NCBI RefSeq assembly: GCF_004217315.1
Contig: NZ_SGWR01000002.1
Location: 116,414 to 180,413 of the forward strand
Direction of reading: 5' to 3'
Origin: Corticibacter populi
GTDB lineage: Bacteria; Pseudomonadota; Gammaproteobacteria; Burkholderiales; Burkholderiaceae_C
DNA: 64,000 nucleotides
Position 1 is the first letter of the stretch. Each line of letters starts with the position of its first letter. A model generated the notes under the pieces. It made no database searches and was not told the origin of the DNA. It saw only the letters and a list, made by a program, of their open reading frames with translations. The position numbers and the translations under genes were made by a program. Positions 1 through 64,000 of this stretch are shown in pieces.

Positions 1-1256
1 TACAGATCAGGAAGGAACGCGACGAGCGGGCCAAGGCCGCCAACGAACGCAAGGCCCAGATCGAACAGCTGACCCAGGCCAAGACCACTGCCGAGAAGCT
101 CGCGCAGGAGCGCGATCAGCAAATTGAACAGATCAGGAAGGAACGCGACGAGCGGGCCAAGGCCGCCAACGAACGCAAGGCCCAGATCGAACAGCTGACC
201 CAGGCCAAGACCACTGCCGAGAAGCTTGTGCAAGAAAAGGTCGAACTTCTGGCGCAGTTCACCAAAACACGAGATGAACAGGCCCGACTGGCCACAGAGC
301 GTCAGAAACAGATTGAGCAACTGACCAAAGCCAAAACCTCTGCAGAAAAACAGCTGTCAGCACTGACTGGTGCCGCCAGCCCCTGCACTGCAGCGGCAAA
401 CACCTTGCCCCAAAGTGCAGTGGTGGCTGATGCGAACGCACCATATTCGGCGTCACCCACAACCACAAATGGTGGAGCCACGACCAAACGGATTTTCAGT
501 AGTGACGCCAATATCGATGATTTCCTGAATGACCTCGTGCCATTCTTTTTTGAGCAATCCATCACCTATGTCGATGTTGGCGCTTTTGTCGGTGAAATTT
601 TCATCAAATTCCATCAGAACAAAAACTTCCGACTCAGAGAAGCCCACTTATTCGAACCCAATCCCGAAAGCTACAAAAAACTAAAAGACAACATCAACGG
701 GATCAATATATCAAAGATTCATGCTTACAACCATGCAATAGGCAAGCAAGAAAGCGATCTAAGTTTCAGTGCCGCCCGATCCATGACCAAAATCATCAGG
801 ACAGCAGATACCACAGAGCAGCAAACAGGCGTATTCCATGCAAAATGCCACAAACTGGACACTCTCGTCAACCTATTCACGGATCAACACATCCATCTAT
901 TAAAGATTGACGTAGAGGGAGCAGAGCTGGACGTCCTGCAAGGTGCACAAAAGATCTTCAGGGAGCAAAAAGTCGACGTTATTTACATCGAAGTTGGTTT
1001 CAGCAAAGAAGGCACCCAGCAAGCCTATTTTGCCGACATCGATGGCTTTTTCCAAAAGTTCGGATATCGCGTCTTCAAGATATATGAACAAACCAACGAG
1101 TGGATTCAGGATTTGCCAGTGCTGCGGCGCTGCAACTTCGCTTACATGAGCCCCCGCTTTGCTGCTGCCAACCCAGCAAAGGCAAAACAAGAAATAGTGA
1201 GATTGAAGAGAGAAATCGAGTTATTAAAAAACACTCAAAAAGGGAATGAACAATGA
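1..1256 (+). CDS. FkbM family methyltransferase with N-terminal tandem-repeat coiled coil (5' end outside window)
   Basis: The frame is open through the left edge, so the true start is missing. The GTG at 228 is internal to the repeat and is not the start. The first ~125 residues are charged, helical, heptad-like sequence in 42-residue repeats. The last ~260 residues match the FkbM methyltransferase fold (Methyltransf_21): a SAM-binding strand YVDVGAFVGE, the acidic FEPNP motif, and LKIDVEGAELDVL. Such enzymes O-methylate sugars or other small substrates, often in polysaccharide loci. A short charged helix closes the protein. The stop overlaps the next gene by four bases (ATGA at 1253-1256), so it is coupled to the three-domain glycosyltransferase. 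The acceptor is unknown. The methyltransferase call is firm; a chain-terminating or length-measuring role is inference. Confidence 0.88.
   Translation, partial: QIRKERDERAKAANERKAQIEQLTQAKTTAEKLAQERDQQIEQIRKERDERAKAANERKAQIEQLTQAKTTAEKLVQEKVELLAQFTKTRDEQARLATERQKQIEQLTKAKTSAEKQLSALTGAASPCTAAANTLPQSAVVADANAPYSASPTTTNGGATTKRIFSSDANIDDFLNDLVPFFFEQSITYVDVGAFVGEIFIKFHQNKNFRLREAHLFEPNPESYKKLKDNINGINISKIHAYNHAIGKQESDLSFSAARSMTKIIRTADTTEQQTGVFHAKCHKLDTLVNLFTDQHIHLLKIDVEGAELDVLQGAQKIFREQKVDVIYIEVGFSKEGTQQAYFADIDGFFQKFGYRVFKIYEQTNEWIQDLPVLRRCNFAYMSPRFAAANPAKAKQEIVRLKREIELLKNTQKGNEQ
3..380 (+). repeat. 126-bp in-frame tandem repeat (2 near-perfect copies plus 1 diverged)
   Basis: The unit is 126 bp (42 codons). 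Copy 1 starts at 3 and copy 2 at 129; positions 3-100 and 129-226 are identical base for base. A third, diverged copy runs from about 255 to 380 and keeps the pattern with RDE, QIEQLT and KAKTSAEK. 42 residues is exactly six heptads, so each unit keeps coiled-coil register. The array continues past the left edge, so the copy number is unknown. Confidence 0.93.
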
Positions 1257-4200
1257 GTTTGAAGCTTGGCAACGAATTAAGTGCAAAAGGCCTTTATACC
1301 GAGGCCATCGCTGCGTATCAGAAGGTCGACCCAAAAAGCCCGCTCCGCCGTCATGCCGAATTCAACATACGAAATATCGAAAAAATACTGAGTAGAGAAA
1401 GCAGCTCAAGTGCTATCGAGCAATCTCAACGAGCAGAGCTCACTGCGCTGGAACTGCCACTCCTGTCCATTGTGATGCCGGTCTTCAATGTCGCCCCGTA
1501 TCTGGACAACAGTATCAATTCGGCGCTGTCACAGCGCTATCAGAATTTCGAGCTGATCATCGTCAATGACGCGTCCACCGACAATGGCAAGCGCATCATC
1601 GAGATGTACGCCAATGAAGACGAGCGGATTCGCTTCATCAATCTCGATCACAACACTCTGGGTGGTGCAGGTATTCCAAGCAACATTGGTATCCGTGCAG
1701 CCAAAGGCAAGTATATCGCCTTCATCGATAGCGACGATTGGGTCAAACCAGATGCGTTCTACAATCTGATGCAGCAAGCGATCCGACACGATGCTGATCT
1801 TGCGATTGGTAATTTCTGTACCTTCACCGAGGACGACCGGATTGTGTCCACCGCGTATGACAACGCGACTTGGAAGAACCTGCCGAAGAACAAGATAATT
1901 TCGCTCGGTACGCACCCTGACTTGTTGGGTCTCTCACCCGTTCCGTGGCGGAAGCTCTATAAGACCAAATTTCTGCGCGATCACGACATCGTTTATCCAG
2001 AGGGAGATTATTTCTACGAAGACAATCCGCTGCACTGGCATGTACTGTCCAAAGCCGGGCGCGTCGTAGTGGTGGATGAGATGGTCAGCTATCACCGCAT
2101 GGCTCGCGAAGGGCAAACCATGGGCTCTGCCGAGTATAAGCTAAGTGCCTTGTGCAGCCATTTGAATACGATTCTCGGTTATATCAAGCAGGCTCCTATC
2201 GATGTCAAACCGATTCTATTCAAGGAGCTGCGCGGCTACCTATCAAAACGAATCAACTGGGTGCTCAAGCGGCAAACTCAACCCTCCGCGGAGCGGATGA
2301 TAAAGAAAAGACTGTCACAGATTGGCGATAAATCCTTGATGGAGCGTGGTGTCGGTTCCTTCGGCAAGGATGCCATGCAAAAAATGGCCGAATACAAGAA
2401 GGCCTACCCCGATGTTGACTTAACCATCGTCATTCCTGTCTTTAATGCCGAGGATTTGTTGACCGAAACCGTCGAGTCCATTATGTCCATCAAGGGCATC
2501 ACGTTCAATGTCTTGGCAGTGGACGACGGTTCCAGCGACGGTTCGCTGGCTCTGCTGCAGCAGTACGAGAAAAAGTACCCCAATTTTCACGTTTTCACCC
2601 AGGGAAACAAGGGGGCGGGCAGAGCGCGCAATGCGGTGATTCCACTAATTACCGGGGAATACACCTATTTCCTCGATGCTGATGACGTTATCGATGGCAA
2701 GGCTCTTGAAGACGCACTGGCGCTGGCGGTTCGCGAAGATCATGATCTTGTGTTCGTGAAGTACAAAATAGAATTGCACGAAGACAAGAAAACAAAGGGC
2801 ATGTTCAACTCGGATGCAGACTTGTGGAAGCAATTGGCCAACGCCAAGGACAACGAGACCCGCAGGAACATCGTCGCGCAATTGATCAACTATCCGTGGA
2901 ACAGGGTCATCAAAACCTCTCTATTACACGACCAAAACATTTTCTTCGGTGCGACTGTCGTGCACAACGATATTACGTACCACTGGCACAGCATTCTTGC
3001 AGCCAAGAACATCGGCTACACCCAAGGAACAGTGTGCACGCATCGAAAGTTCAACGCTCGCGTACAAATCACCAACATCAATGACGGTCGGCGGATGGCG
3101 GTATTGGATGCGCTGCGGTATACCCATGCAATCGTAGTACGCTCAACCAGAAGCTCGGAATTCCTGCAATCATGGTCGCAATTCGCCACGCATCTACTGA
3201 CATGGGCGGAAGAACGCATTCCCAATGAACTGAGGGATAATTACCGAATCAAACGCCAGCAGTTCCTGGAGGAAATCGGGAATACGATAAAAGGGTGCCC
3301 GGTGCAGCATTCCATTCCATCCGCAGCGATTGCATTCGAGAAGGAAGGCCAATTTGGAAAGGCGGCTGCTATTTATGACTTGCTTGCTACCGATAGCGAG
3401 CACCCCGAATTGCACTGGAAAGAAAGGGATCGGATTATCGCCATCATGACCAATGGCGACATGAAAAAGGGGGAGGCCGTGCAAGCGGGCCTTCACCTGA
3501 AAGATGCAGAAAAATCGCAAAAATGGCTCAGGGTTGCCCATTGGCTTGGCGATTTAAAAAACCCTGATCTTATAGATCAAATCCCACTCCCCAATGACGA
3601 ATGGGACTCCAGCGAGCTTTTGATTGCAAAAGCGAATGCTTGTGGACACGTGGGAAACAGAAGCGCCTGGCTGCAATACGTGAACAGGTATTTAGATATT
3701 CATCAGATGAGCCCGATCAGTCTTGATGACAACCAAGGCAGCAGAAATCTGTTCCTTGAAATCAAGTGCGTGGCCAACCAAAAAAATCACCGAGCGAACA
3801 AGGAACCATGCGTCACAGTGTGTATGTCATGTTTCAATTCCGAAAAAACCGTCGAAAAGGCAGTACGCTCGTTAATGCAACAGAGTCACAAGAATCTGGA
3901 AATCATCCTTTTCGACGACAACAGTGTCGATCATACTCTTTCCATCATCGAAAGACTGGAAAAGGAGGATGCCAGAATTCGGGTGATTCGCAGGAATACC
4001 AATAACGGCACCTATGTCAATCGGAATAGCGCATTGCAGCAAGCAAAAGGCGAGTTTTTCACCGTATTGGATTCAGATGATGTTGCCTTGCCCGAGCGCA
4101 TCGCCCTGCAAGTTCAACATCTGATGGAAAATCCGGAACATGTGGCAGTATTGACCAGATGGATACGGATGGATGAGAGCGGAAGATTCCTTTTCAGGGA

Positions 4201-4591
4201 TGGCTGGGGTGGCACCTATACCCACGAAGCCGTTGCAACCTTGATGATCCGGGTTGACAAGGTACGGAATGTGGCTGGTTATTGGGATTCCGTGCGCTTC
4301 TCCGCCGATACCGAGTTCTTCAAGCGTTTGGGCAAATGTTTCGGTGAAGACAAGATCCACTTGCTGATGGCACCCACCTGCTTTGCCTTGTCGCATGAAG
4401 ACAGTTTGACACGAGATCCGGTGACCGGAATCGATGTCAACGGGAAATATGGCTGGTCACCAACCCGCATCGAATATGCACAGTCGTGGCGAAAATGGCA
4501 TGCGAAGGCAGAAAATTTGCATATGCCCTTCCCATTGAAGCAAAGACCCTTCAAGGCACCAGAGGCAATGTTGCCGGAGTATGTGAGGTAG
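1253..4591 (+). CDS. Three-domain family 2 glycosyltransferase
   Basis: 1112 residues. A short TPR-like N-terminus (residues 1-45) is followed by three GT-A (GT2) domains starting near residues 70, 388 and 852. Each has its own nucleotide-binding and metal motifs: SIVMPVFN with IDSDDW, TIVIPVFN with LDADD, and VTVCMSCFN with LDSDD. TPR-like helices lie between domains 2 and 3 (AFEKEGQFGKAAAIYDLL). All three active sites look intact, so one polypeptide may add three sugars or alternate two linkages. It overlaps the methyltransferase gene by four bases, and glf follows 86 bp later. Most single-domain GT2 enzymes are about 250-350 residues. Domain 3 is clearly related to the separate enzyme at 9267-10760. 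Sugar specificity cannot be read from sequence. Confidence 0.92.
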   Translation: MSLKLGNELSAKGLYTEAIAAYQKVDPKSPLRRHAEFNIRNIEKILSRESSSSAIEQSQRAELTALELPLLSIVMPVFNVAPYLDNSINSALSQRYQNFELIIVNDASTDNGKRIIEMYANEDERIRFINLDHNTLGGAGIPSNIGIRAAKGKYIAFIDSDDWVKPDAFYNLMQQAIRHDADLAIGNFCTFTEDDRIVSTAYDNATWKNLPKNKIISLGTHPDLLGLSPVPWRKLYKTKFLRDHDIVYPEGDYFYEDNPLHWHVLSKAGRVVVVDEMVSYHRMAREGQTMGSAEYKLSALCSHLNTILGYIKQAPIDVKPILFKELRGYLSKRINWVLKRQTQPSAERMIKKRLSQIGDKSLMERGVGSFGKDAMQKMAEYKKAYPDVDLTIVIPVFNAEDLLTETVESIMSIKGITFNVLAVDDGSSDGSLALLQQYEKKYPNFHVFTQGNKGAGRARNAVIPLITGEYTYFLDADDVIDGKALEDALALAVREDHDLVFVKYKIELHEDKKTKGMFNSDADLWKQLANAKDNETRRNIVAQLINYPWNRVIKTSLLHDQNIFFGATVVHNDITYHWHSILAAKNIGYTQGTVCTHRKFNARVQITNINDGRRMAVLDALRYTHAIVVRSTRSSEFLQSWSQFATHLLTWAEERIPNELRDNYRIKRQQFLEEIGNTIKGCPVQHSIPSAAIAFEKEGQFGKAAAIYDLLATDSEHPELHWKERDRIIAIMTNGDMKKGEAVQAGLHLKDAEKSQKWLRVAHWLGDLKNPDLIDQIPLPNDEWDSSELLIAKANACGHVGNRSAWLQYVNRYLDIHQMSPISLDDNQGSRNLFLEIKCVANQKNHRANKEPCVTVCMSCFNSEKTVEKAVRSLMQQSHKNLEIILFDDNSVDHTLSIIERLEKEDARIRVIRRNTNNGTYVNRNSALQQAKGEFFTVLDSDDVALPERIALQVQHLMENPEHVAVLTRWIRMDESGRFLFRDGWGGTYTHEAVATLMIRVDKVRNVAGYWDSVRFSADTEFFKRLGKCFGEDKIHLLMAPTCFALSHEDSLTRDPVTGIDVNGKYGWSPTRIEYAQSWRKWHAKAENLHMPFPLKQRPFKAPEAMLPEYVR

Positions 4592-4677
4592 GCATGCAGT
4601 GAAGAATTCTGCATGATCGCCATTTGCCCCACGTCGCTCGCATGAGCGGCCACTACTAAAACCTCCAAGGATGCTCC

Positions 4678-5778
4678 ATGTCATATGATTACCTGATCGT
4701 TGGTGCCGGCGTTTTCGGCTCCACCTTCGCCCGCTTGGCCACCGATGCCGGCAAACGCTGCCTCGTCATCGACAAACGTCCGCACGTGGCAGGCAACTGC
4801 TACACAGAGAACCAGCACGGCATCAACGTGCACGTCTTCGGGCCTCACATCTTCCATTGCAATGACGAGAACATCTGGAACTTCGTCAATCGCTTTGCCA
4901 AGTTCAACAACTTCCGCAACAGTCCCATCGCCTTCCATGGCGGCAAGGCCTATTCGCTACCCTTCAGCATGTACACATTCAACCAGATGTGGGGTGTGCT
5001 GACACCGGAAGAAGCGCAGGCCAAGATCGAGTCCCAACGCCTCAAGCTCGATCGTGAACCGGCCAACTTGGAGGAACAGGCGCTGATCCTCGTCGGACCG
5101 GACATCTATGAAACACTGATCCGTGATTACACCCGCAAGCAGTGGCAAAAAGACCCCAAGGACCTGCCAGCCTCCATCATCAAGCGCCTGCCCGTGCGTC
5201 TGACCTGGGACAACAACTACTTCAACGACAAGTACCAGGGCATTCCCATCGGCGGATACACCGCACTGTTCCAGAACATGCTGGACGGCATTGACGTGGA
5301 ACTGAGTGTGGATTACCTGGCGGACATCGACCACTGGAACGCCAAGGCCAAACAGGTGGTTTTTACCGGCAAGATCGATGAGTACTACGGCTTCCGGTTC
5401 GGTGAATTGGAGTATCGCTCACTGCGTTTCGATACCGAGGTCATCGAGACCAGCAACTATCAAGGCAATGCGGTCATCAACTACACCGAGGCAAATGTGC
5501 CGTGGACCCGCATCATCGAGCACAAGCATTTCGAGAATGACCTAAAGACACCCGTGTCCGTGGTGACGAAGGAAATCCCGGACACTTGGTCGCGCAACAA
5601 GACACCTTACTATCCCATTGGCGATGCCCGGAACATGGCCATCTTCAAGCAGTACGAAGCGCTTGCCGAAGCCGAGTCCAACCTCATCTTCGGCGGACGC
5701 CTTGCAGAATACCAGTATTACGACATGCATCAAGTAATTGGATCGGCCATAGCAAAAATCAGAAAGATACAGCAATGA
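4678..5778 (+). CDS. glf: UDP-galactopyranose mutase
   Basis: 366 residues, the usual Glf length. The FAD-binding N-terminus reads YLIVGAGVFGSTFARLATDAGK, followed by the Glf signature HVAGNCY and GPHIFHCNDENIW. Further on are RPTRKQW-like (DYTRKQWQKDP) and RLPVRLTWDNNYFNDKYQGIP, all typical of the family, and the C-terminal GGRLAEYQYYDMHQVI. It interconverts UDP-Galp and UDP-Galf in the cytoplasm, so the polysaccharide made here probably contains galactofuranose. The ATG at 4678 has AAGGATG about 8 bases upstream. It lies between the multi-GT and the hydrolase gene, same strand. Confidence 0.97.
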   Translation: MSYDYLIVGAGVFGSTFARLATDAGKRCLVIDKRPHVAGNCYTENQHGINVHVFGPHIFHCNDENIWNFVNRFAKFNNFRNSPIAFHGGKAYSLPFSMYTFNQMWGVLTPEEAQAKIESQRLKLDREPANLEEQALILVGPDIYETLIRDYTRKQWQKDPKDLPASIIKRLPVRLTWDNNYFNDKYQGIPIGGYTALFQNMLDGIDVELSVDYLADIDHWNAKAKQVVFTGKIDEYYGFRFGELEYRSLRFDTEVIETSNYQGNAVINYTEANVPWTRIIEHKHFENDLKTPVSVVTKEIPDTWSRNKTPYYPIGDARNMAIFKQYEALAEAESNLIFGGRLAEYQYYDMHQVIGSAIAKIRKIQQ

Positions 5779-5849
5779 GGGTTTCACAAGCGCCCCGCAC
5801 TATTGGATTTTTCAATGAATTCATTGATGTTTACGGGATTTTTTAATAA

Positions 5850-6614
5850 ATGTCGCAAGAAAAATATGATGACAATCAAGAATGGTCGCAGAGTGTCATA
5901 GCATCCGACAGATTCTACAAGTTCACGTTGTTCGTCCCAACAAGGGAACACCGTAATGACTGTATTTTCATCACGTTTGCTTTCGCACCGAGAAGACAAA
6001 AAGATGACAAAGGTTGGGCCGTCGATTTCCTGCTGAAGAACGGTTTTGAAGTAATCTTTGTCGATCAATTGCATAACAGCAGTTATCAAGGTTTGTCTCG
6101 GGAAAAATTCAAATCTATTGTTACCCCTTATGTGGCAGGCAAAAAGGTGGTAACGTATGGAACCAGTTTGGGTGGCTATGCTGCCCTGTACTTCGGATCA
6201 TGCTTGGAGGCGTCCATTCTTTCATTTGCTCCTAGGCTTTGCCGCGATCCAGATCTACTAAAAAGATATCCCAAACTAATGGAGTACCAATGGGTAAAAA
6301 GCCCAACTTCACCATTAATACATGAGAAGATATGTGACATCGATATCAATCCGAAATGTTGCTTACACGTGTGTTTGGATCCCAAGCATCCAGCGGATAA
6401 TTGGTTTTTCTACAATAAAATCAATGCTGCGTTTGGCACGGTATACTTGTTAAAAGTTCCCAATGCATCCCATCATCCGGCCGAAGCACTCAAGAAAAAA
6501 GGCTACCTAAAGAAACTGGTTCTGAATGTGGCTAACGAAAGGGCATTCGAGGGAATATATATTTCCTTAGATCAAAATAATATAATTGCATCTCCTTCAG
6601 AAAAAGCTGATTGA
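5850..6614 (+). CDS. Alpha/beta-hydrolase-fold protein of unknown substrate
   Basis: 254 residues without signal peptide. The nucleophile elbow is GTSLGGYAAL (Ser near residue 106). A candidate acid is in CLDPKHPADNW and a candidate base in NASHHPAEAL, so a full Ser-Asp-His triad looks present. A cytoplasmic esterase, thioesterase or acyltransferase acting on the polysaccharide or its precursor would fit the locus, but I do not recognise a characterised family. Codons are markedly AT-richer than in glf upstream or ugd downstream, which suggests separate acquisition. The ATG at 5850 follows an AT-rich leader with no strong Shine-Dalgarno. Real gene: likely. Function: open. Confidence 0.75.
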   Translation: MSQEKYDDNQEWSQSVIASDRFYKFTLFVPTREHRNDCIFITFAFAPRRQKDDKGWAVDFLLKNGFEVIFVDQLHNSSYQGLSREKFKSIVTPYVAGKKVVTYGTSLGGYAALYFGSCLEASILSFAPRLCRDPDLLKRYPKLMEYQWVKSPTSPLIHEKICDIDINPKCCLHVCLDPKHPADNWFFYNKINAAFGTVYLLKVPNASHHPAEALKKKGYLKKLVLNVANERAFEGIYISLDQNNIIASPSEKAD

Positions 6615-6810
6615 TTCGCTTGCGTCACCGCGCCCCAGGCCGGGACGCACTACAAGGAGACATTGGCGTCAAATTGCGACTCTACAGTGCGCCACAGATG
6701 ATATGCGACGCGCAGGTCAAGTTAATAGTGCTTCTTAAATATATTTCCTAACAACAACACGATCTCATTAATATCAAAAAAACCAAATCCTTATTAAAAA
6801 ATAGAATTGT

Positions 6811-6838
6811 TTGGCTATATTTCTCATCTTGATAAAAT
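6811..6838 (+). promoter_or_regulatory. Possible sigma-70 promoter for the lyase-like gene
   Basis: TTGGCT (6811-6816), 16-bp spacer, TAAAAT (6833-6838), in the very AT-rich 287-bp gap before the gene at 6902. The rest of that gap (6615-6901) shows no other feature. The matches are moderate and chance hits are easy in AT-rich DNA. Confidence 0.3.
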
Positions 6839-6901
6839 AGAACAATGGAAACCAATATTAAGCAATCGTTACCTAACGAACTAAAACTTTAGTACATCAC
6901 C

Positions 6902-7957
6902 ATGCAACGAAATCACATCAAATCGATCTTCCATATATTTTTTTTAGCAGCGCCAATACTGCATACGCCTGCCTTTTCAGGAGATTTCATCAATCCCTGG
7001 GAGCAAAGTCATGACACAAAACTGCGCTCAGAGCTTATCTGCCCTCCCGTGCAGTACGTAAGTCCCAACTTATCAATTAACGGAGGCGTTTACCTAAAAG
7101 ATGGCATTACCAGAGACAAAGATAAAGATAAAGAAATATCCAACCTCACGAGAAGCATAAGAGAATCAGCCACCCAAGCCGCAAATCTTGCAGATGAGTA
7201 TCAGTCCACCGGAGATGCCAGGGCTGCATACTGCGCCCAGAAAATATTACTTACGTTGTCTCAGAACAAATCACTTTCCGGGCCAATAAACGGTTATCAG
7301 GCATACTTCGTCAAGACCTGGATGCTCTCATCTCTTTCGGCATCCTGGCTGAAGGTCATGTCTCTTAATGACACAAACAGGATCGATGCAAACCTCATCA
7401 ATTCCTGGCTCACTGAATTAGCAGGCGACATCATAATGCGATTCAATCGATCCAGAGAATCAAACATCAAAAAGGGAGATACCAGCATTGCAAACATGTA
7501 TTATTGGGCTGCACTGGCGGCGATCAACACTGCCATCGCAACGGGGAACAATGAATATTTTGACTGGGCAATTGGAGTCTTCAGATCAGGGCTTGACCAA
7601 GCCGACGAAGACGGATTCCTTCCTCCTGAATTAAAGCGGAAGGCGCTGGCACAACACTATCATGTTTTTGCGCTAATACCATTGATTCTCATTGCCGACC
7701 GTGCACAAATCAACGGCATTGATCTTTACCAATACAACAACCATGCATTGAATAGAATAGTCAATGCGACCATAGACTCCTATTTCGACCCCACATTAAT
7801 TGAAAAAAAATCCGGATACAAGCAGAGAAGCGTGCCGCGACCTTATTTTGGGTGGCTATATAATTACAGCAAAAAATTTCCAAACGAGAAATATGATGCC
7901 ATCTTAAGTGAATATCCAGAAAGAAGATTTCTATATATCGGTGGCTCTCCAACATAA
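6902..7957 (+). CDS. Secreted alginate-lyase-like protein (AlgL/PL5-related)
   Basis: 351 residues with an N-terminal signal peptide (basic KS, hydrophobic IFHIFFLAAPIL, likely cut near AFS-GD), so it is periplasmic or secreted. The body follows the alginate lyase (alpha/alpha)6 pattern. Residues from about 200 read NMYYWAALAAINTAIATGN, then DWAIGVFRSGLDQADEDGFLP, ELKRKALAQHYHVFAL and GIDLYQYNN. These line up with the AlgL segments NHSYWAAW, DGFLPNELKR, YHNYAL and GVDLRQ as I remember them. The tyrosine and arginine/lysine positions are kept, but the His of AlgL NHSYW is replaced (NMYYW). It may cleave a uronic-acid-containing polymer made by this locus, since ugd is next door, or clear misplaced polymer from the periplasm as AlgL does. 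The gene is AT-rich and has no clear Shine-Dalgarno. Confidence 0.8.
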   Translation: MQRNHIKSIFHIFFLAAPILHTPAFSGDFINPWEQSHDTKLRSELICPPVQYVSPNLSINGGVYLKDGITRDKDKDKEISNLTRSIRESATQAANLADEYQSTGDARAAYCAQKILLTLSQNKSLSGPINGYQAYFVKTWMLSSLSASWLKVMSLNDTNRIDANLINSWLTELAGDIIMRFNRSRESNIKKGDTSIANMYYWAALAAINTAIATGNNEYFDWAIGVFRSGLDQADEDGFLPPELKRKALAQHYHVFALIPLILIADRAQINGIDLYQYNNHALNRIVNATIDSYFDPTLIEKKSGYKQRSVPRPYFGWLYNYSKKFPNEKYDAILSEYPERRFLYIGGSPT

Positions 7958-8097
7958 AATAGTACCGAAGCACTGAGGCAACCTATTACCAAGCATCCAG
8001 CCAGTCTACTGCGTTAATTCTACGCATTATTCAACAATTGCCTTCCACTCGATGAAAATTTGGCAGAATAAGTTCGAGTGCCAGTTAAGGAAACGAA

Positions 8098-9270
8098 ATG
8101 ACAAAAATCGCAATCGCCGGCACAGGCTACGTCGGTCTCTCCAACGCCGTACTTTTGGCGGCGTCCCACGAAGTGGTTGCCCTCGACATCGATGCCCACA
8201 AGGTGGAATTGCTCAACAACAGGCGATCCCCCATCGTGGATGTCGAGATCGAGGACTATCTGGCCAACAAGCCATTGAATTTCCGTGCCACGCTCGACAA
8301 GGAAGATGCCTACCGTGGCGCCGACTTTGTCATCATCGCCACGCCCACGGATTACGACACACAAACGCACTACTTCAACACGAAGTCTGTCGAGGCCGTG
8401 GTGCGCGATGTGATGACGATCAACCCTCAGGCGGTAATGGTCATCAAGTCCACGGTGCCGGTGGGCTTTACCCGCCGCCTGAAGGAAGAAACTGGCAGCG
8501 ATAACATCATCTTCTCGCCCGAGTTCCTGCGCGAGGGCAAGGCGCTGTACGACAACCTGCACCCCTCACGCATCGTGGTAGGCGAGCGTTCCGAGCGCGG
8601 CCAGGCATTTGCCGATCTGCTGCGCCAGGGTGCCATCAAGCAGGACGTGCCGGTGCTGCTGACGGACAGTACCGAGGCCGAGGCCATCAAGCTCTTTGCC
8701 AATACTTACCTGGCCATGCGCGTGGCCTACTTTAACGAGCTGGATACCTATGCATCGGTGCATGGGCTGGATACACGGCAGATCATCGAAGGTGTCTCCT
8801 TGGATCCGCGCATCGGCCGCCATTACAACAACCCCTCCTTCGGCTATGGCGGCTATTGCCTGCCCAAGGATACGAAGCAGTTGCTGGCCAACTACGAGAA
8901 AGTCCCGCAGAACCTGGTGCACGCGATCGTGCAGTCCAACCGCACGCGCAAGGATTTCGTGGCCGAGGATATTCTGCGCCGCAATCCGTCGGTGGTCGGG
9001 GTGTACCGTCTGGTGATGAAAGCGGGCTCGGACAACTTTCGCGCCTCGGCCATCCAGGGTGTGATGAAGCGCATCAAGGCTCAGGGCGTGGAGGTGGTGG
9101 TGTACGAGCCGGTGCTGGATGTGCCCGACTTCTTCCGCTCGCGTGTGATCAATGATCTGGAGGCATTCAAACAACAGTCCGATGTCATCATCACCAACCG
9201 GATGAGTCCGGAATTGGACGATGTTCAGGACAAGGTCTACACTCGCGATCTTTTCGGCATTGACTCTTGA
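8098..9270 (+). CDS. ugd: UDP-glucose 6-dehydrogenase
   Basis: 390 residues, the length of the short enterobacterial-type Ugd. The Rossmann N-terminus is [19 protein letters not shown]. The family signatures are present: [11 protein letters not shown]-like ([14 protein letters not shown]), [30 protein letters not shown] and the catalytic cysteine segment [12 protein letters not shown]. It oxidises UDP-Glc twice with NAD+ to UDP-GlcA, supplying uronic acid for the capsule. The ATG at 8098 is preceded by AAGGAAAC. The gene returns to high GC after the AT-rich hydrolase/lyase block. Its stop overlaps the TTG proposed for the next gene. Confidence 0.97.
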
Positions 9271-10760
9271 GATCAACATTGCTTGAGCCGGACTCGGTCA
9301 CGGATTCCTGGCGTTTCTTCTGGCACCTGAGCCATTTGCGGTTTGCACACGCGCTGGCGGCCTTGCCCACAGGCCACTGGCCCCGCAGCGGCTGGCAGAT
9401 GTGGGCCTGCTACCGGCTCGGCATGTATGCCACGGTGGCCAATGCTCGATGGGATGGTCTTCATGTCCATGGCGGCATGGCTTATGCGGTATCACTTGCT
9501 GCCTGTGGACGCCGGCAGGAAGCCCGTGCGGTGGTCAGTACCTTGCAGCATCTGCATGGTTTTGGTGCCACGCAATGGGTTACGCTCGCCGACGCGCTGG
9601 CCCCATTCATGCCGGATCTTGCGCTTTCCCTGCTGCGCACGCTGTCCGCCCGGCTCACGACTACGGTATCACCTGTCCTGCACATGGGGTTGCTTCTGCG
9701 ATGTGGCGAGGCGGATGCAGCGCGAGAGTTGCTTGAAGAGATGCAGCGGCCAGCGGCAAATGGCTCTATCTGGCAACAGCGCTTTCCCGAATTGCTGCTG
9801 CTGACGAGCAATGTGTTGGGCGATGCGCCTGCCAGCCAATTGGAGCGGCTCAATGCGTTCTGGGCTTGGCAAAAGCTGGCACCAGCGGTGCTGCTCAATC
9901 CAGATCAGCCTCCCAGTGCCGCCAACCTGCAGGCACGCAGTGATCTCACTCCCGTAGAAGGGCCGTTGGTCTCGGTGCTGATGACCGCCTTCAATGCCGG
10001 CCACCGTATCGAAGCATCCCTGCGAGGCCTGCTCCAGCAGACCTATCGCAACCTGGAAGTCATCGTCATCGAAGACGCAAGTACTGACAATACCAGGGCG
10101 GTGGTGCAAGCGATCAGCCAGCAGGATCCGCGTGTGCGGCTGCTGTCCATGTCACACAATGGCGGCACCTTCATGGCCAAGAATGAAGGGTTTGCAGTGG
10201 CGAGAGGGGAATTTGTGACCTGCCAGGATTCAGACGATTGGTCACACCCTCAACGCCTGGCGCTGCAGGTAGCTCCCTTGCTGAACAATCCGCACTTGGT
10301 GGCCACCACTTCACAGTGGGTGCGGATTCAGGAGGATGGCCTCTTCTATGCGCGCCCCGTGCATCCGCTCACGCGGCTCAATCCTGCCTCGCCACTGTTC
10401 CGCAAACAGCTTGTGCAAGCCCGCACCGGTCTTTGGGACACTGTTCGCACAGGTGCAGACAGTGAGTTTCACGCCCGGCTGAAGCTTGTTTTCGGCCGGC
10501 GCGCAATCAAGCGCCTGCCTTTGTTGCTGTCGCTGGGCGCACACCGCCCCGATTCACTGATGAATGCGCCGGAGACAGGCTACGATGCGAGTGGTTCTTC
10601 ACCGCAGCGGCTGGCATACTGGGAGGCGTGGTCTCGCTGGCATATTGCCAAGTTGCGTGCTGGAAGCACTCCGATCATGCCCCCTCCGCAATCGCCATTG
10701 CGACCATTCCCCATCCTTTCGGTGGCGATATGCCATTCAAGGGGAGCGGAGCCCATCTGA
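9267..10760 (+). CDS. Family 2 glycosyltransferase with helical N-terminal domain
   Basis: Up to 497 residues. The first ~230 are Ala/Leu-rich and helical, TPR-like. The GT2 domain starts near residue 234 ([16 protein letters not shown]) with [19 protein letters not shown] and the metal motif CQDSDDW. The start is uncertain: the TTG at 9267 overlaps the ugd stop, and a TTG at 9279 is also possible. The C-terminal half, with [26 protein letters not shown] and [12 protein letters not shown], resembles domain 3 of the 1112-residue enzyme, so the two are paralogs within one locus. Donor and acceptor are unknown. Confidence 0.88.
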
Positions 10761-10831
10761 CTATCCGTTGACCTGATGGCCAAACCAATACCCTTTACTG
10801 GTATGTTGATCGATCTTATGAAGGCAAAGAA

Positions 10832-11536
10832 ATGCTGAATCACCTCAACCCCCACATGGCGCGCAAAGTGGTGATTTATGGTGCATCCGGTCATTCCAAG
10901 TCGATTGCATGCGGAATTCAAACTGGTACAGATGGTTGGGTGCAGATTGGCGCATTCATCGAAGACGGCGTGCTTGCCGGACAGAACCTGCTTGGGGTCC
11001 CAGTAATCGACTTTGAAAATTATCGCCTTCACCATCTCCATTTGCCTTGTCTGGTTGGCGTGGCACAGGCAAATAGCAAAAGATTGCTGGTTGAAAAAGT
11101 AACCACGGCTGGTGGCACTTTCCCAACACTTTTCAAACAGCAATCACCAGTTGGCGAGATTACTAGCGTTGGTGAAGGGACATTCATCAGTACCTTCAGC
11201 CATTTTGCCTATGGGGTCAATGTAGGGCGACACGTACAAATCATGCCTCTGTGCTCCATAGGACATGACGTTGTAATAGGGGACTTCGTAACGATTGCGC
11301 CTTCGGTCACGATCTCCGGTTACGTGACGATTGGAGACGATGCGTTTATCGGCGCAGGCGCCGTGATTGTGCAAGGTACCCCAGAGCGTCCCCTTACAAT
11401 TGGCAAGGGTGCCATGGTTTCTGCCGGCGCAGTCGTGACGAAGTCGATACCAGACAAGACTGTAGTCGCAGGGAATCCAGCTCGGACGCTGCGAGAGCTT
11501 GCTGCTGCCTCACGACCACGCAGAAGCCGCACATAA
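10832..11536 (+). CDS. NeuD/PglD-type sugar O- or N-acetyltransferase
   Basis: 234 residues. The N-terminal Rossmann-like half (VVIYGASGHSKSIA) is typical of the NeuD/PglD family. The C-terminal left-handed beta-helix of hexapeptide repeats starts near residue 100 (VGEGTFISTFSHFAYGVNVGRHVQIMP) and ends with the usual SAGAVVTKSIPDKTVVAGNPAR. Such trimers transfer acetyl from acetyl-CoA to an amino or hydroxyl group of a nucleotide sugar or polymer. With the DegT aminotransferase on the facing strand this could make an N-acetylated amino sugar, as PglD does after PglE, but the two genes are convergent rather than in one operon. The ATG at 10832 follows AAAGAA. MARKVVIYG nine residues in is an alternative start. 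Confidence 0.9.
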   Translation: MLNHLNPHMARKVVIYGASGHSKSIACGIQTGTDGWVQIGAFIEDGVLAGQNLLGVPVIDFENYRLHHLHLPCLVGVAQANSKRLLVEKVTTAGGTFPTLFKQQSPVGEITSVGEGTFISTFSHFAYGVNVGRHVQIMPLCSIGHDVVIGDFVTIAPSVTISGYVTIGDDAFIGAGAVIVQGTPERPLTIGKGAMVSAGAVVTKSIPDKTVVAGNPARTLRELAAASRPRRSRT

Positions 11537-11627
11537 TTCACACCTGTCCTTCTGTCGTTAACTTGCAGATTGCCTCGACTCTTTGAGCCGATATACAGAC
11601 GAGAGAAAAGGACTGATTAGCTGTCTC

Positions 11628-12782
11628 TTACAAGGCGGCGACTATGGCATCCAGTATTCTGGCCATTTTCACCTCGCTCAGATCTATGGCCACCGGCAAG
11701 CCAATCAGACAGCCTGAAATCAACGTCGTGTTTGGCAATTCATCCTTCGGACAGGAAGCATAGTATTGGTGGCTATGCAGCCCCCTGCCATACCAGTGTC
11801 GGCATTCGATCCGGTTGTGCTCCAAGCTTCGCACGATGCGGATGACAGCTTCGTCGCTAGGGCTTCGAAAAAGGACGTAGCAGGAAGCAACGCCGGGCGA
11901 AGCAAACAGCAACTCCTGCACCCCCCTGTTCATGGCAAGGCGCTGGTATTCGGCATGTACGGCACACCATGCTTTCTGCGTGCTTGCCCATTCATCAAGA
12001 CTGGCCAGCCCGACTGCGGCATGATACTCGCTGAGCTTGCCGTTGAAGCCGGGCGCGGTGGTTTCCCTTGAGCCGAAGAAGCCGAAGTTGGTGGCCTGGG
12101 CAACTTTGATGTACAGATCGGGAGTTGTTCCAATGACCAGACCGCCTTCCCCTGAAGAAAGGGTCTTGGTCGCCTGAAGACTGATGGCAACGGGGATGGT
12201 GCCAAGCAATTCCTGTGGACTTTGCGAGATGCTCTCGAATGCGGCTGCGGCATCGATGACGACGGGCACACCCGTCTTTTCCTTGAACAAGACCCACGGT
12301 GCCTGCTCGATGCGCCGCCCATATGCACACACGGCAACGACAAGACCGGCCTTGCCGATCATGGGGTGATTCAGCAATGCGTCCGCAGACAGCAGCCAGT
12401 CATCGGCTTCGATGTCCACGAAGTAAGGGGTGTAGCCGCAGCGTTGAACTGCGCTGGCAGTAGCGGAAAACGTATAGGAAGGCAGCAACGCATATGGCCG
12501 ATCGATGGAGGCCATGCCAGCAAAGGCGAGAATGGCCGCCTCGATGGCGGCCTGTCCACAGCTTGTGGCAGCCACCTGCACGGAGGGACCAAGCATCTGC
12601 GCAATCCTGCTCTCGAGATGACAGGTCAGCAGACCGCGATTGGAATACCAGCGGTTTTCATCGATCAGTTCCAGGTATGGAAGCAGACTGTGGGCACGGG
12701 GCAGCAGCGGCGAAAACGGCTGTATACCGCCTTCTGTGCTTTTTCCTCGCAGCAACTGCTCCCGGACGTTCGCATCAAGCAT
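11628..12782 (-). CDS. DegT/DnrJ/EryC1/StrS family PLP-dependent sugar aminotransferase
   Basis: 384 residues, the normal family length. The PLP lysine is in LQATKTLSSGEGGLVI, the expected KxxxxGEGG context. The phosphate/aldimine region TSCGQAAIEAAILA and the catalytic aspartate VVIDAAAAFES are also recognisable. The family converts nucleotide-bound keto sugars to amino sugars using glutamate. It is the last gene of a three-gene minus-strand operon after the GT61 and GT2 genes, 18 bp from the latter. No 4,6-dehydratase is in the window, so the keto-sugar source must be elsewhere. It converges with the acetyltransferase at 10832-11536 across 91 bp with no obvious hairpin. Confidence 0.9.
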   Translation of the reverse strand: MLDANVREQLLRGKSTEGGIQPFSPLLPRAHSLLPYLELIDENRWYSNRGLLTCHLESRIAQMLGPSVQVAATSCGQAAIEAAILAFAGMASIDRPYALLPSYTFSATASAVQRCGYTPYFVDIEADDWLLSADALLNHPMIGKAGLVVAVCAYGRRIEQAPWVLFKEKTGVPVVIDAAAAFESISQSPQELLGTIPVAISLQATKTLSSGEGGLVIGTTPDLYIKVAQATNFGFFGSRETTAPGFNGKLSEYHAAVGLASLDEWASTQKAWCAVHAEYQRLAMNRGVQELLFASPGVASCYVLFRSPSDEAVIRIVRSLEHNRIECRHWYGRGLHSHQYYASCPKDELPNTTLISGCLIGLPVAIDLSEVKMARILDAIVAAL

Positions 12783-12800
12783 GGCGATCTCCGGTTTCCG

Positions 12801-13676
12801 CTACTTTGCGTTCAGCAGGTCGTCAGCCGAGAACAGGATTCCGGCGCCGAGAAGATGGTCAATATCGGCTTGCGTGAATACGCTCTTCTCGAACTCATCG
12901 TCCAATTTCCCCTCATCCTCGAGTTGCAACCATCTGCGCCAATGCCAGCCTTGGTAGGAACCTGCCGCTTCTCTATGCACGCCAAGCAATCTGCGAATAT
13001 TCCGCAGCTTGCGCTGGAACCTTGGTTTGGTAGTGAATGGAAGATGGGCAATAAGAATGTCCGAAGATGTGCTCTTTCTGACCAAGCGCGAGTCAGCAAC
13101 GATGACGTCGTGGGCCCCGGCCCTGATGGTGCCGATGAAGCTCGGCCGCGCCATGGCCTTGGGAACTGCCGACATCAGGACCCAGGCCTGATTGGGGTTC
13201 TCCAGCATGAACTCCTTCTTTCGCTCAACATCCTGGTTCAGCAACAGAACCTTGCCGTAGTTGGCGGGCACCATCGGATCAGGTGCGTATGGGCCCTCCA
13301 TGCTGATGGGAATATTGAAGCGCCTGACCAGCAGGATGTCGTTGTGGTGAAGTTCCTCGCAATCGGCAAGGCGACCATTTCGTGGCAGCCAGAACTCATC
13401 GGCATCGAGGAAGATGGTCCAGTCGACGTTGGCACTTTTGACGAGCGCCACTTGCGCACGCGCCCAGGTTTCACCGTTGTCAGGCTCCTCGTCACTGCAC
13501 CTGAACAGCCAGAAATCATCCTTCGAGCGCAAGCGTTCCATGTATTCATAGGTTCCATCGGTGGAACCTGCATCACAGGCGATGATGAGATCGACGCCAA
13601 TGCGTCTCAGATGCTCGATGGCTGGGCCGACGAGTTCAACCTCGTCGCGCACACCCAAGCATGCGGCGATTCTCAT
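12801..13676 (-). CDS. Family 2-like glycosyltransferase (GT92/Glyco_tranf_2_4 type)
   Basis: 291 residues from the ATG at 13676, chosen because it overlaps the preceding stop by four bases (ATGA), the usual coupling. An upstream ATG seven codons earlier is less likely. The N-terminus RIAACLGVRDEVELVGPAIEHLRRIGVDLIIACDAGSTDGT has the drifted GT-A motifs of the PF13704-type group. The metal motif is FLDADEFW. The C-terminal part is basic and helical, with KPRFQRKLRNIRRLLG. It probably adds one sugar of the repeat unit. Second gene of the minus-strand operon. Confidence 0.87.
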   Translation of the reverse strand: MRIAACLGVRDEVELVGPAIEHLRRIGVDLIIACDAGSTDGTYEYMERLRSKDDFWLFRCSDEEPDNGETWARAQVALVKSANVDWTIFLDADEFWLPRNGRLADCEELHHNDILLVRRFNIPISMEGPYAPDPMVPANYGKVLLLNQDVERKKEFMLENPNQAWVLMSAVPKAMARPSFIGTIRAGAHDVIVADSRLVRKSTSSDILIAHLPFTTKPRFQRKLRNIRRLLGVHREAAGSYQGWHWRRWLQLEDEGKLDDEFEKSVFTQADIDHLLGAGILFSADDLLNAK

Positions 13677-15847
13677 TGTTTGTCTCCTGCCAGCCATTGA
13701 TGAAGAAAGTGGGCGAACTCGACAGATGCCGGAGTCTGTGGGCTGTCTTCGTCCACCACGGGAGCGGCCATACCGAGCCCAAGCGCATGAGCAACCGGAG
13801 CAAGCGCTGCAAGAGTCGCTTCGCAGGGCTCCGTGAATGCGATGCGCCCTCCCTCCCGCATGAACAGCGCCAGCAGTGCCGTGGCAGTATGCGGGACAAG
13901 GACGTGAGAAGCGTTGCGAAGCGCCACGATCTGTTCATTGAAAGTCATGCCTGCGGGGTCGATGGCCTGGAACCCGCGGGCTTGCGCAATGGTCCTGTTG
14001 AGGAGCTGGTCGTAGTAGGCGCCTCCCTGCAGGGAGGCATCCTCGATGAAAATCCGTGTCCCTGGCGCTTGTGTTTCGGGAGTAAGGTCGATCCCGGCAC
14101 ATTCGGAAGGCTGGACCGGACTGGTCAGCCCTCTGACAAACGCACCGAGAACATCTGGAGGCGTCGCCAGACGGACCCATCGCGGTGCAGAATTCGCCGG
14201 AGCAGGCACAAACCGGAACTTCCAGAGCCTGGCAACCTGGCAGGCGCCGCGCCCACTCAAGCCGATGGGAACGGGTTGCGACTGTGCCCCGCCCATGAGT
14301 GTCGCCGCCGCTTCGGCTGCGCTTTTCTTGCTGGCAAGCGAGGCGCCGACATTGTCATCGTCGTCAAGCAGGACAGGCACCCTGGAATGGATAATGCCGG
14401 CACGCAGGGCCTGCGCCCATGGAATCAGTTCGTGCAGCATCCAATGGGCAAGATTGCCCCGGACGGAACTGGTGAGGGTGACGGCATCGACCATGGAAAG
14501 GACGGGCTCCATCGCCGCGTCCAGCGCGCACACGGGCATGTCCTGATCTTCAGCGGATGCCTCCGGCCCCTCTACTGCCGAGCCTGCCATGACGAAATGC
14601 GGCTCATGGCCATCCTCGACAGCCTGCCGTTCCCCATAGAATCTGCCGCCGCGCACGATGATGGACGACTGGGGAATGACGATGGCATCTTCGATTCGCA
14701 GCGCCGAGAGGCCCATGCCTCCTCCGCCCTGCCCGCCTGGCGATGCAGCCAATTCATCAATACCGGCCAGTACATGAGGAGCCGAGGCAGCCTTGTCGAC
14801 GCTGAAAAAAACGGGAAACTCGGCAATGGCCTTGTGCACCCCGATTTTTCGGGCCAGACCATTGCGCAGCAGGGATCGGCCTATCGCACTTGCGCGGATG
14901 GCCGCTCGAATGATCTCTGCATCCATATCGAGTGCATGCGCCTTGGCAGCCTGCTGCTTCGTTGATTTGGATATCGGGAATCGGGTGTTGTCGGGGTATG
15001 CCTTGGATGGCTTCTGCGGAGAACCAGGAATGTCCTTGCCGTCCGGAAACCGGATGGAGATCTCTGAATCAGGGTCGATGGAGTGCCGGAACTCGTGATA
15101 GAAGACAGCTTCGGTGGACGTCGTGAAGTCGGCCAGTCTCGCACGATGGATGTCGGCACGAATGGTCGCCACCGGCTCGCCATCAACAAACACGTCCAGG
15201 CTGGTTTGCTTGCCCTCGAACAGGGCCCACCCCGTGACATGCGCAATCGAGCAGAACTCGAGGTGACCTTCGTAAGCATCCGGCGTCGCCGGCGAGCGGC
15301 GCAGCGGCGTGCCATCCATGAACTGTACCGAGACGCTTTTCTGCGAGTCGATCGCGGCAGGGAAACGGTAGTGAAAGCCACCTGCGGATAAGCCACGCGC
15401 CTCCATAGCCGAGCTTTTCTGGTCGCAGCGAACAACTGCCAGAACCGTCTCGCCAACGCTGATCTGCACCATGGCTGGTTGACCGCCCGTCAATGCCCAC
15501 CCGCCGACGCCGCTGACATTGCAGCGTGTAATCCAGCCCTCGTTGATGTCTGCCCGACGCGGCGACCCTTTGACAGACTGGCCACCATTGCGGTAGCGCA
15601 GCACGACTTGGGCTCCCGACGGCACACCTTCCGGGAGCGGCTGTGAAAAGCCTGCGTTCGCAGGTTGACCCCGGCGCGCCAAATCCGCCCGGTGCTGGGA
15701 GCAGGTGAAACTGGCTATAAATCGTCCGTCTACCAGAACCTCCAACTCCGCCGGCATGCCATCGGCAGCCGCCCACCCGGAGATATGGGTCGTTGAACAG
15801 GAGTCGAACCACCCGTCCAGTTTCGTTTGGTCATCTTTCAAACCCAT
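13673..15847 (-). CDS. GT61-family glycosyltransferase with three N-terminal ~90-residue repeats
   Basis: 724 residues from the ATG at 15847, preferred over an upstream ATG at 15904 because GAGAAGG sits just before it. Residues ~10-100, 102-190 and 192-281 are three repeats of one beta-rich module. Each opens with a Gly-aromatic pair and a Cys (DGWFDSC, EGWITRC, EGHLEFC), followed by GWA and a VDG/VGE turn, and ends near GSP or RSP. The C-terminal half matches GT61 (DUF563): VRGNLAHWMLHELIPW, a conserved arginine in APGTRIFIED, and MTFNEQIVALRNASHVLVPHTATALLALFM. The repeats may bind polysaccharide or position the enzyme. First gene of the operon GT61-GT2-aminotransferase. Confidence 0.85.
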   Translation of the reverse strand: MGLKDDQTKLDGWFDSCSTTHISGWAAADGMPAELEVLVDGRFIASFTCSQHRADLARRGQPANAGFSQPLPEGVPSGAQVVLRYRNGGQSVKGSPRRADINEGWITRCNVSGVGGWALTGGQPAMVQISVGETVLAVVRCDQKSSAMEARGLSAGGFHYRFPAAIDSQKSVSVQFMDGTPLRRSPATPDAYEGHLEFCSIAHVTGWALFEGKQTSLDVFVDGEPVATIRADIHRARLADFTTSTEAVFYHEFRHSIDPDSEISIRFPDGKDIPGSPQKPSKAYPDNTRFPISKSTKQQAAKAHALDMDAEIIRAAIRASAIGRSLLRNGLARKIGVHKAIAEFPVFFSVDKAASAPHVLAGIDELAASPGGQGGGGMGLSALRIEDAIVIPQSSIIVRGGRFYGERQAVEDGHEPHFVMAGSAVEGPEASAEDQDMPVCALDAAMEPVLSMVDAVTLTSSVRGNLAHWMLHELIPWAQALRAGIIHSRVPVLLDDDDNVGASLASKKSAAEAAATLMGGAQSQPVPIGLSGRGACQVARLWKFRFVPAPANSAPRWVRLATPPDVLGAFVRGLTSPVQPSECAGIDLTPETQAPGTRIFIEDASLQGGAYYDQLLNRTIAQARGFQAIDPAGMTFNEQIVALRNASHVLVPHTATALLALFMREGGRIAFTEPCEATLAALAPVAHALGLGMAAPVVDEDSPQTPASVEFAHFLHQWLAGDKQ

Positions 15848-15891
15848 GCCCTTCTCGCGTTCAGTAACAAGCTCAAGGTTGCTGATTAATC

Positions 15892-15914
15892 TTGTCCGAC
15901 ACAATCTCGGACAA
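15892..15914. promoter_or_regulatory. Perfect 8-bp inverted repeat upstream of the GT61 operon
   Basis: TTGTCCGA (15892-15899) and TCGGACAA (15907-15914) with a 7-base spacer, 45 bp before the ATG at 15847. It could be a regulator operator or a 5'-leader hairpin. No tract of T follows, so a terminator is unlikely. Confidence 0.4.
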
Positions 15915-16778
15915 CTGGCTCCATTTGTTAACGATATTCACCTGGTGCCCGTTACTCCTGCTCGCTCGCCGCTCGCAGCGTTGTCAACATGCCTCAGCCT
16001 CGGCGCGCAGAATATGCGAAAAGGCTCAGAACCTGTTCACGATCTTTCTGTGGGACATGCAGGAGGTCAAAGTGCAATGGGCAAGACGCCCGTCGCCGCC
16101 CGGTGTGTTGTGACCTCCTGCCCTTCGGGTTGTCCCGTCAGGCGCGCGTTGCGGCGTTACAAACCATCGCCGGGGCAAGTCACCAAATATAACAATTGGA
16201 TCAAGATTGACAAATACCTGAAAATTGGTAATTTCCACCAACTTCTCGCCTTGCGCTTCGTCTTGTTCACAACAACTTACTGGAGGCACTCAGCGGCGCT
16301 GCGGCCTGACATGCCGTGGATCCATGAAAGCCAGCAGCGCTTGGAACCTGTTCAGATGATCCGGGAGCAAAAGGTCGATGCAACCGATGGCTGCATCCGC
16401 TTCGTGCGCGCTTGCAAAAGAGTGAGGGCCCGGTGCAACCAGGGCATCCCTACCAAGGTCTGGGCCGCACCTTGGTGCTTGTCGCTTTTCTGCCAAAAAC
16501 ATCGTAACGTTCTTTGTTACATTACGGCATGAAGTCAAGCCTTCGTGTGGCCGAATCACAGGCGATACTCGGCACTTGGCGGCAATATGCCGCAATCTGA
16601 CGCCGGAGAAACACTGGTGGAATTTCTTGTCGAAGACTCACTTGAACGGAATCGCCTCGTTCACCACAAGGTTTCGAAGCAGCGCAAGCTCACCCAATGT
16701 CCATCCCGCAGTGCACAAAATGAGAACAGGCTGCGTTTTGACGCAAAATTGATTCCATTCCCATTCTGAAGATTTCGC
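15915..16778. other. Long intergenic region between the GT61 operon and galU
   Basis: This divergent gap holds the truncated dispersed repeat at 16025-16185. From 16186 to 16778 I see no convincing gene: the short open frames there do not resemble a known protein and lack start signals. A second short match to the repeat end (AACCTGTTCA) lies near 16346. A partial palindrome, GTAAC-gttcttt-GTTAC, is near 16505. TTGACG near 16738 could be a -35 for galU, but the paired -10 is poor. Confidence 0.6.
16025..16185 (+). repeat. Dispersed repeat, copy A (right end lost)
   Basis: It begins CTCAGAACCTGTTCACGATC, as copy B at 19483 does, and shares the core CCTCCTGCCCTTCGGGTTGT plus the following GTCCCGnCAGGCGCGCG. 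Similarity to copy B fades near 16185 and no right terminal inverted repeat is found, so this is a truncated copy. Some bases between the left end and the core differ by insertion. Confidence 0.7.
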
Positions 16779-17657
16779 ATGAGTACAACGCAAAGAATCA
16801 ACAAGGCCGTATTTCCCGTTGCCGGTTTCGGCACCCGCTTCCTGCCCGCAACCAAGGCCCAACCCAAGGAGATGCTGACAGTGGTGGACAAGCCGCTGAT
16901 CCAGTATGCGGTCGAAGAAGCCTACGACGCCGGCATCCGCCACATGATCTTCGTCAACGGACGCAACAAGCGCGCCATCGAGGACCACTTCGATACCGCC
17001 TACGAGCTGGAGCATGAACTGGAAGCCGCCAACAAGCAGGCATTGCTGAGCGTGCTGCATGGCATCGTGCCAAGCGACATGGAATGCTCCTTCGTGCGCC
17101 AGCCTCGCATGCTGGGCCTGGGTCACGCGGTTCTGTGCGCCCGCCATGTGGTCGGCAACGATCCGTTTGCCGTGCTGCTGGCCGATGACTTGATGGTGGC
17201 TACCCCCTCCGTCACGGCCCAGATGGTGCGCGAGTTCGACAAGGTGCAGGGCCCGCTGCTAGCGGTGCAGGAGGTGCCGCTGGATCAGGTCAACCGCTAT
17301 GGCATCGTGGCCGGCCCGTCGGCCGGTGAACGCCTCACGCGCATCGAGCAGATCATCGAAAAACCCAAACCGGAGAATGCGCCTTCGACCATCGCGGTGG
17401 CTGGCCGTTACGTACTTACGCCGGACATCTTCGACATACTGGCAAACCAGCCCAAGGGCGCCGGCGGTGAAATTCAGCTCACCGACGCGATTGCCACCCT
17501 GGCCAAGCGCCGCTATGCCTATGCCTACACCTATGAAGGCAAGCGCTACGACTGCGGCAGTAAGGAAGGTTTTCTGCAAGCGACCGTGGAGTTGGGCCTG
17601 CAGCACCCGCAGGTGGGCGGCTTCCTGCGTGAGTACCTGAAGACCTTGGATCTGTAA
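16779..17657 (+). CDS. galU: UTP-glucose-1-phosphate uridylyltransferase
   Basis: 292 residues, standard GalU length. The nucleotidyltransferase loop [19 protein letters not shown] is followed by [20 protein letters not shown]. Then come [12 protein letters not shown], the metal-binding [16 protein letters not shown] and the C-terminal [15 protein letters not shown]. It makes UDP-Glc from UTP and Glc-1-P, the substrate of Ugd and, through epimerisation, of the Glf branch. So it feeds the polysaccharide genes on its left. pgi follows on the same strand after 151 bp. Confidence 0.97.
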
Positions 17658-17808
17658 TCAGCCCGGATGGCAGCTCGGATAAGCCTTCCATGCCGTCTTG
17701 ACCTGCGCTCATCCACCGGACGAGTCTTCGCAAGCCGGTGCATTCCCCGTAATGGTCAACCGGCGCTGGCCGGCCACGTTGAATAGCCAATCTGACGCAA
17801 AACACCGC

Positions 17809-19443
17809 ATGAACCACAGCCCTCCTCCCGCCGCGCCAGCCACGCCGCGCTGCGACCACACCAGCGCCTGGCTGGCACTGCAGCAGCACTACGCGGCGGT
17901 TGGTCAGGCTTTTGATCTGCGTCACACGCTTGACACTGATACCGATCGCTTTGCGCAAATGCAGATCGAAGCCCCTTACGTGCGGGCAGATCTCTCGCGC
18001 AGCTTGCTCGACGGCCCCACCGGCCTGTTGCTCAACCGACTGGCCGACGAGACGCAGCTGGCACGTGCGCGCGAGGCACTGTTCGGCGGAGCCATGCTCA
18101 ACACCACCGAACAGCGGGCCGCCTGGCATGTGCAGTTGCGCCGTCCGGAGGGTTACCGGGCGGCCAGCGATTACGAGGCGGCGGCATTGCAAGCGGTGCA
18201 TGACACGCTGAACGCATTCCTGGCCTTTGCCGAGCAGGTGCGTGCCGACCGCGGGATCACCGATGTTGTCAACATCGGCATTGGCGGCTCGGATCTCGGA
18301 CCAGCCGTTGCCGTGCAGGCCCTCCATGCATTTGCCGGCGGCGGCCCGCGCCTGCACTTCGTCTCCAACATTGATGGAGATGATTTGGGTTCGCTGCTCA
18401 CGCAGCTCGACCCGCAAAGCACGCTGTTCCTGGTGTCGTCCAAGTCATTCGGCACGGCCGAAACCATGACCAATGCGCGGGCGGCGCGCCATTGGCTGCT
18501 CGGCGGTCTGGCATCGTCCATCAATGAGCAGACTGCCGCGGCGTCCGAAGCCGACTGGCTGGCCCGCCACTTCGTTGGGCTCACCACCAACATCGAGGCC
18601 GCGCACTCCTTCGGTATTCAGACCATTTTCGGATTCGAGGAATGGGTCGGCGGGCGCTTTTCACTCTGGTCCAGCATCGGCCTGTCGATTGCGATTGCCA
18701 TTGGCGCACAGAACTTCCGGCAGTTGCTGGCCGGCGCGCATGCGATGGATGAACATTTCCGTACCGCGCCGTGGGAAGACAACCTACCGGTGCAATTGGC
18801 GCTGCTGGACATCTGGTACCGCAACTTCCACGGTTTTGACAGCCGCTGCATCGCACCTTATGCGCATGGCCTGCGCCGCCTGACGGCCTATCTGCAGCAG
18901 CTGGAAATGGAGAGCAACGGCAAGAGTGTGGACAAGACCGGCCAGCCGCTGCCGTTCAAGACTGCGCCCATCATCTGGGGCGAAGCCGGCACCAACGGGC
19001 AGCATGCCTACTTCCAGCACCTGCACCAGGGACCGATGGTGATTCCGGTGGAGTTCATCGTCGCCCGCAAGCCCGGCCCGCTGCTGCCCGGCCAGCACAA
19101 GGCGCTGCAGGCCAACGCGCTGGCACAGGCGCGCGCACTGGCCTTCGGCAAGAACGACGGCCCGGCCTGGAAGCAATGCCCGGGCAACCGCCCCAGCTCA
19201 TTGCTGCTGATCGATGCGCTCGAGCCCACTTCGCTGGGCGCGCTGATCGCGCTGTATGAACACCGCATCTTCGTCAGCGGCAGCCTGTGGGGCATCAACA
19301 GCTTCGACCAATGGGGGGTTGAACTGGGCAAGACGATTGCCAAGGACATCCTTGCGCGTGGTGAGAGCGGCGATTTCGACGGACTCGATGCCGCTACCGT
19401 GGGTGCCATGCAATGGCTGGGTTTAGCCGCCAGCAAGGATTGA
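17809..19443 (+). CDS. pgi: Glucose-6-phosphate isomerase
   Basis: 544 residues from the ATG at 17809. The frame is open further upstream, but the family similarity begins about here (CDHTSAWLALQQHY). The two Pgi signatures are present: VNIGIGGSDLGPA and FVSNIDGDDLGS with SSKSFGTAETMTN. Later come the active-site segments ESNGKSVDKTG, GEAGTNGQHAYFQ and GSLWGINSFDQWGVELGK. It interconverts Glc-6-P and Fru-6-P in the cytoplasm, linking central metabolism to the nucleotide-sugar supply next to galU. The dispersed repeat B begins 40 bp after its stop and may act as terminator. No Shine-Dalgarno is clear at the chosen start. Confidence 0.96.
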   Translation: MNHSPPPAAPATPRCDHTSAWLALQQHYAAVGQAFDLRHTLDTDTDRFAQMQIEAPYVRADLSRSLLDGPTGLLLNRLADETQLARAREALFGGAMLNTTEQRAAWHVQLRRPEGYRAASDYEAAALQAVHDTLNAFLAFAEQVRADRGITDVVNIGIGGSDLGPAVAVQALHAFAGGGPRLHFVSNIDGDDLGSLLTQLDPQSTLFLVSSKSFGTAETMTNARAARHWLLGGLASSINEQTAAASEADWLARHFVGLTTNIEAAHSFGIQTIFGFEEWVGGRFSLWSSIGLSIAIAIGAQNFRQLLAGAHAMDEHFRTAPWEDNLPVQLALLDIWYRNFHGFDSRCIAPYAHGLRRLTAYLQQLEMESNGKSVDKTGQPLPFKTAPIIWGEAGTNGQHAYFQHLHQGPMVIPVEFIVARKPGPLLPGQHKALQANALAQARALAFGKNDGPAWKQCPGNRPSSLLLIDALEPTSLGALIALYEHRIFVSGSLWGINSFDQWGVELGKTIAKDILARGESGDFDGLDAATVGAMQWLGLAASKD

Positions 19444-19482
19444 AAGGGCTTCACAAGGGCTGAGCATCTTCGACTATGCACT

Positions 19483-20602
<1,120 letters not shown>

Positions 20603-20726
20603 TCTCCTGCTGCCATCACGCCAAGCGGCGGGTCCGTCCTCTGGATGGCCCGCCGACTGCCTTTCAAAGCATTCCTTGAAGCGGCAGCCTGGGCCTCTCC
20701 TTTACCCACGCACACCATCGTCTCCC

Positions 20727-22793
20727 ATGCCCACCATTGGCGTTCTATCCAGAGGCATTGCCGCCATCGAGCGCCTGGATGTTCTGCTGGGCCAACCCTG
20801 GGTATACCAGCGCAGCTGGCAGGCGCCGCACTGCGAGGTGGTGGCGGCCTGGGGCTTGCGGCCCAGTGCCGTGCGGGCGCAGGCCTATGCGCAAAAGCAT
20901 GGCTTGCCACTCTGGCGATTGGAAGATGGCTTCGTGCGCTCAGTCGGCCTCGGCAGCCAGGATGCGCCCCTCTCCATCGTCATCGACACGCAAGGCATTT
21001 ATTACGATGCGGCGCATCCCAGTGCGCTGGAAGGCCTGATCGCCACACCGCTCACACCCGCGCAAACACAGCGCGCCGATGCGCTGATGCAGGCCTGGCG
21101 CCATGAGCGCATCTCCAAGTACAACCATCTGCGTGATCCGGCTCCCGAGTCCCTGCCCCAGCGCTTCGTGCTGGTGGTCGATCAGACCTGGGGCGATGCC
21201 TCGATCCGGGACGGACTGGCCGATGCGCAAAGCTTCGAGCGTATGCTGGTTGCCGCCGTGGCGGAACATCCCGACAACACCGTGCTGCTCAAGATCCACC
21301 CCGACGTGTTCGCCGGCAAGAAGCGTGGCCACTTTGATGTGGCAAAGCTGAAGGCCATGCCACAGGTGCAGGTGTTGGCCGAGGACATGCACCCTGCGCT
21401 GCTGCTCGAACGCGCCGAGGCCGTGTACGTGGTGACCTCGCAGATGGGCTTCGAGGCACTGCTGTGGGGCAAACCCGTGCGCACGTTCGGCATGCCCTTC
21501 TATGCCGGCTGGGGCCTGACAGGCGATGAACTCGTCGCTCCCATGCGCCGACAAGCACTGGCAAGCACGCCCATTTCCCTCCAACAACTGGTGCATGCCG
21601 CGCTGGTGGACTACCCGCGCTACCTGGACCCGGAAACCGGCCAGCGCTGCGAACCCGAGCGCCTGATCGAATGGCTGGGCCTGCAGCGGCGCATGCGGGC
21701 ACGCCTGCCGAGGCGCGTGTATGCAGTGGGATTCTCATGGCTCAAGCGCGCCAAAGTCCGGCGCTTTCTCGATGGCAGCGAAGTGACGTTTACGCGCCAT
21801 ATCCGACAGGTTCCCGAGCATGCCACCATAGCCCTGTGGGGCTGCCGCAAGACCTTGCCATCAGGAAATGCCCAGACCGGCAGCCTGCACAACCCGAGTT
21901 TGGTTCGCCTGGAAGATGGTTTCCTGCGCTCCGTCGGGCTGGGAGCGGACCTGGTGCAGCCACTCTCATGGGTAGTCGATACGCGGGGCATCTACTACGA
22001 CGCCACCTGCCCTTCGGATCTGGAGTGGCTGCTGGCGAACACCGATTTCACATCCGAGCTGCGTGAACGCGCCGCCGCACTGGGCGCCCGCATCGTCGCC
22101 AGCGGAATCACCAAGTACAACACCGGCATCGGCACCTGGCAGCGGCCTGCCGGCACGCAAGGGCGGCGCGTGCTGCTGGTGCCCGGACAGGTGGAGTCGG
22201 ATGCCGCGCTGACCTGGGGCGCTCCTGGCATCCGCACCAACATGGCCTTGCTGCAAGCGGTGCGGCAGGCCAACCCGGATGCCCATGTGATCTACAAGCC
22301 CCACCCGGATGTCGTCGCACGCCTGCGTGCCCAAGGTCAGGGCGAAGCCTTGGCCCATGCGCATTGCGATGAAGTGGTGGTGGATGTATCGATGCAACAG
22401 CTGCTGGACGCAGTGGACGAGGTGCATGTGCTGACCTCGCTGGCCGGCTTCGAGGCCTTGCTGCGCGGCCGCAAGGTGGTGACCTATGGCTGCCCCTTCT
22501 ATGCCGGCTGGGGCCTGACGAATGATCGCCAGCCGCTACCGCAGCCGGCAGACACCCCCGATGCCGCCAGCCGTCGCGGACGTGCACTGACGCTCGACGA
22601 ACTGGTGGCATGCGTGCTGATCCTCTACCCCACCTACGTCAGCGCAAGCTCCGGCCGCTACACCACACCAGAACGCACGCTCGACGAGTTGCTGGCCTGG
22701 CGGCAGGCCGGCGCAGACACCGATTCTCCCTGGCTGCGCACCAAACGCGCCCTGTTGCGCCTGGCGCAATGGGGTGGCTGGATCAAGCGCTGA
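20727..22793 (+). CDS. kpsC: Capsular polysaccharide beta-Kdo transferase KpsC
   Basis: 688 residues from the ATG at 20727; the frame is open far upstream, but similarity starts at PTIGVLSRG. It consists of two homologous halves, as KpsC does. LEDGFVRSVGLG and LEDGFLRSVGLG, GIYYDA twice, LLKIHPDV and IYKPHPDV, and PFYAGWGLT twice mark the pair. KpsC adds alternating beta-linked Kdo residues onto lysophosphatidylglycerol primed by KpsS, giving the lipid anchor of capsules exported by ABC transporters. KpsS and the exporter genes are not in this window. kdsA, 124 bp upstream, supplies Kdo. Confidence 0.94.
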   Translation: MPTIGVLSRGIAAIERLDVLLGQPWVYQRSWQAPHCEVVAAWGLRPSAVRAQAYAQKHGLPLWRLEDGFVRSVGLGSQDAPLSIVIDTQGIYYDAAHPSALEGLIATPLTPAQTQRADALMQAWRHERISKYNHLRDPAPESLPQRFVLVVDQTWGDASIRDGLADAQSFERMLVAAVAEHPDNTVLLKIHPDVFAGKKRGHFDVAKLKAMPQVQVLAEDMHPALLLERAEAVYVVTSQMGFEALLWGKPVRTFGMPFYAGWGLTGDELVAPMRRQALASTPISLQQLVHAALVDYPRYLDPETGQRCEPERLIEWLGLQRRMRARLPRRVYAVGFSWLKRAKVRRFLDGSEVTFTRHIRQVPEHATIALWGCRKTLPSGNAQTGSLHNPSLVRLEDGFLRSVGLGADLVQPLSWVVDTRGIYYDATCPSDLEWLLANTDFTSELRERAAALGARIVASGITKYNTGIGTWQRPAGTQGRRVLLVPGQVESDAALTWGAPGIRTNMALLQAVRQANPDAHVIYKPHPDVVARLRAQGQGEALAHAHCDEVVVDVSMQQLLDAVDEVHVLTSLAGFEALLRGRKVVTYGCPFYAGWGLTNDRQPLPQPADTPDAASRRGRALTLDELVACVLILYPTYVSASSGRYTTPERTLDELLAWRQAGADTDSPWLRTKRALLRLAQWGGWIKR

Positions 22794-22832
22794 TGTGAAG
22801 CGGTCTTTGCCTTCAGACAGCACATAATGACG

Positions 22833-22864
22833 AAGCCCCCACAACCTGAAGGCTGCGGGGGCTT
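22833..22864. terminator. Bidirectional terminator between kpsC and ftsZ
   Basis: AAGCCCCC(A)CA paired with TG(C)GGGGGCTT over a short loop, followed by TT on the plus strand. It lies between two converging genes and would stop both transcripts. Confidence 0.8.
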
Positions 22865-22920
22865 TGCGACAACAGGACATGTGACGCATCGCTGCGTCAC
22901 AGCGCTCTTTTCAATCAGCC

Positions 22921-24162
22921 TCAATCGGCCTGCTTGCGCAGGAAAGCAGGGATTTCCACGTCGTCCATGCCGCCCGAAGACATCGCGTCGACCTGCGCGG
23001 TGGCGCTGGAGGCGCGCGGGCTCAGCCATACGCCGGGCGCTGCCACGTTGTCCAGGCCGCCAAAGCGGCGCTGGCCATAGGCCGGGGCCACGCCACCGGC
23101 ACCGCCCAGACCACCGGCGCGCAGGCCCTGCAGCGGCAGGTTGTCGGTGCCGGTGCGCAGGTTGTTCTGCACCATGGTGATGTTCTGGCGGCGCTTGTCG
23201 TGGTCGGTCAGGCCGGTGGCCACCACGGTCACGCGCAATTCATCACCCAGGCTGTCGTCATACGCGGCGCCGTAGATGACGTGCGCCTCTTCCGAAGCGT
23301 AGGCGTTGATGGTGCTCATGGCCAGGCGCGACTCGGAGAGCTTGAGGCTGCCGCGCGCGGCAGTCACCAGCACCAGGATGCCCTTGGCGCCCGAGAGGTC
23401 GATGCCTTCGAGCAGCGGGCAGGCAATGGCCTGCTCGGCGGCGATGCGCGCGCGGTCGGGGCCGGCGGCGCTGGCGGTGCCCATCATGGCTTTGCCCGGC
23501 TCGCTCATCACCGTCTTGACGTCGGCGAAGTCGACGTTGACGTGGCCGTGCTCGTTGATGATTTCCGCGATGCCGCCAACGGCGTTGCGCAGCACATCAT
23601 TGGCGATGCCAAAGGCCTCATCCTGCGTGATGTCGTCGCCATAGACGGTGAGCAGCTTCTCGTTGAGCACGACGATCAGCGAATCGACGTTGTTCTCGAG
23701 CTCATCGAGGCCGTTCTCGGCGTTCTTCATGCGGCGCGGGCCTTCCCAGTCGAACGGCTTGGTGACCACGCCCACCGTGAGAATCCCCATTTCCTTGGCG
23801 ATGCGCGCGATCACCGGAGCAGCCCCCGTTCCGGTGCCACCGCCCATGCCGGCGGTGATGAACAGCATGTGGGCCCCCTCGATGGCCTTGCGGATCTCGT
23901 TCTCGGCATGCACGGCTGCCTCGCGCCCCTGCTCGGGCTTGCTGCCGGCGCCCAGGCCGTTGCTGCCGAGCTGGATGATGCGCTCGGCCGTGTTGCGCGA
24001 GAGGGCCTGGGCATCGGTGTTGGCACAAATGAATTCAACCCCCTGCACGTTCTTCTCGATCATGTGCTCCACGGCGTTGCCGCCGCCGCCGCCGACGCCG
24101 AGAACCTTGATGCGGGTGCCTTGGCCGAATGCTGCGTCTGTGTCGATCATTTCAATGGTCAT
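22921..24162 (-). CDS. ftsZ: Cell division GTPase FtsZ
   Basis: 413 residues from the ATG at 24162, which has AAGGAG eight bases upstream; the frame extends further but without family similarity. The tubulin-like G-box is GMGGGTGTGAAP. The N-terminal IKVLGVGGGGGNAVEHMI, the T7-loop region VNVDFADVKTVM and the conserved C-terminal peptide DDVEIPAFLRKQ (FtsA/ZipA-binding) are present. It polymerises into the Z-ring at mid-cell. Last gene of the dcw cluster; a terminator and the convergent kpsC follow. lpxC, which commonly follows ftsZ in related bacteria, is not here. Confidence 0.98.
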   Translation of the reverse strand: MTIEMIDTDAAFGQGTRIKVLGVGGGGGNAVEHMIEKNVQGVEFICANTDAQALSRNTAERIIQLGSNGLGAGSKPEQGREAAVHAENEIRKAIEGAHMLFITAGMGGGTGTGAAPVIARIAKEMGILTVGVVTKPFDWEGPRRMKNAENGLDELENNVDSLIVVLNEKLLTVYGDDITQDEAFGIANDVLRNAVGGIAEIINEHGHVNVDFADVKTVMSEPGKAMMGTASAAGPDRARIAAEQAIACPLLEGIDLSGAKGILVLVTAARGSLKLSESRLAMSTINAYASEEAHVIYGAAYDDSLGDELRVTVVATGLTDHDKRRQNITMVQNNLRTGTDNLPLQGLRAGGLGGAGGVAPAYGQRRFGGLDNVAAPGVWLSPRASSATAQVDAMSSGGMDDVEIPAFLRKQAD

Positions 24163-24365
24163 AACGATGCTCCTTGAGGGATTTGAGGGATGGAGAGGAT
24201 GGGTTGGATCACTGCGGAACTGGAAAAACGAAACCGGGTTGGCGACATGCGCATGCGACACCACGGCTCGCCGGGCTCCCGGGGCCTGTGGTGGCGGCGC
24301 GGCCATCGGTCTTCGTGCGAGCGGAAGTACCAGCCGAAGCTCTTGATGCGGATACGTCTGCTCAT
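24159..24365 (-). CDS. Candidate small protein between ftsA and ftsZ
   Basis: A 68-codon frame that starts (ATG 24365) two bases after the ftsA stop and ends with a TGA overlapping the ftsZ ATG (ATGA, 24162-24159). The fit on both sides is exact. The first ~43 codons are strongly GC-rich at third positions, as real genes here are; the last ~25 are less so, but that part must also carry the ftsZ Shine-Dalgarno. The product would be basic and rich in Arg and Trp, beginning MSRRIRIKSFGWYF. No Shine-Dalgarno is clear (GGAAA 11 bases upstream), so it would rely on re-initiation after ftsA. No known family. It could equally be a leader or promoter region of ftsZ. Confidence 0.3.
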   Translation of the reverse strand: MSRRIRIKSFGWYFRSHEDRWPRRHHRPREPGEPWCRMRMSPTRFRFSSSAVIQPILSIPQIPQGASL

Positions 24366-24367
24366 GG

Positions 24368-25597
24368 TCAAAAGTTTCCAATGATGAAATCGCGCACACG
24401 CGCGAAGATGTTCTTGACCGGGCCGCTCTTGGTGGCCGCCTTGTAGCCGCGTGCACGCTCCAGGCGCGCGTCCTCGAGCAGGCCCATGACGGTGGCCGCG
24501 CGCGGCTGGGCGATCATGTCGGCCAGCGGGCCGGTGTAGTGCGGCACGCCCCGGCGCACGGGCTTCAGGAAGATGTCCTCGCCGAGCTCGACCATGCCGG
24601 GCATGACCGAGGAGCCTCCGGTGATGACCACGCCCGAGGAGATGATCTCCTCGTAGCCGGAATCGCGGATGACGTGCTGCACCAGGGAGAAGATCTCCTC
24701 GACGCGTGGTTCGATGACACCGGCCAGGGCCTGCTTGTTGATCAGGCGGGGGCCGCGGTCGCCCAGGCCCGGCACCTCGACCTGCGAGTCCGGGTCGGCC
24801 AGCATGGCCTTGGCACAGCCATGCTCGATCTTGATGTCCTCGGCGTCCTTGGTCGGCGTGCGCAGCGCCATCGCGATGTCGCTGGTGATGAGGTCGCCGG
24901 CGATCGGGATCACCGCCGTGTGGCGGATCGAACCGCCGGTGAAGATCGAGATGTCGGTGGTACCGGCGCCGATGTCGACCAGTACCACGCCCAGTTCCCG
25001 TTCGTCGTCAGTGAGCACCGACTGGCTGGACGCCAGCGGGTTGAGCAGCAGCTGCTCGACCTCCAGCCCGCAGCGGCGCACGCACTTGATGATGTTCTCG
25101 GCCGCGCTTTGCGCACCGGTGACGATGTGCACCTTGGCCTCCAGGCGGATGCCGCTCATGCCGATCGGCTCCTTGACTTCCTGGCCGTCGATGACGAATT
25201 CCTGCGAAGCCACCAGAAGCAGGCGCTGGTCGGAGGGAATGTTGATCGCCTTGGCGGTGTCGAGCACGCGGCTGATGTCGCTTTGCGAGACTTCCTTGTC
25301 CTTGATGGCCACCATGCCGCTGGAGTTGAAACCGCGGATGTGGCTGCCGGTGATGCCGGTGTAGACGCGCTGGATCTTGCAGTCGGCCATCAGTTCGGCC
25401 TCGCGCAGCGCCTGCTCGATGCTCTGCACGGTGGCCTCGATGTTGACCACCACGCCACGCTTGAGGCCGTTGCTGGGCGCCACGCCGAAGCCTGCCAGCT
25501 TGAGCTGGCCTCCCTCCTGCACCTCGGCGACCACCGCCATGACCTTGGCGGTGCCGATGTCCAGGCCCACGATGACGTCTCTGTTTTCCTTAGCCAT
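24368..25597 (-). CDS. ftsA: Cell division protein FtsA
   Basis: 409 residues, actin-like. Phosphate-1 loop VGLDIGTAKVMAVVAE, 1C-domain region around residues 85-160, phosphate-2 LVDIGAGTTDISIF, and adenosine motif VVITGGSSVMPGM. The C-terminal amphipathic helix NIFARVRDFIIGNF anchors FtsA, and through it FtsZ, to the inner membrane. It lies 23 bp after ftsQ in the dcw operon. Confidence 0.98.
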   Translation of the reverse strand: MAKENRDVIVGLDIGTAKVMAVVAEVQEGGQLKLAGFGVAPSNGLKRGVVVNIEATVQSIEQALREAELMADCKIQRVYTGITGSHIRGFNSSGMVAIKDKEVSQSDISRVLDTAKAINIPSDQRLLLVASQEFVIDGQEVKEPIGMSGIRLEAKVHIVTGAQSAAENIIKCVRRCGLEVEQLLLNPLASSQSVLTDDERELGVVLVDIGAGTTDISIFTGGSIRHTAVIPIAGDLITSDIAMALRTPTKDAEDIKIEHGCAKAMLADPDSQVEVPGLGDRGPRLINKQALAGVIEPRVEEIFSLVQHVIRDSGYEEIISSGVVITGGSSVMPGMVELGEDIFLKPVRRGVPHYTGPLADMIAQPRAATVMGLLEDARLERARGYKAATKSGPVKNIFARVRDFIIGNF

Positions 25598-25620
25598 GTC
25601 GATTCACATTCATAAAAGCT

Positions 25621-26415
25621 TCAACGCCGCGCTCCACGCTGCGGACCCTGGGTCGCATCGGTCACCACACCGCGCAACCGCATCGCATAGCCATTGCCAT
25701 GCCGCAGGTCCGCGTACTCCAATCCATTCATGCTGCGCCCCAGCGGCGCCAGCGCCTCCGGCAGCGACTGCAGGAAGTGCGCCAGGCGCTGACCCACTTC
25801 CACCGGCTCGCCGGCGCCCAGCTCCAGCTGTGCGCCATTGGAGAGATACATCTGCCAGTTGCCGCGCGGCGTCAGGTACAGCGCCGCCGGATGCACCGGC
25901 AGACCGGCAAACTGCGGCAACAAGTCGCGGTACATAGCCAGCACCTGGGCGGACTGCTCCTGGGGCCCGGCCAGGCGCGGCAGGTTCTCGTGCTCGACCT
26001 CGCCGCGGTTGGCCTCGAACACCTCGCCAAAACTATTGACCATGGCAGAGCCGGTCTCGTCCTCCCACAGTGCCACCGGCTGGTGCTCCTCGAGCTGCAC
26101 CTGCAGCGTGTTGGGGAAGGCGCGGCGCAGCGTGGCCGAACGCACCCAGGGCATTTGCTCGAAGGCCTGGCGGGCCGCCGCAAGATTCAGCGTGAAGAGG
26201 TTGCCCTGCAGTTGCGGCAGCACGTTGGCGCGCAGCGCCAGCGCATTGCTGTGCTGCGGGTTGCCGAACACCTCCACACGGGCGATGGCGAACGCCGGAT
26301 TGCGCAGCGCCCAGCCCACCGCCGCTGCGCACAGCAGCAGGAAGACGCCGGTGAAGACCACCGAAGCGGTGGCATTCATCAGGCGCACATCCATCGGCGG
26401 CAGGGTTTGCGTCAT
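25621..26415 (-). CDS. ftsQ: Cell division protein FtsQ
   Basis: 264 residues from the ATG at 26415, which overlaps the ddlB stop by four bases; a longer open frame upstream lies within ddlB. Short cytoplasmic tail, one membrane helix at about residues 12-38 ([21 protein letters not shown]), then the periplasmic POTRA domain ([11 protein letters not shown]) and the beta domain with [28 protein letters not shown]. It links the FtsBL complex to the early divisome. Confidence 0.95.
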
Positions 26416-27440
26416 GCAGCGCCTCCGATCGGGGTGGCCACGGACTCGGCCGCGCCCGGCGCATGCGGCGTTGGCAGCAACGTGCCGTCGAGCCGGGCTG
26501 CCGCCAGGATGCGCAGGCACAGCGCCTCGTACGAAATGCCGGCGGTGCCCGCGGCCATCGGCACCAGCGAATGGCTGGTCATGCCGGGCGAGGTGTTGAT
26601 CTCCAGCAGAAAGGCCTTGCCGTCGCTCTTGCGGATCATCACGTCGGCGCGGGCCCAGCCGCGGCAGCCCAGCGACTGGAAGGCCGCCAGGCTCATCTGG
26701 CGAATCTGCTGCTCCAGCGCATCGGGCAGGCCGCTCGGGCAGAAGTACTGCGTGGCGTCGCCGAAATACTTGTTCTCGTAGTCGTAGTTGCCGCCGGGTG
26801 CAACGATGCGGATCACCGGCAGCGCCTCGGCCTTGCCATCGAGCTCGATGATGGCGCAGGTGGTTTCCTCGCCTTCGATGAACTGCTCGCACAGCACCTC
26901 GTCGTCATAGCCGGCCGCCAGCGCATAGGCGGCGGCGCATTCCTCGGCAAGCTCGACCTTGGCCAGGCCAATGGTGGAACCTTCGCGCGCAGGCTTGACG
27001 ATCATGGGAGCACCCAGCGCGGCAAAGGCCTGGGCCACGCCCTCGGCCGAATCAACGAGGCGCCAGTCCGGCGTGGCCAGGCCATCGGCGCGCCAGAGGC
27101 GCTTGGTCAGCACCTTGTCCATGGCCATGGCCGAGGCCGCCACGCCCGGGCCGGTGTAGGGAATGCCCAGCAGTTCGAGCGCGCCCTGCACCGTGCCGTC
27201 CTCACCGCCACGGCCATGCAGCGCGATGAAGACACGCGCGAAGCCTTGCTCCTTGAGTTGCCAGAGCGACTGCTGGCCGGTATCGAAGGGGTGCGCATCG
27301 ACGCCTTGCGTGCGCAACGCCTTGAGCACGCCCTGGCCGGACATCAGCGAGACCGCGCGTTCGGCCGAGCTGCCGCCCAGCAGCACGGCCACCTTGCCGA
27401 GGCTGCGCACATCGATGGAATCCGCGATCACTGCACTCAT
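26412..27440 (-). CDS. ddlB: D-alanine-D-alanine ligase
   Basis: 342 residues, ATP-grasp. N-terminal [23 protein letters not shown], the [13 protein letters not shown] loop, [15 protein letters not shown], and the C-terminal metal/substrate segment [15 protein letters not shown]. It makes the D-Ala-D-Ala dipeptide used by MurF. It overlaps murC and ftsQ by four bases each. Confidence 0.97.
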
Positions 27441-28849
27441 GCCATCACCTGCAATGCAAAACGTTGGGCCAGTTGGCTGGCGGCGGTGCCAATGCTGCCC
27501 GCGCCCATGAAAATCACCACATCACCGCCCTGTACGCCGGCCAGCACGGTCTCGGGCATGTCGGCGATGTGCTCGACGAACACCGGCTCGACCTTGCCGG
27601 CCACGCGCAGCGCGCGTGCCAGCGAACGACCGTCTGCCGCCACGATGGGTGCCTCGCCGGCGGCGTAGACCTCGCCGAGAAACACCGCATCGGTGCTGCC
27701 GAGCACCTGCACGAAGTCCTCGAAGCAGTCGCGCGTGCGGGTGTAGCGGTGCGGCTGGAACGCCACCACCAGGCGCTGGCCGGGGAAGGCGCCGCGCGCG
27801 GCGGCGATGGTCGCGGCCATCTCGACGGGGTGGTGTCCGTAATCCTCGATCAGCGTGAAGGTGCCGCCCGCCGGCGCCGGAAAGTCTCCATGCCGCTGGA
27901 AGCGCCGGCCCACACCCTTGAAGCTTTCGAGCGCGCGCACCACCGCGCCGTCGTCGATGCTCAGCTCCACCGCGATGGCGATCGCCGCCAGCGCGTTGAG
28001 CACGTTGTGGCGGCCCGGCAGGTTCAGCGTGACCTGCAGGTCCGGCAGCGTGATGCCGTTGCTGCGCTTGACCGTGAAGCACATGCGGCCTCCCTCGGCG
28101 CGCACATCCACGGCCCGCACCTGTGCATCCTCGCCGAAGCCGTAGGTCGTCACCGGGCAGCTGATGCGCGGCAGGATGGCGCGCACGCCCTCGTTCTCCA
28201 CGCACAACACCGCCACGCCGTAGAAAGGCATGCGGTGCAGGAAGTCGATGAACGCCTGCCGAAGCCGCTCGACGTCATGGCCATAGGTCTCCATGTGGTC
28301 GGCGTCGATGTTGGTGATCACCGACATCACCGGCAGCAGGTTCAGGAACGAAGCATCCGATTCGTCGGCCTCGACCACGATGTATTCGCCCGAGCCCAGC
28401 TTGGCATTCGCGCCGGCGCTGTTGAGGCGCCCGCCGATCACGAAGGTGGGGTCCAGCCCGCCCTCGGCCAGCACGCTGGTGACCAGGCTGGTGGTGGTGG
28501 TCTTGCCGTGCGTGCCGGCCACCGCGATGCCCTGGCGCATGCGCATCAGCTCGGCCAGCATCATCGCGCGCGGCACCACCGGAATGCGGCGCGCGCGCGC
28601 GGCCACCACTTCCGGGTTGTCGGCCTGCACCGCCGTCGAGGTGACCACGGCATCGACCTCGGCCACGTGCTCGGCCGAATGGCCCACGAAAGTGCGGATG
28701 CCCAGCGAAGCCAGGCGCCGCAGCGTGGCGCTGTCGGCCAGGTCCGAGCCCGAGATGGTGTAGCCCTCGTTGTGCAGCACTTCGGCTATGCCGCTCATGC
28801 CGGCGCCGCCGATGCCGACGAAATGGATGCGGTGGATGGCGTGCTTCAT
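27437..28849 (-). CDS. murC: UDP-N-acetylmuramate-L-alanine ligase
   Basis: 470 residues from the ATG at 28849 (ATGA overlap with murG). The dinucleotide-like loop [17 protein letters not shown] is at the N-terminus, the Mur ligase P-loop is [13 protein letters not shown], and later come [21 protein letters not shown] and EDYGHHPVE. It adds L-Ala to UDP-MurNAc in the cytoplasm. The length and motifs are normal. Its end overlaps the ddlB start. Confidence 0.98.
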
Positions 28850-29937
28850 GCGGCCACTCCTTCGCGCCCGGTGCGCACGGTCTCGCAGGCCTGCACGATG
28901 GCTTCCACCGCGCCGGTCTGCGCCAGTGCATGGGCCTTCTCGGCCCGGCGCAGCAGTTCCTCGCGAGTGAGGCCTTGCAGGAAATCGGCCAGCGCCTGCG
29001 GCGTCAGCTCCGCCTGCTGCTCCAGCCAGGCTGCGCCGGCATCGACCAGATAGCGGGCGTTGGTGGTCTGGTGATCGTCCACCGCATGCGGGAACGGTAC
29101 GAAATACGCTGCCGCGCCCACGGCGGCCAGCTCGGTAACGGTGCTGGCACCGGCGCGGCACAGCACCAGATCGGCCTGCGCAAATGCGGCAGCCGTATCC
29201 TGGATGAAAGGGGTCAGTTCAGCTTGCACTTGGGCAGCCTCGTAGTTGCTCTGGAGTTCGTCGATTTGCTTGGCGCCGCTCTGGTGCAGCACCTGGGGTC
29301 TGGCGTTCACCGGAATCAATGCCAGCGCCTGCGGCACGATGGTGTTGAGCGCCCTGGCACCCAGGCTGCCGCCCACCACCAGCAGGCGCAGCGCGCCAAA
29401 GCGCCCGGCAAAGCGCTGCGCGGGCGCTGCCTGCTGCAGGAATTCGGCCCGCAGCGGGTTGCCGACCTGGGCCGCACCTGGCATCACACCGGGAAATGCC
29501 GTGAAGGTCTGGCGCGCCAGCCGCGCCAGCAGCTTGTTGGAGAGGCCCGCCACCGAGTTCTGCTCGTGCAGCAGAACCGGCACGCCCGCCAGCCGCGCGG
29601 CCACACCTCCGGGCATGGTGATGTAACCACCGAAGCCCAGTACCACATCGGGCCGCACGCGGCGCATTACCTGGAGAGCCTGGCGCACCGCAGCCACCAG
29701 CTTGAAGGGCGCGGCCAGCAGCGTCCGCAGGCCCTTGCCGCGTACGCCGCCAAACTGCACGCCCTCGAAGGCAAAGCCGCGCTCGGGCACCAACCGGCTT
29801 TCCATGCCGCCGGGCACGCCCAGCCAGTGCACCTGCCAGCCATGCTCGCGCAAGGCCTCGGCCACCGCCAGACCCGGGAAGATGTGGCCGCCGGTGCCTC
29901 CGGCCATGATGAGGGCGGTCTTGCGCTGCTCGGTCAT
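28846..29937 (-). CDS. murG: Undecaprenyl-PP-MurNAc-pentapeptide GlcNAc transferase
   Basis: 363 residues from the ATG at 29937, which has GGAGG eight bases upstream. GT28 signature at the N-terminus ([22 protein letters not shown]), [34 protein letters not shown], and the UDP-GlcNAc site [15 protein letters not shown] with [14 protein letters not shown]. It converts lipid I to lipid II at the inner membrane face. Unlike its neighbours it does not overlap the upstream gene: an 80-bp segment that looks duplicated separates it from ftsW. Confidence 0.98.
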
Positions 29938-30047
29938 ACGCGGCCTCCGCGCACGAGGGCGCATGCGCGCCGGGCAGCGCAGCGCGCTGCGATTCCGTTG
30001 TGGCGAAGCAGAATTCTCATACGCGGCCTCCGCGCATGAGAATTCTG
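29934..30047. repeat. Local duplication and inverted repeat at the ftsW-murG junction
   Basis: TCATACGCGGCCTCCGCGCA occurs twice, at 29934-29953 and 30017-30036, 83 bp apart. Read on the minus strand each copy is a GGAGG ribosome-binding site, GCCGCGT and ATGA. In copy one the ATG is the murG start; in copy two the TGA is the ftsW stop. The second copy is framed by an 11-bp perfect inverted repeat, CAGAATTCTCA (30009-30019) and TGAGAATTCTG (30037-30047). Confidence 0.85.
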
Positions 30048-31282
30048 TTTTCGTAATCCACCCGCAGCACCACCGCCATCGCGATCAGGTTCATCAGGAT
30101 GGCCGAGCCGCCGAAGCTCATCAGCGGCAGCGTCAGGCCCTTGGTGGGCAGCGCGCCCAGGTTCACGCCCATGTTGATGAAGGCCTGGAAGCCGATCCAC
30201 AGTCCAATGCCCTGTGCCACCAGCCCCGAGAAGATGCGGTCTAGCGCGACGGCCTGGCGGCCGATGGTCATGATGCGGCGTGTCAGCCAGAAGAAGAGGC
30301 CGATCAGCACCACCACGCCCACCAGCCCGAATTCCTCGCCGATGACGGCCATCAGGAAGTCGGTGTGCGCCTCGGGCAACCAGTGCAGTTTCTCGACGCT
30401 GCCGCCCAGGCCCACGCCGGTGACCTCGCCGCGGCCAATGGCGATCAGCGAGTGCGAGAGCTGGTAGCCCTTGCCGAGGCGGTGCTCTTCCGACCACGGG
30501 TCGAGATAGGCGAAGATGCGCTCGCGCCGCCAGGGCGAAGAGCCGATCATGAAGGCAAAGGCCAGCGCCAGCGTCAGCACCGTGATGAAGAAGCCGCGGA
30601 TGTTCACGCCGCCGAGGAACAGGATGCCCACGCCGACCACCGCGACCACCACGAAGGCGCCCATGTCGGGCTCGGCCAGCAGCAGCACGCCGATGGTCGC
30701 CACCGTCACGCCGATGGGCAGTACGGCGCGGAAAAACTGCTCGCGCACGTCCATGCGGCGCACCATGTAGTCGGCCGCGTAGACTACCAGCACCAGCTTG
30801 GCCAGCTCGGAAGGCTGGAAGCGCATCACGCCCAGCGGCAACCAGCGCCGCGCGCCGTTGACGGAGATGCCGATGCCCGGAATCAGCACCAGCACCAGCA
30901 GCGCAATGGTGCCCAGCAGCAACCACGAGGCGTTGCGCCGCCAGGTGTCCATCGGGATCTGGAACACCGTCACCGCCGCGATGAAGGCCACGCCGATGGA
31001 GATGATGTGCCGGATCAGGAAGAACTCGTTGTTCATGCTGCCAAAGCGCGGGTTGTCGGCCATCGCGATGGAGGCCGAGTACACCATCACCACGCTCCAC
31101 GACAGGATCGCCACCAGCACACCGAGCAGCGCCTGGTCGACTGCCTGCACCACCGGCACGCTCGCCGAGGTCTTGTAGCGGTACTCCAGCCCGGCCGAAC
31201 GCACCGGCAGGTCGAGCGGCTCCTCGTGGCGCGCCTTCCAGCGCTGCCACCAGGATTTGGGAATCGGCTTGGCCATGCTCAT
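30017..31282 (-). CDS. ftsW: Lipid II polymerase (SEDS) FtsW
   Basis: 421 residues from the ATG at 31282 (ATGA overlap with murD). SEDS membrane protein with about ten helices. Diagnostic segments: [31 protein letters not shown], the catalytic-loop region with [22 protein letters not shown], and the C-terminal [19 protein letters not shown]. It polymerises septal glycan with FtsI, which is encoded in the same operon. The N-terminal cytoplasmic tail of about 40 residues is rich in Trp, Lys and Arg. The stop is followed by the duplicated segment before murG. Confidence 0.98.
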
Positions 31283-33036
31283 GCCAGCACCTCCAGGTCC
31301 TGGCCGGCGTCCAGCGCCAGTGCCCGCACCGCGTCGACGAAGACCTCTGCGCGGTGCGCGTAGTTGCGGAACATGTCCAGGCTGGCGCATGCCGGCGACA
31401 GCAGCACCGCATCGCCCGCCTGGGCCAGCACCGCGGCCTGGCGCACCGCCTCGGGCAGGTCGGCGGCGTGCTGCAACGGCACGCCGGTCTCTTGCAGGGC
31501 GGCCTCGATGAGCGCCGCGTCGCGGCCGATCAGCACTGCCGCGCGCGTGCTTTGCGCCACGGCATCGGCCAGTTGCGTGAAGTCCTGGCCCTTGCCGTCG
31601 CCACCCAGGATCACAACCAGGCGCCGCTCGGCGCCCAGGCCGCGCAGCGCCGCCTCGGTGGCGCCGATGTTGGTGCCTTTGCTGTCGTCGAAATACTCGA
31701 CGCCGCCGACGATGCCGATGGGCTGCACGCGATGCGGCTCGCCGCGGTACTCGCGCAGGCCATGCAGCATCGGCGCCAGTTGGGCGCCCGCGCTGCTGGC
31801 CAGTGCCAGCGCCGCCAACGCATTGCTGGCGTTGTGCCGGCCGCGGATGCGCATGGCGTCGGCCGGCATCAGGCGCTGGATGAAGACCTCGGCCTCGGCA
31901 CTGCGGCGGCGCATGCCGCCTTCAGGCTCCTCGCCATGCGCACGCACCAGCCAAGCCAAGCCGTTGACAACTTCCAGACCCCAATCGCCCAGGCGCACCG
32001 GCACGTCCAGGCCAAAGCTCGTCCAGGCGCGCTCGGTGGTCTTCCTGCGGCCTTTGCCGGCTGGTGCATCGACCGGCAGCAAGGCCGGCAGCTGCGCCAT
32101 GGTGAGGGCATCGTCGCGATTGGCGATGATGCGGCCCTGACGGCCATAGACCTTGGTCTTGGCGGCCAGATAGGCAGCCTCGCTGCCGTGCCAGTCGATG
32201 TGGTCCTGGCTGATGTTGAGGATCACGCCGGCACTGGGCTCGAAGCCGGTGGAGTATTCGAGCTGGAAGCTCGAGAGTTCCAGCACCCAGGCCTGGGGCA
32301 TGGCGCGCACGAAGGCACTCTCGGGAGCTGCGGCAGGGGCAGTGGCGATGGAAGCAAGGTCCGTCGCATCGGCAACCCTCGGCGTTTCAGCCCCCACCTC
32401 GGCGGCGGCATCGATATTCGGGCCGGCGGGCTCATCGGCGGCAGCCGGTGCATCCGCCGTGGCGGCTGCATCCTCCTGATCCGCTTCGGCGGCGGCGCTG
32501 CGAGCCGCATCGAGCCGCTCAGCCAGCGTATCGAGCATGCTCGGCCCGATGTTGCCGGCCACGGCCACGCGCTGGCCAGCCCGCTCAAGCAACAGGCCCG
32601 TCAGACTGGTGACGGTGGTCTTGCCATTCGTTCCGGTGATCGCCAGCACCTGCGGTGCGTAGCCCTCCTGTTCGCGCAGCCGCGCCAGCGCCTGGCCGAA
32701 GAGATCGAGCTCGCCGCCGAAGAACACGCCACTCTGGCGCGCAGCCTCGCGCACCTCGGCCACGGCCGCAGGCGAAAGGCCCGGCGAGCAGTACACGGCG
32801 GCGGCCACCACATGCCCGACCTCGTCGTGCAGCAAGGCGGCTCCGAAGGCGCCGGTGACGAACTCGGCCTGCGGCACCTCCTGCCGCAGTGCGGCCAGCT
32901 GCGGCGGCACATCGCGCGTGTCGGCCACGCGCACCTGCTGGCCCTGCTGCGCGCACCAGCGCGCCATGGCCAGGCCCGACTGGCCCAGGCCCAGGATCAG
33001 CGTGAAGGGTGCGTTGCGTGGCGTCTGCGTGTTCAT
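31279..33036 (-). CDS. murD: UDP-N-acetylmuramoyl-L-alanine-D-glutamate ligase with Ala-rich insertion
   Basis: 585 residues, against about 440 in E. coli. N-terminal [16 protein letters not shown]-loop [15 protein letters not shown] near residue 135, [34 protein letters not shown], and [15 protein letters not shown] are all intact. Between VAGNIGP and [10 protein letters not shown] lies an insertion of about 65 residues (176-243) made mostly of Ala, Asp, Glu and Pro, low complexity and probably disordered. It adds D-Glu to UDP-MurNAc-L-Ala. Four bases separate it from mraY. Confidence 0.96.
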
Positions 33037-33040
33037 GCGT

Positions 33041-34219
33041 TCACCTCAGCTTCAGCGTGGAGAGGCCGGCCAGGCACAGGAACATGGTGATGATCCAGAA
33101 GCGCACCACCACCTGGGTTTCCTTCCAGCCCTTCTTCTCGAAGTGGTGGTGCAGCGGCGCCATCAGGAAGAGGCGCCGGCCCTCGCCATAGCGGCGACGG
33201 GTGTATTTGAACCAGGTCACCTGCAGCATCACCGAGAGCGCCTCGGCCACGAAGATGCCGCCCATGATGGCCAGCACGAACTCCTGCCGCACGATCACCG
33301 CGATGGTGCCCAACGCGCCGCCGAGTGCCAGCGCACCGACATCGCCCATGAAGACCTGGGCCGGATAGGTGTTGAACCACAGGAAGGCCAGGCCCGCGCC
33401 GGCCATGGCCGCGCAGAACACCAGCAGCTCGCCGGTGCCCGGGATGAAAGGGAACAGCAGGTAGCGCGAATACACGGCGTTGCCGGTGATGTAGGCGAAC
33501 ACGCCCAGCGCCGAGCCGACCATGACCACCGGCATGATGGCCAGCCCGTCGAGCCCGTCGGTGAAGTTGACGGCATTGCTGGAGCCGACGATGACCAGGA
33601 AGCTCAGGATCACGAAGCCCAGCACGCCCAGCGGATAGGCGATCTGCTTGAAGAACGGCACCAACAGCTCGGTGTTGAGCTGGAAGCGGGGCGAGAAGCC
33701 GGAGCGGACCCAATCGGCGAACAGGCCCAAGACCTTGAGATTGGAGTCTTCCGAGATGCTGAAGGCCAGGTAGATCGAAGCGACGAGGCCGATGATGGTC
33801 TGCAGCAGGAACTTCTGGCGCGAACGCATGCCCTCGGGGTCCTTGTTGACGACCTTCTTCCAGTCGTCCATCCAGCCGATGGCGCCAAAGCCCAACGTCA
33901 CCAGCAGCACGATCCAGACGAAACGGTTGGACAGATCGGCCCACAGCAAAGTGGCGATGGCGATGGCCAGCAGGATCAGCACGCCGCCCATGGTCGGCGT
34001 ACCGCTCTTGGCCAGGTGCGACTGCACGCCATACTCGCGCACGGGCTGGCCGATCTTGAGCGCGGTCAGGTAGCGGATCACCTTGGGGCCGGCAAACCAG
34101 CCGATCACCAGTGCCGTCATCGCCGCCATCACGGCGCGCAGCGTCAGGTACTGGAAGGCGCGCAGAAAGCTCAGTTCCGGCGAGAGGCTTTGCAGCCATT
34201 GGCTCAGCCACAAAATCAT
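33041..34219 (-). CDS. mraY: Phospho-N-acetylmuramoyl-pentapeptide transferase
   Basis: 392 residues, about ten membrane helices. The catalytic aspartates lie in GWMDDWKK and [16 protein letters not shown]. The conserved PTMGGVLIL, the C-terminal [15 protein letters not shown] and VVRFWII are present. It makes lipid I from UDP-MurNAc-pentapeptide and undecaprenyl phosphate in the inner membrane. It overlaps murF by four bases. Confidence 0.98.
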
Positions 34220-35637
34220 GCCACCACCCTCCCGCTCGCGTGGCCATCGGCCTCGAGCACATGCGCGACGGCGCGCTCCATGCCCATGAAGCGCGAGCCC
34301 TTGACCAGCGTGCTGGCCGCCAGCGGCGCCTGCACGTCCAGCGCCTGCAGGAGCGCCGCCATGTCCGGCAAATGGCGCGCGCCACTGCCGAAAGCCTGCG
34401 CCGCGTGGCGCGCCAGTTCACCCACTGTCAGCAATCCGTCCACTCCCTTGGCCTTGGCGTATTCCCCCGCCTCGGCATGAAATTGAGCGCCCTGCTCGCC
34501 CACCTCGCCCATGTCGCCCAGCACCAGCAGGCGCGGCGCGGGCAATTCGGCCAGTACCTCGATGGCGGCACGCACCGAGTCGGGGTTGGCGTTGTAGCTG
34601 TCATCGATCAGCACCTGACTGGTGCCATCGTCGTGACGCAACACATGCCAGGCGCTGCGCCCCTTGACGGGCCGGAAGTCAGCCAGCCCCCGCACGATCG
34701 CCTCCGGCGCGATGCCGGCGGCGAGCGCGCAGGCCACGGCCGCCAGCGCATTGCGCAGGTTGTGGCGGCCCAGCACCTGCAGCGCAGCCTCCAGCTGGCC
34801 AACGGGTGTGCGCACGGTGATTTGCCAGCCAGCCTCGCTCCAACGGGCCTTGGCCAGCGCCACCGGACTGTCATTGGCGCCGAACTCGATGCGGCGGCGC
34901 CCGGCCGCCAGCTCGCGCCACAGCGGCGCGAAGGCATCGTCGCCCGGAAACACCGCCACGCCACCGGCAGGCAGGCTTTGCAGCACGCTGCCGTTCTCGC
35001 GCGCCACCGCCTCGACCGAACCCATGAACTCCAGATGCTCGCGCTGGGCGTTGTTGACCAGCGCCACGGTGGGTTGGGCAATCGCCGCCAGCTCGGCAAT
35101 CTCGCCGGAATGGTTCATGCCCAGCTCCAGCACGGCGGCGCGCTGGCCGGCGCGCAGGCGCAGCGCCATCAGCGGCACCCCGATCGCATTGTTGAGGTTG
35201 CCGATGGTGGCCATGGCGGCATCGCCATAGGCGGCCCGCAGGATGCTGGCGAGCATCTGCGTGACGGTGGTCTTGCCATTGCTGCCGGTCACGGCGATCA
35301 CCGGCATGTCGAACTGGCGGCGCCACTGGCGTGCCAGCGCGCCCAGGCCCTCCAGCGTGTCGGCCACTTCGATGCAAGGCAGCTCCGCCGGTGCTCGACC
35401 GGCCTGCACGATGGCGGCCGCGGCACCGGCGGCACGTGCCTGCGTCAGAAAGTCATGCGCGTCAAAACGCTCGCCCACCAGGGCGACGAACAGGTCGCCC
35501 GGCTGTAGGCTGCGGCTGTCGGTGTGCACACGGGCGACTGGCACGGCAGCGGCATCGACTCCGGGCGGCAACCGCAGTTGCGCGCCGGGCAACTCCCGGA
35601 CAATCCATGCATGGGCCTGGGCCAACGTCATCATCAT
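34216..35637 (-). CDS. murF: UDP-MurNAc-tripeptide-D-alanyl-D-alanine ligase
   Basis: 473 residues. The first ATG (35637) overlaps the murE stop as ATGA, which sets the start. Mur ligase P-loop [44 protein letters not shown], and [18 protein letters not shown]. It adds D-Ala-D-Ala from DdlB to complete the pentapeptide precursor. Confidence 0.98.
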
Positions 35638-37247
35638 GCCGAGAGCTCCTGCGGCTGCGTCCAGTGCGCCAGCGCCGCCTTGGCCTCTTCGAGGTCGGAG
35701 AAGTGGCGGCGCACGCCCTGCACGTCCTGGTAGTCCTCATGGCCCTTGCCGGCGACCAGCACCACGTCCGGCTCGGCGGCGGCGGCCACTGCGGCCAGGA
35801 TGGCGCGGCGGCGGTCCGGCTCGGTGCGCACGCCGGCGCGCTGCTGCGGCGCCAGGCCGGCCTCGATCTGCGAAATGATGTCCAAGGGATTCTCCGAACG
35901 CGGGTTGTCGCTGGTGATCCACAGCGCATCCGCATGGCTGGCGGCAGCCTGCGCCATCAGCGGGCGCTTGCCGGCGTCGCGGTCGCCGCCGCAGCCAAAA
36001 ACACAGAACAGGCGCCCACCGCGTTGCGCAGCCACCGGCCGCAACGCTGCCAGCACCGAAGCCAGCGCATCGGGTGTGTGGGCGTAATCAACCACCACCA
36101 GCGGCTGACCGGTGCCGCCACTCGCCTGCATGCGCCCGGGCACCGCCGGCAGCGCGGCGCACAGCGTGGCAACGGCTGCCAGCGGCAGGCCCAGCGCACG
36201 CAGGCTGCCGATGACGGCCAGCACATTCATGACATTGAAGCGCCCGGCCAGCGGCGCCTGCACGGCCACCGAAGCCAAGGGGGCAAGGCCGGCGCCGGCA
36301 CTGTCGGCCGAGGCATACTCATCGAGCTGGAATGCCACGCCACCGCCAGCGAAGCGCAGCGCCCGCGCCACCAGCCGTGCCGCAGGCACGGCGCCACCAT
36401 TGGCATCATCCGCCGTGGCATAGGTCCACAGGTCCACACCGCCGCGCGCGCCCACATCGGCGGTCAGCACCGCGCCGAAGGCATCCTCGACATTGATGAC
36501 GGCCGCCTCCAGCCCTGGCCAGCCAAACAGGATGCGCTTGGCCTGTCCATAGGCGGACATGCTGCCGTGGTAGTCGAGATGGTCCTGCGTGAGATTGGTG
36601 AACACCGCCACGCGGATCGGCGTGCCGTTGAGCCTGCCCTGTTCCAGGCCGATCGATGAAGCCTCCATCGCACAAGCGCGCACGCCGGCCTGTCGCAGTC
36701 CGTGCAGCACCGACTGCAGTTGCAACGCATCGGGCGAGGTCAGGCCGGTGGCATGCAGTGCCGGCAGCGCGCCCACGCCCAGCGTGCCCACCAGGCCTGC
36801 GCCACCCCATTGGCGCTGCAGCAGATGGGCCAGCCACCAGCTCACGCTGGTCTTGCCGTTGGTGCCGGTAACGGCCACCACCGCCATGTCCTGGGCAGGT
36901 TGGCCCCACCATTGCGCAGCGATGATGCCGCTGGCCTGCTGCAGGCCCGGGTACAGCACCACGCGCGCCTGCCAGAAGGGCGGCAGGCCGGCGAGGTGCG
37001 CCTGGGCGCCATCGGCCTCGATCAGGGCCGCGCTGCAGCCAGCCTCGAAGGCTCGGGCCAGGTAGGCGCGGCCATCAGCATGGCGACCGGGCCAGGCCAT
37101 GAAAACATCACCGGCGCGCAGCTGCCGGCTGTCGCTGCGGAGCGCGGCACCCGGCGCGGCATGACCGAGCAGCCAGGTCACGGCGGCCCTGGGCGCCTCG
37201 ATCCGGGAAGGCTGCGCCGACTGCGGCATGGGTTTGAGGGGCATCAT
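35634..37247 (-). CDS. murE: UDP-MurNAc-L-Ala-D-Glu-2,6-diaminopimelate ligase
   Basis: 537 residues. P-loop AVTGTNGKTSVSWWLAHL, EASSIGLEQGRL, FTNLTQDHLDYHGSM, DYAHTPDALA, and the DNPR motif in WITSDNPRSENP, which marks meso-diaminopimelate rather than lysine addition. GKGHEDYQ near the C-terminus is also conserved. It overlaps both ftsI and murF by four bases. Confidence 0.98.
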   Translation of the reverse strand: MMPLKPMPQSAQPSRIEAPRAAVTWLLGHAAPGAALRSDSRQLRAGDVFMAWPGRHADGRAYLARAFEAGCSAALIEADGAQAHLAGLPPFWQARVVLYPGLQQASGIIAAQWWGQPAQDMAVVAVTGTNGKTSVSWWLAHLLQRQWGGAGLVGTLGVGALPALHATGLTSPDALQLQSVLHGLRQAGVRACAMEASSIGLEQGRLNGTPIRVAVFTNLTQDHLDYHGSMSAYGQAKRILFGWPGLEAAVINVEDAFGAVLTADVGARGGVDLWTYATADDANGGAVPAARLVARALRFAGGGVAFQLDEYASADSAGAGLAPLASVAVQAPLAGRFNVMNVLAVIGSLRALGLPLAAVATLCAALPAVPGRMQASGGTGQPLVVVDYAHTPDALASVLAALRPVAAQRGGRLFCVFGCGGDRDAGKRPLMAQAAASHADALWITSDNPRSENPLDIISQIEAGLAPQQRAGVRTEPDRRRAILAAVAAAAEPDVVLVAGKGHEDYQDVQGVRRHFSDLEEAKAALAHWTQPQELSA

Positions 37248-39001
37248 GGCAGCACCTCCTCCTCGACCGCGGTGGCGACGATGCGCGGCTTGACGTCCAT
37301 GTCCGGCTGCACGGCCAGCAGGCGCAAACTCTGCTGCACCACCTGGCTGAACACCGGTGCGGCCACGGCACCGCCGTAGTAGATGCCGGCACCGGGCTCG
37401 TCGATCATCACCGCGACGATGATGCGCGGGTTGTCGATGGGGGCCATGCCCGTGAACCAGGAGCGGTACTTGTTGGCCGCGTAGCCACGCCCTTCCTGCT
37501 TGCGCGCCGTGCCCGACTTGCCACCGACCGAGTAGCCCTCGGTCTGCGCGCGCTGACCCGAACCACCCGGCGCGGCGGCCAGTTGCAGCATGTGGCGCAC
37601 GGCATCGGCGGTCTTCTCGGAGAAGACCTGCACGCCGATGGCGGGCCGGTCACGATGGATCAGCGTCACCGGCAGCAGCACGCCATGGTTGGCGAACACG
37701 GTGTAGGAGCGCGCCATCTGCAACAGGCTGGCCGAGAGGCCGTAGCCATAGGACATGGTGGCCTGCTCGACCGGACGCCAGGTCTTCCAGGGGCGCAGCC
37801 GGCCACTGGCCGCGCCGGGAAAACCGATCTGCGGACGCTCGCCAAAGCCGATGGTGGAATACACGTCCCACATGTAGCGCGGCTCCATCATCTGCGAGAG
37901 CTTGGTGGTGCCGACGTTGCTGGACTTCTGGATGATGCCCTCGACGGTGAGCACGCCGAAATTCTTCACGTCCGAGAGGCGCGCGCCACCCACGATGATG
38001 TGGCCAGGGTTGGTGTTGACGCTGGTCTGCGGCGTCACCAGCCCGGCCTCGAGCGCCATCGCCACGGTGAAGGGCTTCATGATCGAGCCGGGCTCGAATA
38101 CGTCGGTGAGCGCGCGGTTGCGCAATTGTTCGCCAGTGAGGTTGCGCCGCGAGGATGGGTCGAACGAAGGGTAGTTGGCCAGCGCCAGGATCTCGCCGGT
38201 GCGGGCATCGAGCACCACCACGCTGCCGGCCTTGGCCTTCTGCAGTTCGACCTGCTCGGCCAGCTTCTGGTAGGCGAAGAACTGCACCTTGCTGTCGATC
38301 GAGAGCTGGATGTCCTGCCCGTCGACCGGCGGCACCAGATCGCCCACGCTCTCGACGACCTGCCCGAGGCGGTTGCGGATCACCCGCCGCGAGCCGGCCT
38401 GGCCCGCCAGGCGCTCGTTGTAGGCCAGCTCGATGCCTTCCTGGCCCTCATCCTCGACGTTGGTGAAACCGACGATGTGAGCGGCCGCCATGCCTTCGGG
38501 GTACTCGCGCTTGTATTCCTTGCGCTGGTGGATGCCCTTGATCTTGAGCGCGGCGATCTGCTGGCCCACTTCCCAGTCGAGCTGGCGCTTGATCCAGACG
38601 AAGGTCTTGTCCTCATCCTCGAGCTTGGCCAGCAGCTCGGGCAACGGCATGCCCATCAGCCGCGCCATTTCGGCGAGCTGTGCGTGCACGGCGGGGTCGT
38701 TCTTCTCGACGTCCTCGGGAATGCCCCAGATGCTGGCGGCCGGTACGCTCGAAGCCAGGATGAGGCCGTTGCGGTCGACGATCTTGCCGCGGTTGGCCGG
38801 CAACGCCAGCGTGCGCGCATAGCGCACCTCGCCCTGGCGCAGGAAGAAGTCATTGCCCACCACCTGCACATACGCGGCGCGGGCGGCCAGCGCCGTGAAG
38901 CCCAGTGCCAGCGCCACCACCAGGAAGCGGCTGCGCCCCACCGGGGCCTTGCTGGCCAGCAGTGGACTGGTGGCGTAGGCGACGGGACGGGTGCGTTTCA
39001 T
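37244..39001 (-). CDS. ftsI: Septal peptidoglycan transpeptidase FtsI (PBP3)
   Basis: 585 residues. Cytoplasmic tail, one membrane helix near residues 24-45 (FLVVALALGFTALAARAAYV), pedestal domain (RGKIVDRNG), and class B transpeptidase domain. The catalytic triad motifs are SxxK in PGSIMKPFTVA, SxN in KSSNVGTTKLS, and KSGT in VGGKSGTARKQ. It crosslinks septal peptidoglycan in the periplasm with FtsW. It overlaps ftsL and murE by four bases. Confidence 0.98.
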   Translation of the reverse strand: MKRTRPVAYATSPLLASKAPVGRSRFLVVALALGFTALAARAAYVQVVGNDFFLRQGEVRYARTLALPANRGKIVDRNGLILASSVPAASIWGIPEDVEKNDPAVHAQLAEMARLMGMPLPELLAKLEDEDKTFVWIKRQLDWEVGQQIAALKIKGIHQRKEYKREYPEGMAAAHIVGFTNVEDEGQEGIELAYNERLAGQAGSRRVIRNRLGQVVESVGDLVPPVDGQDIQLSIDSKVQFFAYQKLAEQVELQKAKAGSVVVLDARTGEILALANYPSFDPSSRRNLTGEQLRNRALTDVFEPGSIMKPFTVAMALEAGLVTPQTSVNTNPGHIIVGGARLSDVKNFGVLTVEGIIQKSSNVGTTKLSQMMEPRYMWDVYSTIGFGERPQIGFPGAASGRLRPWKTWRPVEQATMSYGYGLSASLLQMARSYTVFANHGVLLPVTLIHRDRPAIGVQVFSEKTADAVRHMLQLAAAPGGSGQRAQTEGYSVGGKSGTARKQEGRGYAANKYRSWFTGMAPIDNPRIIVAVMIDEPGAGIYYGGAVAAPVFSQVVQQSLRLLAVQPDMDVKPRIVATAVEEEVLP

Positions 39002-39330
39002 CGTGCACCTCCCGTGGTGGTCACAGCGGCCGGTGCAGCCGGTGTTGCCGCTGCGGCGCCGGCAGCCGGCTCACGCACATAGCGGGTGGTGGCCGGCGCG
39101 GCCGGGCGCATCGCCAGTTCGGTGCGAGCGAACTGCTCGACGCGCGCTGCGGCGGCCTGGGCCCGCAGAATCACCTTGAGGGTTTCGGACTCGGTCTCGA
39201 GCTGGCGTGCCGCGGCCACTTCGCGATCCAGCTCCGAATAGAGGCGGCGCGAGTCATACTGCACGCGCACCAGAAACAACGCCGAGAGCACCAGCGCCAG
39301 CAACAGCAGAAGGTTCAGGCGAATCAGCAT
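38998..39330 (-). CDS. ftsL: Cell division protein FtsL
   Basis: 110 residues. One membrane helix at residues 3-22 ([19 protein letters not shown]), then a periplasmic heptad coiled coil ([30 protein letters not shown]) as in the FtsB/FtsL pair, and an Ala/Pro-rich tail. Size, place between rsmH and ftsI and topology identify it. It overlaps rsmH by seven bases and ftsI by four. Confidence 0.93.
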
Positions 39331-40256
39331 GCCACCTCCGTGCGCTCGGCCACCCGCATGATGGCGCTGCGCGCGCGCGGGTTGGCCGCCACTTCGGCTG
39401 CCGAGGGCTTGATGCGAGCGACCGCGCGCAGACGCATCGGCTGCTCGGCCGCCAGCGGCATGCGGCGGTCATAGTGCTGGCGCGAATGCTGCTCGATGAA
39501 GCGCTTGACGATGCGGTCTTCCAGCGAATGGAAGCTGATGACCACCAGGCGAGCGCCCGGCTTGAGCACCGCCAGCGCGGCCGCTAGCGCCTGCTGCAAC
39601 TCCTCAAGCTCTGCGTTGATGAAAATCCGTAGAGCTTGAAAGGTGCGCGTGGCGGGGTTTTGACCCGCCTCACGGCTCCTGACCGCACCAGCCACGAGCT
39701 CTGCCAGTTCCGTGGTGCGGGTGAGTGGGCCCCGCTCCTGCCTGCGAGCAACAATCGCCTTTGCAATGCTGCCAGCATACCGCTCTTCCCCGTATTCACG
39801 AATCACCTCCGCAATCTCGCCGAGCTCGGCGCCTTCCAACCACTGCGCGACCGTCTGCCCGCGGCTGCTGTCCATGCGCATGTCCAGCGGACCGTCGAAA
39901 CGGAAGCTGAAGCCGCGCCCTGCATCATCGATCTGGGGAGAACTCACGCCCAGGTCCATCAACAGGCCATCGACACTGGCCGCGGGCAGCGCCGACAGAT
40001 TGGCGAACCCCTCATGGCGCACCTGCAGCCGTGCATCGCCGATGGCATGCGCCTGCGCAACAGCCTCGGGATCCTTGTCGAACACCACCAGCGTGTCCTG
40101 CGCGTCCATGCGCGAGAGGATCAGCCGGCTGTGCCCGCCGCGCCCGAAAGTGCCATCGACCCAGCAGCGCGGCGCCGTGGTATCGGCCGCCATCAGGGCC
40201 TCGACCGCCTCGTGGAGCAAAACGGTGGTGTGTTGGAATGGGTGCTGCATGGCCAC
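39324..40256 (-). CDS. rsmH: 16S rRNA (cytosine1402-N4)-methyltransferase
   Basis: 310 residues from a GTG at 40256; an ATG two codons later (40250) is equally possible, with AAGGA lying 13 or 19 bases upstream respectively. [16 protein letters not shown]-binding [49 protein letters not shown] and [13 protein letters not shown] define RsmH (MraW). It methylates the ribosomal P-site base C1402. Second gene of the dcw operon, directly abutting mraZ. Confidence 0.97.
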
Positions 40257-40688
40257 TCAGAAGGTGAAGTCCTTGAGCGCATCGGGCATGCCGCCCGCCA
40301 TCGCGGCGGCTTCGCCCTCCTCGTAGCTGGCCTTGTCCCACAGCTCGAAATAGCTGCCCATGCCGAGCAACAAAGCTTCCTTGGTGAGCTTGGCGGCCTC
40401 GCGCAGCTCGGACGCCACCAGCACCCGGCCGGTGGCGTCCATTTCCACGTCGATCGCGCTACCCACCAGGATGCGCTTCCACCACTTGGCGGATTCGGGC
40501 AGCTGCAACACCTTCTCGCGGTACTTCTCCCACTCAGGACGGGGAAACACCATCAGGCAGCCGTCGGGGTTGCGAGTGATGGTCAAACGCCCTTCGAACT
40601 GGCCCGTGATGACGTCACGATGCCGGGTCGGCACAGACAGCCGCCCCTTGGCATCCAGACTCAACGATGAGACCCCTTGAAAAAGCAT
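40257..40688 (-). CDS. mraZ: Transcriptional regulator / dcw gatekeeper MraZ
   Basis: 143 residues. Two SpoVT-AbrB-like (MraZ) domains with the DxxGR motif in each: [16 protein letters not shown] near residue 11 and [16 protein letters not shown] near residue 82. MraZ is a ring-forming DNA-binding protein that represses its own dcw promoter in the species studied. First gene of the cluster. The operator-like repeats lie 53-89 bp upstream of its ATG. Confidence 0.97.
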
Positions 40689-40740
40689 TTTGTTTGGCCA
40701 GTCCGGGGGCTCGATTCGCCCCGCTTCACCCCAAAAATAC

Positions 40741-40777
40741 CACTATTCACCACTTTATGGCACTAATTTGCACTTTA
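40741..40777 (-). promoter_or_regulatory. MraZ operator: four AGTG boxes at 10-bp spacing
   Basis: On the minus strand AGTG recurs four times with exactly six bases between (CACT on the plus strand at 40741, 40751, 40761 and 40771). Two of the boxes read AAAGTG, the box described for MraZ in Mollicutes, and the 10-bp period matches MraZ repeats in E. coli. The mraZ ATG is at 40688. The promoter core is probably inside or just downstream, but I cannot fix -10 and -35. Confidence 0.75.
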
Positions 40778-40949
40778 GCAGGATTTTGGGAGAACGGCCA
40801 TGCCGAACACAATTATTTTCAATGGAATCAATGAGTTAGCCGCCACTCCACGAGATGCGGACTGGCGGATAAACATTATTGAAAAAGAACAACTTAGCAG
40901 GTGTATGCCAAGTTATGCATTAAGAGCAGGCAATGCCCTGCGGCATCGC

Positions 40950-42278
40950 TCACAAGATGTAACGCGACAAATCCTCGTCCTGGCTGAGCTCGCCAAGGCG
41001 CCCGTCGACGTAGGCGGCATCGATAACCAACGTCTGTCCCTGCAGCTTGGTGGCATTGAAGCTGACCTCGTCGAGCAGGCGTTCCATCACTGTGGAGAGG
41101 CGCCGCGCGCCAATGTTCTCGGTGCGTTCGTTGACGTCGTGGGCAATCTGCGCGAGCCGCTCGATGCCCTGGGGCTCGAACTGCAGCGTCACGCCCTCGG
41201 TTTCCAGCAGGGCCTGGTACTGCTTGACGATGGAGGCATGGGTGGAGACCAGGATGGCCTGGAAGTCCTGCACCGACAACGAACTGAGCTCGACGCGGAT
41301 CGGGAAACGCCCCTGCAGTTCGGGAATCAGGTCGCTGGGCTTGGCCAAATGGAAAGCCCCCGAGGCAATGAAGAGGATGTGGTCGGTCTTGACCATGCCG
41401 TACTTGGTCTGCACCGTGGTGCCCTCGACCAGCGGCAGCAGGTCGCGCTGCACGCCCTGGCGCGAGACGTCGGAGCCGGAGGATTCGCTGCGCACCGCCA
41501 CCTTGTCGATCTCGTCGATGAAGACGATGCCGTTCTGCTCGGCATTGCGCAAGGCGCTGCTGCGGATATCCTCCTCGTTGACCAGCTTGCCGGCTTCCTC
41601 ATCGACCAGCAGCTTGCGCGCCTCGCCAATGCGCAGCTTGCGGCGCGTCTTGCGGTCCTGCTGCATCTGCCCCATCCACTCCCGCAGGCTCTCGGCCATG
41701 TCCTGCATGCCTGCCGGCCCCAGGATTTCCAGCTGCGGCTTGGCGTCACGCAGCTCCAGTTCGATTTCCTTGTCGTCGAGCTGCCCTTCGCGCAGTTTCT
41801 TGCGGAACACCTGGCGTGCGGTGCTGTCGGCCGTTGCCGGCGCCGAGGCCTGGGCGGACGCCGCAGCGGGAATCAGCACGTCAAGAATGCGGTCCTCGGC
41901 AGCGTCCTCGGCGCGGCTGCGCAGGCGACGCAGTTCCGCTTCGCGCTCGAGCTTGAGGGAGACCTCGACGAGGTCGCGGATGATGGAGTCGACATCCTTG
42001 CCGACATAGCCGACCTCGGTGAACTTGGTGGCCTCGACCTTGATGAAAGGTGCATCGGCCAGGCGCGCCAGGCGCCGCGCGATCTCGGTCTTGCCCACGC
42101 CGGTCGGGCCGATCATCAGGATGTTCTTGGGTGTGATCTCGGAGCGCAGACCTTCGGCGACCTGCTGGCGGCGCCAGCGGTTGCGCAAGGCAATGGCCAC
42201 GGAACGCTTGGCCGAGGCCTGGCCAACCACATGGCGATCCAGCTCGGAGACGATTTCTTGGGGGGTCATGGATGACAT
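40950..42278 (-). CDS. hslU: HslUV protease ATPase subunit
   Basis: 442 residues from the ATG at 42278, with GGAG nine bases upstream; an ATG three codons later is also possible, and longer open sequence lacks similarity. AAA+ Walker [16 protein letters not shown], Walker [13 protein letters not shown], the pore motif GYVG in [13 protein letters not shown], the I-domain (residues ~110-230), and the C-terminal DLSRYIL tail that activates HslV. It unfolds substrates for HslV. 180 bp separate it from hslV, with a 7-bp hairpin between. Confidence 0.97.
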
Positions 42279-42386
42279 ACGGGGAATCTCCATCGGGGGG
42301 CAGAGACAAGGGAGAGGGGAATGGCTGTGCGCGTTCTGCGGCAAGCCCGGCACCAGCCACAAAGCCAGGCAGACCGCTCCAGCAGG

Positions 42387-42406
42387 CCCGGCAAAAGGCT
42401 GCCGGG
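42387..42406 (-). terminator. Hairpin between hslV and hslU (possible attenuator)
   Basis: CCCGGCA and TGCCGGG pair perfectly around a 6-base loop. No run of T follows on the minus strand, so partial attenuation or an mRNA processing structure is more likely than a full stop. Confidence 0.35.
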
Positions 42407-42458
42407 TGCGGGCCCGCAACGACCTAAACGGCCTGTACCGGGACGCACCACGCGGGCA

Positions 42459-43007
42459 TCACAGTACTTCGACGGTATGGTTCAGGTTCGTATAGATGCA
42501 CAGTTCACCGGCGATCTTGAGCGACTCGCGCACGATCTGCTCGGCAGACAGCTCGGAATGCGCCAGCAGGGCCTTGGCGGCCGAATGCGCATAAGCGCCG
42601 CCCGAACCGATGGCCACGATGCCCTGTTCGGGTTCCAGCACATCGCCATTGCCGGTGATGATCAGCGAGGCGGTCTCATCGGCCACCGCCAGCATGGCTT
42701 CGAGGCGGCGCAGCACGCGGTCGGTGCGCCACTCCTTGGTCAACTCGATGGCCGAACGGGTCAGGTGGCCCTGGTGCTTGTCCAGCTTGGCCTCGAAGCG
42801 CTCGAACAGCGTGAACGCATCGGCCGTGGCTCCGGCAAAGCCGGCCAGCACGCGGCCCTGGTAGAGCTTGCGCACCTTGCGCGCCGTGCCCTTGACGACG
42901 ATGTTGCCCAGCGTGACCTGGCCGTCGCCGCCAATGGCGACCTCGACCTTGCCCTCGGCAGTCTGCCGACGCACGCTCAGAATGGTGGTTCCGTGAAATT
43001 GTTCCAT
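42459..43007 (-). CDS. hslV: HslUV protease proteolytic subunit
   Basis: 182 residues. The sequence [14 protein letters not shown] places the catalytic threonine at residue 7, so a six-residue propeptide is removed to expose [41 protein letters not shown] and the Gly-rich [14 protein letters not shown] are typical. It forms the two-ring proteolytic core with HslU. The ATG at 43007 has no visible Shine-Dalgarno, and a sigma-32-like -10 box ends only seven bases upstream. Confidence 0.97.
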
Positions 43008-43014
43008 CGGCGCT

Positions 43015-43042
43015 ATATCGGGCCGGCGGCCCGGTTTACAAG
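43015..43042 (-). promoter_or_regulatory. Sigma-32 (heat-shock) type promoter for hslVU
   Basis: On the minus strand: CTTGTAA (43042-43036, consensus CTTGAAA), 13-bp spacer, CCCGATAT (43022-43015, consensus CCCCATNT, one mismatch). hslVU is a classic RpoH target. The -10 ends seven bases before the hslV ATG, so transcription would start almost at the start codon. Confidence 0.65.
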
Positions 43043-43072
43043 AGCGCAGAACCGCCGCTTTCGGATGTTTGT

Positions 43073-44773
43073 TCAGTTCTTGCGCGGCACGATGCGCGCA
43101 AGTTCGTTGATGCCTACCACGTTGAAGAACACCGCCACCAGTCGATGCACATTGGTGAAGGCCACCGCGCGGCCCTGGCTTTGCTGCTGGGCGGCCCAGT
43201 TGAGCACCGAGCCGGCGGCCGGGAAGTCGATGCTGAGCAGGCGACTGCAGTCGATGGCCACGGGGGCATCCGCCGGCAACTCGGCAACGGCATGGTCGAG
43301 CACCTCGGTGGCATCGTTTTCGACGCGCCCTTCCAAGGCTGCCTTGTGCAGTTCGGGCGCGGCCTGTTCGCTCCGTCCGGTAGCCATCAGCGTTGCTCCG
43401 GCACCTGCGGCATGCCCTTCCCCCTGGTAGCTCGCCTGTGGCGGTCGCCAGGCCGGGGGCGATTCTTCGTAGGTGACGGTGTAGTCCAGCGCAGCCTCCT
43501 CGAACGGCTCGGCCTGGCCGAACAGGCGCAGCAGTGCCAGACGCAGCTGCCACCAGGCGCGTGGCACCGCCGCGTCCCCGGTGGGGGTCTGGGCCTGCAC
43601 CAGCGCCAGCAGTTGCTCGCCCCCGGTGAACTGCACCGCACCGGACTGATCGTTCAACGTCTCGATCAGCTCGCGCAGCGCCTCGACAGCGTCGGGCTGG
43701 ATGCTCTTGAGGCGCGTCCAGTTGAACTGGTAGGGAGCGGCGGCGCGCCCCTGCAGCGCAGCCACCGTGGCCATGGTCTGCGGCGTCACGTCGGGTGGGC
43801 TGGTCCAGGAGAAATGGCGCTTGGCGACCGCATCGGCATCAGGCACGCCCAATTGCTCGGGCAGCGAGATCCAGACCGGTGCGGTGCGGCCAAAGCGCTT
43901 GGCGAAATCGATCGCCACGGCATCGAAGCGTTCCTGCTGTCCAGTGGCCCGGTACAGATCGAACAAGGTCATCCAGATGTCGACCTGCGCTGCCGGATCA
44001 GCGCCCGCATGCTTGCGGATCACGTCGACCAGCACCTTCTCGGCATCGGCCACACGGTTGCTGGCAAACAGAATGGACGCCTCTTCCAGGTCCGCTTGAT
44101 GCACAAAATCCTCCTCAAAACCAAAATGCGCCCACATCGCCTCGATGGCACGAAGCCTGGCGATCACGGGGTCTTCTTCGGCCGGCGCCAGCGCGTCTGC
44201 CACCTGCCGTGCCAGCTTCTGCCGGGCCCGCTGTACTTGGGCAATAACGGCATCGGCAAAGAACAGGCTGTCTCCATCGGCCAGGAAGAAGTCCGAAGCT
44301 CCCTCCTGCGGCTCGCCGGCGCTTGCCTCGGGCAAGGTGGCCGGCCGCTTGGTGCCGGGTGAGCCGCCCGGCTGACCCTGCCACCATTGCTTGGAGAGCT
44401 GCTCCTCGATCTCGTTGATCTTCTGCAGCGTGCCCGAGCGGCTCTGGATGGTGTTCAGGGCCTGCTCGCCCTCGCTCCTGACGGCCGCTGCGCTGGATGC
44501 GAGCTTGGCCATGATACTCGGCGAAACCTGGGGCTGACGCTGTTTTTTCCGCGCATTGATGATCTTGCGCAATTGCGCGAATTCGCTGCGGCGAATGAAG
44601 TCGTTGCGGCGCTTGCGTTCGATGCGCTCGCGCACGAGTTGCTCGCTCGGATCCTCCTCGGCCGCGCTGTGCAGCGAGTCGAGTTCCTTCCAGTCGCGCG
44701 TCGGGTTGCTGACGAACTTGACAACCTTGGACAGGAAGCCCGGACTCGACGTGCTGTTGTGATCCTTGCTCAT
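43073..44773 (-). CDS. Large STAS-domain-containing protein of unknown function
   Basis: 566 residues, no signal peptide. The N-terminal ~110 residues are charged and helical ([23 protein letters not shown]). The middle contains helical repeat-like segments, for example a TPR-like stretch at about residues 235-300 ([18 protein letters not shown]...[18 protein letters not shown]). The last ~85 residues look like a STAS domain ([31 protein letters not shown]), the anti-sigma-antagonist/NTP-binding fold, with Ser rather than Asp-Ser at the phosphorylation site. It lies between dksA and hslV, same strand. It may be part of a stress-linked regulatory unit, but that is inference from position. Confidence 0.75.
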
Positions 44774-44815
44774 GGCCGGGCAGATGCTGGGGTCGTCAGG
44801 CGCCCTGCTGGCGCA

Positions 44816-45298
44816 TCAGTCGCCAAACATCTTCTGCTTGAGTTCACGGCGCTGCTGCGCCTCCAGCGAGAGCGTGGCGGTCGGGCGCGCCAGCAGGCGG
44901 CCGATACCGATGGGCTCTCCGGTTTCCTCGCAGTAGCCATAGTCGCCGGCGTCGATGCTGGCGATCGACTGCTCGACCTTCTTGAGCAGCTTGCGCTCGC
45001 GGTCGCGGGTGCGCAGCTCGAGCGCGTGCTCCTCCTCGATGGTGGCGCGATCGGCCGGATCGGGCACCACCGAGACTTCCTCGCGCAGGTACTCGGTGGT
45101 GGCACCGGCCTTGCGCAGCATGTCGGCCTTGAGGCTCTCGAGCTTGTGGCGGAAAAAGGCCAGTTGCAGCGGATTCATGTAATCCTGCTCGGGCATGGCG
45201 AGAATGTCCTGATCGGTCAGGTTTGCCACATCGGGTGCCGATGCTGTCTTTGCCACATTGGCGGATGCCTTGGGGCTGGTCGTGGATTTGGTTGCCAT
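44816..45298 (-). CDS. dksA: RNA polymerase-binding transcription factor DksA, cysteine-poor type
   Basis: 160 residues from the ATG at 45298. The coiled-coil domain carries FFRHKLESLKADML and, at its tip, DPADRATIEEEHALELRTRDRERKLLKKV with the DxxDxA motif. The zinc-finger region reads YCEETGEPIGIGRLLARPTATLSLEAQQRREL: of the four cysteines in E. coli DksA only the first remains, the others being Thr, Ser and Ala. Such DksA proteins are common in alpha- and betaproteobacteria, as I recall, and would not need zinc. With ppGpp it tunes rRNA and stress promoters. A zinc-related COG0523 gene lies just upstream. Confidence 0.95.
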   Translation of the reverse strand: MATKSTTSPKASANVAKTASAPDVANLTDQDILAMPEQDYMNPLQLAFFRHKLESLKADMLRKAGATTEYLREEVSVVPDPADRATIEEEHALELRTRDRERKLLKKVEQSIASIDAGDYGYCEETGEPIGIGRLLARPTATLSLEAQQRRELKQKMFGD

Positions 45299-45665
45299 GG
45301 CTGGTACAGCCCTTCCTGAATCAAAACCGAGAGATTGCAACGGGTCTGCCCGCTCCGGCACGCCACCGCTGCATAAAGGCACCGGACGCGGTCGACGTGG
45401 GGACGTGAGATACAGGCTTCGCCGACCCAGGCAGCGAACCCCTCGGGCCGTCAAACCCCTCATGATGCTGCCTTGGGCGCAGGCATTGTAGCCAGATTAC
45501 TCGAAAAAACCACGCAAACCGCAAAAATGCCCGGATCTGGCATCAAACAGCCTTCAAAACCACGCGAGCCACCCATCACAGCGCGGCCACGACCGTGGTC
45601 TGGAAGGACTGGCACGGCAGGCCTTCCCGTATCCACTGTTCGAGGAAATTCCTGCGGCCGAACTG
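45299..45665. other. Gap between dksA and the COG0523 gene
   Basis: 367 bp holding the dksA promoter region. A weak hairpin GGAAGG...CCTTCC near 45600-45627 could end the GTPase transcript. CCACGACCGTGG near 45586 is a short imperfect dyad. I see no convincing gene or Zur-type operator. Confidence 0.5.
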
Positions 45666-46793
45666 CTATGCCGCGTGGCCTTCGGCGCTGGCCTGGTGTG
45701 CCCGATCCTGCAGTGCCACCAGCGACTGGTCCAGCCCCTGCACCAGGATGTCCCTGGGCAGGTCGATGCCGATGAACACCATCTTGCTGATGCGTTCCTC
45801 GCCGGGCTGCCAGGCAGGCCCCAGATCACTGCCCATGAGCTGGTGCACGCCCTGGAAGATCACCTTGCGGTCGGTGCCCTGCATGTCGAGCACGCCCTTG
45901 TAACGCAGCATCTTCGGGCCGTAGACATTGACGATGGCGCCCAGGAAGTCCTCGAGCTTGACCGGATCGAACGGCCGGTTGGCCCTGTAGACGAAGCTCT
46001 TGACATCATCGTCGTGGTGATGGTGATGGGGGTGCGAGCAGTGCTCGTCATGGCAGTGCTCGCCATGCGCGTGCCCATGGTGGCCGTCATGGGCATGATC
46101 GTGGTGCGCATGCCCGTCATCATGTCCATGGCCATCGCCCTCGAGCAGCTCCGGGTCGATGTCCAGCTTGGCATTGAGGTTGAAACCGCGCAGGTCCAGC
46201 ACCTTGCCCAGCGGTACCTCGCCGAAGTGCACAGCCTCGATGGGCGCGCGCGGGTTGATGTGCTTGAGGCGATGGATCAGCGCCTCTTTTTCCTGCTCGC
46301 TCACCAGATCGGTCTTGGAGAGGAAGATCTGGTCGGCAAAGCCGACCTGCCGGCGCGCCTCCTGGCGGTCGTCGAGCTGCTGCTGGGCATGCCTCGCATC
46401 GACCAGGGTGATGATGCTGTCGAGCAGGTAGTTCTCGGCCACCTCGTCGTCCATGAAGAAGGTCTGTATCACCGGGCCCGGATCGGCCAGGCCGGTGGTT
46501 TCAATGATGACGCGGTCGAACGTCAGCTCGCCGGCGCGGCGCCTGCCTGCCAGGGTCTGCAGGGTCTGGCGCAGGTCGTCGCGGATGGTGCAGCAGATGC
46601 AGCCATTGCTCATCTGCACGATCTGCTCACCCTCATTGCGCACCAGAATGTCGTTGTCGATGTTTTCCTCACCGAATTCGTTCTCGATCACGGCGATGCG
46701 CTGGCCATGCGCCTCCTGCAGAACCCGGTTGAGCAAAGTGGTCTTGCCGGCGCCCAGAAAGCCGGTCAGGATGGTTGCGGAGATCAGTGCCAT
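45666..46793 (-). CDS. COG0523 (CobW/ZigA-type) GTPase with His-rich loop
   Basis: 375 residues from the ATG at 46793, with AGGA about nine bases upstream. G1 loop TGFLGAGKTTLLNRVL, the family CxCC metal motif in NGCICCTIRDDL, Walker B ETTGLADPGPV, and SKTD (G4). A loop at about residues 228-270 has some 20 histidines in HGHDDGHAHHDH-like runs, a typical metal-binding insertion, followed by the CobW C-terminal domain. These proteins act as metal chaperones or insertases, usually for zinc or cobalt. It neighbours a zinc-finger-deficient DksA. Confidence 0.92.
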   Translation of the reverse strand: MALISATILTGFLGAGKTTLLNRVLQEAHGQRIAVIENEFGEENIDNDILVRNEGEQIVQMSNGCICCTIRDDLRQTLQTLAGRRRAGELTFDRVIIETTGLADPGPVIQTFFMDDEVAENYLLDSIITLVDARHAQQQLDDRQEARRQVGFADQIFLSKTDLVSEQEKEALIHRLKHINPRAPIEAVHFGEVPLGKVLDLRGFNLNAKLDIDPELLEGDGHGHDDGHAHHDHAHDGHHGHAHGEHCHDEHCSHPHHHHHDDDVKSFVYRANRPFDPVKLEDFLGAIVNVYGPKMLRYKGVLDMQGTDRKVIFQGVHQLMGSDLGPAWQPGEERISKMVFIGIDLPRDILVQGLDQSLVALQDRAHQASAEGHAA

Positions 46794-47090
46794 GGAAAAT
46801 CCTGTCATGGAGCGCCTGGCACATCGCCAGGCGATCGTTGCGGCGCATGCCGGAAGCACGCGCCAAGAAAAAAGCGCGCCGATGCGGGTCGCATCATGGC
46901 GCGCCATTCAGTTTACTGCGTTCGTCAAGCCCTGGCAGGCGGCGCTTTTCCTGCGCTGTCCACCGCGGCGGTGGAAAAACCTGTGGACAAGCTGTCGCCG
47001 GCCATGGGATGGCCCAGTGAAGGCCGGTAGGCTGCACAAATAACAGGCATGAACAGGCATGCGGCGCAGCAGGCCTGGCGAGACGACCGC
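46794..47090. other. Intergenic region upstream of the COG0523 gene
   Basis: 297 bp between two minus-strand genes. The 10-mer AACAGGCATG occurs twice in tandem near 47042-47061. No gene, clear promoter or terminator is evident. Confidence 0.4.
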
Positions 47091-48020
47091 TCAGCGCGGC
47101 ACTGACGCAGCCGGCGGCCTCCTGCCCGGAGCCTTGCCAGTGGTCGGCGCACCGGCAGTGCCGGCCGGTTCGGGCTTCGCGGCCCTTGTTGTCTTCGTGG
47201 TCTTGCCTGCGGTTTTCCTGGCGGGTTGCTTCACCGTCTTCTTCACGGTCTTCGCAGCCGGCTTTTTCGCCGCCCCACCCGCGCTGCCCGCGCCTCGCGC
47301 CCTGGTTGCTTGCGCTGCGGGTTGGTCGCCGCCTGCCACGGCGTCCTCGGCCGCCGTCTGTGGCGCTGCCGCAGCCATGTTGCGGCCCAGATCATCCAGC
47401 GCCTGGCTGGCAATGCCCTGGAACTGCTCGGTCAGCGCCCCCCACCATTGCATGGCCTGTGCCTGGGCGGCCTGCAACTCCGCCAGTCCAGGGCTGGCGG
47501 TGCGCTCATCCTGCGCATCGGCAGCGTCCTCGCCGTCGGCGGGTCCGGCACTGCTGGCCGCCTGGGGCGCCTCGGTCGGTGCCGCAGCCTCGGCTGGCGA
47601 CGCAGCGGCCCATGCCGCAGCGCTTTCAGCGCCGCGCTCCATGCCTCGACCAACCTCCTGATGCACCGCCTGCGCGAACTGCTGTGCGCCCAGGTTCATG
47701 CTCCTGAGCGTGGCCAGCGTCATCTTCTGCACCTCCAGTGCCTGGATGGTGGCATCCAGCGCACGGCTGTTCTGCTCCAGCCAGAACTTGACGGTGCGCA
47801 GCTCGTCGATGCGCTTCTGGACCTCGCCGGCATCCAGCGTGGGTGCCAGCCAATGCTGGAAAGCAGCAGCCGGACCTGCCATGCCAGCGGCACCGGCGCC
47901 GGTGCCGCTGGCGGCCGAAGTGCCGGCCAGCCCGGCGGGTACCAGTTGGCGCAGAAAGTCGAAGCCCGGCACGAAGCGGGTGAACTCCATCCATTGCGAT
48001 TGGGCGTTGTCATTGGACAT
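47091..48020 (-). CDS. phaM: PhaM-type polyhydroxyalkanoate granule regulatory protein
   Basis: 309 residues. The N-terminal part has the PhaM pattern: FTRFVPGFDFLRQL, then LDAGEVQKRIDELRTVKFWLEQNSRALDATIQALEVQKMTLATLR. The middle is Ala-rich, and the C-terminus has histone-like AAKKPAAKTVKKTVKQPARK repeats, as in the DNA-binding tail of PhaM. In Ralstonia PhaM activates PHA synthase and tethers granules to the nucleoid. No phaC or phaP is nearby. It is divergent from dinB, 159 bp away. Confidence 0.85.
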   Translation of the reverse strand: MSNDNAQSQWMEFTRFVPGFDFLRQLVPAGLAGTSAASGTGAGAAGMAGPAAAFQHWLAPTLDAGEVQKRIDELRTVKFWLEQNSRALDATIQALEVQKMTLATLRSMNLGAQQFAQAVHQEVGRGMERGAESAAAWAAASPAEAAAPTEAPQAASSAGPADGEDAADAQDERTASPGLAELQAAQAQAMQWWGALTEQFQGIASQALDDLGRNMAAAAPQTAAEDAVAGGDQPAAQATRARGAGSAGGAAKKPAAKTVKKTVKQPARKTAGKTTKTTRAAKPEPAGTAGAPTTGKAPGRRPPAASVPR

Positions 48021-48179
48021 GTCTTGCCTCCCAGGCCTGGGCCGAACATCATATTCACCAAGTCAGCAAAGCACTGATGCCGGCACGCCCGGCGGCTGCC
48101 TGCGGCAGGGCCGCTGCTTGGAGTACCATCGGCCGCAATATCCCCGTTTTATCGCTGGCTGGCAAGTCCAGCGAACCCT

Positions 48180-49448
48180 ATGGACGCCACGGCGCAAGAA
48201 GAACCGACCCCACGCCCGATGCGGCGCATCGCCCACCTCGACATGGATGCCTTTTTCGCATCGGTGGAGTTGCTGCGCCAGCCCCAGCTCAAGGGCCTGC
48301 CGCTGGTCGTCGGCGGTGGCCGGCGCGGCCCCGGCTGGTTGGACGATGCCGCGCTCGAGGCCCTTCCGCCGAACGAGATTCCACTGGAAAAGTTCGCCCG
48401 CCTCAAAAGCTATGTGGGACGCGGCGTCATCACCACCGCCACCTACGAGGCGCGCCAGTTCGGCATCGGTTCGGCCATGGGCATGATGAAGGCCGCGCAG
48501 CTGTGTCCGGAAGCCTACAGGCTGCCGGCCGATTTCGACGAGTACCGGCGCTATTCGCGCCAGTTCAAACACGTCATCACCGCCATTGCCCCGGTGATGG
48601 AGGACCGCGGCATCGACGAGGTCTACATCGACTTCACCGACGTGCCCGGTGGCCAGCGCGAGGGCGGCCGGGTGCTGGCGCGGCTGATCCAGAAATCGAT
48701 CTTCGAAGCCACCGGACTGACCTGCTCGATCGGCGTGGCTCCCAACAAGCTGCTGGCCAAGATGGCCAGCGAGTTCAACAAGCCCCATGGTATTTCGATC
48801 CTCCATGAAGAGGACCTGCAGACGCGCATCTGGCCGCTGCCGTGCCGCAAGATCAACGGCATCGGACCCAAGTCGGGCCAGAAGCTCGAGCAGATGGACA
48901 TTCACAGCATCGGTGAATTGGCGGCGCAGCCGCTGGCGCTGCTGATCGAGCAATTCGGCAAATCCTATGGCGCCTGGCTGCATGCGGTGGCCTGGGGGCG
49001 CGACGACCGGCCGCTGGAGACCGAGAGCGAACCGGTCTCGATGAGCCGCGAGACCACCTTCGAGCGCGACTTGCATGCGGTGCAGGACCGCCAGGCGCTC
49101 TCGACCATCTTCAGCTCGCTGTGCGAGCGGGTGGCGGCCGATCTGCAGCGCAAGGGGTATGTGGGGCGCACCATCGGCATCAAGATCCGCTATGGCGACT
49201 TCCGCATCGCCACGCGCGCCCAGTCGATCGATGGCTATACCAGCGATGTCGCGCTGATCCGCCAGGTGGCCGGCCTTTGTCTCAAGCGCGTGGACCTGCA
49301 GCGGCGCTTCCGGCTGCTGGGCGTGAAGGTCGATGGCCTGCGGCCGGCAGCCACGCCAGGCCTTGCCATCCTCAGCGGAGCCCAGCAGAGCGGACACAAA
49401 AAGGCCCGGCAGGATGCCGGGCCACAGTTGCCGCTCGATTTCGGCTGA
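48180..49448 (+). CDS. dinB: DNA polymerase IV (Y family)
   Basis: 422 residues, somewhat longer than E. coli DinB (351). Palm motifs RRIAHLDMDAFFASVE and GIDEVYIDFTDV, the latter with the usual S replaced by G before IDE. SIGVAPNKLLAKMASEFNKPHG, helix-hairpin-helix KINGIGPKSGQKLEQMDIHSIGEL and the little finger are present. The tail ends QLPLDFG, a good beta-clamp-binding motif (QLxLxF). It performs error-prone translesion synthesis. No LexA box could be identified upstream. Confidence 0.96.
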   Translation: MDATAQEEPTPRPMRRIAHLDMDAFFASVELLRQPQLKGLPLVVGGGRRGPGWLDDAALEALPPNEIPLEKFARLKSYVGRGVITTATYEARQFGIGSAMGMMKAAQLCPEAYRLPADFDEYRRYSRQFKHVITAIAPVMEDRGIDEVYIDFTDVPGGQREGGRVLARLIQKSIFEATGLTCSIGVAPNKLLAKMASEFNKPHGISILHEEDLQTRIWPLPCRKINGIGPKSGQKLEQMDIHSIGELAAQPLALLIEQFGKSYGAWLHAVAWGRDDRPLETESEPVSMSRETTFERDLHAVQDRQALSTIFSSLCERVAADLQRKGYVGRTIGIKIRYGDFRIATRAQSIDGYTSDVALIRQVAGLCLKRVDLQRRFRLLGVKVDGLRPAATPGLAILSGAQQSGHKKARQDAGPQLPLDFG

Positions 49449-49474
49449 AGCTCAGGTTCGGCTGCGCGCCATGC

Positions 49475-49591
49475 TCAGAGCGAGTTCATAGTCTCGGCGC
49501 GCTTGCCGTTGTGGCAGGAGAACCATGGCTGCAAGGAGCAAACCACAGCCCGGCTGGTGGCCCGCGAAAAGATCGTGAACAGATTACTCAG
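49475..49591. repeat. Dispersed repeat, copy C (short, partly degenerate)
   Basis: The right end GATCGTGAACAGATTACTCAG (49571-49591) matches the terminal repeat of copy B with a few changes, and the left end CTCAGAGCGAGTTCA is degenerate. On the minus strand the interior GGGCCACCAGCCGGGCTG, continuing GTTTGC-CCTTGCA, matches the copy B segment at 19622-19655. The end of the repeat overlaps the stop codon of the following minus-strand gene. Confidence 0.65.
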
Positions 49592-50373
49592 AACGCCGGC
49601 ACGATGGCGCCCTTGTACTTGGTCTCGATGAAGGCCTTGACCTCGGGGGTGCGCAGTGCCTGGACCAGCTTGCCGATGGCCGGATCATTGACGCGATCGG
49701 CCCGCGTGGCAATGAAGTTGGCGTACACCGAATCACCACCCTCGATCAGCAATGCGTCCTGAGTCGGCACCAGTCCGGCCTCCAGCGCGTAGTTGGTGTT
49801 GATCAGGGCCAGGTCGACGTCATCGAGCGCGCGTGGCAGGATGGCCGCTTCCAGCTCGCGGAACTGCAGCTTCTTGGGGTTCTCGGCAATGTCCGCCGGG
49901 GTGGCGCTGATCTTGCTGTGGTCCTTGAGCTTGATGACGCCGAACTTGTCGAGCAGCAGCAGTGCGCGGCCGGAGTTGGTCGGGTCATTGGGAATCGCCA
50001 CGATGGCACCGTCCCTGAGTTCGTCGATCGCCTTGATCTTCTTCGAATAGGCGCCGAAAGGCTCGACATGGATGCCGCCACCCGGCACTGCCACGATGCT
50101 GGTCTTGCGGTCGGCGTTGAAGCTGTCGAGGTACGGCTGGTGCTGGAAATAGTTGGCATCGAGCTGCTTTTCCTCCACGGCGGTGTTGGGCAGCACGTAG
50201 TCGGTGAATTCCTTGATCTCCAGGTCGATGCCCTGCTGCTTGAGCACGGGCACTACCTGCTCCAGGATTTCGGCATGCGGCACCGGCGAGGCACCTACCA
50301 CCAGCTTCTGCTGCGCATGGGCGCTCCAGGCCAGCAGCGAGAGGGCAAGCAGAGGTACAAATTTCTTGATCAT
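49588..50373 (-). CDS. metQ: MetQ/NlpA-family substrate-binding protein (orphan)
   Basis: 261 residues from the ATG at 50373 with AAGGAGT eight bases upstream. The signal peptide is KKFVPLLALSLLAWSAHA, likely cut before QQKLVVGASP. There is no lipobox cysteine, so it is a soluble periplasmic protein unlike lipoprotein MetQ. The NlpA body is clear: TPADIAENPKKLQFRELEAA, LINTNYALEAGL and the N-terminal ASPVPHAEILEQV. Such proteins bind L- or D-methionine for the MetNI ABC importer, but no metN or metI lies beside it. An unusually AT-rich stretch at about 50449-50510 lies upstream. Confidence 0.9.
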   Translation of the reverse strand: MIKKFVPLLALSLLAWSAHAQQKLVVGASPVPHAEILEQVVPVLKQQGIDLEIKEFTDYVLPNTAVEEKQLDANYFQHQPYLDSFNADRKTSIVAVPGGGIHVEPFGAYSKKIKAIDELRDGAIVAIPNDPTNSGRALLLLDKFGVIKLKDHSKISATPADIAENPKKLQFRELEAAILPRALDDVDLALINTNYALEAGLVPTQDALLIEGGDSVYANFIATRADRVNDPAIGKLVQALRTPEVKAFIETKYKGAIVPAF

Positions 50374-50502
50374 GCGGATACTCCTTGTTCGACGATGTTT
50401 TGGAAGGCCATGAATCGGCCCGGTGGCGGCGATTGTAGGCACGACCCCATATATCGATAAAAGAATATATAAGAATATAAATATAGCCATCAATGCATAT
50501 AT

Positions 50503-51603
50503 CTATTCCATTCCTCCCATTCCATCAAGCCCGCGCACGACCAGTCGCAACGGTGCCGGTACCCCGTGGGCCTGGGCCGCGAGGCCCTGAGCATCCGCCC
50601 ACATCCCGGCGCCCAGCGTCCGCGCAATGGCTTCTGGATCGGCTGTCTCACTGAGCTGCAGCACGGCCGGCAGCAGCTGGATGTCCATGTGCGTGAGCAC
50701 ATGCGTGAGCGCGGGCAGCCAGCCGGGCCGGGGGTCATCGAGCCCCAGGGCCGTCACGGCCTGCAGCATTTCGGGCTCCGACGCATAGCTCGGAAAGCAG
50801 TACAGCCCGGCCCAGACACCGGTGTCCGGGCGCTTTTGCAACCACAACCGGCCCGACGGGTCGCGCAGCATCAGCCACCACCAGGCCACCGCCTTGCGCT
50901 TGAGCTTGCGGCTGCGCACCGGGAAGTCCAGCTCCCGGGCGCTCCGGTGCGCCAAGCAATCCTGCGCCACCGGGCACTGCTCGCACCGCGGCTGGCGCGG
51001 CGTGCACAGTTGCGCGCCCAGGTCCATCATGCCCTGGGTGTAGCTGGGCATGTCGCGCACCAGCGCCTCGGGCGAACCATGCGGCAGCAGCGCATCAGCC
51101 TGCCGCCAGAGGTCCTCGATGGCACGCGCGCTGGACAGGTCTTCGCCAAATGCCAGATGGCGCGCCAGAACCCGGCGCACATTGGCGTCGAGAATCGCGA
51201 CCCGCTCGCCAAAGCAAAAGGAAGCAATGGCGTTGGCGGTCGATGGCCCGATGCCGGGCAAGGTGGCCAGCGCAGCGGCGCTGTGCGGAAACTCGCCCTG
51301 CCATTGGCTGGCGACGGCTCGTGCGGCACGGTGCAGATTGCGCGCCCGGCTGTAGTAGCCCAGGCCGCTCCAGAGCTGCAGCACGGCATCTTCGGACGCT
51401 GCGGCCAGCGCCTTCACATCCGGAAACGCTTCGAGAAAGCGACTGTAGTAGCGCAGCACGGTCTGCACCTGCGTCTGCTGCAGCATGATCTCGGAAAGCC
51501 AGACGCGGTAGGGATCACGGGTGTTCTGCCAGGGCAGTTGGTGGCGCCCATGCTGGCGCTGCCAGCGGATGACCCGCTGGGCAAAGGAGCCCGCAGCGCT
51601 CAT
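50503..51603 (-). CDS. mutY: A/G-specific adenine DNA glycosylase
   Basis: 366 residues. N-terminal helix-hairpin-helix glycosylase domain: LPWQNTRDPYRVWLSEIMLQQTQV, LWSGLGYYSRARNLH, LPGIGPSTANAIASF with the catalytic aspartate in ILDANVRRVLAR. The 4Fe-4S ligands are CTPRQPRCEQCPVAQDC (C-x6-C-x2-C-x5-C). The C-terminal Nudix-like domain reads 8-oxoG (GVWAGLYCFPSY). It removes A opposite 8-oxoG. The start overlaps the upstream GTPase gene by four bases (ATGA). Confidence 0.97.
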   Translation of the reverse strand: MSAAGSFAQRVIRWQRQHGRHQLPWQNTRDPYRVWLSEIMLQQTQVQTVLRYYSRFLEAFPDVKALAAASEDAVLQLWSGLGYYSRARNLHRAARAVASQWQGEFPHSAAALATLPGIGPSTANAIASFCFGERVAILDANVRRVLARHLAFGEDLSSARAIEDLWRQADALLPHGSPEALVRDMPSYTQGMMDLGAQLCTPRQPRCEQCPVAQDCLAHRSARELDFPVRSRKLKRKAVAWWWLMLRDPSGRLWLQKRPDTGVWAGLYCFPSYASEPEMLQAVTALGLDDPRPGWLPALTHVLTHMDIQLLPAVLQLSETADPEAIARTLGAGMWADAQGLAAQAHGVPAPLRLVVRGLDGMGGME

Positions 51604-53600
51604 GCCGGGTCCGAATGGGCCTGTGCGGCCGCCTGCAGGGCCCGGCCGGCGTCGTGCACGGTCTGCGCCAGCGCCTCGGAGCGGCGCTGCAGCTGCAGCT
51701 GGTCCTGCCGCACATCGATGAGGCGGTCGTCGAGCTCGCGCAGGCGCGTGCCCAAGTCCAGGTCGGCCTGCTGGATACGCTCGATGGTCTCGCTGCGCAC
51801 CACGAAGTTGTGGCGGCGCTCCTTGAGCTGGATGTCCAGCTGTGCGGTACTGGCCTTGCTCCAGAGTTCCATCTCGTTGGCGGCGGCCTCGAACACGGCA
51901 CGCAGGCGCATGGCGATGGCCGCCACCAGACGATCGGCGAATTCGCCCGAGGACATCTTGAAGGCGTTGCCGACCGAGAACATGTGCCGGTTGCTCTCGG
52001 CGATCTTTTGCAGATCCGCCTTGAAAGCGCTCAGGTCCAGCGTGGCCGGTGCGGCCAGGCTGAAACCGAACTCGGTGTTGAGGCTGACATAGGATTCGGC
52101 CAGCATACGCTGGATCTGCCCGGCAATGTCCTGGCTGCCCTCGAGCACCTCCTGCAGCCGCGCGAAGGTCTTCAGATAGGGCTTCTGGAAGCCCAGCGTG
52201 AGCATCTTGCCCTGCAGCTGCGCGGCCAGTTCGGCCAGCTCACGCTTGATGGTCTTGCCGCCGAGTTCGTGGAAGGCCTGATTGAGCAGCTTGTTCTGCG
52301 CCGCGCGCAGGCCCAGCACTTTATTGACGCAGGCATCGAACTCCTTGCGCTCGCGTGCCAGCCGCGCGCGGATGCTGCGACGCGCACTGGCATTCTTGCC
52401 CTGTAAGCCGGCGATCTCCTGGCTTTGCTCGGTCAGGTCGCGCAACCGCATACCCAGCAGACGCTGGGCTTCGGCACTGATCTCGGCCAGGCCCGTCAGC
52501 AGGCTCTGGTGCAGGATCAGGTGGCGCTGGCCCAACAGGCTGTCGACCAGCACCGATTCAAGCTGCCGGATGGCGCTGGCGCGCACCAGCGCGGCATCGC
52601 GCGTGATCTTGCCCACCAGCGCCTTCTGCGCGGAAACCGCCAGCACGTGGTTGACCGGCACCCCGAGCGTCTGCGCCACGCCATGACGCTGGCGGCGAAT
52701 CTGCTCGGCCTGCTCCTCCTTGCTGGTGAGCGCATCCCACAGCGTATCGATCTTGTTGAGCACGATCAGCCGCAGGCCCACCGCATCGATGTGGCGCAGC
52801 AGGTGCTCCTGCCAGATCTGCCGGTCCGAGCGGGTCACGCCGGTGTCGGCACCGAGGATGAAGAGCACCGCCTGCGCCTGCGGCAGCAGGCTCACCGTCA
52901 GCTCCGGTTCGGCGCCAATGGCGTTGAGGCCCGGCGTGTCGAGGATCACCAGCCCCTTCTTGAGCAACGGATGCGGAAAGTTGATGACGGCATGGCGCCA
53001 CCGCGGCACCTCGACGAGGCCGGCGGGTGTCAATGGCGGGTTGTCGGCGGGATCCTCGTCGTTCCAGAAACCCAGGCGCCTGGCCTCCTCCTGGCTGACC
53101 TGCGTGGTCTCGGTGACGCGCTGGACGGCCTTGGCCACGTCGTCGGCCGAGCGCGCGTCGATGGGCACCGTCAGCCACGAACTGCCCTTGAGGCGCCAGT
53201 CGGCCAGACTGGCACTGAGCTTGCGCGTCTCGATCGGCAACAGCTGGACACTGGGCGGGCGCGCCGCATCCCAGGTCAGCTCGGTCGGGCACATGGTGGT
53301 GCGGCCGGCGCTGGCGGGCATGATGCGTCGACCGTAGCTGGAGAAGAACAGGGCGTTGATCAGCTCGGATTTGCCACGTGAATATTCGGCCACGAAGGCC
53401 ACGGTGATCTTGTCGTCGAAAGCCTGCTCCTGCAGGCGTGCAAGGCGTTCGAGCGCGGCGCTGCTGCCAAGGCCCCGCTCGGCCAGCCATTGCGCAAAGG
53501 CCTGCAGTTCCTTGACGAAGACCTCCCGCCACTGGCCATACTCGTCGAAACGCTGGTTGAATGTCTGGCCCTCAGCCGCCACGCTTGTTGCTTCCATCAT
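51600..53600 (-). CDS. Dynamin-family large GTPase
   Basis: 666 residues. GTPase motifs: P-loop AEYSRGKSELINALF near residue 70 (first Gly of the canonical loop replaced by Ala), switch GRTTMCPTE, G3 DTPGLN near 225, G4 LNKID near 283. The C-terminal ~350 residues are helical with long heptad stretches and end in a coiled coil (LRELDDRLIDVRQDQLQLQRRSEALAQTV), as in bacterial dynamin-like proteins that remodel or guard membranes. No clear membrane helix is seen, so binding may be peripheral. It is encoded between rnk and mutY and is translationally coupled to mutY. Its role is not known. Confidence 0.9.
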   Translation of the reverse strand: MMEATSVAAEGQTFNQRFDEYGQWREVFVKELQAFAQWLAERGLGSSAALERLARLQEQAFDDKITVAFVAEYSRGKSELINALFFSSYGRRIMPASAGRTTMCPTELTWDAARPPSVQLLPIETRKLSASLADWRLKGSSWLTVPIDARSADDVAKAVQRVTETTQVSQEEARRLGFWNDEDPADNPPLTPAGLVEVPRWRHAVINFPHPLLKKGLVILDTPGLNAIGAEPELTVSLLPQAQAVLFILGADTGVTRSDRQIWQEHLLRHIDAVGLRLIVLNKIDTLWDALTSKEEQAEQIRRQRHGVAQTLGVPVNHVLAVSAQKALVGKITRDAALVRASAIRQLESVLVDSLLGQRHLILHQSLLTGLAEISAEAQRLLGMRLRDLTEQSQEIAGLQGKNASARRSIRARLARERKEFDACVNKVLGLRAAQNKLLNQAFHELGGKTIKRELAELAAQLQGKMLTLGFQKPYLKTFARLQEVLEGSQDIAGQIQRMLAESYVSLNTEFGFSLAAPATLDLSAFKADLQKIAESNRHMFSVGNAFKMSSGEFADRLVAAIAMRLRAVFEAAANEMELWSKASTAQLDIQLKERRHNFVVRSETIERIQQADLDLGTRLRELDDRLIDVRQDQLQLQRRSEALAQTVHDAGRALQAAAQAHSDPA

Positions 53601-53649
53601 CGATCACCGTGCCTGTGCCTCCCAAGCCGCCCTGGCGGCCCAATGCCTC

Positions 53650-54060
53650 TCAGCGGTGCAGCTCCCCGCTGCGCTCGGGCTGGAACAGCACTTCCAGCAC
53701 CCGCACGGTCATGGTCCTGCCACCCGGGGCAGGCCAGTTGATCTCATCGCCGACCGACAGCCCCAGCAGGGCGCTGCCGATGGGCGCGAAGACCGAGACG
53801 CGGTCATCGAAGCCCTGCTGGTCGCGCGGATACACCAGCGTCAGTGCAAACTCCTTGCCCGTCTCGACGATCAGGAAGCGCACGGTGGAATTCATCGTGA
53901 CCACGGTGGGCGGGATCTGCTCGGGCGCCAGGATCTCGGCGCGATCGATTTCGCCTTCCAGGATATCCTTGCCCGCGAACTCGCTGGATGTCATGTTCGC
54001 CAGCAAACCCTCGATGCGTTCCACATCGAGGGAGGACAGAATCAGTGGTGGTTTGCTCAT
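53650..54060 (-). CDS. rnk: Nucleoside diphosphate kinase regulator Rnk (GreA/B-like)
   Basis: 136 residues from the ATG at 54060, exactly the E. coli Rnk length; an upstream ATG at 54108 is less likely. Short N-terminal helices (LILSSLDVERIEGLL) are followed by the GreA/GreB C-terminal fold: EIPPTVVTMNSTVRF, PIGSALLGLSVGDEINWPAPGG. Rnk binds RNA polymerase like Gre factors but lacks the long coiled coil, as here. The dynamin gene starts 50 bp downstream in the same direction. Confidence 0.95.
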   Translation of the reverse strand: MSKPPLILSSLDVERIEGLLANMTSSEFAGKDILEGEIDRAEILAPEQIPPTVVTMNSTVRFLIVETGKEFALTLVYPRDQQGFDDRVSVFAPIGSALLGLSVGDEINWPAPGGRTMTVRVLEVLFQPERSGELHR

Positions 54061-54304
54061 GGCTTTTTCTCTGGCAACCCGCTTGGCATGCGGCGATGTG
54101 CGGGGCATGGGTTCTCACGGTGCCGGCAACTGGCGCCCGGCGGTCGGGGCCGCCGCATGGGCTCTGCCCCGACCGTACGTATTCGTACTGTATCCCATAA
54201 CCCGCAGGCCTCCGGCCATGTAACGACCGTTCTTTGAGCAACCCGTTACCGCATTACCGCATTACCGCAATCGTGCGCCTGCTCACGGAAAAAGCGCGGC
54301 AGGC

Positions 54305-55438
54305 TCAGGCTTGCGCATGGCGCTGGCGAAACTGCAGCGGCGAAAGCCCCGTCCAGCGCGTGAAGGCACGCGTGAAACTCTTGGCGTTGTCGAAGCCGAC
54401 CATGCCGGCAATTTTCTTGACCGGATGGCGCGTGCGCACCAGCAACTGGCGGGCCCGCTCGCTGCGCACCTCGTCCTTGATGGCCTGCAGGCTAGTGCCG
54501 TCTTCCTGCAGGAAGCGGTGCAGGCTGCGCACCGACACATGCAACTGCTGAGCGAGGGCCTGGGCGGTCTGGGCCGCAGCGGCGTCGGACTGCTGCAGCA
54601 GCTGCCGCACGCGTTGCTGCATCAGCCGGTCGCGCCGGTAGGGTTTGATCATCACCAGCAGCGCGCGCTGCAGCATCTGGCTGAGCGCCGCATCGCTGCG
54701 CCGCACCGGCATGCCCAGGTAGGCGGCCTCGAAGCGCATCGCGGCGCGCGGCGCGCCGTAGCGGATCGGCCCCGGAAACATGCCCTGCAGCTGCTGCGCA
54801 TAAGGCGGTGCGGCAAAGGGCAGCTCGATCGACCGCAGCGGCAACTGTGAATCAAGCAGCCAGCAACTGATGCCGTGCACATTGCGCAGCAAGGACACCA
54901 GGCAGAACGCGCGCCAAGGCGCTTGCGGCGCCAGCGCCGCCTCGTCGATGGCGATGCTGGCCACGCCGCCCTGCTGCTGCAATTGCAGCCGGACATCGCG
55001 GGTGAGCAGGCCATGGTGGCGGCACCAGCGCGCCAGCGCCACGCGCAAATCGGGCGCCGAGATGGACGCGCGCAGCAGCATGCCATAGCTGCCCCAGCGC
55101 AGTGGCTGCCCGAACCAGCCCAGCGCCTCGTCATCGAGCTCGCGCATCGCCAGGGCCGAGAGACGCTCCATCTGCCGGGCGGTCACGCAGCCCTCTCCGT
55201 CGGCAAGTTCGGCTGGCGTGATCTGTGCCTCGGCCAATGCCGCCGCAGCCTGCATGCCGCGGCGCGCATAGGCCTGCACGATGGCCTCGATGAAGGCCAC
55301 CGGTGTGGCACGAACCGGCTCGGCAGGGCCACGGCCGCATGGCTGGGGACGGGAGGATTGGATCATGGAGGGCTGAAAACGAAGGGCGCGCAGGAGGGAC
55401 TGACCGCCAGCGTCGGCCTTGAATGTGAATTCTGGCAT
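54305..55438 (-). CDS. AraC-family transcriptional regulator (Arabinose_bd type)
   Basis: 377 residues from the ATG at 55438 (MPEFTF); an ATG at 55366 is an alternative and neither has a good Shine-Dalgarno. The N-terminal half resembles the PF12625 effector domain ([14 protein letters not shown]...[19 protein letters not shown]). The C-terminal half has the two AraC helix-turn-helices ([28 protein letters not shown] and [28 protein letters not shown]). It is divergent from the acyl-CoA synthetase gene, which it probably controls. Three tandem TACCGCAT units lie near 54246-54270 in the 244-bp gap toward rnk. Confidence 0.9.
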
Positions 55439-55442
55439 CTTT

Positions 55443-55460
55443 TGCGACTTTCTTGTCGCA
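55443..55460. promoter_or_regulatory. Dyad in the divergent AraC / acyl-CoA synthetase intergenic region
   Basis: TGCGAC (55443-55448) and GTCGCA (55455-55460) with a 6-base spacer; a further GCGAC follows near 55469. It is a candidate operator for the AraC regulator. If the regulator starts at 55438 it lies immediately upstream of that start codon. Confidence 0.35.
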
Positions 55461-55608
55461 TCCTGGGCGCGACCTGGACACAAGCCGGGCGTGGCCTGGC
55501 AGTAAGATCGCGGCAAAAGCAGGCGCGCCGCGTGGCGCCCCAATCGTGCGCCCCGCGCACCATGGAGAGAACCTGCACCCGGAGCCTGACTCAAGGAGAC
55601 AAACCGCC

Positions 55609-57342
55609 ATGACCGATCCAGCGTCGACCGCCCCGTCCTCCGCCAGCCATGACCAAGGCGCCACCAACCCGCCCCTGCTGGAGCAGACGATCGGCGACTT
55701 CTTCGATGCGATGGTGGCCCGCCAGCCCGATCGCCCCGCCCTCGTCAGCCGCCACCAGGGCCTGCGCTACAGCTACCGCGAGTTGCAGGCGCAAGTGGAC
55801 CGCCTGGCCAGCGCCCTCCTCGGCACGGGCCTCAGGCCCGGCGAGCGCATCGGGATCTGGTCGCACAACAACGCCGAATGGGTGCTGATGCAGCTGGCCA
55901 CGGCCAAGATCGGACTGATCCTGGTCAACATCAACCCGGCCTATCGCACCTCCGAGGCCGAATACGCGCTGAACAAGGTAGGCTGCCGGGCGCTGGTGAC
56001 CATGCCCGGCTTCAAGACCAGCGACTACCTGGCGATGCTGCGCGAGCTGGCTCCTGAACTGGCCGACTCGCAGCCAGGCGAAACGGGCCGCCTGGCCGCG
56101 CGCCGCCTGCCGCTGCTGCGCCAGGTGTACTGGATTGACGTGGCCGGCCTGGGCCCGGAGCAGGCCGGCATGCAACGCTTCTCGCAGCTGCTCGCCAGCG
56201 GCGCGGCGGACGACCCGCGCGTAGCCGAAATGCAGCATGGCCTCGCCAGCACCGACCCGATCAACATCCAGTTCACCAGCGGCACCACGGGTTTTCCAAA
56301 GGGCGCGACGCTGACGCACCGCAACATCCTCAACAACGGCTTCTTCATCGGCGAATGCATGAAGCTCACACCTGAGGATCGGCTGTGCATCCCGGTGCCG
56401 CTCTACCACTGCTTCGGCATGGTGCTGGGCAACCTCGCCTGCCTCACGCACGGCAGCGCCATCGTCTACCCCAATGACGGCTTCGACGCCCTGGCCACGC
56501 TCGAGGCCGTGCAGGCCGAGCGCTGCACCGGCCTGCACGGCGTGCCCACCATGTTCATCGCCGAGCTGGACCACCCGCGCTTTGCCGAATTCGATCTTTC
56601 CACGCTGCGCACCGGCATCATGGCCGGTACCGCCTGCCCGATCGAGGTGATGCGCCGGGTGGTCAAGGACATGCACCTCTCGCAGATCACCATCGCCTAT
56701 GGCATGACGGAGACCAGCCCGGTGAGCTGCCAGAGCGACACCGAAACGCCGCTGGAGCGGCGCGTGACCACCGTCGGCAAGGTGCAGCCGCACCTGGAGA
56801 TCAAGATCATCGACGCGGACACGGGCGAGACCGTGCCACGCGGCCAGACGGGCGAATTCTGCACGCGCGGCTACTCGGTGATGCACGGCTATTGGGGTGA
56901 CGAGGAAAAGACCCGCGAGGCCATCGACGCCGAAGGCTGGATGCACACCGGCGACCTGGCGACGATGGATGACCAGGGCTATGTCAACATCGTCGGCCGC
57001 ATCAAGGACATGGTGATCCGCGGTGGCGAGAACATCTACCCGCGCGAGATCGAAGAATTCCTGTACCGCCACCCCGGCGTCCAGGATGTACAGGTCGTCG
57101 GCGTGCCCGACGAGAAATACGGCGAGGAGCTGTGCGCCTGGATCATCGCCAAGCCCGGCGCCGAGCTGGCCGAAGCGGACGTGCGCGCCTTCTGCAAGGG
57201 CCAGATCGCCCATTACAAAGTGCCGCGCTACATCCGCTTCGTCGAGGCCTTCCCGATGACGGTGACCGGCAAGATCCAGAAGTTCGCCATCCGCGACGAG
57301 ATGAAGCAGTTGCTGGGCCTGAAGACATCGCCCACCGCATGA
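55609..57342 (+). CDS. AMP-forming acyl-CoA synthetase
   Basis: 577 residues from the ATG at 55609 with AAGGAGAC just upstream; more open sequence precedes it without similarity. ANL-family motifs: P-loop [62 protein letters not shown] and the catalytic lysine in TVTGKIQKF. It activates a carboxylic acid to its CoA thioester. Beside methylcrotonyl-CoA carboxylase genes, short branched acids such as isovalerate are plausible substrates, though medium-chain fatty acids fit as well. Confidence 0.93.
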
Positions 57343-57366
57343 TGCTGCGCCCCTTCACGCCCCGGA

Positions 57367-57387
57367 CGGCAGGCGCCACGCCTGCCG
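57367..57387. terminator. Bidirectional hairpin between converging genes
   Basis: CGGCAGGCG, loop CCA, CGCCTGCCG: a perfect 9-bp GC stem in the 56-bp gap between the acyl-CoA synthetase and antiporter stops. There is no T-run, but its place suggests transcription termination. Confidence 0.65.
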
Positions 57388-57398
57388 CCACCCTGCCA

Positions 57399-59303
57399 TC
57401 AGGCCGGAGGATCGCTGCGGCTGGCAGCAGGCGCCTCCCCGGCGGCGGCGGGCGCCTCGACCCCGGGCTGCAATACGGACGCCTCCGGATCGGGCGCTGC
57501 AATGCCATCGGCGGTATCGGCAGGTCCGGCAGGTCCGGGGACTTCCGCGCCATCAGCAACTGCGGGCGCCGGCGCGGACACACTACTGGCGCTGGCGGCA
57601 CGCGCCGCCTCCAGCGCGTCTTCCAGGCTTTGCACATTGGCCTGCGAGGCACGCAAGCGCTGGCTGGCAGAGACCTCCCACAGATCCAGCTCGGTCACCA
57701 GGTTGCGCAGCGAATCGTCATTGATCAGGTGGCGTCGGCGCAGCACGTATATCTCGTCACGCTCGGCCTGCAGCGCCTTGAGCCGCAACTGCAGCTCCAG
57801 CACCTGCTCGCGCCCGCGCTTGGCCCGGTCGCTGAGCTTGGCCACATCCGGATCGCCTGCCTCCTCCAGAATGGCCAGGCGGTTGCGGTAGTCCTGCGCC
57901 ACCCGCCCTATGGCCGCCACGCGCAATGCCCGCTCGGAAGCGGTGCCCGCCTCGGTATCGACGGCCTGCAGCACCTGCAGCGCCGCATGGCATGCCGCCA
58001 CGCGAGCATGGCGTTCCTCGCGCAGCGAGGGCGGCTCCTTGGGCTGCGGCAGGCCACGCAGCACTATCGGCAGACCGATGCTGGCAATCAGCAGGGTCGC
58101 CAGAATCACCCCGGCAGCCAGCAGCACCACCAGGTCGCGTGCCGGGAAACTGTGGCCGCTGGGCAGCAGCAACGGAATCGACAGAGCGCCGGCGAGCGTG
58201 ACCGCGCCGCGGATGCCCGCCAGCGTCGAGACCAGCGTCAGGCGCCAGGAGGGCTTTTCCGTCATCACGCCCTTGTGGTGCACGGCCAGCAGCGAACCGT
58301 GCACGCCAAAAGCCAGCCACAGCCAGCGCAGGCCCAGCGCCACCGCGGTGATGGCCAGCACGATGCCAATCAATTGCCATTCGTTGTAGATGTTCAGGTG
58401 CATCGCCTCGCGCACCATCGACGGCAGCTGCAGGCCCAGCAGCAGGAAGATGGCGCCGTTGAAGGCCGACTCCACCATCATCCACGCGCCCACGGTCTGC
58501 ATGCGCTCGGAGATGAAGTTGCTGCGGGTGAGGTCGCTGAAGTTGGTGGTCATGCCCGCGGCCACCGCCGCCAGGATGCCCGAGACGCTGGCGCGCTCGC
58601 CCAGGATGTAGGCGGCGAACGGCAGCAGCAGCAAAAGCAGCACCATCTGCGTGGCCACCACGTCGCCCAGGCGGCGCGTGACCACCATGCGCACGTAGCC
58701 GAAGACCCAGCCCAGGGCGCCGCCGACAGCCACGCCGCCCACGGCCATCCAGAGGAAATCCTTGCCGGCCTCGGTCCACGAGAAGGCGCCGGTCATCACG
58801 GCCGCCACCGCGAACTTCAAGGCCACCAGGCCGGATGCATCGTTGAGCAGCGATTCGCCCTCGAGGATGCGCATGGTCTTCTCCGGCATGCCCAGGTTGC
58901 GGGTGATGGCCGAGACGGCCACCGCATCGGTGGGCGAGAGCACCGCCGCCAACGCAAAAGCCACCGGCAACGGCATCGAGGGCACCAGCCAGTGCACGAA
59001 ATAGCCCAGCCCCACCACGGTGAACAGCACCAGCCCGAGCGCCAGCATCAGGATCGGCCGGTACAGCGCAAAGAACTCGCGCTTGGGGATGCGCCAGCCG
59101 TCGGCGAACAGCAGGGGCGGGATGAACAGCAGCAGGAACAGCTCCGGATCGAAGCCGATGTGCAGGCCCGTCTGCGGCCAGGCCAGCGCCGCGCCCAGCG
59201 CGATCTGCAGCAGCGGCAGCGGAATGGCGGTGACATAGCGCGAGACCAGGCCCGATACCGCTCCGAACATCAGCACCAGCAAGACGATTTCAACGGTATG
59301 CAT
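57399..59303 (-). CDS. CPA1-family Na+/H+ (cation/proton) antiporter with long C-terminal tail
   Basis: 634 residues from the ATG at 59303. About 12 membrane helices (residues 1-415) include the CPA1 signatures: [34 protein letters not shown] with the transport aspartate, and [22 protein letters not shown]. Next is a cytoplasmic helical domain of about 120 residues ([17 protein letters not shown]...[11 protein letters not shown]) and an Ala/Pro-rich, probably disordered tail of about 65 residues. It exports Na+ or K+ in exchange for protons. The gene is inserted between catabolic genes on the opposite strand and seems unrelated to them. Confidence 0.93.
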
Positions 59304-59374
59304 GGCTTGGCAGGGAAAGAATCCATCAAGATGAAACAACACCGGCTTGCCCGCAAGCCAGCGAGGAAGAAAAC

Positions 59375-60982
59375 ATGGCTATTTTGAACTCAAAAATCAC
59401 CCCCCGCGCCGCCGACTTCCAGGCCAGCGCCCACGCCATGCGCGCGCTGGTCGATGACCTGAACCGCCAGTTCAGCACCATCGAACAAGGCGGCGGCGAA
59501 GCCGCGCGCGCCAGGCACCTGGCACGCGGCAAACTGCTGCCGCGCGACCGCGTGCAGGCGCTGCTCGATCCGGGCTCGCCATTCCTGGAGGTCGCCCCGC
59601 TGGCCGCCCTCCACATGTACGACGGCGCCGCACCCGGCGCCGGGCTGATCTGCGGCATCGGCCGCATCGAAGGCGTCGAGTGCATGGTGGTCTGCAACGA
59701 CGCCACCGTCAAAGGCGGCACCTACTACCCGATGACGGTGAAAAAGCATTTGCGCGCGCAGGAGATCGCGCAGCAGAACCGCCTGCCCTGCGTGTACCTG
59801 GTCGACTCCGGCGGTGCCAACCTGCCCAACCAGGACGAGGTCTTCCCCGACCGCGACCACTTCGGCCGCATCTTCTACAACCAGGCCAACCTGAGCGCGC
59901 AAGGCATCGCGCAGATCGCCGTAGTGATGGGCAGTTGCACCGCCGGCGGTGCCTACGTGCCGGCGATGAGCGACGAGACCATCATCGTCAGGAACCAGGG
60001 CACCATCTTCCTGGGCGGCCCGCCGCTGGTCAAAGCCGCCACCGGCGAGGTCGTCAGCAGTGAAGACCTGGGCGGCGGCGACGTGCATACCCGCCTCTCG
60101 GGCGTCGCCGACTATCTGGCGCAAAACGACACGCATGCGCTGGCAATCGCGCGCGAGAAGGTCAAGAACCTGCAGTGGAGCAAACCCGCCCACCCCGCCG
60201 ATGCCGCACCCAAGCCGCCGCGCTTTGCCGGCGAAGAGCTGTACGGCATCATCCCGACCGACACCCGCAAGCCTTTTGACGTGCGCGAGATCATCGCCCG
60301 CATCGTCGACGACAGCGATTTCGACGAGTTCAAGGCGCGCTTTGGCAGCACGCTGGTGACCGGCTTTGCCCGCATCGAAGGCATGCTGGTGGGCATCATC
60401 GCCAACAACGGCATCCTGTTCTCCGAGAGCGCGCAAAAGGGCGCCCACTTCATCGAGCTGTGCTGCCAGCGCAAGATTCCGCTGGTGTTCTTGCAGAACA
60501 TCACCGGCTTCATGGTCGGGCGCAAGTACGAAAACGAAGGCATCGCCCGCCACGGCGCCAAGATGGTCACGGCGGTGGCGACGGCCAACGTGCCGAAGTT
60601 CACCGTCATCATCGGCGGCAGCTTCGGCGCCGGCAACTACGGCATGTGCGGGCGCGCCTACTCGCCGCGCTTCCTGTGGATGTGGCCCAACGCGCGCATC
60701 AGCGTGATGGGTGGCGAGCAGGCCGCCAGCGTGCTCGCCACCGTCAAGCGCGACGGCATCGAAGGCAAGGGCGGGCAATGGACCGCCGAAGAGGAGGAAG
60801 CCTTCAAGGCGCCGATTCGCGACCAGTACGAAGCGCAAGGCCATCCCTACTTCGCCTCGGCCCGCCTGTGGGACGACGGCGTGATCGACCCTGCCGACAC
60901 CCGCCGGGTGCTGGCCCTGGGCCTGTCGGCCAGCCGCAACGCGCCCGTGCCGGACGTGCAGTTCGGCGTGTTCCGCATGTGA
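59375..60982 (+). CDS. liuB: Methylcrotonyl-CoA carboxylase, carboxyltransferase (beta) subunit
   Basis: 535 residues, normal for MccB. Crotonase-like carboxyltransferase halves: [83 protein letters not shown], and [40 protein letters not shown]. The YENEGIA/GAKM segment and length favour methylcrotonyl-CoA over acetyl- or propionyl-CoA. It transfers CO2 from biotin on the alpha subunit (gene at 62859) to 3-methylcrotonyl-CoA in leucine breakdown. GGAAG precedes the ATG. Confidence 0.95.
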
Positions 60983-60995
60983 GAGGAGTGCCAGC

Positions 60996-61787
60996 ATGTC
61001 CAGCCTGAACATCACACACGGCGGCTATGGCGGCCGCGTCGCCACCATCACCCTGGCCCGCGCCGACATGCGCAATGCCTTCAACGACGAAGTCATTGCC
61101 GAACTCACGGCCGCCTTCACCGGACTGGGCGCACGCAGCGATGTCCGCGCCATCGTGCTGGCAGCCGAGGGCAAGGCCTTCTGCGCCGGCGCCGACCTCA
61201 ACTGGATGCGCAGCATGGCCGACTACACGCGCGAGGAGAACCTCGCCGACGCCGCCAGGCTGGCCGAGATGCTGCGCGTGATCCACACCTGCCCCAAACC
61301 CACGCTGGCACGCGTCCAGGGCGATGTGTACGCCGGAGGCATGGGCCTGGTGGCAGCCTGCGACATCGCCGTGACGGTGGAGTCAGCCGGCTTCTGCCTC
61401 AGCGAGGTCAGGCTCGGGCTGATTCCCGCCACCATCAGCCCTTATGTGATCCGCGCCATGGGCCCGCGCGCCGCGCACCGCTATTTCCTGACTGCCGAGC
61501 GCTTCAGCGCCGCCGAGGCGCTGCGCATCGGCTTCGTGCACGAGGTCGCCGCGGACGCCCAGGCGCTGGATGCCAAGGTGGCCGACATCGCCCAGGCACT
61601 GGCGCAGGCCAGCCCGGCAGCCGTCAAGGCCTGCAAGCGGCTGGTTCGGGACGTGGCCGGCCGCGACATCGACGCGGCACTGATCGCCAGCACCGTCGAA
61701 GGCATTGCCGACATCCGCGCCAGCGACGAAGGAAAGGAGGGTGTGCAGTCCTTCCTGCAGAAACGCCCGCCGCGCTGGCTGGAGTGA
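60996..61787 (+). CDS. liuC: Enoyl-CoA hydratase, probably methylglutaconyl-CoA hydratase
   Basis: 263 residues, crotonase fold. First oxyanion-hole segment AEGKAFCAGADLNWMRSMADY and second PTLARVQGDVYAGGMGLVAACDIAV; further LSEVRLGLIPATISPYVIRAMG. Its position 13 bp after liuB and before the alpha subunit points to hydration of 3-methylglutaconyl-CoA to HMG-CoA, the next step in leucine catabolism. The ATG at 60996 has GAGGAG upstream. A 258-bp gap without recognisable genes follows. Confidence 0.92.
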   Translation: MSSLNITHGGYGGRVATITLARADMRNAFNDEVIAELTAAFTGLGARSDVRAIVLAAEGKAFCAGADLNWMRSMADYTREENLADAARLAEMLRVIHTCPKPTLARVQGDVYAGGMGLVAACDIAVTVESAGFCLSEVRLGLIPATISPYVIRAMGPRAAHRYFLTAERFSAAEALRIGFVHEVAADAQALDAKVADIAQALAQASPAAVKACKRLVRDVAGRDIDAALIASTVEGIADIRASDEGKEGVQSFLQKRPPRWLE

Positions 61788-62045
61788 TGCGCATGGAACG
61801 CGAGACAGCATTCCTGGAACCGGCTGGCCTTCTTTGCCGATACCGAGAAAACCCTTGCGCCGCCGGGCACACAGCGCGGCCTCAGCCCGAGGCAAGGGGC
61901 TGGCGGGGCCGCATGCCGCGCCCAAGCGGGCGTCGCCGGGACAAGCGCCACGGCCATTGGCAGATCACGCTTTCGGCCACCCGGCCCCGCATGCCACGCG
62001 CCAAAGCCAATAATCACGTCTTCCAGCACCCAAACGGAGCGCTCC

Positions 62046-62816
62046 ATGGCCACTGAAGACACCTCGCCAACACGGCAATCCCTGACCGAGCGCGTCATCG
62101 ACGGCTTGCACAGCGCCGGCCTCCACCTCGATGGCGCGGCCGTCCAGGGCACGGCCAGCGAACTCGGCGGCCACGTCGAGAAAGCCCTCGGCAGCATGGA
62201 CATGACCAGCCTGCTGGCACTGGCGGCTGCGCTGGGCTGGGCCAGTGGACTGCGCCTGTACGCCGTGGTGTTTGCCATCGGCCTGGCCGGCTACCTCGAA
62301 TGGCTCACCCTGCCCGGCGCATTGGGCGTCCTGCAAAGCCCGGTCGTGCTGTTCTTCAGCGGCATCATGCTGTTCGCCGAATTCTTCGCCGACAAGATCC
62401 CTGGCCTCGATTCGCTGTGGGACCTGCTGCAAAGCGTCATCCGCGTGCCCGCCGGCGCGGCGCTGGCCGCCTCGGTGTTCGGCGCCGACAACGCCTCGAT
62501 GGCCATGGTCGCGGCGCTGATGGGCGGCACGCTGGCCGCCACCAGCCAGGCTGCCAAAACCACCACGCGCGCGGCCATCAACACCTCGCCCGAGCCGCTC
62601 TCCAACGTCGGCGCCAGCCTGGCCGAGGACGGCGCCAGCATCGGCGCGATCTGGCTGGCGCTGACCAACCCGCTCGTCTTCATCGTCGTGCTGGTGTTCG
62701 CCGTGCTCGGCATGTGGGCCATCACCTGGCTGATGTTCCGCTTCCTGCGCGCAGCCTGGCGGCGTTTCAGGCGCTTCTTCGGCACCGATCCCGCACCGCC
62801 CCATCCATCCCCTTGA
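62046..62816 (+). CDS. DUF4126 family membrane protein
   Basis: 256 residues. The N-terminal ~55 residues are soluble. About five hydrophobic segments follow (LLALAAALGWASGLRLYAVV, residues ~57-75; VVLFFSGIMLFAEFFADKIPGLDSLWD, ~100-125; and the helix pair near 205-235). The motif ADKIPGLDSLWD and the ALMGGTLAATSQAAKTTTRA segment are typical of DUF4126. The C-terminus is basic (FRFLRAAWRRFRRFF). Function unknown. It sits between liuC and the carboxylase alpha gene, 42 bp before the latter. Confidence 0.85.
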   Translation: MATEDTSPTRQSLTERVIDGLHSAGLHLDGAAVQGTASELGGHVEKALGSMDMTSLLALAAALGWASGLRLYAVVFAIGLAGYLEWLTLPGALGVLQSPVVLFFSGIMLFAEFFADKIPGLDSLWDLLQSVIRVPAGAALAASVFGADNASMAMVAALMGGTLAATSQAAKTTTRAAINTSPEPLSNVGASLAEDGASIGAIWLALTNPLVFIVVLVFAVLGMWAITWLMFRFLRAAWRRFRRFFGTDPAPPHPSP

Positions 62817-62858
62817 CAGACTCACACGATTGAACCCGCGCCCAAAAAGGAGACAACC

Positions 62859-64000
62859 ATGTTCAGCAAAATCCTGATCGCGAACAGGGGCGAGATCGCC
62901 TGCCGCGTCGCCGCCACCGCCCACCGCCTGGGCATCCAGACTGTGGCCGTCTACTCCGATGCCGATGCCAAGGCCAAGCATGTGCAGGCCTGTGACGAGG
63001 CCGTGCATGTCGGCGGCAACAGCCCGAAGGAGAGCTACCTGCAGTGGCAGCGCATCATCGATGCCGCCAAGACCACCGGCGCGCAGGCCATCCACCCCGG
63101 CTACGGTTTCCTGAGCGAGAACGAGGAGTTCGCGCAGGCCTGCGCCGATGCCGGCCTGGTCTTCATCGGCCCGCCCGCCTCGGCCATCGCCGCCATGGGC
63201 CTCAAGGCCGAATCCAAGCGGCTGATGGAAAAAGCCAGTGTGCCGCTGGTACCCGGCTACCACGGCGCCGATCAGGACCCCGCACTGCTCAAGGGCGAAG
63301 CCGACCGCATCGGCTACCCGGTGCTGATCAAGGCCAGCGCCGGCGGTGGCGGCAAAGGCATGCGCATCGTCGAGCGAACCGAGGATTTCGATGCCGCGCT
63401 GCAATCGTGCCAGCGCGAGGCCATCAACAGCTTTGGCGACGACAACGTGCTGATCGAAAAATACGTGCAGCGCCCGCGCCATATCGAGATCCAGGTGTTT
63501 GGCGACACGCAGGGCAACGTGGTCTACCTCTTCGAGCGCGACTGCTCGGTGCAGCGCCGCCACCAGAAAGTGCTGGAAGAAGCGCCCGCGCCCGGCATGA
63601 CGCCCGCGCTGCGCCAGCAGATGGGCGAGGCCGCCGTGGCCGCCGCCAAGGCCGTCGGCTATGTGGGGGCAGGCACCGTGGAGTTCATCGTCGAGCAGCC
63701 CGGCGGCTATGACCAGCCCGAGGCGATGCGCTTCTACTTCATGGAGATGAACACCCGCCTGCAGGTCGAACACCCGGTGACCGAGGCCATCACCGGCACA
63801 GACCTCGTCGAATGGCAATTGCGCGTCGCCGCCGGCGAGCCGCTGCCCAAGGCACAGGATGAACTGCAGATCCACGGCCACGCCATCGAGGCGCGCATCA
63901 ACGCGGAGAACCCCGAGAACGACTTCCTGCCCGCCACCGGCCGGCTTGCCATCTACCGCAAACCGCCGGCCAGCAGCTTCAGCGTGGGCGAGGTGCGTGT
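62859..64000 (+). CDS. liuD: Methylcrotonyl-CoA carboxylase, biotin carboxylase (alpha) subunit (3' end outside window)
   Basis: The first ~380 residues are in the window. The ATG at 62859 has AAGGAGA ideally placed. N-terminal [32 protein letters not shown]-grasp loop [36 protein letters not shown], and [15 protein letters not shown] show a complete biotin carboxylase core. The biotinyl domain would lie past the edge. It carboxylates biotin with ATP and bicarbonate; the partner beta subunit is liuB. Propionyl- or acetyl-CoA carboxylase alpha looks similar, so the substrate call rests on context. Confidence 0.93.

Follow-up and report, generated by a model that had tools for sequence, protein, structure and literature searches.

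The gene at the left edge of this stretch raises the question of why a bacterium should join a methyltransferase to a near-identical, in-frame tandem repeat, and whether such a repeat could measure the polymer made beside it. The window, i.e. the whole stretch of DNA analysed, comprises 64,000 nt of Corticibacter populi (C2:116414-180413, where C2 is contig NZ_SGWR01000002.1), and the 3' part of the gene, here gene B, occupies 3..1256 on the + strand with 417 codons visible. The first-pass annotation had reported 98 identical bp between consecutive 126-bp units, each coding for 42 residues or six heptads, and a diverged third copy. We measured 99 identical bases between window positions 2-100 and 128-226 at a shift of 126. 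The in-phase units w1 (3..128, +) and w2 (129..254, +), of 42 residues each, share 109 of 126 bases and 35 of 42 residues, and the third, w3 (255..380, +), has indeed diverged, sharing 67 and 70 of 126 bases with w1 and w2, respectively, and 21 of 42 residues. Directly left of the window start, and within the array, is a run of 93 Ns (C2:116321-116413), to the left of which two further units start at C2:116143 and C2:116269, the second entering the N run. TRF did not report this array, probably because fewer than two unbroken near-identical copies stand on each side of the N run. An array in Halochromatium roseum (L074) likewise contains an N run, of about 100, and both cases fit the tendency of repeats to break assemblies. 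With 99 identical bases and at least four near-identical units, a chance repeat was ruled out. The full gene runs from C2:115342, about 1.07 kb left of the window, to window position 1256, and has approximately 775 codons including the N run; its array holds one diverged unit and no fewer than four near-identical ones.

The encoded protein proved to have two enzymatic heads. In agreement with the coiled coil suspected earlier, the hydrophobic periodicity of the window coil is 3.50, and in a model built from three sequences (mean pLDDT 60) residues 2-132 of the window protein form a single unbroken helix; the FkbM part of this model was too weak for a fold search. The FkbM methyltransferase domain, at 573..1073 (+) and containing an LLKIDVEG stretch, matches PF05050 with a Pfam E-value of 1.1e-24 and passes the family cut-offs of both PF05050 (87.9 bits against 22.7) and TIGR01444 (97.9 against 37.7). 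Hence, recent heptad-phased repeats are joined to an FkbM methyltransferase as first described, and that description is amended at the other end of the protein by a second domain with a methyltransferase fold. The N-terminal region of about 245 residues gave no Pfam match at E<=0.001, with weak methyltransferase matches above that value, and fell below the TIGR01444 cut-off of 37.7 bits, scoring 15.3 in the window gene and 26.5 in the Comamonas testosteroni gene (L068), and being unlisted for L071 and L072. The AlphaFold2 model of the C. testosteroni homologue of this domain (pLDDT 87, pTM 0.81) retrieved, among the best 50 Foldseek rows, mostly SAM-dependent methyltransferases, along with a small number of uncharacterised or otherwise SAM-binding proteins; VIA-align gave Z-scores of 11.9-13.9 against SAM methyltransferases, including 12.6 for the FkbM structure 2py6 (rmsd 3.1 over 170 aligned residues). 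A sequence search of the PDB gave E-values of only 0.2-0.75 for the N-domain and no match for the FkbM part. The N-domain alignment preserves the glycine motif as well as the strand 2 acidic residue, and most rows have D-C-L-P at the position at which the C-terminal FkbM domain has DVEG. Based on the modelled structure, the N-domain is predicted to be a class I SAM-methyltransferase fold, and the gene B protein is accordingly a dumbbell, with a methyltransferase fold and an FkbM methyltransferase separated by a coil. Pfam scans of window positions 3-1253, of the N-part and of the scanned C-termini found no kinase family, and B likewise has no demonstrated membrane-binding helix.

The proposed capsule setting of the gene is borne out by its neighbours. 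Upstream of B are genes for KpsS-like, KpsM, KpsT, KpsE and KpsD-like proteins followed by gene A, the KpsS-like protein having its match at C2:107117-108064; further into the window, at 20340..22793 (+), an ORF whose matches to Capsule_synth (PF05159) are split is KpsC-like. The ABC2_membrane, ABC_tran, Poly_export/SLBB and Capsule_synth matches of this locus are all over their Pfam cut-offs, and KpsE was assigned from a BexC/CtrB/KpsE match of E 1.4e-80 that is yet below the cut-off of its own model. In all six genomes tested, two or more Capsule_synth ORFs were found, including one with split matches; those of Piscinibacter sakaiensis (G062) are on a different contig from B, and its split one has just 496 residues. 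The locus belongs to the group 2-like capsule systems that export through an ABC transporter, with KpsMTED and KpsC/S-like components. The stop of B overlaps, in an ATGA at 1253..1256 (+), the start of a glycosyltransferase gene (1253..4591, +) with three GT2 stretches by Pfam, a candidate polymerase, which is consistent with the translational coupling to a three-domain glycosyltransferase noted at first. It is followed by a capsule sugar gene for UDP-galactopyranose mutase (glf; 4678..5778, +; Pfam). The locus also encodes, at 6902-7957, an alginate_lyase-family protein (PF05426) whose N-terminus looks hydrophobic by eye and which may trim the polymer in the periplasm. The first ~50 residues of the glycosyltransferase (1253-1402) resemble, by eye, a TPR-like hairpin, and similar N-terminal hairpins were seen by eye on the glycosyltransferases behind B in several other loci; weak TPR matches were obtained on the C. 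testosteroni counterpart only. By analogy with the Actinobacillus capsule polymerases, for which excerpts of PMC11666461 describe a TPR domain as essential for elongating the linker, the hairpin suggests docking, perhaps as a docking tag.

Gene A encodes a weakly sulfotransferase-like head, a coil of its own and a C-terminus that is basic and amphipathic-looking by eye. It is present in 17 of the 21 B loci and directly upstream of B in 15 of these 17, the exceptions being Pseudoxanthomonas kalamensis, in which it is downstream, and G869, with a gap of 1.4 kb. Two E. coli kps loci (fS10a and WP7-S18) have A alone; B is therefore not universal. Gene A may be linked to KfiB of K5, a lead drawn in part from one sentence in PMC13171606.

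We then examined the distribution of family B through its N-domain. Of 149 relatives, 4 carry it (this and the other counts among relatives include the genome of the query), and none of these is one of the nine other species of the genus, each represented by one genome. It is present in 25 of 399 genomes of the family (E<=1e-3), five of these at E<1e-38, in 5 of 369 genomes of the class (E<=1e-6) and in 7 of 53 Comamonas genomes. The FkbM part alone matched in 26 of the 149 relatives, the best match beyond its own genome having an E of 6.5e-13. In an alignment scan, nine named contigs carry the N-domain, two of which coincide with the contigs of G036 and G062; the scan relied on a single peptide pattern, so that this census is a lower bound, and a contig scan with one sequence found none. 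Among 72,556 plasmid records the N-domain occurs in a single one, from E. coli; it is also present in a kps locus next to yghD on an E. coli chromosome, and an E. coli search with the Leclercia B gene gave no match. The plasmid is pAL.H8, typed as mobilizable, and bears a kps capsule locus with both A and B (L110 8730-29999). The resulting set of 21 B genes, from Comamonas, Leclercia, Piscinibacter, Pseudoxanthomonas and others, consists of 19 fetched loci and two from E. coli. Of these, G396 is doubtful: it was missed by the 12-row profile (E<=1e-4) and kept on an E of 7e-11 together with its architecture. Weak matches such as G068, G341, G645 and others were left out, and G788 was dropped, having several methyltransferase-like domains by eye and no coil. 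KpsM and KpsT both occur in the fetched stretch for 15 of the 21 B genes, some of the misses being at short contig ends; at the two E. coli B loci KpsM, KpsT and A were scored by annotation and profile.

The C-termini of family B are diverse. The window gene, C. testosteroni JL40 and Leclercia have one FkbM type in common, and other FkbM domains end B in P. sakaiensis and an uncultured Comamonas. A sub-cut-off match to Methyltransf_24 was found at the C-terminus of G089, and by eye the C-termini of G342, P. kalamensis, G747, G870 and both E. coli B genes look similar to it. In G879 (L102 6531-7736, -) the C-terminal domain is BNR_4 (PF15892) and not a methyltransferase, and in seven members (C. 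kerstersii, a Rhodoferax MAG, L075, G708, G396, G881 and G869) the C-terminus is by eye coil only. We conclude that the N-domain is the family-wide constant part, and that the C-terminal enzyme is exchangeable or absent. In the uncultured Comamonas, B is separated from the gene that follows by an ORF that looks transposase-like by eye (L070 11038-12240); the genes downstream resemble those of C. testosteroni, and the coil and C-terminus of B differ.

Tandem arrays, all with a period that is a multiple of 3, were found by TRF at a score of at least 150 in 12 of the 19 B genes from fetched loci and in neither of the two from E. coli; with that of the window they amount to 13 of 21 (12 of 20 without the doubtful G396). 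The corresponding count for A is 2 of 20, the A set consisting of 16 genes plus four from E. coli, and the A of P. sakaiensis being identified by position only. Across B the arrays have eight unit lengths, of 42, 56, 77, 91, 14, 53, 81 and 11 aa, the first five being whole heptads. All eight are 0 or 4 modulo 7, a remainder of 4 being readable as one hendecad (53, 81 and 11 aa); the 11-residue unit is from G870 (L104 9048-11240), in which eight to nine copies of this hendecad repeat were seen. The naive chance is 4e-5 for eight of eight and 0.0023 for at least five whole-heptad units, with the modulo-7 rule having been taken from the same data. Misfits to this rule are a composite unit of 108 aa in C. 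kerstersii and the units of the two A-gene arrays, those of C. kerstersii (L069 6603-8930; 72 nt x 3.5) and G881 (L101; 261 nt x 2.0), which at 24 and 87 aa are not heptad multiples. To require whole heptads of every unit was rejected as too strict, since 53, 81 and 11 need the hendecad and 108, 24, 87 and 96 aa do not fit simply. In all 18 coils tested the hydrophobic periodicity, sought in the band 3.2-4.2, peaks at 3.44-3.65, with another period being higher overall in five of them and the short coil of G342 giving a weak signal. The pN/pS between units is 0.12-0.53 in 10 of 10 arrays, a set exclusive of the window, C. kerstersii and Halochromatium. The repeat units look like recent copies that are constrained as protein.

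The earlier idea of a variable coil is supported in that coil length differs widely between relatives: the main B coils, delimited by a simple rule, range from 58 residues in G342 to 655 in P. sakaiensis, which with a rise of 0.15 nm per residue corresponds to approximately 9 to 98 nm. The closest comparison is that of C. kerstersii with G881, the N-domains of which are 95.8% identical in DNA and 96% in protein, with coils of 357 and 531 residues, ~174 apart; the C. kerstersii sequence comes from a draft contig, where repeats can collapse, and the end of its coil is unlike that of G881. Strain variation of B in E. coli was rejected as support, as the array-free allele there is invariant, measuring 1739-1743 nt in 39 of 39 genomes.

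A second set of coil-bearing enzymes is found in the group 3 capsule loci of E. coli, in which a methyltransferase with a coil of ~470-550 residues takes the same place in the locus as B. According to excerpts of PMC10433991 (2023), region 2 of such loci begins with a gene for a SAM-dependent methyltransferase. These enzymes, annotated as 'class I SAM-dependent methyltransferase' (L115, L116, L119), are like B in place, in their long coil and, for one allele, in varying in length in frame; they differ in the N-terminal domain, and the B profile had no match (E<=1) in FAM_MT, ET76_MT or GW_MT. Across the three of these genes that were tested, TRF found a single array, of 1.9 copies. The 13 rows of one allele with at least 80% cover fall into forms of 2739 nt (nine), 2451 nt (three) and 2643 nt (one). 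The 2451 nt form has an exact deletion of 96 residues between 12-nt direct repeats at 99.84% identity (four mismatches in 2451 nt), and the 2643 nt form, at 95.1% identity, has one 32-residue unit fewer. It is this 96-residue coil deletion that separates LP-26-E1-261 from FAM21845 or 23CRST024 (L120 / L122, group 3 plasmids); LP-26-E1-261 and 23CRST024 were rejected as a clean strain pair, given that their downstream sugar genes differ and they are not isogenic for the polymer. A second allele speaks against fast length change: of the 37 rows, out of 50, in which cover reaches 80% or more, 36 are 2733 or 2730 nt long at 91.7-100% identity and the remaining one carries IS26. The other 13 align over 1-2261 only, with spans 129-130 nt shorter and differing ends, and one gene among them is 2574 nt long.

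Taken together, these observations lead us to propose that B is a cytoplasmic scaffold and most likely a WbdD-like ruler of an ABC-transporter capsule system, a reading to which we give a probability of roughly 40%. It would consist of a constant N-terminal methyltransferase-fold domain, a variable coil and an exchangeable enzyme, here of the FkbM family. One end of B, presumably within the cytoplasm, would dock at the exporter/polymerase complex, probably together with protein A and the TPR-tagged glycosyltransferases, and the enzyme at the other end may cap or otherwise modify the growing chain; the coil would thereby set a minimum chain length before capping. As Comamonas loci with differing downstream sugar genes share the N-domain, we take this domain to be the probable dock and the C-terminal enzyme the polymer-specific end. 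Unequal recombination between in-frame units could alter the length of the coil and leave the heptad register intact, each 42-residue unit adding about 6 nm. Against a ruler stand the invariance of the array-free E. coli B, the loci with A alone, the enzyme-less C-termini, the BNR_4 end of G879, the failure to find a kinase or a demonstrated membrane-binding helix in B, the 58-residue coil of G342 and the modulo-7 misfits, as well as the view taken of group 3 in excerpts of PMC13171606 (2026), namely that coil-length variation in these E. coli methyltransferases is not expected to be critical.

The exchange of C-terminal enzymes, among FkbM types, the sub-cut-off Methyltransf_24 and BNR_4, would also be natural if B were a reach-arm or scaffold tethering a modifying enzyme to the export complex, with the coil setting reach or crowding and not chain length. 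FkbM enzymes commonly modify sugars rather than capping chains, and coils occur in both A and B, which favors this possibility; nevertheless, we consider it rather unlikely, as such an arm alone does not predict eight unit lengths and very different coil lengths within one family. Less probable again is that the coil need only be a coil, with repeats arising by slippage or recombination and length being near neutral. The 58-655 residue range favors this view, and both the purifying selection on the units and their heptad phase would be expected of any coil; the part of PMC13171606 on group 3 is of the same tenor, expecting no importance of such variation. WbdD, in which length is critical, indicates moreover that a selected length can be held: it matched in 263 genomes, 210 of them over at least 80%, and among the 60 matches listed all 48 full-length rows measure precisely 2127 nt, even at identities as low as 89.9%. 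Neutrality accords less well with arrays being commoner in B than in A (13/21 versus 2/20), though the summed B coil is also the longer in 12 of 16 loci. The same figures bear on the proposal that protein A is the length determinant and B an accessory, which we regard as improbable: arrays are rare in A, and the summed coil of B mostly exceeds that of A. In its favor, the organization of A, with a sulfotransferase-like head (tyrosine sulfotransferases matched by profile at E 0.0087), a coil and a basic C-terminus, is the nearest to that of WbdD; A accompanies B in most loci (17/21) and occurs without it in the two E. coli loci, and at the present locus its summed coil is 420 against the visible 289 of B.

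Family B offers a concrete candidate for a length determinant, together with a natural series of coil lengths, and leads to the prediction that polymer size should track unit number. Were B indeed a ruler, the copy number of the repeat would act as an evolvable dial for capsule length; were it not, the very long coils of such enzymes would be only tethers. A wider generalization, that in many ABC-transporter capsules the length determinant is a coiled-coil ruler of constant dock and exchangeable cap, tuned by recombination of heptad-phased repeats, so that the gene would be a contingency locus acting through protein length, and hence on capsule thickness in ~6 nm steps, and not on/off, is one that we put forward as a doubtful extension.

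The closest known analogs are the terminators of O antigens exported by ABC transporters, in which, according to portions of PMC11231755 and PMC3482155, chain length is measured by a terminator that sits on the far end of a coil. B shares with WbdD of E. coli O9/O9a a methyltransferase fold, a coil as spacer and an ABC exporter and multi-domain polymerase as neighbors; by its periodicity and helix model it presents a coiled coil beside a methyltransferase in an ABC-transporter glycan locus, as in systems of the WbdD type. It is unlike WbdD in having no kinase, in bearing a second enzyme at the opposite end of the coil and in belonging to a Kps capsule rather than an O antigen; the kinase domain is itself described, in the same portions of PMC3482155, as present in WbdD of O9/O9a and absent from the O8 form. 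The earlier surmise that the two are unrelated is supported at the level of sequence: when WbdD of E. coli HS was compared by blastp with every ORF in the 19 loci, no relation to B was detectable, the best B match having an E of 1.0 (G396) and the next 2.6. This WbdD carries no tandem array. B may thus act like a WbdD-type ruler, yet it is not a WbdD. A modular terminator with a coil is likewise described for Klebsiella O4, O7 and O12 (ORF7-O4, ORF6-O7 and WbbB), the capping chemistry having been identified for O4 and O7, in sections of PMC11231755, and the coil-bearing methyltransferase of E. coli O101/O162, proposed as a ruler in sections of PMC13168486, is comparably modular and set in an ABC-transporter glycan locus; these are O-antigen systems, unlike B, and are likened to it by description. 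With regard to the FkbM family (PF05050/TIGR01444), the C-terminal domain of the window gene is a full member, and the N-domain is weakly alike in sequence and fold, differing by D-C-L-P in place of DVEG and by a score under the family cut-off. Among the open-licence papers listed in literature searches, no title or abstract opening describes family B, its heptad-phased arrays or its two-headed architecture. Coil rulers in the assembly of ABC-transporter glycans are already known, and coil-length variation in the group 3 methyltransferases of E. coli is on record; family B, its arrays and its two-headed build appear to be new.
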